A stretch of DNA of 46,337 nucleotides from Leucogyrophana mollusca (lineage: Eukaryota > Basidiomycota > Agaricomycetes > Boletales). The stretch spans positions 1 to 46,337 of the forward strand of contig MU266555.1 of the NCBI GenBank assembly GCA_021014945.1. Reading direction: 5' to 3'. The first letter of the stretch is position 1; every line of letters starts with the position of its first letter. This document shows, piece after piece, positions 1 to 46,337 of this stretch. A program made the translations under genes and the position numbers. Below the pieces are notes generated by a model. It saw only the letters and a list, made by a program, of their open reading frames with translations, did no database searches and was not told the DNA's origin.

Positions 1-1391
1 GAGGGTGACACGTGTCCAGTCACACATTTACAATCTATCCCCGAGTTCTCCCCCCAATCTGTGGCAACCGCGAAAAGGGCTGTGCCTCTGGTGAGAAGGA
101 AGTCGAACAGCTTGAGGATGCCCTGGAGGGGGAGAAACGGAAAAAAGAAAATATCCAACGCAGGATCGATCTCGATGTCAAATCGTCCCAGGAGACCTAT
201 CATCGTCCCCTACCCGCCAACGCAGTCGCAGGACCCTCCCGTCAGCCGTACGACAACCCCTACTCTACCCATTCTAGAGAATTCGGTAATAAGTGGTCGT
301 TTTCGTTTTCCCCACACAATCGCAACGAAGATTCGCACAACTACGATAAATCTGCTGATCTAGCAGAGTGGATGCAACTGGAATCGATCCGAGCTGATGG
401 AAGCGTCGAGCTTGCATCCCAGCTCCAGAGCGACTTTGACAGAGAAGATAGGCATCTTCGTTCGCAGAGGGAGGACCTCGCGTATACCGTCCAGACTCTC
501 TTTCAGTGTGGGATCTGTTTCGACGAACTGCCCGAAGATGACGTGATGCGCCTTGAGCTGTGCAGACATCCCTTCTGCAGGGGGTGCATGAGAGGTTACA
601 TTTCGAGCAAGCTCGACGAACATCGCTTTCCGATTCTTTGTCCTACGTGCGCCACCGACAAGAGCCAAGTAAATCCTGGAGGTGCGTTGCATCGGCTTCC
701 AGATACATTGGCTGACGTACGGCATGTTGTCCAGTCGTCACAGGCGCGCTAGTGCAAATGATCGGTGTATCCGAACAGCAGTATGAAGTTTGGGTCGAGA
801 TGTCAATGATTCAGTTCTCAGTGCTCCTCCACTGTCGAAAGTGAGTAAACGAGTATTCGAAGTCAAGTTCTGGCTCATTATACCTATCCTCAGGTGCCAG
901 CGATCGGCATTCGTTGACCGTCAAGATCACGAAGATACACGGACGCTCGTCTGCCCGCTTCCGGACTGCGATCATATATGGTGCAAGGCCTGCCAGCAGT
1001 CCATTACCATCGGCGGACCCAAACATTCGTGCGACGGTTCGTCAGAGCTTGACCACCTGATGAAACAACGAGGATGGAAATACTGTCCGAGTACGTCCCC
1101 TTCCTCACCAAAAAAGTCCTCGTTCATGGAAACCTCTTCATAGGTTGCAAGACACCCATCCAGAAAGAAACGGGTTGCAATCATATGACGGTGAGCTAAC
1201 CTTCATCTTGGTTCGGCAATGCTGACTGGTCTGTAAAGTGCATGTCCCCAGGATGCAATACGCACTTTTGCTACCGCTGCGGGGGGCTAATCATTCAGTC
1301 TGCCTTGCAAGCAGAGATTCAGTCTTCGATTTCGGCTCACTATCGGCAATGTGCTTTATTTGAGATACCTGACCCCGATGTAGCACCATAG
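1..1391 (+). CDS. RBR-type E3 ubiquitin ligase, 5' end missing (copy 1)
   Basis: RING1-IBR-RING2 ubiquitin ligase that should take ubiquitin from an E2 and pass it through a RING2 cysteine to a substrate. Readable exons are about 70-681, 735-840, 894-1090, 1144-1190 and 1239-1391, all joining in frame. A charged coiled-coil stretch comes first, then RING1 (CGICFDE near 510, ending CPTC), an IBR (HCRKC, WCKAC) and RING2 starting SCKTPIQK, with the CNHMT|CMSPGC segment that holds the likely catalytic Cys and then HFCYRCG. The protein ends DPDVAP. It closely resembles the complete copy at 1676-3952, with identical intron positions. The first 70 bases do not resemble that copy and there is an in-frame stop at 6-8, so the N-terminal part is either outside the window or lost. 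Family call is firm; integrity is unknown. Confidence 0.8.
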
Positions 1392-1675
1392 CCTCGCTCT
1401 CCAAGCCCATCGTCGCGCTGTATAATAGCCTTGGATGCTTTACCACAGGGACAGACATTTTCCTCGACTTCGGGTTTTTGCCAGCTATCCCCGAAATACA
1501 GGTGAGGGAGGTTAGGGAAGGTGTTCAGTGAGTGTGCCTCAAAACGACAGTACAACAGGCCGGCTGTGAGGATGGCGAAGAAAGAGAGGGGCCCCACCCC
1601 AAAATAGGGCGGTTAGCAAGTCACTACCGCCTGTAATCTGCAGCGTTCTGTGGCCTCAAACTACAATCTGACATC

Positions 1676-3952
1676 ATGTCGAATAGCACGGGCATCAAGC
1701 CGAATACTAACACACGAGACACGCTTGTGGAGATGATGTCGGGAAAAGAGCACGTCGTCTCGCACGATGGCACCGGGCAATTTGGTGGTCGGGATGTCTC
1801 AGGAGTCTCTGCTTGCGGGCTGGCAGCATTGAATTTCGCAAGGATAGTTTTTGAGAAAGAGAAGAAAGGAGGAGAGTCCACGGAAAGTCTGCTCAGCGAA
1901 ATCACAAGCAAAGAAACATTGGAGGTCCGTGTTTGTGCCATGCAGTCGTGTAAGCGCCCGTCTCGGCAGGAACGTCTTCTCACGTTTCGCCTGTAGGAGA
2001 TCACGTCCATCTGCGCCAGATGGTCAAGCGAATTACACCTGGAAGTTGAAGACATATGCCGCATTCCACTGTTCGACAGGGCTTTGGAGCTAAAAAGGAC
2101 ACGGTATGGTCGCCCCGGTGTTGAGCACTTCAGAAAGCTTTTGGGGTGAGTAACACCCACATTCAAATTCCATAAACCTAAGATACTGGCATGTCTTCAG
2201 CAAAATGCAGTCTATCGCTTCCTCTACATTGGCCGTGATCACCCGTCCTCCCGAGATCATTGCATGCCTGAAGCTCGCCACTTTTGCCACGGACGTGTTC
2301 GTGATCTTCGACTCCCACCCGAGACCCGATCACCCGGGTGGTGCAGCTTTGATCCTCAACACATCAATCGCACACACTGCCACACGACTAGCCAGTATTC
2401 TTCCCGTCGACAATCGCATGTTATCGGAGGAAGACTTACAATGGCAGGCGCAGTTACTTGCGAATTTCTCGGCGCACATCTTCGTCCCCAAGAACCCGGA
2501 TACAAGCCCGGAAGGGATGACACAAGCAGTCGTTGAATCTAGTCTCGAGGTGCTCTCCTTACAGGCTGAGGTCGCGGAACTAAAACGCAAGAGTTCAGCC
2601 CTCGCATCGGATAATCAGCGCTTGGAGAAGGGGGCAGAACAGCTTGAGGACGCGCTTGTGGAGGGACAGCGGAAGAAAAACGACTTGCAGCACAAGATTG
2701 ACCTCGAAGCTAAATTCTCCCAGAAGGGCTCCAATCGGCCGGGGATTGTGAACGCAGTGGCAGGACCCTCCGGTCTTCCATACAACCACTCCGGTACCCT
2801 CGACTCTGAAGCAGGCCAAGGCCCCAGCGATTGTTGGCCCTGTTTGCCTCCTCCACAGCATCTTATGCGCGCTCCCCACAACCGCCAACAGGCCGATGAC
2901 GCGGCTCCAGCAGAGCCGATGCAACTGGATCCGATAGGAGCTGATGAGAGCGCCAAGCTCGCATTCCGGCTACAGTGCGATTTCGACAGAGAGGATTCAT
3001 CTCTTCGTTTGCAGATGGAACAGCTTGCGAAAACCTCGCAGAGTCTCTTCCAATGTGGGATATGCTTTGAGGAACAGCCCGAAGATTTCGTCATACGGCT
3101 CGAGGCTTGCGGGCATCCCTTCTGCAGGCCATGTGCGAGGAGTTACATTGCTGGTAAACTGGATGAACACCGCTTCCCCATTTTATGTCCGACCTGCTCG
3201 GCAGAAAAATGTCAAAACGATCCGGGAGGTGCGTAGTTTCGGTGACATGCGAGATTAACTGTATTGAACCAGACGCGTGCGCGTTTTAGCCGTTACAGGG
3301 TTGCTCTTACAGCAAATCGGCATCACCGAACATCAGTTCGCGGTTTGGTTGGAGATGGAAATGGTCCGGTTTTCAGTGCTCCTCCATTGCCGCGGGTGAG
3401 TATTCGACATGTAACTTATAAGGAGACCCCATTCATCTTTGGTCTAGGTGTAAACGCTCTGCATTCGTTGACAGACAGGATCACGACGCGACACTAACGC
3501 TTGCATGTCCCCTGCCCAACTGTGATTATGTTTGGTGCAAGGCTTGCCAGCGGTCCATCACTACAGGGGGACCAGAGCATTCGTGTGACGGCTCGTCCGA
3601 GCTGGACCACCTGATGAAGCAAAGTGGGTGGAAGTATTGTCCGAGTAAGGCAATCCCATTCTTGTAGTGACCTATCTGATGGCCGATGCTACCAGGCTGC
3701 AGGACACCTATTCAGAAAGCCATGGGATGCAACCATATGACGGTATGCCTATTTCTGATTACATCGAACACTTTATTCAAGCCCTGTTCGTTCAAGTGCA
3801 TCTCTCCGGGATGCAACACCCACTTCTGCTACCGCTGTGGAGAGGGTATTGTCCGGTCCGCCTTGCAGAAAGACATCAAGTCGGCGATATCAGCGCACTT
3901 CCAACGGTGCCGGCTCTTTGAAGACGTTCCCGACCATGGGGTACCACCGTAA
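1676..3952 (+). CDS. RBR E3 ubiquitin ligase with N-terminal putative cysteine-protease domain (copy 2)
   Basis: Complete seven-exon gene: 1676-1924, 1997-2145, 2201-3228, 3290-3395, 3448-3644, 3696-3742, 3797-3952, summing to 643 residues in frame. Residues about 30-200 hold SACGLAALN (Cys47, with Gln35 upstream) and FDSHPRPDH (Asp170, His172). Residues about 260-320 are a Glu/Lys-rich coiled coil. The last 230 residues are an RBR module: RING1 from CGICFEE to CPTC, IBR with WCKAC, and RING2 from SCRTPIQK through CNHMT|CISPGC to HFCYRCG, ending HGVPP. The RBR part predicts ubiquitin transfer through a RING2 thioester cysteine. The N-terminal Gln/Cys/Asp-x-His pattern is my inference of a deubiquitinase-like papain fold. 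The first intron needs a GTCCGT donor at 1925; the better-looking GTAAGC at about 1950 would create a stop. Copies 1 and 3 show local duplication. Confidence 0.82.
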
Positions 3953-3956
3953 TTCA

Positions 3957-6345
3957 CTGCATACACGTGGAATTTGAACCCATTGTTCACGGAAGGGCGG
4001 GTCACATAAATACGGCCCACCGGAGATGCTGATAACAATCAGAGAGCGAAGTAGCAGTCGTAGAGGCATTAATAAAATATAAGTTAACTGCAGAAAACAC
4101 CAAAATAAACGTTCGTCAAATGGGATAAATGACAACGTCAGAACCTTCCGCCGTAGTAGCCACCTCATGCCCACACATTCACCTTTCAGATGAGGACCCG
4201 CGTTCCCATTTTTCCCACTGGTTCTACGACCACGACACTTTACTTCGGGAGGTCGTGTCACGGTTCGGAGGTTCAAATTGAAGAGGGGACACATGGAATG
4301 CCGTCAGTTCCATGGACCGCCCATCTTGGCCACTACTCCTGTAGAAGGCATCACGAAGGCTGAGCAGCATCTTGCTTGCCATCAATGGGGGTAGAAGTAT
4401 CCCGTAAGGTATTGCAGCTTCGACCAAGGTTGACTGAAAGTATGTTGGTAAGAGTGACGACGAACAATGCGGGTCTAACCCACCGGTTCCCAGTACCACA
4501 CAACAGCATTGGCTATGTATACGGCATTGATGCTGGACAGATAGATTCAGCGAAAGTCAATATGATGAGCAACCGTCAAACATACACGACAAAGTAAATT
4601 ATCGAATCTCGGACAAGTAGGTTCCCGAGACGCTGCCCCGTCATCCCAGACACTACTGTTACATTTTGTTGGCGGAAATTGTGCCACCCTTTGATGAGCA
4701 TCAGCACCAAAAGCGTTGTTTCGAAAGCTAGAATTGGTAGCCAGTATGCGGCAAAATACCTTCCCTTGCGATGTCAGGCGACACTTACCAAAGAGGTTCA
4801 CAGACATACGGGGGCAATGTCATCGAGCAAACAACAAAACCAGGAGCGGGCTGTGCAAGTGCTGAAGATAATTTCGAATTAGCCGACATTGATGGGGCAA
4901 TAGAGGGCAATAGAGTGAAGCATACCAGGCGCGTAGTTCAAGCTTTTGAACATGATGAAGGCGCTAGCAATGATCTGTAGCGTCCCGAGCACGGACATAG
5001 ATACGAGGATCAAACGACTGCGCCCGTACATCGCCCAGAGACGGATCACAAGGATTGCTAAGAGGGCGTCAATAGTGTCTGGAGAAGCTCATATAACAGT
5101 TCACCGACTCTGGACAACGATAAGTATAACCAGCGCTGTTCCACTCTGAAATTTGAACCAATTTCCACCTGCAGGCCATAGGGGGGTCAATAACTGGGAT
5201 TCGGAGGTAAAATATACCCCCACATCTAAAAAGATACATCAGCATGAGCGGTGGGTAGAATGGTAGAACCTACAGCTAAGCAATACATCAGCTGACGCCA
5301 ATAATTAGAGACTGATGACCTACCGAGTTCCCTAGATTGGTGCCTTGATACAAGAACACTGGTTAAATTGCTTCAGCACACCTCGACAAGATCGAGAACG
5401 TATGTCACTTGCCGCTGGAGTTGAACCTGAAATATCCACCAATCGTAAGGTCTTTAGACTTTGAACGGGGGAACGCGATAAATCACCCACAGGCCCTCGA
5501 GTAGCGCGAGGCAGCGGTTCTGTAGCCACGCAGATGCTGTTAAAACCTGCATCATGCCTGACCTCAAACATTTCGATCCTCACTATGATATACAGCACTT
5601 TGATGAAAGACCAGGGCCGGTTCTAAAGCACACAAATGAGATGACGGAGAAATATTGCTATTTGACGTGTCATGGCTAGTCACCCAAACTAGGTCGACCT
5701 GCGCGGCAAGGGCATCGGTCAGCGAGGTCAGAAAGACACAGTTTTCGGTTCAACCTCTTTGTCTAACGTTGTCACTGCATAAAGGGGAAGTCTGGGTAAA
5801 GAACTGGAATGCGGGAGTGAACTCCTTACCGAGGTCATAAACATAGAGGACTGTCATGGCCACTATAGCAGGTGGGACGTTAGTGGGAGATCCGAGTGGA
5901 ACAATGAAACGCACGTGTGTTGTACCTCGACATCGCTGTATTCCTGACCTCCGACGCAATCTCGTTTAGGGCGGCAGACGGAAGTGCAGAAACGGCCATG
6001 GCAAAGTTCTGCGGTGGTGAGCTGAGTGGGGGGACGAAGGAGGAGGCGAATAACGAGACATGGCCAATTCGATGACCAATAGAAGGCCGACGAACGGAGG
6101 GTATCATGGTCAAATCCAGTGAGGCGGTTCGGGTAAGGGTGAATCGGGACCCTCAAGCACAAGCTGATGGGCACCGCCGAAGTAGGAAACTCTCGTAGTT
6201 CAGGATCATTGAATCTAAAGCTGACAAGGGACTTATGGAACGCCTTTGGCCCGCATCTTGTTTCGAGTGACGAGAGATAAGATTTTGCTCTGTGGTGTTT
6301 TTAGAGCACCCAGATCAAGAGTGACCTAGAGCGGTCCAGCCAGAC
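3957..6345. repeat. Left arm of a ~2.4-kb inverted duplication
   Basis: Its reverse complement aligns with about 10,768-13,262. The match starts within a few bases of the stop codon of the RBR gene (the AATGGGTTCAAATTCCA segment, minus strand) and ends near 6345 (GAGCGGTCCAGC segment). It spans one DUF6533 gene with its 5' and 3' flanks. Divergence is moderate and includes small indels, so the duplication is not recent. Boundaries are by eye, within tens of bases. Confidence 0.85.
4224..5999 (-). pseudogene. DUF6533-family multi-pass membrane protein, decayed copy A
   Basis: Minus-strand paralogue of the gene at 11,140-12,950. It begins MAVSALPSAALNE at 5999 and keeps the DUF6533 core read across small exons (MTVLYVYDL, TTLDKEV, DLVW, NRPWSFIKVLYII). 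Two lesions are visible against the other copy. A 3' splice site reads ATG instead of AAG (plus-strand bases about 5237-5239). The last exon has one extra base (the AAA at about 4436-4439), which shifts the frame before the conserved EAA.PYGILLPPLMA segment; that segment is still readable in another frame down to a stop at 4224. The family is of unknown function, expanded in mushrooms, with about seven transmembrane helices. A sequencing indel could mimic the frameshift; the splice-site change is independent of it. Confidence 0.6.
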
Positions 6346-6817
6346 CTGAATATTTTGTAGAACAAGGCGACCTGGGAGTAACTGTAAGTACTGTCAGGAA
6401 AACAAGCGCCTAACTGGTTGTTGGAGTCTATCGAAGAGACACTTATGGAGATCTGATCTATTAGCTATTGGTCCACTATCGGTGGCTCATTAACCCTGAC
6501 TTTTAGCATAGTAGTGCTCCTCTGCTTGTCGAAACCTACCACAGTTCTGCCTCCCCAACTTCGTGTAGTCATCTACATAAATGGTACATAAGTGGGTACG
6601 TTAAAACTTTCACCCGATCAACTACCGGGGCACAAACACCGAAGGGAACACCAGTCCCACTTCCTTTGCCAATGATATGCATGGCAAGTGCAGCAAAATG
6701 GTGAGTTGGTTGGAACAACTTCAGCTTCCGGTTGGAGAGGATTGCAATACCCATCTCAACTTTCGATAGGCCGATGATATAAGCGGAAGACTCGGACATA
6801 CGGACACCAGCTCTGAG
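6000..6817. other. Intergenic; 5' flank of copy A and of the DUF6535 gene
   Basis: The part up to about 6345 is the end of the inverted-repeat arm and would be the promoter side of DUF6533 copy A. From 6346 to 6817 I see no coding similarity on either strand; it presumably carries the promoter of the plus-strand DUF6535 gene. Confidence 0.5.
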
Positions 6818-9800
6818 ATGCTGGCTTCGTAAGTACCCAACCTCGTTTTCTCTTCGTCCTTCTGCTTATATTACTTGGCTGAATGTTTGCGATCAGGTGC
6901 CGGTCAATTCTGGTGCAAATCCATGAAACACTTCAAGAATCCACCATCGCGCAACATGGCAGCAAAGACGCTCGATCACGATTTTGGAGGACATACAAAC
7001 GTGAGGCAGCCGAGTACGATAGCGAGTTTCTTGACAGTCATCGGAGTAACATGGACATTGTCCTCATATTCGTGGGTTCTTCGACGCAACCTTTCTCCGT
7101 AGATGACTTATTACTCCCAAAACACTCAGTCTGGCTTATTCTCTGCTGTCTGTACCTCGTTCATCATCGCTATGGAACCCAGCCTCAATGCGGATCCTAC
7201 CGATACGACCCAGGCTCTCCTCAAGATATTGATTCACACCATCAACAACGATACCTTCCCTGGTCAGAACCTTCAGCCCCCGGAGTGGACTGGACCTACT
7301 CCGACGGTGATATGGACACAGACGCTCATTTACGCAAGTCTATCTGCAAGTCTTCTTGCAGCGTTAGGCGCTATGCTGGGTAAACAGTGGTTGAGTCACT
7401 TCAGTCATTTAGGACGGGGATCAGTGGACGCTCGTGGTAGACGAAGACAGCAGAAATTGGATGGGCTCCAGGCATGGCATTTAGATGCAGTTCTGGAGTG
7501 TCTGCCTGTCCTCCTCCAAATTTCCTTGCTTTTATTTGGAACAGCTCTCGGCGCGAACATTTGGACACAACAACCAATCATTGCAGCCCCAGTCATTGCA
7601 GCTACAGCATTTGGTGTTCTTTTCTACACCATGATTGTTGTTTCGTCGTTGATATCTCGCGACTGCCCCTTCCAGACGCCCACGTCGCGCAGCCTTCGAA
7701 TGTTTGGTGGCGAAGTCGTGAATGGCTATTTCTACGCGATGCAAAAGTTTTGCATCCTCGTTGATCTGCTACCCTTTGCGCACTCCCCTTACCTTATCAC
7801 TAGATTCGCCAGATTTTCAGAGCCTCCATTCCGACAATCATCATACGCAGAGGACGAGCAATCTTTGTCTATACCTCGTGTTGCAGCAGACGCTCCTTCC
7901 ATCCTTTGGATCCTCGAGACGTCCACCGACCCCGATGTTATCATGGCCGCAGCGAATATGGTGCCTGAAGTGGAATGGCCACTGCAACTAGATGTGTCAG
8001 GTGCCTTAGTGCAACTACGCGATACGTTTCTAGGCTGTTTCGAAGGCACCCACTGTCGCCAGCCTCGCATTGGGTATCTCGGACGGGATAGGGCGGTTGC
8101 TTGTGGAAAAGCTCTTCTTCACCTTCAACTCGAAAGGTTATGCTTTGAGGAGATGCCGGCCCTCTTTGACAAGCCATCAGAACTCCGGATTACTGGTATA
8201 ACTCCGAGCCTGCTCCCCGATATTGATTGGTTTTCGTTGCTGGAGCATGACGACCAGGAGTTGAAGTTTATCTGCGACACAATCAGGCGCGTGTGCGTGC
8301 TAGGAATCAGAACACATCCCTTCATCCCGAAAGTTCCAGACTCGTTCCTTTCATGGACATCACACTCATTCCTGTACGCTCTATATGACCCACAACCGTC
8401 TGGAAACCTCAAACAATGGGCCTTCAGTTCAGTTACACGCCTGCTTGCTTTCCCTCTCCTGCCGAGACACATTCTCGCCAACTGTTTGTTGGCTGCAAGT
8501 TCGCTTGTAGGCTTGCCCTTAAACCTAAGAGATCTCATGAAACTTGACAAGAGGTATGTTGATATAGGCTGTTGACGAGATGAGCCTCCTTGGCTGATGG
8601 TGTTCTCCACAGTGCTATCATCGAGAACCAGCTTGTACTGCTTCTGCAACAGCTTCGCGCAGTTCTCTCCAGCGAGGTCATCTATTCCAATAATAATCCC
8701 GACATCGCTGTGTACGCCATCAGGCTCCTCCGGCCTCTCTCTGTCCTCTTGGAGGGGGCGGAATTCCGCCAAATCTTTCTTGATCATGATATCCCTGAAT
8801 GGGCTTTTCGTCTTGGCAGATCTTTTGTGCGAGGGATTCTTCGACGGAGATCTATTCGTAAAGAACAGCTCTGCACCTGGGACAGCGCGTCAGCCGCGCT
8901 GCACCTCAGTGTTGTTTCCGCTGTCAGCACCCAATACGGACCCAGTGACTTGCGAGGGATATGGCGGCATCTGAATGGCGGCACTCATGGTCACCAGCGA
9001 ACGCCGGAAGATTTTGACTGCATCGCTGCGTTCTTACTTCATCACTACGAGTCCAACAATTGTGAAGCCGTCGCCGACGCTCTTCTGGTACTGAGCGAAA
9101 TGCGCGCAATTCCTAGCGGTAAAGAAGCAGCGACCTATCTCAAAGCGATAGTCTTCGGGATGGAGTCAGATACCCACCGCGTGCGTCACGCTGCTCTTAT
9201 GGCCGCCAATGCCTGCAGAGAGATATTGTCCGAGTTGCATGGCAACTCCTTCATCCCCGACGACTTTTCTCGTGCCCTCCGGACTTCCGTTTTTTCTGAC
9301 CTTCGTCCTCCCGGCGACGCACACGAGCCTTTCTCGCTGGACAATTTCCTCTACTGCGAAAGAGACTCGTGCTACCTGCAACTCTTGTTGTTTCTTACAC
9401 GCAATAAACTCTGGGACGTCCACCTCTACAACCACGGCCACTTTGATCGTTGTTGTGCTATCGCAGCTCGACTCCTTGAAGATGAAACGCCGCCGGTACA
9501 GCGACCATGGTCAGAACGTCTTTCCCTCTATCTTGTGGCTATCTTGTCCCGGATTGGTAAACGCAACCCGGGAGTGTATCATGAGTGGGGACACGACAGG
9601 TGCCGGGCCCTGATATACAACGCATGGATGTTCACCTCGTGGAAGCACAGCTGGAAGGATGAGGAATCCCATGTTTACGAGGCATTTCCTCTTCTCGTAG
9701 ATATCACCATCCGGCGAAGCAGACCAGATCCCGAATTCGTCACTCATCAGCTGAAGATAGCTATCAGGCAAACCATAGAAGCATTGAGATCCACACATTG

Positions 9801-9870
9801 GGAGCCTTCGATGCCAAAGCTATTGGATAAGTTGGTAGAGCTGATAGACGAAGACGCGCAAATACCCTAG
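6818..9870 (+). CDS. DUF6535-domain membrane protein
   Basis: Four-exon model: 6818-6828, 6897-7071, 7130-8553, 8613-9870, giving 955 residues. The N-terminal DUF6535 signature is clear: FWRTYKREAAEYD, SNMDIVLIF|SGLFSAV, then the segment with NNDTF, the helix LIYASLSASLLAALGAML with GKQWL, and a helical pair following HLDAVLECLPVLLQISLLLF. The rest (residues about 250-955) is a long helical region without a domain I recognise. Function is unknown; the family is widespread in mushroom genomes and usually has an N-terminal membrane part and a large C-terminal region. The start is uncertain: ATG 6818 lies just before an intron, and ATG 6883 would bypass that intron. Its last third and 3' flank are duplicated at about 13,320-14,215. 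Confidence 0.8.
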
Positions 9871-10370
9871 TTCCTACATTCGGACAACCATGTGTATTCA
9901 GTTTACACCGTTCGATGGAACTGCTTTCCCCGCTTCTACCAACTTCCAACCGCTGCCTCGCCCCAGTCCACTACGTCACGTCACCTCTCTCGCTGCTTAC
10001 TCCGCGGCTCACCTACGATGTGATGGGAAACTGGAAAGGAAGACTAGTGCTCATCAGTCCGCGAGACTGGTTTGGGCTAGGCAGTCTCTGAAATCATAGC
10101 TCTGGGGGAGGACTTGGTGGCATGCATTATATCCTCATACGGACCCCGTGGCATCATTGATGATCTTTTGCAACGTAGGGCGGTGAAGACCAGCGATGAT
10201 GGGACCATCATCCACGACTGTAACAGGTCGGAGATGGTATTCTGAATTGCCACAATAACACTTCCAATCGATAACTCGTACTACGCAATACCCGTCGAAA
10301 GGTTGACCACTGTATAAAAGAGGCGGTATGCACGGAACCACGGATGCGATTCAACTGATGCCCGCTATTT
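9390..10370. repeat. Direct repeat, first copy (DUF6535 3' end plus flank)
   Basis: The end of the DUF6535 gene and about 500 bp downstream match about 13,320-14,215 in the same orientation. Shared landmarks are EDETPPVQRPW (coding), CAACTTCCAACCGCT, CTCTGGGGGAG and GTCGAAAGGTTGACCACTGTAT. The two copies bracket the RBR remnant and DUF6533 copy B. The non-coding part 9871-10,384 holds no gene. Confidence 0.8.
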
Positions 10371-10384
10371 ATCTTTTTGTGCGC

Positions 10385-10706
10385 CATTTAGCCGCCACAG
10401 TATTACTTATCCAACAAATCGGCACCACTGACCATCAGTTCGCGCGTTGAGATGGAGATGGTCCAGAAAGATACGGGATGCAACCATATGACGGTATGCC
10501 TACCCCTATGTACATTGAGGACTCTATTCAAGCCCTGTTCGCTCAAGTGCATTTCTCGGGGATGCAACACCCACTTCTGCTACTGCTGTGGAGAGGGCAT
10601 CGTCCGGTCTGCTTCGCTGAAAGACATCAAGTCGGCGATATCAGTCGCCCATTGCCAACGATGTCGGCTGTTCGAAGACATGCCCGACCATGGAGTACCA
10701 CCGTAG
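10385..10706 (+). pseudogene. RBR E3 ligase remnant with internal deletion (copy 3)
   Basis: Bases 10,385-10,465 match the RBR exon that begins at 3290 in copy 2 (GCCACAGTATTACTTATCC, GACCATCAGTTCGCG). They are fused directly to the RING2 exon that starts at 3696 in copy 2 (AAAGATACGGGATGCAACC). About 340 bp holding the IBR exon and adjacent introns are missing. The RING2 tail is still readable: CNHMT, then after an intron CISRGCNTHFCYCCGEGI, ending PDHGVPP. One RING2 residue has changed (CYRCG to CYCCG). With no RING1, no IBR and no N-terminus it cannot make a working ligase. Confidence 0.85.
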
Positions 10707-11139
10707 TTTACTGCACAGGCCGAACTCGAAAGGAGCAACTCGCCTTACTCCACAAAATGCTCAGATCTAGCTGGACCGCTCTGGGCCGCAGCTCACGCTT
10801 GATCCGGCTACTCCAGAAACACTACAAGCACCCTGTCAAGCAAATTCCCATCTCTGGTCACTCGAAGCAAGATGCGGGCCAAAGGCGCTCCAAAATTCCT
10901 TGACCAGCTTTAGATTCCATTATCCTGAACCACGAGAGTTTCCCATTTCAACGGCGTTGCCCACCACCTTGTGCTTGGGGTCCCGGTGCACCATTACCCG
11001 AAGCGCCTTGTTGCGGACTTGACAATGTCTACCATACCTCCGTCCGCCGGCCCCCAATTGGCCATCGAATTGGGCGCGGGCCTCGTTACCCCCCTGCTCC
11101 CTCGTCCCCCCACTTAGCTCATCACTGTAGAGCTCTGCT
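10707..11139. other. Intergenic; 5' flank of DUF6533 copy B
   Basis: Bases 10,707-10,767 link the RBR remnant to the inverted-repeat arm. From about 10,768 the sequence is the reverse complement of the 6000-6345 flank and should contain the promoter of copy B. No open frame of note. Confidence 0.55.
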
Positions 11140-13262
11140 ATGGCTGCTCCTGCACTTCCGCCCGCCGTCTTGAACGAACTTATTTCGGAGGCCAGGAATA
11201 CGGCGATGTCGAGGTACAACACGCGTGCGTTTCATTGTTCGGGAACCCACTCGGTTCTCCCACTGATGTCCCGCCTGCTATAGTGGCCATGACGGTTCTC
11301 TATGTTTATGACCTCGGTAAGGAGCTCATTTGTGCATTTTAGCTGTTTAACCAGTCCTCCCTTTTGTGCAGTGACGACGTTAGACAAAGAGGTTAGACCA
11401 AAGTCCGTATTTTTCTGACCTCACTGACCACCGCTCTTGCCGCGCAGGTTGACCTTGTTTGGGTTAGTAGCCATGACACGTCAAATAGCAATATTGCACC
11501 ATCATCTCATTCGTGTGCTTTAGAATCGACCCTGGTCTTTTCTCAAAGTCCTATATATCATAGTGAGGATCGAAGTATTTGAGATCAGAAGCAGGTCTGA
11601 ACAGTATCTACGTGCTTTCAGAACCGCTGCCTCGCGTTACTCGAGGGCCTGTGAGTGATTTATCGCGTTCCTCCATTCAAAGTCCAAAGACCTTACGATT
11701 GGTGGACATTTCAGGTTCAACTCCAGCGGCAAGTGACATACGTTCTCGATCTTGTTGGGGTGTGCTGAATCAATTTAACCAGTGTTCTTGTATCAAGGCA
11801 CCAATCTGAGCAACTCGGTAAGTGATCAGTCTAATTATTGGCCTCAGCTAATGTCTTATGTAGCTGTATGTTCTACCGTTCTACCCACCACTCACGCTGA
11901 AGCTTCTTTCCAGATGTCAGGGTATATCTTACCTCCGATTCACACCCACTGACCCGCCGATGGTCTGCAGGTGGAAACTGGTTCAAATTTCAGAGTGGAA
12001 CGGCGCTCGTTCTTCTTGTCGTTGTCCAAAGTCGGTGACCTGTTATATGAGTTTCTCCGGACACTATTAACTCCCCATCAGCGATCCTTGTGACTCGTCT
12101 CTGGGCGATGTACGAGCACAATCGCCCGATCCTGATATCTATGTCCGTGTTCGGGACGTTACAGATCATTGCTAGCGCCACCATCATGTTCAAAAGCTTG
12201 CGCTACTCTCCTGGTATGCTTCACTCTACTGCCCCATCAATATCAGCGAATTCGAAATTATCTTCAGCACTTGCACAGCCTGCTCCTGGTTTTGTTGTTT
12301 GCTCGATGATACTGCCCCCGTATGTCTGTGAACCTCTTTGATAGAGTGCTGCCTGACATCGCAAGGGAAGGTATTTTGCCGCCTACTGGCTACCAATTCT
12401 GGCTTTCGAAACAACGCTTTTGGTGCTGATGCTCATCAAAGGGTGGCACAATTTCCGCCAACAAAATGTAACAGGAGTGTCCGGGATGACGGGGCAGCGT
12501 CTCGGGAACCTACTTGTCCGAGATTCGATAATTTACTTTGTCGTGTATGTTTGACGGTTGCTCATCATATTGACTTTCGCTGAATCTATCTGTCCAGCAT
12601 CAATGCCGTGTACCTAGCGAACGCTGTTGTGTGGTACCGGGGGGCGGTGGGTTAGACCCGCATTGTTCGTCGTCACTCTTACCAACGTACTTCAGCCAAT
12701 CTTGGCCGAAGCTGCGCTACCTTATGGGATACTTCTACCCCCATTAATGGCAGGCAAGTTGCTACTTAACCTTCGCGATGCCTTCTACAGAGGTAGTGGC
12801 CGCGAGGAGCGGTCCACGGAACTGACGACGTTCCGTGCGCCCGCCCCTCGACTTGAACCGTCGAACCGTGGCACGACCTCGCGAAGTGCGGTGTCGCGGT
12901 CGCAGAGCCAGTGGGAAGAATGGGAACGCGGCAACCCATCTGAATGGTGAAAGTGTGTGGGGGGTAAGGTGGTCGCTACGGCAGAGGGCTGACTTTGTTA
13001 TTCATCCCAATTTGAACGTTTAGTTTTCTGCGGCTATACAGTTGTAATGTTGTTGCATCCTTCATGTCCTGCACACGTTGTTAATGAATATTGAATTCTG
13101 AAGCCTGGCGTGCTACGGATGCATTGCCACCACGCTCAAATTTTACATAATGACATCATATATGGCTATGGCTTTGCTCCCTGGTTCTTACCAGCATCTC
13201 TGATGGGCCGTATCTCTGTGACTCGCTTTTTCTGTGAATAGTGGGTTCGAATTCCATGCAGC
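10768..13262. repeat. Right arm of the ~2.4-kb inverted duplication
   Basis: Reverse complement of about 3957-6345. It covers DUF6533 copy B, its 5' flank, and a 3' flank that ends with GTGGGTTCGAATTCCATGCA, the counterpart of the sequence next to the RBR stop codon in the left arm. The two arms enclose about 4.4 kb with the DUF6535 gene and the RBR remnant. Confidence 0.85.
11140..12950 (+). CDS. DUF6533-family multi-pass membrane protein (copy B, open)
   Basis: Function unknown; a mushroom-expanded family of roughly seven-helix membrane proteins. Thirteen exons join in frame to 351 residues: 11140-11224, 11284-11316, 11372-11391, 11448-11462, 11524-11562, 11622-11650, 11715-11728, 11783-11817, 11903-11921, 11971-12030, 12082-12319, 12371-12544, 12656-12950. 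Core motifs read LAMTVLYVYDL, VTTLDKEVDLVW, NRPWSFLKVLYII, a Cys followed by NWFKFQS, ILVTRLWAMYEHNR, FETTLLVLMLIKGW, LLVRDSIIYFVV and TLTNVLQPILAEAAL. The intron 11,729-11,782 uses a GCAAGT (GC-AG) donor, conserved in copy A. Exons of 14, 15, 19 and 20 nt make the model fragile. Details around 11,818-11,970 and the last intron are least certain; an extra small exon within 12,545-12,655 is possible. Confidence 0.72.
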
Positions 13263-13289
13263 AGAGCCTTGCTCAGCACTGTCAGGAGA

Positions 13290-13690
13290 ACAAGTTCACA
13301 ATGACTGCCGCAACCAGTTTTTGGAATCTATCACTTACTCGCAATGGGCTCTGGGAATCTGGGACATTTACATCGACAATCACAGCGACTTCAATCGGTG
13401 TTCTGCTATCGCATCTAGACTCATTGAAGATGAAACGCCGCCGGTACAGCGACCATGGGCAGAACGTCTTTCCTTGATCTTGCGGCTATCTTATCCCGGA
13501 TCGGTGAACACACCCCGGGAGTGTATCATGAGTGGGAGCGCAACCGGTGCCAGGTCCTGATTTACAACGCATGAATGTACACCTCGTGGAAGCACAACTG
13601 GAAGAATGAGGGGCTCTATATCTACGAGGTCATTCTTCATTGGATAGGTTGGTAGAGCTGATGGACGAAGATGCGCAAATACCCTAATTC
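13290..13690 (+). pseudogene. Decayed DUF6535 C-terminal fragment
   Basis: Matches the end of the intact gene around 9400-9870: LTRNGLW-like, IDNHSDFNRCSAIASRLIEDETPPVQRPWAERLSL in pieces, then HEWE, and a tail near DEDAQIP. One base is missing after AERLSL, shifting the frame, and about 130 bp corresponding to 9690-9820 are gone. The first 900 bp and more of the gene are absent. It is the coding part of the direct repeat described at 13,320-14,215. Confidence 0.8.
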
Positions 13691-14215
13691 CTACGTTTGG
13701 ACAGTCGTGTGTATGCAGTTGACACTGTTCGGTGTGACTGCTGATATCAACTTCCAACCGCTTCCTCGCTCAAGTCCATTCGTCACTCCCCATCCTGTCT
13801 CGTAACTTACTCCGCAGCTCACCTGCGATGCGATGCCCAACTCAAAGGGGGGACTAGTGCTCATCAGCATCAGTCCGCGAGAGCGGATTGGGCTAGACAG
13901 TCTCCGAACTAATAGCTCTGGGGGAGAGCTTGGTGGCATGCATTACGTCCTCACACCGTTCCCGTGGCATCATTCATCATTTCCCGCAATGCAGTGTAGT
14001 GAAGACCGCCCAGCGATGATGGGATCATCGCCCACCACTGTGACAGGTCCACGTGTCGGGTAGTATTCCGAATGGTCACAAAACAACATTCTCCATGGAT
14101 AACTCGCCTTATGCATTACCCGTCGAAAGGTTGACCACTGTATGAAGGAGGGACCATACTTCTTCAAACAGTCACTATGCACCGCACCACGGGAGCGAAT
14201 CAACTGGGGCCCGCC
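13320..14215. repeat. Direct repeat, second copy
   Basis: Second copy of the segment at 9390-10,370, shortened by a deletion. The non-coding part 13,690-14,215 matches 9871-10,370 and ends near CAACTGGGGCCCGCC. Between here and the next gene at 14,410 I see only its presumed promoter. Confidence 0.78.
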
Positions 14216-14409
14216 AAATGACAAGCGCGTGGGTAAATAGGATTCGACCAGACCTCGCAGTGATGCCGGGTGATTCCAGTTGACGGGCTGATGGGCTTTG
14301 TAGCTGCCGTGTTGCCTATACTGTAGTGTGTGGTAGCTGTGACTCTTTAATTTTCCCTTATAATAATGGCCCGATCCTTCCCTATGGGCTAGTCCCGCCC
14401 TCCCCAGCC

Positions 14410-15773
14410 ATGCCCATCTCACTCGCTGAAGCCACTCTCGTGTCTATCTTTTCCGAATCCTTCTTATATGGTGCGTATTTGCTTCCCCGCGCCGATCTGT
14501 GTGTATTATCTGAAGGCGATTCTACCAGGAGTATTCACCGTGCTTTTTGTCATCTCGATATTTATTTTACTGCGTCGAAAGGGCAACAATGGCGAACTCA
14601 ACAAACCAATGCTGCTCGCTTGTCTAGCGCTTTTCGTATTTTCTACTGTGGTAAGGTAAACCATCAGTGTCATTGGACGGGGACCTCATATTTTCGGCGC
14701 AGCACGTCAGTGCTGACCTAAGGAGATTGCTCGATGCCTTTCTTCGAGGGGCTGATCCTGCCACGCAGCTGGGGCAAGTTGACACGACCACTTATGAGAT
14801 CAAAAGTGCCGCCTATGTGGCACAGACTTGGGTGGGGGATGGATTGATGGTGAATAACATCTATCTCTGAACGAAACCCGTTGTTGTCGAGGTATCCAGC
14901 TTATAAGCATCCCAGCTTTACCGCCTTTACTTGGTTTGGAACGGTGATAAGCGTGTGGTCATTCCCATATCTATCTTCTTCTTAGCCGGTATAGGTGAGC
15001 TATTTGCGGAACTAGTGTTGATGCCTCATACTGAGGTACCCCTAGGCGTAGGCATCGGCACCCTCCAAGCTATCGTGACGACATCTTCTACGTACACGAT
15101 ATTCCAATTGCACAACTGGATCGCTTCATTCTTTTCGATAACACTAACAATCAACTTCACCTGCACATGTAAGCCCCTGCACACCCTCATCACTCGCTGA
15201 CGTTGAACCCCCACTCAAGTTCTCATCGCTGCTCGCATTCTGCACAAACACCGAGACATAGGCGGCCTCAAAGTAAGCGGGCGTAGCTTAATGCCGACTG
15301 TCATCATCATCATCGAATCGGGAGCTATCTATTCCGCATGCCTGATCATAATGCTTGTACTGTTTTTGAGCAATAGTTACGCACAGTATATTGCTCTGGA
15401 TGCGGTAAGCAGTTCGTTGCCTCGAAATTCGGACAGGTTCACAACTGCTTCTTCCCCAGGTGACACAGATTATCGTAAGCCTCCTATTTCACTTCGGTTA
15501 TAATACCGGCGAATTAAATATTGCTAGGGTGTCGTGTTTTCTCTCATCATCGTACGGGTAGGCCTCGGTATCTCTAGCGAAAACCGACGTCAATTCCCTC
15601 GGTCTGCTCTGAGAGGCTCTTCTATTCCGCGCACCCCGCAGAACCTGTCTCACCCTTTACGGCCAGTCGTCGTCAGTATATCCACGATGTCACACAGCGA
15701 TGCCGCCGTCGAACAATGTGAGAGCGAGGTTGGGGGGCAGAACAATTCTGTTTATAAATCCATGGAGCCGTAA
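14410..15773 (+). CDS. Seven-helix-type membrane protein, agaricomycete-expanded family
   Basis: Complete seven-exon gene of 342 residues: 14410-14470, 14529-14650, 14703-14849, 14916-15168, 15220-15404, 15460-15474, 15528-15773. It begins MPISLAEATLVSIF. Hydrophobic helices follow: ESFLYGVFTVLFVISIFILL, MLLACLALFVFSTVHV, AQTWVGDGLMLYRLYLVW, VIPISIFFLAGIGEL, LQAIVTTSSTYTIFQLHNW, a segment around FFSITLTINF|LIAARILHKHR, and ESGAIYSACLIIMLVLF. A hydrophilic tail ends KSMEP. I know the layout from many mushroom proteins annotated as hypothetical membrane proteins; no function is established. The sixth exon is only 15 nt (VTQII), yet it keeps the frame into GVVFSLIIVRVG. No lesions. Confidence 0.78.
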
Positions 15774-16646
15774 CCATCCTTCCGATCACCGGGGAGAGCT
15801 TTTCAGGCCATAGCTGTCATGCAGGGTGAGGTCACCGGCGGGTGCCACTGTTGCTGGTGGGGGAACACAGGGGGGTTATGGGAGGGCAATGGTAGGCCAA
15901 CCCTATGATTGTTTGCGGAAATGGGTAGAATACGGATACGACAGCACCCTTTCCTCTTATACTATGCCTCATGGCACGAGTTCTGAGTAGACACAGCCCG
16001 AAGGTATGAAAGTCGATGTCAAAAAGGAGCCAGCGTCGTCTCCGCTCGTGATCCTTGGGGCCATGGGTAATTTTCTAGATGATTTATACATGACAGAATG
16101 TAGAAGAATTTACTTACCATATCCTAGTAAGTAGTACGAGGATGACACAGATATGGGCGGGTGCTATTGGTACTGGTGGATGTGGCCACGGGAGTTGCCG
16201 AGAGAACAAAAAGCACCCACTGATTCAAATTGTTCGGAATTCATGACGATTTGCACCCCGGGTTGTCGACCGTCCGCCACATATCTAATCGCACCCGTGC
16301 ATATGAGGCTAACGATACGAATACTCAAAAAAGCCGCCTGTCGTGCAACTGAGGTACTACCACTGGCGCCTGGCGAACTTTGCAACCGGGGGGCTGTGGC
16401 CCAGTGAAGGGGGAATCGCTTCTAGACACTCAGTTTTAGTGCGGTTCCAATTAGAGGTAACACTCGAGCTTACATCTCCAGCCGATGCTGAGTCTTGGAA
16501 TGTGACGAATCCGTGGCCGATCACGAGAACCGCACCCGAGCCATCAAACATATGGAGTATAAAGATTGCGGCATCACGTTTTATAACGACTCACTTACTA
16601 CCCAGTCCGCAACTCACCCTACGAATAGCTCTTCAGCATCGATCGC
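15774..16646. other. Intergenic, no gene seen
   Basis: Nearly 900 bp with only short open frames in all six frames and no recognisable protein similarity. Its right end should hold the promoter of the methyltransferase gene. Confidence 0.5.
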
Positions 16647-17665
16647 ATGATGGTCAACCAGCAAGCAGCCACTGAGTCTGCCATCGTATCTGCACAGAGT
16701 CCACGCCCAGGGAGATATGCTCATTCGTTTCCTGGTGCTCAGTACCTCCTTCCAGCAGACGAAGAGGAAAGATCCCGGTAAATTTTCATTTTATGCAGGT
16801 CGAATAATCTGACCGTTTCTGGCTCGTGGCGAAGGCTGGCGCTGCAGCACGAGCTTTTCAAGAGAGTTATGGGTGGTCGTATAATACTCCCGTCTATGTC
16901 GTTTGACCCTGACGCTGAAATTTTGGACAGCGGCACCGGCTCAGGTAGTATACCGGTATGCTTTCATGTCGTTGTCATGAGCTCACGCACGAATTTATTG
17001 CAGCGATCTGGCTCATAGACTGCCGCTCGCAACTTCCTGCATCGTGTCAGTTCTATGGGATTGACATTGAATCCAAGCTGTATCCTGATATTCCAACCGA
17101 CGCGTCAAACTTGCATTTGTCCGTGGCTTCGATAACCGCTTTGCCGCGGTCTTGGACTGCGAAGTTCGCCCTCGTGAACCAGAGACTTCTTATGGCAGGC
17201 CTAACAGTCCCAGACTGGAAAGTTGCGCTAGAGGAGATACACCGAGTTCTCAAGCCGGGCGGTTTCATCCAGCTTATGGAAAGCGACTCCGATTCCATAC
17301 AGTCAGGTCCAGAAACCGCAGCAGCAGCCGAGTTGTTGCGGCGCCTCATGGTGGCGAGTGGTCTCAATCACGAGTGCAGCAAAAATATCGAGGGGATGCT
17401 CATGTCTGCTGGGTTTGTCGACGTGTACTCCGAGGATGTTGTCGTGAAGGTGGGAAAATGGGCTGGCAGGGATGGAGTAGACGCGAGGGAAGACTTTGGA
17501 AGCGCCTTTAGGGGACTTAAAGGCGCAGTCTTGAAGGCTGGCGGAATGGGATATGCTGATACGCCAGAGGAGTTTGATCAGAAAGTGGACAGGCAGATTG
17601 AGGAATGGGATAGGACGGAAGGATCGTGCACAAAGCTGAAGGCTTTCTATGCGAGAAAACCCTGA
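16647..17665 (+). CDS. Class I SAM-dependent methyltransferase
   Basis: Three exons, 16647-16777, 16835-16944 and 17004-17665, give 300 residues. The sequence has YLLPADEEERSRLALQHE, then motif I (ILDSGTGSAIWLID), the acidic strand FYGIDI, PDWKVALEEIHRVLKPGGF (post-motif III, typical of UbiE/Methyltransf_25-like enzymes) and QLMESD. It resembles fungal secondary-metabolism methyltransferases that take a methyl group from S-adenosylmethionine; the substrate cannot be told. Motif I is GTGSA rather than the usual GTGSG, which could weaken cofactor binding, although the rest is intact. It stands alone, with no biosynthetic neighbours, so a role in a metabolite cluster is not supported. Confidence 0.8.
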
Positions 17666-17928
17666 CTCCGTCAGCCAGTGTCTGTGTCTAATACGAACCC
17701 TTGTGGTTCAGCTGATGGTTCACATAATTTGTACCAAATTCGCATGTTGCCCGAGGGTGAACAGGTGTGTGAGTCTGCGTGACGCGCACACCGAGACCTC
17801 AATAGATTATAGTGCCATACATATTCCGCAGACAAAGGTACTGTGACAACCAAGAAATGACCAAGAAAACAATCACCCCAAAGAGCGACGTACAAACAAA
17901 AGACGAAGAAAAGCTATTTCCCCGCCCC

Positions 17929-19208
17929 CTATGCGAACAAATAGCCCCCAACAGATATGGCGAACGATGCGACAACCCATGGTCTAGCTAAAAGTGATCC
18001 AGTTGCAGAGTTTTTCAAGCTGTTGAGTACAAGGACGCTGTCGATGATGTGGACAACTCCATTTTGAAGCAAGACGTCGGAAGACAGAATATTCGCCGTG
18101 TTTCCGCCTGCCAAAGATACCGTCGTCCCGTTAGTCGTGAGGGTTTGTCCTGCTAAATTTGCCTTTGTCTGTCCCGCCGTCAGTTGGGGCGAGTAGAAAG
18201 TCCCGTTGATCACCTGGGGAAGACGTAACTGAGTCACGACGGAATTGCAGTTAAACGAGTACTAACATGACCACTGAGGACTGACGCCAGTTCGCTGCTG
18301 TTGAGATGACTCAACGTCGAGGACACAGAAGAAAACGCCGAATCTAGTTGGGTTGATTCAGGATAAAGAAACGGAGGAGTGGAAAATATTGACTCACCCT
18401 GAGGAACAAAGATCGTTACGCCGTGGAGGCTCTCGAGCGTATTCACGATGCCAGCGGTAGCGGCGCTATTGGCAAACGTTGTGATGTTGTTGCTGGTTAA
18501 CGCCGCTGACAGCGTTGTCGGTACCACCAACAGTTCGCTGATACTTGACCAAGCATACGTAACATCCAGGATACTGAATCCGTCCTGAGGTGTAAGGATC
18601 ACGTCCGTTCTACAAGGGGAACATTAACAGGGGATGGACAAAGGGGGGAAAGGCGTACGGCTGGTTGAGAACATGAATAGATCCATCGGACTCCGTAGTC
18701 AAGACCAAAGACTGAGATTGATTGTTTTCAAGGAAGACCGTAGACGAGTCAGTAAGGGCTGTAGGGACGATGGAGTGGACGGGAGAGTTAGCAATTGACG
18801 TGTTGCTGATGGGGCTCCTGATAAGGTGGTACGACAGCAGCGGAAGAATGGTAGAAGGATTTCCCAACACCGCCGATACCGTACCGTTAGGTGCTGTAGT
18901 CGCCTCAGATAGTCGTCAGCTCGTCAGAATGCGTAAACATACCAGACCTATTTGGAAGACCGTGAGCGGTGAGGGGACGACGGACGATATCATACGCACT
19001 GGGGCATGGCAAAGGTAAGGTTCCCTGTGATCAGGCTGGCAAACTCCGCATAGTCTTCTGGTGGAATTGCTTCGAGGAGATTTAAAAAGAGACCAAACGC
19101 ATTGGTGTCTCCAAGAGCCAGCTTAAGAGCATCAATTATGACCGTTGAAGACTGTGCAAATGCAGCAGAGGCGCAAAGGAGTGTAGTGGCAAGGTTGAGA
19201 AAATACAT
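17929..19208 (-). CDS. Secreted FAS1 (fasciclin) domain protein, GPI-anchored (copy 1)
   Basis: Minus-strand gene beginning MYFLNLATTLLCASAAFAQS, a signal peptide. Exons read in order FAMPQC|APNGTVSAVLGNPSTI, ILPLLSYHLI (FAS1 H-box region), NNQSQSLVL, then TIFVPQG, SSELASVLSGHV, INGTFYSPQL, and the terminal FAS1 signature GVVHIIDSVLVLNSL. The C-terminus has a small-residue stretch and a hydrophobic tail (VVASFAISVGGYLFA), as expected for GPI attachment. FAS1 proteins act in cell adhesion and at the cell surface. The protein is about 60-70% identical by eye to the copy at 23,999-25,345, with the same exon pattern, so the two are local paralogues. Exon ends were not all fixed to the base. Confidence 0.82.
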
Positions 19209-19250
19209 GTTCGCAAAAGGTGATAAGCCACTCCATCCTGGGTCCTGGGC

Positions 19251-19256
19251 TTTTAA
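19251..19256 (-). promoter_or_regulatory. TATA-like box of FAS1 copy 1
   Basis: Reads TTAAAA on the minus strand, 43-48 bases before the ATG. The following bases (GCCCAGGAC) match the TATA context of the other FAS1 copy (TATAAAATCCCAGGAC), so this is probably an inherited core promoter. Confidence 0.5.
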
Positions 19257-20275
19257 GCAGCTGGGATAACCACATCCCTGAGTAACACAGAAGCTTCAAC
19301 TGTATTGACATTGACAAGCCTTCAGCGACAATCAAGGTACGAGTATTGCAACCTACGGCATATTGATGGTGCTGTTGCGGTAAGAGCTCACTGCGACGGA
19401 TTTACAGCACCCGGTGCTCCCACTGCAAAGAAAAAGAAGCAGGACTGGGTACAATCTTATGGAATGCAAGTCCTGAGCGACTGTCAATGGCAGGCAGACG
19501 TGGGCAACACTTCGGTGGGGGACGAGCACCTAATTCATGTTGGGTGGATGGCTCTGTTATTTGGAGCGAAAATGGGTTCGTACCAAGAGTGCCTATTAGT
19601 TGTCGTGCAGAAGGGACTACTGCTTGGCGCATAGCTCAGCTGGGTGACCGCAGGGTAATCAATGGCAGATATCACTAGTATTGATCGCCTGCGAGTAAGT
19701 TGGGACGACGTGGCGACACCGCGAGTCACTGGACATGTCTGAAACTTGGAGTTGATACCTTCAAGTCCGCCGAGTTGACACTGACACCGCGATATATGCG
19801 ATTCAATTACAGCGCATATTTGTTGTCGAAAATTGGTACATGTCGGGCCTGGAAAGTTGTGATTAGCGCTGGGCTTGATGCCTGGATCGGCAAGCTGACG
19901 GGAGGTGTCGCGACTGTGAGATACAGAATCTTTGCAAATAACTAACAAACGCACCGCGACACCCTCATATTTGACACTTCCTTCGACAGCTCTCGTCATA
20001 GTGAGCCAACCGTATCCAAGAAATGGAGTACTCATCACAAGCCAACAAACTGGCTCCGCCGAAATCACAATCTAACGACATCTTCCTAACAATCTCGATT
20101 GCGAGAACAAGAAAGTGATACAACAGCAAAAAGACGTCGAGTTATTTTACAGACAGCTCTCGTAAATCGCGCCCCACAGATTACGACAGAAATGGGCACC
20201 AAGTAGCAAGCATGTCAAGAAACGCACCCCGAATCCTTGGTGATAGAAAAATTACGCTCATAGCTGATCTTCACT
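19257..20275. other. Intergenic between FAS1 copy 1 and the VIT-VWA gene
   Basis: About 1 kb. A minus-strand open frame of 177 codons (19,535-20,068) has no recognisable motif, no convincing start context and high Ser/Thr/Arg variety, so I do not call it a gene. Confidence 0.45.
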
Positions 20276-23251
20276 TCACTGCACCGGTCCAACATACCCC
20301 TGCGCAAGCATCACCAGCTCGTTGAAACCCCTTCCGCGCTCCCCATGCCCCTCGATGAACTCCGTCGCTTTCCCCAGGAGACAATCTAACAAATCTGGCT
20401 CACTTTCCCCAAGATACGTCTGCAAATACACAAAAGCGAGGATCGTCGCCCACACCACCTCGTCCACCCCGAGCTCTCCCGCTTTCTGCAGGACGGCCGT
20501 ATCAACAATGCCCGATATATCCGACGGAGCGAAGGAGCCGTCGAATTTCTGGAGCTCGAAGATGGCATATGCTTGTGCGGGGATACTATGACTGGGTTGA
20601 TCGATGGGAGGCTGAGACGGGTCATTGGTCCGACGTGCGTGGGGAGGCTGGACATCGATGACGGGAGAGGGACTGCGCGCCACCGGGTCAAACCGTCGCA
20701 CAGGACTCGGCGAGCGAGAACGCGACCATCGCGAGCTCGTGGAAGACCCCTCCAGCGAGCTCATGGTAGAGTACGAGTCGACGCTCCTGTTTTCATGTGA
20801 ATAAATGCTCTCACTCGGTGTACTGCTTGCGCCGGGGTTGGATGACGCTTCTGGAAACGATCCGGGGATGGGGCCTGCGCGTGGTCGGCCGCTTGGTTGT
20901 GAGGACCCAAAGCCAAATAGAGTAGATACCATCTGAGACAGTCCATCGATCAGGTCGTCCACGAATGCAATTCCAGTCCCCCCCTGCGTATCCGCGCTCG
21001 CAGTGATACCTCTGTTGCCTGGACTATGGGTTCTCCTTCGATTCGCCCAAGCGTTGTTACCATTATTCCTGTTCCCCCTTCGGACATGCTCGTTGCCAGA
21101 CTCCACCGCAACGAAGGAGGTATACTTGCTCACGAGCTGATAGTCCACTCCAAGCCTAACAACGGCCGCTTTCTTGTGTTCTTCACCTGACGCGGTATCA
21201 GTAATAGCAGGTAACGGCGTCCTGTCTTCCTCGAGCTCGGTGATGAGATTTCGGGCAGTGAGAATGTGAACGAGAGGCATCGCCAACCCCGACCCTGCAT
21301 CTTTGAATGGCTTGACCTCAGTGACAGGAACGACGAGCTCCAGCTCCTCATCTACTCCCTCTACCTTCGCTTTCAACACCACCTCGCTCGGCACTGCATC
21401 GAGACTCGTGATCACAGAGACAACGAATCGCATGAAAGGGTAAATCTTCGTGATCTTATGTGGAGCCTGCTGCAAATCCACATTTGTACCTGGGCGGGAG
21501 AAGCTCACTGAACCCCGACGAGTGCCACGCCAATCTACAACAACATTCTCAATGACCTTCGTCCGGCCCGCATTGAGCAGTCGTGCGCACTTCCCCGTGA
21601 TACTCTGGGCCGACACAGCGAAGAGGCACTCCCCGTTTCCCTCGCGCGCGAGGCGCTCACACATGTCGGTCGATACTTGCGTGCCTATTCCAAGGGTAAA
21701 GACGCGGAGAGGCGCGTGTGGAGTAGAGGCTGCCACAGCATGTCTTACGACAGCGAAAGGGTCGGTGACGGCCTGGGTTCAAGGTTAGCAGCTAGGTCGT
21801 GGAGATACACAACGGATAGGTGGATGGATGGCTTACGTCGACGTATACTTCACCGTCGGTGAGCACGAAAGTGACTGTAGGACGGCCGTGATCTCTTGAG
21901 TTGAGCGCGTGCTGTAAAGCCATAGTAATCTCTGTCCCCCCGAAATCGGCGTCCATTCCACGAACATGCGCACTCTGCGTATCCACAGGTGATGTTCGTG
22001 TCAGCTCAACCATGTTTTGAGCGAAACAACACGCACAGCTTGCATCATCGAGGCCTGATTGAAAAGTGCACTTCTCGGCCACAAGCCCTCGACACGACTC
22101 CCGAAGCTGAATATGTTGAAGGTGGTGTTAGCGTCCGGCAAGAGACGCAGAAGCATTGTAAGGGTTTTCTTCGCGGTCTCGATCCGCGGCCCACCCATGC
22201 TCCCGCTCCGATCAATCACGAATATAAACTCCTGTGAAGCCACGCGGGGCATCTTGAACTTCGGCACGAGCATCAGACGCATAGCAATCGTGCCCGATCC
22301 GAGTGGATCAACTTCCGCAAAACATCGCGGATCATCTAGCCCGCTCGCGTGCACCGAGAGCACGAAGTCACTGTCGAGGAAGGTGGGGGAAGTGTAGATA
22401 GCGGACATGCGTCGCTGGGATTTCCGTCCTGCGCGTGTTTTGTACCGTAAGAGTGAGATACTCGGGTGAGTAGAGCTACGGATGTCGTGGATGATATCGC
22501 TCATCTGGATGTCGACTTGAATGTCGAGGTGGGTATTGCTGGAGGCTCTTTTGGCGTTGGCCATGGCGGGAGGCTCAGGCCCGTAACGCTGTGCGATGGC
22601 CATGGGCAGCTGCAGGCGTACATGATCCCTGATCCCGTCGTCGAAAAGGTCCATCACGAACTTGGGGTGCAAAATTTAGTATGAGCAATGGAAGGGTATC
22701 AGTATTTGCAGCTCACGATAAGTCGTGCGATGACGGTTTGCCTAGGCGGGATAGACCCGACGGAAATTGTAAAGACTGAAGGGTGGGAGTAGCCGCAATG
22801 AGTTACGCTGAATATGTGTGCCAGAAGATGGGGTGTGCTGACTGTCATCTGTAACATATTCTACGAGGCCCGCCGCCCTGCCTGTCTCGATGGCCTGTTC
22901 GAAGGTCTGAGCTGCCTCAGCCTTCTCCTTCGCGATGCCAGTAATGATACGCCCGTTGGCGAGCTCGAGTTCGAATGCACACACCGCGGCGCGTGCGGGA
23001 AGCGGAAATACGTACTTTGCTCGGCCAGTCGGGGTCTCTGATGCATTGTTGAACACCTGAGTGAGGGATATTCTGGCAGAAACTATCAAAACGTCAGGGA
23101 GGAAGGGTAGTCAATAATGGTTTGAGTTGAGAGGGAAGGTACCTGACGTACCGTCTACGATCCAGGCCTTGACGAGGACCCGCTCGAGAGGGAGATGGAC
23201 TAATTGCTGCTGGTCAGGTGAGTGATGCACTATACCGGAGGGCGGATTCAT
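20276..23251 (-). CDS. VIT-VWA domain protein (inter-alpha-trypsin inhibitor heavy-chain-like)
   Basis: Large multi-exon minus-strand gene, start MNPPSGIVHH at 23251, stop at 20276. VIT domain: VSARISLTQVFNN, GRAKYVFPLPARAAVCAFE, GRIITGIAKEKAEAA, AGLVEYVTDD|VFTISVGSIPP, FVMDLFDDGI. VWA domain: FIFVIDRSGSMGGPRIETAK with an intact DxSxS metal site, NIFSFGSRVEGLWP, VTFVLTDGEVYVD and RVFTLGIGTQVS. After it come a beta-rich part, a low-complexity Ser/Pro/Arg linker (about 20,640-21,060) and a C-terminal helical segment WATILAFVYLQTYLGE like that of other fungal VIT-VWA and vault-PARP-like proteins. It probably acts as a metal-dependent intracellular binding scaffold; no partner is evident. It sits between two FAS1 paralogues, all three on the minus strand. 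Confidence 0.85.
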
Positions 23252-23998
23252 GATGATAACGAGGAGTGAGATAGATTAGCATCTCGTGGACGCTAGGCCG
23301 AGCTTTATACACCTGTGTGGCGCCGATCTAGTACAGCATATTGCTCAAAGTAGTTGGGCGCCTGAATCGAAGGTGTCCTCAAGCGAGGGACACACCGTGC
23401 GAAGAGGTAAGGTGGATTCCGAGATGGCACAGGAACGGCTATGTGTCGCCCACGAGTCTCCTGAGGCTGGATGCTCCAATATATATAAAGAGACGCTGGC
23501 GGTCCTCGTGTCGCCTACTGGGCTGCGAATAGACGCGCCAGAGGACCAGAATATGCTGCTCGATCGTCGGCGGAGGCGTTTCGAAAACCTAACGGGCGGG
23601 TGGATCACAGAACGCACATCATCTAGCGCCTACGGGCTCTTTTCTGCCAACCACCCCAACCGCTTCAGTTCGTGGCAGTTACGAGTTATTATCTGCAGTG
23701 TGGGAGAGCACTGACCCAGAGTAGTGATTAACGGTCACCGCTACGTGACACTTCGATATAACGAGTGTGACAAGTCCGAATTGGGGCTCATAGACACAAA
23801 CGACATCCCCGGGAAGACTGAGCAAGCATAGTGCACGGCATGTTATAGATTATGGTGAAACAGACGTCCCAACTCCAACTCCAACAATTTAACGCGCAAA
23901 TGACCGAGAATGACCAAGAAGAAACAAAATTGACAACCACTGGATAATCTACAAATAAATACGCCCAGTAGAAAACCTCGGCTCATCCCGCCTAACCC
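23252..23998. other. Intergenic, no supported gene
   Basis: Contains the promoter side of the VIT-VWA gene and the 3' end of FAS1 copy 2. A plus-strand open frame of 142 codons (23,286-23,714) shows no motif and is probably chance. Confidence 0.45.
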
Positions 23999-25345
23999 CT
24001 ACATGAACAAGTAGCAGCCAATAGCCAACGAACTGACCCACGGCCACGAACCAGCAGAAAATGAGCTAGCTGTCGATGAAGGGCCGGCAGAGTTCTTCAA
24101 GCTGTTCAGTATCAAGACGCTATCGATAATGTGTACCACCCCATTTTCGAGCAACACGTCAGACGTCACAATGTTGGCAGTATTGCCGCCTGCGATGGAC
24201 ACCGTGCTCCCGGTCGTCGTGAGTGTCTGTCCGGCGAAATTGGCCTTGGTCTCTCCGGTCGCCAGCTGGGGCGAGTAGAAGGTGCCGTTGATGACCTTCA
24301 GTTAAGATGGGGGATGTCAGTAAGCGTCGAGGGGGGAGTTGACTTGGCATGGCTACTGACGTGGCCATTCAAGACTGATGCCAACTCGCTGCTGTTGAGG
24401 TTACTTATCGTCGAGCCCGCGGAAGAGAATGCCGAGTCTAGGGGCGTAGCTCAATGAGCAATCCGGACGAAATTTCGGAGCACATCATAGGGACGCTTAC
24501 CTTGAGGAACAAAGATCGTCACACCGTACAGGCTCTCGAGCGTGTTGACGATGCCAGCGGTGGCCGCGTCGTTGGCGAAGGTTGTAATATTGTTGTTGGA
24601 CAACGTCGCTGACAGGGTGGTCGGCATCACTAGCAACTCGCTTATGCTCGCCCACGCATAAGTGGAGGACAAGAGGGTGAATCCGCCTTCGGGTGTTAAG
24701 ACCACGTCTGTTCTATCGTACACATGCATCGTCAATACCAATACCCGAAGCGAGTCGCGGGAAGGACAGGTGAGCACATACGGTTGATTAAGAATATGGA
24801 TGGACCCATCAGACTCCATGGTCAGAACTAGTGATTGGGACTGATTGTTTTCGAGGGATACTGCAGACGAATCGGTGAGTGCCGTGGGGACGATGGAATG
24901 GTTCGGAGATATGGCGACGGTTGTGTTGCCAATAGGGGTCGTGATGAGGTGGTATGATAGCAGAGGAACAATGCTCGACGGGTCTCCCAAGAGGCTGGAC
25001 ACCGTACCATTGGGCGCTGCGGCCAAAGTCACGTCAGCTCGTCATCAAACTCGATGGGACATGTTCAGGTGTGGACGTACCGGACCTATATAAGCGGTGA
25101 CGCAGATGAGTGGAGGAGAATTGAGTATGACGTAGCACGCACTGGGGCATCGCAAAGGTAAGGTTTCCCGTTATCAGACTGAGAAACTCGGTGATATCGC
25201 TGGCGGGGATGGCTTCTACAAAAGACAAGAAGACGTCGAAGTCGCTGGTTCCGCCGAGAAGCGCCTCAATGACATCGATTGTCAATGACTGTGAATACGC
25301 AGCTGAGGCGCAGAGGGATGCGACGATCAGGTTGAGGAAACGCAT
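23999..25345 (-). CDS. Secreted FAS1 (fasciclin) domain protein, GPI-anchored (copy 2)
   Basis: Paralogue of the gene at 17,929-19,208. It begins MRFLNLIVASLCASAAYSQS (signal peptide), followed by SDFDVFLSFVEAIPASDITE, GNLTFAMPQC, APNGTVSSLLGDPSSI, VPLLSYHLI, NNQSQSLVL, TDVVLTPEGGF, TFANDAATAGIVNTLES, GVTIFVPQG, and the FAS1 end motif GVVHIIDSVLILNSL. The tail is Ser/Ala-rich, then WPWVSSLAIGCYLFM, a GPI signal. Introns lie at the same places as in copy 1. Predicted as a cell-surface adhesion-type protein. A TATA box lies about 50 bases upstream. No broken frames seen, although exact exon ends were not all resolved. Confidence 0.82.
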
Positions 25346-25392
25346 GTTTACGAGGTGTGGTAATGGTCTTGTTCTCTCTCTTCGTCCTGGGA

Positions 25393-25399
25393 TTTTATA
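25393..25399 (-). promoter_or_regulatory. TATA box of FAS1 copy 2
   Basis: TATAAAA on the minus strand, 48-54 bases before the ATG at 25345, followed by TCCCAGGAC, which is shared with the other FAS1 promoter. Confidence 0.6.
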
Positions 25400-27230
25400 T
25401 GAGCACCTGCACCCCTGGCTCAAGCCGGATGGATGCTTGTCGGCGGTTATCAGCACGATCGAGGGACAGTTTCGCAGTCCCCAACGTGATAGTGATGAAA
25501 ACAGAGGCGACGGAAACCTGTCCTTGACAGCGTTCGACATGATGCAAGAAGCGCTGAGGCAAAATGATACAGACGCCTCAGATCTCACGGAAGCGAAAGT
25601 CGTGCTGGTCGTCTTGATCGGACGTCAGATTGAAATTTAATAGGCCCGGGTGAACACGGCCCTCGTGAAAATGCCTCCAGGGAAACCACAGACGGAGCGA
25701 GCGACTATGCAGCGATCGACGTTATCACCGACCCTATCAGGCGTCGAGCAAACCTTGAAATTGGCCTCACGAAGGCTGTAGCGCAGCCAGGTCGGCCACC
25801 TCGAAGCGTCACATGTTCTGTCTATGATTGTCGCCGGCGGCTTGATGCGACGAAAACTGGCCTTGGCAGCTTTCAGCAATGTACAAGCGCGGAGGTTACG
25901 TGCAATGCACTGACCTTGGGCTACGATCCAAGGTTTCGGCGGACGACATATCCTAATCATCCAGCTGTCGATACAGATTTTTGAATTGTGTCAAGGACAT
26001 TTGGTTAATTTTGGAGGATTGAACAACGGCCAGTGCTCGAACGAAAATATTGCACCATTAATAGCAGGTGACGACTGATGGACTGAGCGATTGATTGTGT
26101 ACGCGACAGGCGGTTATCTTTGATCTACCGCAGACATGAGAAAGGCAGTACGTACTAGACGCTAGAAGAACCTTGACGTGCGCTTACGCGTGTGTAGGCG
26201 CACATCTTGAACGCCTCGTAAGTAACGACAGCACTGCAGCTTACGAAACGTATCCTCCGTCATTCGTTCTCGCCTTCTTGCCATCACTTCAGGGAAGGCC
26301 GCGGCTCCGTTGACACCGCGATAGCCCGTGATTCGATTGCAGCGAATGGTCCACATAGAGAAATCACTACGTTATGGATGGGAATTGGCGTGTTTCGAGG
26401 TGATTGACGCCGAAGGACGAGGTGGGAGTCGGAGCCTGTTGACGAAGGACGTGGCCGATGTGTTGCAGTGCACGCAAGGGATATTTCTCTGTCCATTCGC
26501 AGTGGCGCTTCTGGAGGAGCTATATAGTCGATATGCTTCCAAAATCCCGTGGGATGATATGAGGGCGCTGAGGGCGTCTATCCACGATCAACGACTCCCG
26601 AATTGCGCCCGCATGCAACAACATAATTCAAGCACTTGGTCATGGTCAGAACTTCGAGAGCATTTCATGTAGCCACGATGGCCTCGAGCTCTTGCCAGAA
26701 CTCAGGGTCGTTGAGAATCCTTGGGCTGGACAAGACTATTGAACGACGCTTCCCGGATGTATGGTGACACAAGGCAGTGGTGCGAATTAGCAAGGTTGAG
26801 CCGGGGTTCGAGCACATCATGTCGTCTAAAAAACGGAAGCAATGGTGTTCACCGGGAGCCCGACATCCAAACGGTATATGGGTGTCTAATAAGACTTTCG
26901 ATTCCCAGGATCAACCCAGTCGATGAAACTGTGGGCTCGCATTTGAAGGGCCGTGGTTGTCCTTTTCTCGCGGGGTACCTAGGCATGCGACAGGGGGCTC
27001 GTTTACGGTGAATAATGTTGTTTCAGATACCTGTAGTGCGAGCCTCCCCGACTCTTTCAGTCAGACAATTGATGGGTGGGTAAACTAACAAGGGAATAAG
27101 GTCGCTCAACGACGTGTGACAAAAGGTGTCAGCGTGACACACGTGACCAGTGTGTTGAATGTCCGCCATGAGATGGTCGACCACGACTTGACTGCATGAG
27201 CTTGTATAGACTGTAAACCCTCATTCTGCT
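25400..27230. other. Gene-poor stretch
   Basis: About 1.8 kb with open frames no longer than about 110 codons in the part beyond 25,640. None shows a motif I recognise. A plus-strand frame at 26,328-26,672 (WELACFEVIDAEGRG) is the most protein-like, but it has no partner exons that I could join. A CACGTG-containing inverted repeat lies at 27,126-27,145. Confidence 0.45.
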
Positions 27231-27231
27231 T

Positions 27232-27236
27232 TATAT
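27232..27236 (+). promoter_or_regulatory. TATA-like element
   Basis: TTTATATCC about 35 bases upstream of ATG 27,269. Position fits a core promoter for the small gene that follows. Confidence 0.4.
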
Positions 27237-27268
27237 CCCTGTTTTCGTAGCGAACTTGTACTCATATA

Positions 27269-27787
27269 ATGTCTTCTCCCTCGCACAACGGCACGAATAA
27301 CGACCCTCAAGAACCAAGCGTTACTTCCCCGCCTGCCATCGACCCTTGCAACCTAGAGGAAGGAGAGATTTCAGAAGGAGAAGACAGCACTACATCTAGC
27401 CCGAAGGCGCTCCGGGAAGAGGTCAAGTTAAAATCGCCAATCGCCGCTGTCCTGTCGCGCACCACTTCGAGCTCTGCTTTTTCGAACAGTTGTAGCCGTA
27501 ATAGCACACCAGATACCCCCCGTTCTCCCGACACTGAATCCAGTATGACTTGAATTATCTATATCTCTCCCCGCTAACCTGCTCTAACAGTGTCCCCAGA
27601 CGAGCTCGATCGAGCCAAGTCGGTCGTGCTTGATCTCTTGGGTTGGGGTGTATCCCCAGAGTACCTTGTTGAATCTGGGGTATCAACAGGTGCACTTTAC
27701 CGTATTTTTACAGATTTGCGTCTGCGACTCCCAGCCAATCTCGCGCTCCCCATCCCTCCGTCGGTTCCGCCCTCTAGTACACAATAA
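27269..27787 (+). CDS. Small conserved hypothetical protein with DLLGWGV..EYLVESG motif
   Basis: Two exons, 27269-27542 and 27591-27787, joined in phase to 156 residues. The first exon is acidic and Ser/Pro-rich with CNLEEGEISEGED. The second holds DELDRAKSVVLDLLGWGVSP then EYLVESGVS and LYRIFTDLRLRLPANL. I recall this motif from many agaricomycete hypothetical proteins, where it often sits in longer proteins; this short version ends at PPSSTQ soon after it. The low-complexity EEGEISEGE stretch is common in nuclear, RNA-related proteins, which is only a hint. No function can be assigned. The gene stands alone in a gene-poor stretch. Confidence 0.65.
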
Positions 27788-28687
27788 CTGTCTAATTCCC
27801 CGCACTTGTTTCCCTCACTGCATCGTTATGATACCCGCCTTCCGGCTCATTAATTCACTCGCTTCCTCGGCCTTTCGCAGGATGTATCTTTATACCTTTG
27901 GGGCTCCATAGTAGAATTGACATACACTCTGCACTGCACCCCGCTTTCGGACTTTAGCGCAGTGACCTTGGATGTGAAGGGGCACATCGGCATCACCGTT
28001 TTGGCGACTGTTCCATGTTACCTTTCCCTCTCGGAACGCGTGGTCATACCTGGCTGCGAAGGTCTACACAAGTGGGTCTGTATATAGTATGTGGATGGTC
28101 CTCTTGTACTTATACTTCCCTGCTGACATCGTCAACGCGTATTCCTCAAGCCATTGTAAAGCTTAATATTAGTGTCAAAGATATGACGCAGCCTTGCGCA
28201 GCACCTTTCCGGTCCGCATTCGCCCACTCCGAAGCCTATGTTGTGCCCTGCGTGGCAAACTGCCCTCAATATACCACCCAAGGTTCCGCCGGAAGTGTAC
28301 AGATGCACAATCCAATTCAATGGGCCCTATTTAGCTCATCCGTGTCTTTCTGATTCCGCTAAGGTTTCCTTAGCAGAACTTCTACACTGCGATGCCTTCT
28401 CACTGATCACAGATCGGGATCTCTATCTTTGCGCCCCTTCCTTGGACAAGCATGCTACAAGGCATCTCTTTCACTTTACATGCGGTGCCAAGCTAATGGT
28501 TTCCGCTGTTTCTCCAGCTCTCTGGAATTTGCTGACGTCGGGATAGGCCACCAGACCCTCAGGCACCGAGAGTGCGAATTGAGCAAGCGATCTTGGTGAT
28601 AAAAGTACATACACGACAAGTTACAGATAATTTGGCGCTACTGCTATTCGTGAAGTTATTCCGCGTCTTCTCCGCTCAGTCATCATC
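27788..28687. other. Intergenic, no gene recognised
   Basis: Open frames of about 100-112 codons occur at 28,015-28,353 and 28,238-28,546 on the plus strand, overlapping in different frames, with no motif. Codon use and composition do not favour any of them. Confidence 0.4.
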
Positions 28688-30091
28688 TCAAGACCCGCTG
28701 ACGAGTTTTTCGAGATTGATAGGCTGGCCTTCGCTGTTCAAAGCAGCTTCGATAATCGCCACATCCCTCAATGCACCCAATGGGTCGCCAAGACCGTCGT
28801 CCTTGCCCTCGAATGCCGCTGCGAAGAAGCTCGCCAGCTCAACTTCTACTCCCCTCACAGCCTCATCGATAATCTCTTCCTTCTCGGGGCCGAGCTTCCC
28901 ATGTGCATCGGTCTTGGCGGACTTGATGATGACACGGAAGACGGATTTATCGCCCCCGGTCACCGAATCCTTCACCTTCGTCTGCGACACAGAGAGCCAG
29001 CCATCGGTGCCAGTGATGATGGTCCCATTACCTACCGAGGACCGCGACGCAGATGGTGCGGCAAAGCTCAGCTCGAAGATCCCGTGGGACCCGTCCGCAG
29101 CTTTGATGATCGTGTTAATCGTGTCATGAGGTGCAAGCCAGTCCTTGTTAAGTGACGCGAACCCTGAAAGGTGTGTCATTGCGCTGGGAAGCATGACTCG
29201 GAGTGCGGCGGTGGAATGCTAAAAGTGACCTTGTGCTTAGCCGTGGTTTTGGCGAGGATTGTGCACGGTGGACTTACCACGCCGCCGTCAAGCTAGATAC
29301 GAGTCAAGGAGATACGTGTCACTACACAGGCGTTCTTCTCGGAGAACGGATCTATCTCACCAAGAAGCCTCCTTGATACTATCGAGCAAATCGGAGGCTG
29401 TCAGAAGGTGTCGATCGGAACAACATGCGTGCTTACATCAGGGACTGTCCGCCAAGGTGTTTTGTACCATTTCGAGTCTTGATCGATGTAATTGACGACT
29501 CTTGAGCTGAAGAATGTGACTTTTCCGATCTTGCCGTCGCGGATAGCACGGCCAGCAGCAATGTATCCGGGTTCGGCTTCGAAGTTCTCTGCGACTCTCC
29601 ATACCAGGCCCTTGGTTTTGTACGTGGCATTGTACTCAGCGATCAACTTGATCCCTGATGCGACGTCAGGGGCCACGGGCTTCTCGCTCAGTACGTGTTT
29701 TCCGGCCGCCAAAGCTTTCAGGATGATTGACGGTTGCTGGGTGATAGGGAGGACGACGATAACAGAGTTGATGTCTGATCTAGCCAGCAGCACATCAAGA
29801 TTGGCAGACGAGTCCCCGTCATGATAGACATCAGGAGCGACTCCCAGCCTCTTCTTAGCCTCGTCTGCTAGCTCGCTTGAGCTCTTTAAAGATCGCGAGT
29901 ACACCGCTTTCAGAGTAGGCGCGAGCCCCTTGAGCGTTTCAAGGCCTGGCAGATGGGCTGTTTGATGGGTAAGGTGAATACTCGGATTGAGAGTGCTCGT
30001 CAGCGTAAACAACCCAACGTAAACTCTTACCTTCTTTAGCGAATAACCCCGCGCCAAGGATGGCGACACCAGTGCTAGAGGCTGCAGGCAT
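28688..30091 (-). CDS. Gfo/Idh/MocA-family NAD(P)-dependent oxidoreductase
   Basis: Minus-strand gene starting MPAASSTGVAILGAGLFAKE, with a Rossmann GxGxxG-like loop (GAGLFA) directly at the N-terminus. Next come HLPGLETLKG, LKAVYSRS, DVLLARSDINSVIVVLPI, the EKP motif in GKHVLSEKPVAPD (Lys expected to be catalytic) and GLVWRVAENFEAEPGY. The C-terminal (GFO_IDH_MocA_C-like) part reads GKIGKVTFFSSRVV, YQGGFLLDGGVHSTAALRVM, GTIITGTDGWLSV and LRDVAIIEAALNSEG. Introns split it after FAKE, PD, GGFL and GGV; the exon LDGGV is 15 nt (29,278-29,292). Enzymes of this family oxidise or reduce sugars, polyols or trans-dihydrodiols; the substrate is open. Divergently transcribed from the neighbouring beta-glucosidase gene. 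Confidence 0.85.
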
Positions 30092-30648
30092 TTACAACGG
30101 TTGACAAGATCTGGGATGCGATATGTAGTGGAGGGCAAACAGACGAAGAGGCGTTGACAGGAATGAGAACGTGAGGAGTTTCTTTTCTTTACCGGTACGT
30201 ATGTCACGGAAAAACATCGGACAGCACATGAGCGCATCCTTGATGAGTGCTGTCCGGAATTTGTCTTCCGTTCCGAAGGTCCTGGAATAAACCTCTAGCT
30301 GGGATTCGAGGTCTCTGGCGTATTTCTGTCCCACCGCTTGGGGACTTGCCGGACCAATGGCAGAGTACGACCTCCGCTTTTCCCTGGTTTCCACTACTTT
30401 TTTAATCTATTCTGTTTTGTAGCAACAGTCGAAGGGGTGGATCTCATATCGTGGTCTTTGCTTGGATTTCCCATACTTGCACCGGAGGATTGTCGGTGTC
30501 TATTTCTCAGAATTGCCGTCCCAGGAACCTGACTTGATAGCAGTGTGGTTTCGCTGGTTTAAGAGGACGTGTCGAATCCGTGTATGCGTGCCTCACAGAC
30601 TTGCCCGTGAATAGGCTGTACTTTTTCCTGCTCCATTTCACGAAGATC
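30092..30648. promoter_or_regulatory. Shared divergent promoter region
   Basis: 557 bp between the start codons of the oxidoreductase (minus) and the beta-glucosidase (plus). A CCAAT box lies at 30,354-30,358 (GGACCAATGG). No TATA box is obvious on either side. Co-regulation of the two genes is plausible but not shown. Confidence 0.45.
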
Positions 30649-34021
<3,373 letters not shown>

Positions 34022-36237
34022 ATGGCGACGTACACGCTCCACCCGGCCTACGCCCCGCCCCTCCCACCGCAACAAGCATACCACCACGACTCCGACCACG
34101 CACAGGACACGGACGGGGGGTCGGGGAAGAAGAAAAAGACGACGAAGCGGCGGAAGGTGAACCACGCGTGCTTGTACTGCCGGCGCAGCCACATGACGTG
34201 CGACGAGGGGCGGCCGTGCCAGCGGTGCATCAAGCGCGAGATAGGCCACCTGTGCCATGACGAGCAGAGGCAGCCGAAGCACGGCGCCGTGGCGGGCGCG
34301 GGGGGCAGTGTGAAGCAGGATTCGGCGCCGCCGCCGCAGGGTGGGTCCCGTGAGTGTCGTTGTTAATGTGTCGGTGGTGGTTGTGATGTGTTTTTTACGG
34401 TGTGGGGTAGAACAGGGATATGGGTCGTCGCCTATGCAGCAGCAGCAGCCGAGCTCGGCGTGGCCGATGAGTGTCCCCCAGGGCGCGTTCCTCTACCAGC
34501 CCGAGACACTCGGAAACGAATTCTCCGTCCTCACGTGCGTCGTCCTCCCTTATTTGTGTGGTCTTGTGGCGAGTAGCGCTGATATGCGATCCTAACCTAT
34601 CTTCTATTGTATGATCACACGACAGCGATTTCCTAGAGACACTCGACGAAGGCTCGTTCTTCACCCCGCCACCGGCGACAGTCGCACCCTCGCTCATGTC
34701 CGCCCCCTCCTTCCAAAATCCAAACTCAAATCCAAACCCAAATCCAAATCCGGGCCACAACCCCAACCCCAACCCGCCCCCAAACCAGCAACAAGACCCC
34801 TACGCCCCGCAACAACCCGAGCCGTCGCATCCCACCACCGAACCCCCCGCCGAGCCCCAACAACATCCCGGCACCGAGCCCCCGCCGCCCGACGAGCTCC
34901 TCCCCTCCGCGACCAAGACCGAGCGCTTCCTCCTCACCGCCGCAGACCAGGAGTCCGGGTCACGCGACGAGCGACTGAATCGCGTCATCCGAAGTAAATA
35001 CGAGGCGGGCCTGCTGAAGCCCTATAATTACGTAAAGGGGTATGCGAGGCTGTCGAGGTGGATGGATCGCAAGTGCGTTGTCTTGTTTTTTGGGCCGTAT
35101 GTGTAGTGCTGACTGCTGGTTACCTGGATAGCGTCTCGCAGCAGTCGAAGCAGCAGATCCTGCAGCCGCTATCGGTGCTCAGACCAAAGTTCCGCGTGAG
35201 TGCTGTTGATGCTGATCTATCTCGCCTGTGCGGCTCACTCGACGTCTGCAGGCCGTGGCGCAATCGTTGCGAGATATCGTCAGTCTCTCTCTCTCTCCCT
35301 CTTCCACAACTCTTCGCTCATTAACATTAACACCCCCCTCCCCACAGGACCTCGTGTTCATCGAAGAAGCCTTCGAGCGCCTCCTCCTCGACTACGACCG
35401 TGTCTTCTCCGCGATGGGCGTCCCCGCGTGCCTGTGGCGCCGCACGGGCGAGATATACAAGGGGAACCGCGAATTCACGGAGCTGGTGGGCGTGGATGGG
35501 TATATGATGCGGGATGTAAGTTTTTGGGAGTTGGGATCCACTGCTTTGCGTTCTTTCGTGCACTTTTTTGTTTTGTTTTTTGTGTTCCTTTGTGCAGTCT
35601 TTCGGTTTCTGCATTCCTTCGTCCTGTCGGGCACGCTTTCTTCTTCCTACCTTTCCTCTCCTTCCGCCTCAGTCCTGATCCCCTCCGGCACGCTGACACC
35701 CCCTCCCACAGGGCCGCCTATGTATCTACGAACTCATGGCAGAAGAGTCGGCGGTCAACTACTGGGAGGTACGTTCGCCCCTTCTGCCGCCCTTCTTTGG
35801 CGTACGTGTACTCATCCCACGTCCTGCACTTCTCCGTTCCTTCCCCATCAACCCTTGAACACTTCATGCACCAACCCTTCGTGCTCCTTCCCCAGAAATA
35901 TGGCCACGTCGCCTTCGACTCCACCCAAAAAGCCGTCCTCACGTCCTGCGTCCTGCGCTTCAAGCCCCTCATCAACACGCACACACACACGCATACACGC
36001 GCACAGTCGGACGCGGGGAGGAAGGGCTTGATTGCGGGGGGTGCAGGCGGGAATGGCAATGGAAATGGGGGCGCGGGTGGAAACGGTGGGAATGGCAATG
36101 GGGGCACGAGCGCAGGCGGGAACATCGGGACCGCGCCGAACGAAGAAGGCTTCGTGAACTGCTGCTTCTCGTTCACGATCCGGCGCGACAAGTGGGGGAT
36201 CCCGAGTATGATCGTCGGGAATTTCATAAAGTGCTAG
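34022..36237 (+). CDS. ERT1: Zn2Cys6 transcription factor of the ERT1/AcuK type
   Basis: Regulator of gluconeogenesis and non-fermentable carbon use in the families best studied (ERT1 in yeast, AcuK in Aspergillus). Eight exons give 518 residues: 34022-34349, 34411-34534, 34626-35072, 35132-35195, 35252-35278, 35348-35515, 35712-35768, 35896-36237. A Lys-rich stretch precedes the zinc cluster CLYCRRSHMTCDEGRPCQRC, followed by IKREIGHLCHDE. The family's C-terminal half follows: KYEAGLLKPYNYVKGYARL, LRPKFRAVAQSLRD, LVFIEEAFERLLLDYDRVFS, GVPACLWRRTGEIYKGNREF and AEESAVNYWEKYGHVAFDS, which is PAS-like. Low-complexity inserts: an Asn-Pro repeat (about 34,715-34,790), a Thr-His run and a Gly/Asn tract before the end IRRDKWGIPSMIVGNF. 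Nuclear. Convergent with CCT3. Confidence 0.9.
35974..36004 (+). repeat. CA microsatellite inside coding exon
   Basis: CACGCACACACACACGCATACACGCGCACA-type run, translated as alternating Thr/His in the last exon of the ERT1-like gene. A Gly/Asn-coding GGNAATGG-type repeat follows at about 36,030-36,125. Confidence 0.85.
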
Positions 36238-36970
36238 CGCCGCAGCTCTGGGTTGGGCTGAGTTGGTTTTTGTGTTTTTCGCGCCTGCGTACTTGCTTGC
36301 GTCGCCTTTGGTGTATTACTCGTATAAGTTATTCGGGGACGTAGAACTTGCTTATTATGTAGAAAGGAAGAAGCTTTGGCGTAGATGTAAGTTATTTGAT
36401 GGGTGGGTGTAGACGAAGAGGCGGCGGGGGCGATTTGGGAGGGGGCCGCGGTCGATAGATAGATGTACTTATGCATGGCTGGACGGTTAGCGTCGTATCA
36501 TATCTGCGTATACTTGAACCATGGTGTCGGGAGGAAGACGATTTGGGGGAGATGTATGCAAGTTCAGGTTACATCGCGCTATTTGGCGCACGGGGTGACT
36601 GGAGGTCGGGTTTCGGGGAGAGGGAGAAGAGGAGGCGCAGGAGAGGGATAACGCTTGCAATTGGGTCTGGGTGGGCAGTTGTCGTATGTGACCTGCGTGT
36701 TACGCATATGAGAGCTCGATCTACGTATTACGCACGAGCGAATTTACTCCACGGGCGACCTCACAGGGTCAGCGACGAACGGCACTGATATCAGAAGTCT
36801 ATAATGGTTCGCTTTACTGTACTGTACTGCACTCTTGTCCTTGATATATCCGACTGGTTGGACACTGCTTTTTATCATCGTGCATGCTGAGTGACGTGGC
36901 CGACTCGAGATCGTCGCCCCAGATCAGTGATACGGCCACCGACACGACCGCCTCCACCCGCACTCACTGC
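36238..36970. other. Convergent 3' region between ERT1-like gene and CCT3
   Basis: About 730 bp between the two stop codons. No gene-like frame. Probably both 3' UTRs plus spacer. Confidence 0.5.
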
Positions 36971-39504
36971 TCACTGCCCCTCCATCATCTCCTCCGGTGG
37001 TGCACCCCCGCCCTGAGCTTGGTCCTTTTCTTTCCTGGTGGCCTGCACGACGTCGTCGACGCGGAGGAGCATGCGTGCGGCCTGAGTGGGTGTGGTTAGT
37101 AGGGTTTCATTGGGGGGGTGGGGAAGCAGGCGAAGAAAGACATGGGGCAGGAGACAAGGGAGGGGACACATGACACGTACCTCGATGGCCGTTTTGAGGA
37201 TTTGGATCTGTGCGGGTGATGGGTAAGAGTCAGCTTTGCGTCCGTGGGAAGCGGATAATGAGGGAGCGGGCGAGAAATGGAGGGTGGGGGTGGGCAAGAA
37301 ATCAAGAAGAGCAAGAACGGGGATGGGACGAGCGAGGAGGTGAAAATGGGACGCAAAGAGCGAGGAACTATAAATGGGATGCGGCGCGCGAGACCACAAC
37401 ATGACCAACGCACCAGCCCCTACGCACCCCACGATATTCCCTTGCACAAAGAACACGCGCACGCAAACGCAACCCGCGCACACAAAACGCACCTTGACGC
37501 TCGCGCTCTCGTAGAGCCCATACGTCTTCATGTCGACGATCTTGCCCGTCTCACCGTCGACGCCCCAGGAGTTCTCACCGTTTGCGTGTTTGGCCTGGCG
37601 GTTGGGGCAGGAGTGACGATGCGATGCGATGCGAAAAACGTCAGCACACAGCCACACACCAAAAAAACCGACGCACCCTCAGCTCCGTAAGAACCCTAAT
37701 CGCATTGCCCCCACTATTCTGCACGAGCGTCCTCGGGATGACCTCCATCGCGTCCGCCACGGCCCTGTACGGCCACGCCTCCACGCCCGTGATCCCTCCC
37801 TTCCCTCCCTTCCCGCTTCCGGCCTTCCCGGCGCCCTCGCCCCCTCCCTCGCGCGCAAGCTTGTGCAGTCCGACAGATATGGCCATCTCCGCAGCGCCGC
37901 CCCCGGGTACGAGGTAAGGGTTGAACACGGCGTTGCGCGCGACGGACATGGCGTCGGCGAGGTTGCGCTCGATCTCGTTGAGGATGTCCTTGGAGGGCCC
38001 GCGGAGGAGGATCGTGCACGCTTTCGGGGCCATGCACTCCGTGAGGAAGGCGAAGTATCTGTGGATGACGTAAGAAGGAGCGAAGAAAGAACCCAGCCCG
38101 AAAAGGGAAGTAACTCACTCGTCGCCGATTTTGTCGACGTTGAAGAGGCCACAGCGGGTGCCCACGTCCGCCTCGCGGAGGTCCTCGGGCCGGTTCACGA
38201 TCGTCGCGCCTACCGCCAGCGCGACCCGGTTCATATCGCTCTTCCGCACCCGCCTCAGCGCGCTCACCCCCGCCTTCACGAACACCCCCTGCGCAGAGTC
38301 CGACACGCCCTTCTCCGTCAGCACAAGATCCGGGCTGAACTCCAGGATCCTGTTGCACAAAGCGAGCACCTGCTCCTCCTCGATCTCCTGTGCGCGCGCC
38401 CAGTCGGACGGCGCAGAGAACTCCATCGCCGTCTGCGACTCGCCCTTCTTGTACTCGAGCGGGCAGTCGAGGAGTATGATACGTGGGTGCGCGATCCGCC
38501 GCTTCATGGCGGGGTGCGTCACGTCCTTGTTGAGCATGACGCCGTCAAGGACACGTGATTCCTCGATCTCGCCGCCGGGGATCTTCTCGACGCGCGCGTA
38601 GCGCTTGATGTCGACGGTCTTGGGCTCCCCCCCTTGCCCGCCCTCACCCCCCTCCGCGATGCCCACAGCGACGACCCGCACCGCCCGCAGCGCAAGCGCA
38701 CACATCAGCTCCGCCCACCGCGCGACGAACTTTGTCCCGATCGACGTCCGTATCAGCGCAAGCATCGCCGCGTCGTCGGACACATCAATCGGCTTCGATA
38801 TGCGCGCCAGGATCGCGAGCGCGTCGGAGAGGGCCTTGGTGTACGCGGAGATGATGACAACGGGGTGGATGTCGCGCTCGAGCTGGGAGAGGGACTGTGC
38901 AAGGATCTCGCCGGCTGGGGGGTGTTAATGGGTGTTTGGGTTAGAATGGGGAGGGGGACGCACCAAGGATGATAACGCTCGTCGTGCCGTCTCCACACTC
39001 CTCGTCCTGCGTCCGGCTGAGCTCGATCATGTTCTTGGCAGCGGGGTGTGCGACGTCGATCTCGCGCAGGATCGCGTTTCCGTCATTTGTTAGTCTACGA
39101 TGGCCGTCCGCGTTTAAATGCGCAGTGTCAGCTTACACATGTATGAATTGGGTAGGGGGACTTACAGAATCCCGCCCATCGGATCGAGGATCATCTTGAG
39201 CATGGCCTTGGGGCCGAGACACGTCCGTATGACGTCTGCGATCGTCTACGTGCCGCCGTCTCTCCGTCAGCAGCGCGCACCACAGATGGGGGGGCGGGTG
39301 CGTGCCGACGCACCTTTGCAGCAGTGATGTTCGAGATCTGCGCTTTGCGCCCGGACTGCCTCTCAGGCGCCGTATCTGCCGGTCAGGGTAGAGTCAATCA
39401 GACAATCGAATCGATGGCGTCCTCCCTGTTGGGTCGCCTGGCCAAGGAGGGATAAGAGGGCACTCACTCATGACGAAGACGGGTGTCTGGCCGCCTGCTT
39501 GCAT
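36971..39504 (-). CDS. CCT3: T-complex protein 1 subunit gamma (CCT3)
   Basis: ATP-dependent subunit of the cytosolic TRiC/CCT ring that folds actin, tubulin and other proteins. Minus-strand gene starting [12 protein letters not shown] at 39504, nine exons, about 550 residues. Motifs in order: [70 protein letters not shown] (nucleotide site with the catalytic Asp), [60 protein letters not shown] and [17 protein letters not shown]. It ends in the short acidic tail EEMMEGQ. A Gly/Lys-rich insert ([15 protein letters not shown]) follows [12 protein letters not shown] and seems longer than in most orthologues. High-GC codons. Housekeeping gene, intact. Confidence 0.97.
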
Positions 39505-41219
39505 CTTTGCTAGATCGTGGATTACTGAGTGGATATATGTTGGATGGTCGTGAAAGCGATGTCAAAGTCAAAGTCGGAGTGGAGTGAATGATCTCCTCGC
39601 ACTCGGATGGGCTCTCGCAAAACTTGAAGTGCTGCCGCGTTGGATGTCACGCGTGATGGTGTTGCGTGACGGACTCATTAGATTCTTACTTACTTGCTTA
39701 CGTAATTGATTTCTTGATCACCTCCAGCGACTGGGACAACCAGAATACAACCACGCCGACCACGCAGATCTAGAGTTCGAGGGTCAAGCGTTCACGGGGA
39801 ACTCGATCGATGGTGCCGCTGCACCTTCCGCCCTCTCGTAGACCAACCCTCTTGCTTTGCTCACCACCTGTTGCTATTACTGTTGCTGGGACGTTTCATC
39901 ACGAGTACTAACGTCCCCAAAGGGAGGGCACGAATTCGAGGTCACTGTTCAAGGAGGCGGTGATGCTGTGTACGGCCCGCTGCGCGCTGCCTCTGGTATG
40001 GGTACCGGTGTAGAAGCTCTCTCCCCACTGGGGGTTTGGTATTCTCAGTCTGCGACATACGTGGTCGTCCCGGGAGAACCTCGAGCCAGCACATAAGCCT
40101 CCCCGCTGTTCATGTTCGTCGTGTCGTTTCCTTCCATGTCGCAGACACTCTGTGGTATCGTCTTCTCACCCAAGTACGAGTACGCAAAGCTCTTTCTCAA
40201 CCAGTGTCCAGAGGTCTCCTTGCTCGTTCGTTGTGTTTTCTCTTCCACTACCCTTCTCCCGAATCGTATCGTATGCAGTTTCTGGCCCACCTGCTCGCGA
40301 CTTTCCTAAATGTCTTCCAAGACTCGATCGTATCCGGTCGGGAGCTATCTCGAGACGGAACCTCGACCCTCGAGGTGGCTTGAAGCATGAAGATAACTCT
40401 ACGTCCAATATGGAGCAGTGCGAGGACCCCCGAGGTCCACAACATATCCGCCGGCGTGGGTACCAAGCTGATGGCTGCGGGATGGGTGGTGCCCGGGGCG
40501 TTTTGGTATTGGGCTGTGGGTCGGCGGGGTGGTGATTGGCGTGGCAGGTGGCGTTCACCTCGTCCGCAGAGCAGGAGGGGGTTCACTGCCGGTGGTTCCG
40601 GAGAGCTCGTCAATGCAGGACATGATCCATTCCACAGTTCATACGCCGATGCGCTCGAGTCAGTCCCAGTCCAAAATCAATTAGTACTCACAGCTCGGTG
40701 GCCTGTCTCCACCACGCCCAACGCTCAAGCCCATCAGCCGATGGGATCGCTTGTTGTAGTAGTGTTTTATCTCGTTCAAGGCCTTGTCAGGTCCATTTGG
40801 CGATTCTGCCCTCCGGACGGGGCTAAAATTATTGCGTCCGTGCAAGAGCGAGTTTCTCAGGTGTCTGTGGCCGTGTTTACATATGTGGGGAGTGCGAGGA
40901 GTTGCAAGGGACGGCATTCAACGACGTACCCTGCCGGCGGAGACCGTCCTCCATTGTCCTCAACTCAACGTCGTTCCACCGCCGGTATCACCTGCATCGT
41001 CCATCTCTCGATGCCAAACATCCCAGGTGAGATATTATAACTATATCAATGCACTCGTCGAGTTGCGTGCTCATCAGAATCTATAATTAGGGCGTATAAT
41101 ATCGCACGGGACGTGCACGGTGCATCGCATCAAGCAGCCTCTGTGCTTCCAACCATACCCTTCATTTCGCCGCCATATACTTCTCTAACGGCCAATTTCC
41201 TTCGTCGGAGTGATCTCAG
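39505..41219. other. Long stretch without a recognised gene
   Basis: 1.7 kb. The left end is the CCT3 promoter. The longest frame, 217 codons at 40,387-41,040 (plus), shows no domain and no splice partners, and opposing frames of similar length overlap it. I see no transposon ends or RNA gene here. Confidence 0.45.
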
Positions 41220-44200
41220 ATGCTTGGCGACTTGGAATCCACCGAAGGAAAGATAGAACTCTCGCTCACAGGTACGCGGAGAGATTGGGCGAGTTTCTCA
41301 GTCCAAAACTTACGGGAGCTGTTGCAGTCATCGGAGCCACTGGATTGTCTCTGTCCGATGATGACCACTCGACGGGCTTCTATGTTGTCGTCGAGGTGGA
41401 CGGAAAGAAAGGACGGACAGCCGAGCTAGCACCCTCGCCTCAGTCAACCATCGAATGGAACGTTTGTTTTCCACTGTAAGTGTTCTCGACTAAGCATCTG
41501 CACGTAGCCTGACCATCTCGGTATGAATCCAGGAGAGCGGACAAGGCGTCATACATTGCGCTTGGTTTGTACGAGTGCGGGAAAGTGGGGGTCCCGGGCA
41601 ACTCGAGAGGAGACAAGGCAATATGGGAATCGAGAGCTACTGCCAAGCAGCTGCTGGGATCCGGTAGCAAATTTACAGGTGCATCACCCCTCACTGTTGC
41701 CGTGATGCCCAGACTGATTTTTCTCCCTAGATATGACTCTCCCGGCGAGAGCACCCTACGAAGAAGGCCATCTCTTTGTGAAAGTCGAGCGAGTTGCACA
41801 TACCGAAGCTGAACGGGTCGTTGTTAGCGAGGTACATGATTCATTCGATCTGCACTGTCAGTACTGACGGGGACACTGTTTCTTCTAAGAGCTCGGCCAA
41901 CCCTCGGTGGCAGGGCGAAATGCGGGAGCTGGAGCCTTCAGCTGTGCGCTCCGTACATGAGTTTGCCCGCACCATATGTTCCGATCTCACGGAGAGCCAC
42001 CATAGAGATAAGCTGGAGGAGGCAATTGATTGTCATCGTGTCTCGCTCGGTTTACGTCCACCGGGGCACCCCGAACGCTCATTTTCGCTAGCCTGCCTTG
42101 CTTCCACCCTTTTTACTCGGTTCAAAGAGTTCGGTGACAAAGCCGATCTGGACGAAGCCATCGAGCTCGATCGTGAAGACCTTCTTTTGTGCCCACAAGG
42201 GCATCACGGTCACTCTTTGTCCCTGGACAACCTCGCCCTCACCCTTTCCGCACGATTCAAACAGGTCGGCAACAGAGCCGACCTGGACGAAGCCATAGAG
42301 CTCAATCGTGCAGCCCTCGCGTTGCGGCGACCAGGGCATCCCGAACGCTCCGCATCGCTGATCCGCCTTGCTTCCACCGTTTTCACACTATTCAAACAGG
42401 TCGGCAACAAAGCCGACCTGGACGAAGCCATGGAGCTTGAACGCACAGCCCTAGCATTGCGTCCACCAGGGCACCCTGGTCGTTGCATGGCCCTGAATAG
42501 CCTCGCTGGGACTCTTTCGACTCGATTTCGCCAGTATGGCGACAGAGCCAACCTGGATGAAGCCGTCGAGCTAAATCGCGCAGCCCTGGCGTTGCGTCCA
42601 CCGGGGCACCCCAATCATTCCATGTTCCTGAACAATCTCACTAGCACCCTTTCTACTCGATTTCGGCAATTCGGCGAGAGAGCCGACCTGGACGAAACCG
42701 TCGAGCTAAATCGCGCAGCCCTGGCGTTGCATCCACCAGAGCACCCCAATCACTCCATGTTCCTGAACAATCTCACTGGCACCCTTTCTACTCGATTTCG
42801 GCGGTTCGGCGAGAGAGCCGACCTGGACGAAACCGTCGAGCTCGATCGGGCAGCCCTCGCGTTGCGTCCACAAGGTCACCCCGATCACCCCAAGTCCCTG
42901 AACAACCTCGCTGTCACCCTTTCTACTCGATTCGACCACTTCGGCAACAGAGCCGACCTGGACGAAGCCATGGAGCTCAATCGCGTCGCCCTGGTTTTGC
43001 GTCCACCAGGGCACCCCGATCACTCCAAGTCCCTGGTCAACCTCGCTTCCACCCTTTACACTCGATTCAGACAACTTGGCGACAGAGCTGACCTCGACGA
43101 GGCTATGGAGCTCGAACGCGCAGCCCTGGTGTTGCGTCCACCAGGGCACCCCGATCGCTCCATGTCCCTGAACAACCTCGCTGACACCCTTTCGACTCGA
43201 TTTCGCCATTTTAGTGACAGAGCCGACCTCGACGAAGCCATGGAGCTCAATCGCACAGCTCTGGCATTGCAGCCACAAGGGCACCCCGCTCGCTCCATGT
43301 CCCTGGACAACCTTGCTGACATTCTTTCCACTCGATTCGACCACTTCGGCAACAGAGCCAACCTGGATGAAGCCATCGAGCTAAATCGCGCAGCCCTGGC
43401 GCTGCGTCCACCAGGGAACCCTCATCGCTCCAGGTCCCTGGTCAACCTCGCTGACACCCTTTGCACTCGATGTCGCCGGTTTGGCGACAGAGCCGACCTA
43501 CACGAAGCTATCGAGCTAAATCGCGCAGCCCTGGCACTATGTCCACAGGGGCACCCCGATCGCTCCATGTCCCTGATCAACCTCGCCATCACCCTTTCCA
43601 CTCGATTCAAACAATTCGGTGACAGGGCTGATCTCGATATCACTTTCCAGTACCATGAACTAGCCTCCACTGACATAAACTCCAGTTCATGGGACCAAGT
43701 TAACTACTCGCTGACATGGATTCAAGCAGCAGAGACATTTGATCACGTTTCTGCATTGAACGCCTACAGAGTATTCTTCAGCAATCTCGACCGCCACGCC
43801 ATCTCAAGGTTGTCCATTGTATCGCGCCACGAACTTCTCAAAAGTATCTCCCCCTCCTTAGCCGCCAATGGTGCATGTTGCGCTCTTCGTCGAAACGAGC
43901 CTGCCACTGCAGTGGAACTACTGGAGCAGGGAAGAGGAGTAATATGGACACAGATGGCAAACCTCCATACGCCTCTCCAGCAGCTTTCTGATGCGAATGC
44001 ACAAGGCCAGATGCTGGCAGAGGATCTTCAGCGAATCAGTTCGGAGCTTGACAGGTCGTCTGGAAGGCTGCGGGATGACGAAAAGAGTAGTTCTCGCGAT
44101 GAAGAAATACGACGTCACCACCGCCTGGTCGAAGAATGGGACTCCGTTGTGTGCAAAGTACGACAAGTGCAGGGTTTCTCTCGGTTTCTGTTACCTCCGC

Positions 44201-45288
44201 TCTACTCTGACCTCCAGCAGGCTGCCATTGAAGGTCCCGTCATTGTGATCAATGCCAGCAAATATTCCTGCGATGCACTTATTATTCTCCGGGATGGTCC
44301 TCCGCGTCATGTACCCCTTGGAGATATCACTCTGGGAGATGTTGCTCAATTGGAGTCGGATTTCGCTCGCGTATTGAAGAGTCATTCAAATTCTAGTGTT
44401 GCTGGGCACGAGAACGGCAGGCGGGATGAGCTATTCTCTCTACTACGATCGCTTTGGGATCTCATCGTGCATCCCATCGTCCATGCTCTAGGGAGGATTC
44501 AGGTCCCAGCGGCTTCGCGGATCTGGTTGTGCCCCACATCCAAGTTCACATCACTGCCGTTGCATGCTGCCGGTCCATACCGCAAGGGCAAGTTGGGCCT
44601 GTCCGATCTATATATCACGTCCTACACCCCAACACTGTCGGCCCTTGTCAGGGCGAGGAGAAACAACCACGCGGCCCCGACGATCACTCCAGAGTTCGTC
44701 GCAATCGGCCAAGCAATGCCTAGTAATGGAAGTAATGAAAAGGAACTCCTCACAGTGAATGCAGAACTCGACCTCGTTCTGCGCCAATTGCCATCATCTG
44801 TGCCTTCTACGCGTTTAGCCGATACTGCTGCCACCAAACGCGCAGCACTGGACGCTCTCTGCAAGAACTCTTGGGTTCACCTTGCTTGCCACGGTAAACA
44901 AGACACGGCTCAGGCTTTTAACTCGTGTTTTTCCATGCACGACAAGCCCCTCTCCCTTCTCGACATCATTCGCGCCGATATCTCTCGCCCAGAGTTCGCG
45001 TTCCTCTCCGCCTGTCACACTGCTGTCGGGGATGCGAAAACACCGGACGAGGTGATCCATCTAGCTGCGGGGATGCAGTTTGCGGGATTCAAGAGCGTGA
45101 TTGGGACGATGTGGGCTGTCGACGATGGGATCGCTCACCACATGGTCTCGGCGTTCTACAATAACATGTTCGAGCACGGGATGGACTACACGAAGGCGGC
45201 GGCGTCACTGAACATAGCTATGCGGACGGTGGACAAGAAAGCAGTCCCCCTCGAGCAGAGGATTGTGTTCGTTCACATTGGGGCTTGA
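41220..45288 (+). CDS. C2-like / TPR repeat / CHAT caspase-like protein
   Basis: Putative protease of the caspase-like clan, of the kind linked to cell death or proteolytic signalling. Exons 41220-41271, 41328-41475, 41533-41678, 41731-41831 and 41890-45288 give 1281 residues in frame. Residues about 10-150 look like a C2 domain (KIELSLTVIGATGLSLSDDD, FYVVVEVDGKKGRTAE, ASYIALGLYE, GHLFVKVERV). Residues about 190-730 are twelve 45-residue repeats of the form ADLDEAIELNRAALALRPPG followed by HPDRSMSLNNLADTLSTRFR, the TPR_10/kinesin-light-chain type. Residues about 930-1281 form a CHAT domain with VHLACHGKQ (His about 1150) and FAFLSACHTAVGD (Cys about 1191), the expected catalytic pair, plus LAAGMQFAGFKSVIGTMWAV. 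The intron 41,832-41,889 has a TACTGAC branch site. The target is unknown; TPR arrays usually bind partners and C2 domains often bind membranes. Confidence 0.88.
42011..43630 (+). repeat. Twelve in-frame 135-bp tandem repeats
   Basis: The LDEA-coding position recurs at 42,011, 42,146, 42,281 and every 135 bases to 43,631, with no gain or loss. Each unit encodes one 45-residue TPR-type hairpin. Two adjacent units (about 42,598-42,732 and 42,733-42,867) differ at only a handful of positions, so copying between units is recent. Confidence 0.93.
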
Positions 45289-45726
45289 AGTTGCCTTTGA
45301 TATTGACGGCGAGTTTCGATGCCCCTCATGACATTGAAGTTGACTGATATTCCTCTCAGTTCGGATTGGGTTTGACTTATGCTTTCGTTCATATTGTTGG
45401 GACCGAAGTTCTCATGATTACCAGCAATGGATGTATAAATGTGCGGCTTATATATATCATCTGTTTTCTAACGTCTAGCGCGTCACCAACATGGACTGAG
45501 CTCTGGAAATACCACTTATCATGTTTCTCCACGTCCACATCAACTTCAAGCACACCAGCAAAAACGGCTCTTCAAATACTTTTGACTCCGTAGTACTCCC
45601 CCGAGTGCGCCAGGCTCTAATCCACGTCTGCGTCCACCAAACGCCTGTCACATATAGAACCACTAGATCATCAACTCAGCACCGCAGCGCCCAGTCTTTC
45701 CCCGCACGATCTCCCCTGAATATGCT
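45289..45726. other. Intergenic, no gene seen
   Basis: AT-richer 3' flank of the CHAT gene; only short open frames. It runs into the glutathione-transferase-like exon remnant. Confidence 0.45.
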
Positions 45727-45886
45727 CTGAAAATATACGGCCTCAGCCTCTCGGCCTGCACACCGCGTCGCCTTCGTCTGCAAGGAGAAGATCACCTACA
45801 AGCCAATCTCTGTCGACCTCATCAAGGGCGATCAGAGGGCCCCCTCCTTCACCACGCACCAGCCCTTTGCACAGTTGCCATACATC
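45727..45886 (+). pseudogene. Glutathione S-transferase N-terminal exon remnant
   Basis: Starts in one frame as LKIYGLSLSACT and continues in a second as RVAFVCKEKITYKPISVDLI then KGDQRAPSFTTHQPFAQLPYI, ending at a GTGCGT donor. This is the thioredoxin-like glutathione-binding half of a GST, including the QPFAQLPYI loop (normally QPFGQVPxI). The frame changes near 45,754 (ACACCGCGTCGCC), there is no start codon in the right frame, and no following GST exon appears in the remaining 450 bp. It is most likely a broken, truncated gene; if the frameshift were a sequence error the downstream exons would still be missing. Confidence 0.75.
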
Positions 45887-45969
45887 GTGCGTCACCCGCT
45901 ACGACTTCTCCACTTGTTGTTTGGTTTGAGGAGAGCCGACATCAGCGCACTTAGCACGATGATGGGTTC

Positions 45970-46070
45970 GGTTAGGGGGGCACGACGCCGAAGGCTAGGT
46001 TAGGTTAGGGGGGAGCGAGCCCGAGCGGAGCGTTAGGTTAGGGGGGAGCGAGCCGAGCGAAGCGAGGCGA
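45970..46070 (+). repeat. Telomere-like GTTAGG/G-run repeats with GAGCG tracts
   Basis: Three G-rich blocks: GGTTAGGGGGG at 45,970-45,980, AGGTTAGGTTAGGGGGG at about 45,996-46,012 and GTTAGGTTAGGGGGG at about 46,032-46,046. The last two are each followed by AGCGAGCC(C)GAGCG-type purine/C runs. They resemble degenerate TTAGGG telomere repeat but are not a clean array. Confidence 0.6.
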
Positions 46071-46089
46071 GCGACCCGGTACTACTAAA

Positions 46090-46171
46090 CTGAAGAATGC
46101 GATACCCAAACTCCTCTTGCTGACAGGCAACAACGAGGGAGTTTCGCAATGAGCTCTTCAGTGGGTATCGA
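46090..46171. other. Imperfect hairpin / inverted repeat
   Basis: ACTGAAGA (46,090-46,097) pairs with TCTTCAGT (46,156-46,163); CGATACCCA (46,101-46,109) is the exact reverse complement of TGGGTATCG (46,163-46,171); AAACTCC pairs with GGAGTTT further in. The stems overlap, so alternative folds are possible. After it, to 46,337, I see no gene; TTTTTATAG near 46,180 is TATA-like. Confidence 0.55.
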
Positions 46172-46337
46172 AAGGGTTTTTATAGCAAAACAGTAACGGC
46201 TGTGCAGAACGCTGCCAAGACGCGTTAGGTATCTATTTCACAATAGAACTATTTCGGTCCGCTTCATATCACGGGCGCAGCAATGAGCCGCGTGCTACAT
46301 TGTCCTTAGGACGTAGCCGCATCACTCCGCTGGCACT

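Follow-up and report, generated by a model that had tools for sequence, protein, structure and literature searches.

Known VTD and VTD-RBR proteins

Herpesvirus large tegument proteins carry deubiquitinases that we take to form MEROPS family C76; one of these, M48 (PDB 2j7q), shares about 11% identity with the homologue that we modelled. In the published account, viral tegument-like deubiquitinases (VTDs) are defined by a Cys ... Asp-x-His triad in which D-x-H is invariable, and the role of the triad was probed by mutation in DrT1-VTD2 and Wc-VTD1. The latter (PDB 8adc, 8adb), from Waddlia, is bacterial and 14% identical to the modelled homologue; the accessible text mentions no RBR ligase for it (PMC9741609), whereas the VTD of the gene analyzed here is joined to one.

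Two fungal members, Sl-VTD of Serpula lacrymans and Si-VTD of Serendipita indica, have been assayed (Erven et al. 2022, PMC9741609). Both cut K6-di-ubiquitin specifically, whereas viral VTDs favour K48. The fungal enzymes were weakly active (5 uM was needed for Si-VTD), gave no reaction with ubiquitin and UBL probes and mostly lacked Ub-AMC cleavage, and the biological role of K6-specific VTDs is termed enigmatic (PMC9741609). Because fungal VTDs are mostly unresponsive to such reagents, probe or Ub-AMC assays could mislead as false negatives; by the same published account, K6-linked di-ubiquitin is the right substrate.

The Discussion of the same paper describes a fusion of VTD and RBR in Agaricomycetes (PMC9741609). 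The fusion is real and has been known in mushrooms since 2022, so that a preliminary description of this locus, made from the sequence alone, was wrong in finding no established description of it. Among the papers listed by our literature searches, none other than PMC9741609 was on the VTD-RBR fusion, and the search for the family name gave that paper alone. Since the kind of fusion, its distribution and its in vitro specificity were published in 2022, the gene treated below is a further example, with the same domain combination, triad type and fungal class as the published proteins (PMC9741609). The Agaricomycete norm is one VTD-RBR gene; Leucogyrophana has two (copies A and B), the second broken by a transposon in its coiled coil. 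The locus adds modestly to what is in print: the gene model is corrected, the genome has a pair of paralogues where one gene is usual, and in one paralogue a recent transposon insertion separates the two enzyme halves.

Gene model of copy A

The window, that is, the whole stretch of 46,337 bases analyzed, is an entire contig of Leucogyrophana mollusca (C229:1-46337 in the search of its own genome). Copy A was modelled as follows.

1676..3952, forward strand: VTD-RBR gene, copy A; ATG at 1676, end of stop codon at 3952, 643 residues, 0 internal stops; homologue-guided
1676-1924, 1997-2145, 2201-3228, 3290-3395, 3448-3644, 3696-3742, 3797-3952, forward strand: the seven exons
1925-1996, 2146-2200, 3229-3289, 3396-3447, 3645-3695, 3743-3796, forward strand: GT-AG introns, the acceptor of intron 3 set after homologues P0001 and P0002 and deposited protein P0064

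A 640-residue version, which lacks three residues of the ligase half and is identical in the VTD part, was the query for the Pfam, homologue and own-genome searches. The deposited model of copy A, P0064 (BV22DRAFT_1073245), has only 509 residues; it starts at Met135 of the 643-residue model (MQSIASS) and is without Gln35 and Cys47, although its intron 3 acceptor is correct. If that start were right, exons 1 and 2 would lie outside the gene, and the protein would have no Cys47 and be no deubiquitinase. Against this, the family alignment with P0001 and P0002 carries on through both exons, the deposited protein of the paralogue (P0121) retains the corresponding exons, and within residues 1-240 the two copies are identical at 68.5% of 232 aligned residues, with dN of 0.24 and saturated dS. 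A gene beginning at Met135 is therefore extremely unlikely. On the full 643-residue model, exons 1-3 carry Gln35, Cys47 and Asp170-Ser-His172, numbered exactly as in the preliminary description.

The N-terminal domain

1742..2507, forward strand: VTD domain, residues about 23-235, in exons 1-3; by alignment, with the fold from a homologue model
1778..1780, forward strand: Gln35
1814..1816, forward strand: Cys47, VTD catalytic nucleophile
2310..2318, forward strand: Asp170-Ser171-His172, the D-x-H of the VTD triad (Asp170 at 2310-2312, His172 at 2316-2318)

A homologue search scored over residues 1-240 found 248 proteins at E <= 0.001, of which 120 were listed; these and copy A make up the conservation alignment of 121 proteins. 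Gln35, presumably the oxyanion-hole Gln, is Q in 118 of the 121 with a gap in 3, and Cys47 is C in 118 with a gap in 3, one gap being the truncated deposited model of copy A. Every row that covers these two sites (118 of 118) thus has the residue, while Asp170 and His172 are invariant (121/121); the residue between them, 171, is S in 111 rows and T in the other 10. Copy A has the Cys ... Asp-x-His triad of a VTD and, judged from these alignments, its Gln/Cys/D-x-H motif is not a matter of chance. Free variation of Cys47 and His172, which had been named at the outset as evidence that would count against a protease, was not observed among these proteins.

Such conservation bears on whether the domain might be a pseudo-enzyme of VTD fold that only binds ubiquitin, making the gene an RBR ligase that carries an arm for binding ubiquitin. 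Likely inactive VTDs do occur in insects, and fungal VTDs are poor on single-ubiquitin substrates (PMC9741609); however, all triad residues are kept wherever the rows of the 120 listed matches and copy A cover them, and two fungal VTDs cut K6 chains (PMC9741609). We consider a pseudo-enzyme very unlikely, and favour a catalytic VTD.

Structure models were built from two alignments, one of 60 sequences headed by the homologue P0007 and one of 55 headed by P0001, hand-picked from the 120 listed matches; they represent homologues and not the copy A protein, because the spliced protein of the window is not a contiguous translation. The fold search was run with the P0007 model. Foldseek alone placed 2j7q at the top; the 8ad entries were absent from its top 50 and present only after realignment, when three VTD entries and M48 (2j7q) ranked first. 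The fold of this homologue model is papain-like and can be superposed onto VTD structures, four of which score 4.9 to 7.5 Z units over AvrPphB. This difference argues against assigning the domain to another papain-like deubiquitinase class (OTU, UCH, Josephin) or to the YopT-like proteases, as does residue order, since D-x-H is the VTD order and YopT-like enzymes have the conventional Cys-His-Asp order. We consider such a reassignment extremely unlikely and retain the VTD class.

A PDB sequence search with residues 1-233 gave no significant match (one unrelated entry at E 0.71), a PDB search with a ten-member VTD profile gave no sequence at E <= 10, and in a Pfam scan for a VTD domain family 0 of 10 members matched. 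Since the sequence and profile searches of the PDB gave nothing significant, the link to VTDs came from the fold comparison only; Erven et al. reached VTD relatives by staged HMM searches via bacterial members (PMC9741609). The VTD profile found 230 proteins at E <= 0.01, and the 7 with a species name among the 120 listed are all from fungi. Serpula P0002 is 58% identical to copy A over the VTD part and is likely the locus of the assayed Sl-VTD. Overall, the fold ranking, the invariant triad and the proven deubiquitinase activity of fungal homologues (PMC9741609) support the original proposal of a papain-like deubiquitinase domain of herpesvirus tegument type fused to an RBR ligase.

The coiled coil and the ligase half

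2508..2693, forward strand: predicted long helix (coiled coil) at the VTD-RBR joint; residues 230-289 of P0007 and 230-299 of P0001, limits transferred from these homologues
3054..3838, forward strand: RBR ligase module (RING1-IBR-Rcat), from Pfam, ligand counts of RING1 and Rcat, and the middle IBR ligands
3797..3799, forward strand: Cys593 in GCNHMTC, presumed Rcat catalytic (thioester) Cys; first codon of the last exon, residue 590 in the 640-residue model

The coiled coil anticipated between the two enzymes is seen as a long coiled-coil-like helix in the models of two homologues. Pfam matches above the cut-off were zf-C3HC4 (RING1) and IBR_2, IBR_1 and IBR, whose best stretch lies on Rcat. 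No separate stretch for the middle IBR was reported in the Pfam scan of the 640-residue model; its Cys/His columns are invariant or almost so in the 55 homologues headed by P0001. Copy A has the zinc ligands of RING1, IBR and Rcat, and these ligand columns, the RING1/Rcat site counts and the Pfam matches bear out the full RBR ligase of the preliminary description. VTD and RBR are therefore present within one protein of a mushroom-forming fungus.

In the 121-protein alignment (copy A and the 120 listed of 248 matches), Cys593, which we take to be the Rcat catalytic Cys, is C in 103 of the 104 rows with a residue, Q in 1, and a gap in 17. P0001, P0002 and P0021 show a gap because the deposited proteins end or leave the family before that site; the sole Q belongs to P0007, whose deposited protein likewise ends or leaves the family earlier.

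Proposed function

Copy A is almost certainly an Agaricomycete VTD-RBR protein as in Erven et al. 2022, with deubiquitinase and ligase on one chain. Its N-terminal VTD (Cys47/Asp170/His172) would hydrolyse ubiquitin chains, most likely K6-linked. Cys47 would attack the isopeptide bond with the aid of His172 and Asp170, and Gln35 is the probable oxyanion partner. RBR ligases accept an E2 at RING1 and pass ubiquitin to the Rcat Cys and then to the substrate; in copy A, RING1 would take the E2 and Cys593 the ubiquitin. The coiled coil would join VTD and RBR and may dimerise them. Both the VTD and the RBR are probably active, and they may share a substrate, so that the ligase product is trimmed or edited; with both activities on one chain, the protein could edit what its own ligase has made or be guarded against self-ubiquitination. 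It is unusual for one protein both to add and to remove ubiquitin, and little is understood of K6-linked chains; the arrangement and the deubiquitinase activity were both reported in 2022, the activity in print being K6-di-ubiquitin cleavage by Sl-VTD and Si-VTD (PMC9741609).

A second copy, apparently split by a transposon

Directly upstream of copy A lies the ligase half of a paralogue, copy B, the other half of which is found on a second contig, C387.

96..1391, forward strand: copy B, RBR half; exons 96-681, 735-840, 894-1090, 1144-1190, 1239-1391; 362 residues, 0 internal stops
C387 1332-345, reverse strand: copy B, VTD half; 275 residues before the break, with Gln, Cys and Asp-Ser-His retained
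1..93, no strand assigned: one end of a DNA transposon that interrupts copy B; its exact inverse, C387 252-344, lies across the insertion
94..96, no strand assigned: 3-bp target duplication AGA, whose partner flanks the element on C387

The RBR half retains its zinc ligands and catalytic Cys, as judged by eye from the alignment. The VTD half is deposited as a gene of its own, BV22DRAFT_1199753 (P0121), whose 294 residues read on into the transposon end. C387 and C229 appear to flank one insertion, because the gene halves meet at the same residue and share the AGA duplication.

Counting the window, the genome has 12 occurrences of the 92-base transposon end: 11 are 100% identical over 1-92 and one over 2-92. 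Apart from the window (C229), they are on C387, C260, C240, C215, C189, C119, C536, C474, C101, C78 and C60. The identity of these ends suggests recent activity. By coordinates, five of the 12 (C229, C387, C260, C189, C474) are at most 251 bases from a contig start. Eight places were retrieved, including four of those five, and all stop within 251 bases in the manner of contig ends, so the transposon probably broke the assembly there. All eight run ...CCTCTGGTG and then into unrelated flanks; among these flanks, complementary 3-mers were also found for C536/C119 and C260/C189, and none for C240 and C215. The terminal CACCA and the 3-bp duplications are, to our eye, reminiscent of CACTA-type DNA transposons.

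A broader reading would see the fusion as a self-contained writer and eraser of K6-ubiquitin that Agaricomycetes retain on a single chain. Leucogyrophana would then be a natural experiment, the transposon having freshly split copy B in the coiled coil, leaving an intact VTD half on its own and an RBR half deprived of its VTD; we put this forward tentatively and think it rather unlikely as a whole.

Age of the duplication

In a maximum likelihood tree of 42 VTD domains, copy B groups with Hygrophoropsis (97/91) and copy A falls outside that pair (86/75, the second value being moderate), which suggests that the duplication preceded the divergence of Leucogyrophana and Hygrophoropsis. Beyond the VTD values given above, identity between the copies is 49.3% in the linker (134 residues) and 72.2% in the RBR part (227 residues); dN is 0.17 in the RBR part, where dS is again saturated, and 0.39 in the linker, where dS is 0.87. 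Saturated synonymous sites with low nonsynonymous change indicate long-standing purifying selection on both genes, the linker excepted.

Seven species occur twice among the 120 listed of 248 matches: Gyrodon lividus, Russula earlei, Armillaria luteobubalina, Mycena indigotica, Gloeopeniophorella convolvens, Pisolithus marmoratus and Hericium alpestre. All but Gyrodon (6 of 7) form sister pairs in the tree; with several genera represented there by one species only, these pairs could reflect allelic variants, young duplications or duplications at the level of the genus. Species with two VTD-RBR matches make the "a single protein" of the published text (PMC9741609) a rule with exceptions.

Other features of the window and genome

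10464..10703, forward strand: stray duplicated 3' end of a VTD-RBR gene; Rcat end, residues 588-640 of the 640-residue model

Positions 10464-10644 are 87% identical to copy A 3713-3893, and no other gene parts were reported beside this fragment in the own-genome search with the copy A protein. On C219, at about 5082-5415, there is a decayed fragment of the same ligase, RING1 only, with stops in part. The window also contains a large inverted duplication (4172-6289 against 10839-12957, in blocks of 82-96% identity), with a minus-strand frame that resembles the DUF6533-like multi-pass membrane proteins of fungi. A long ORF of 1164 codons at 41794-45288 has 135-base (45-residue) repeats at 42004-43653, and the region after the repeats has what we take to be the look of a CHAT protease-like domain.
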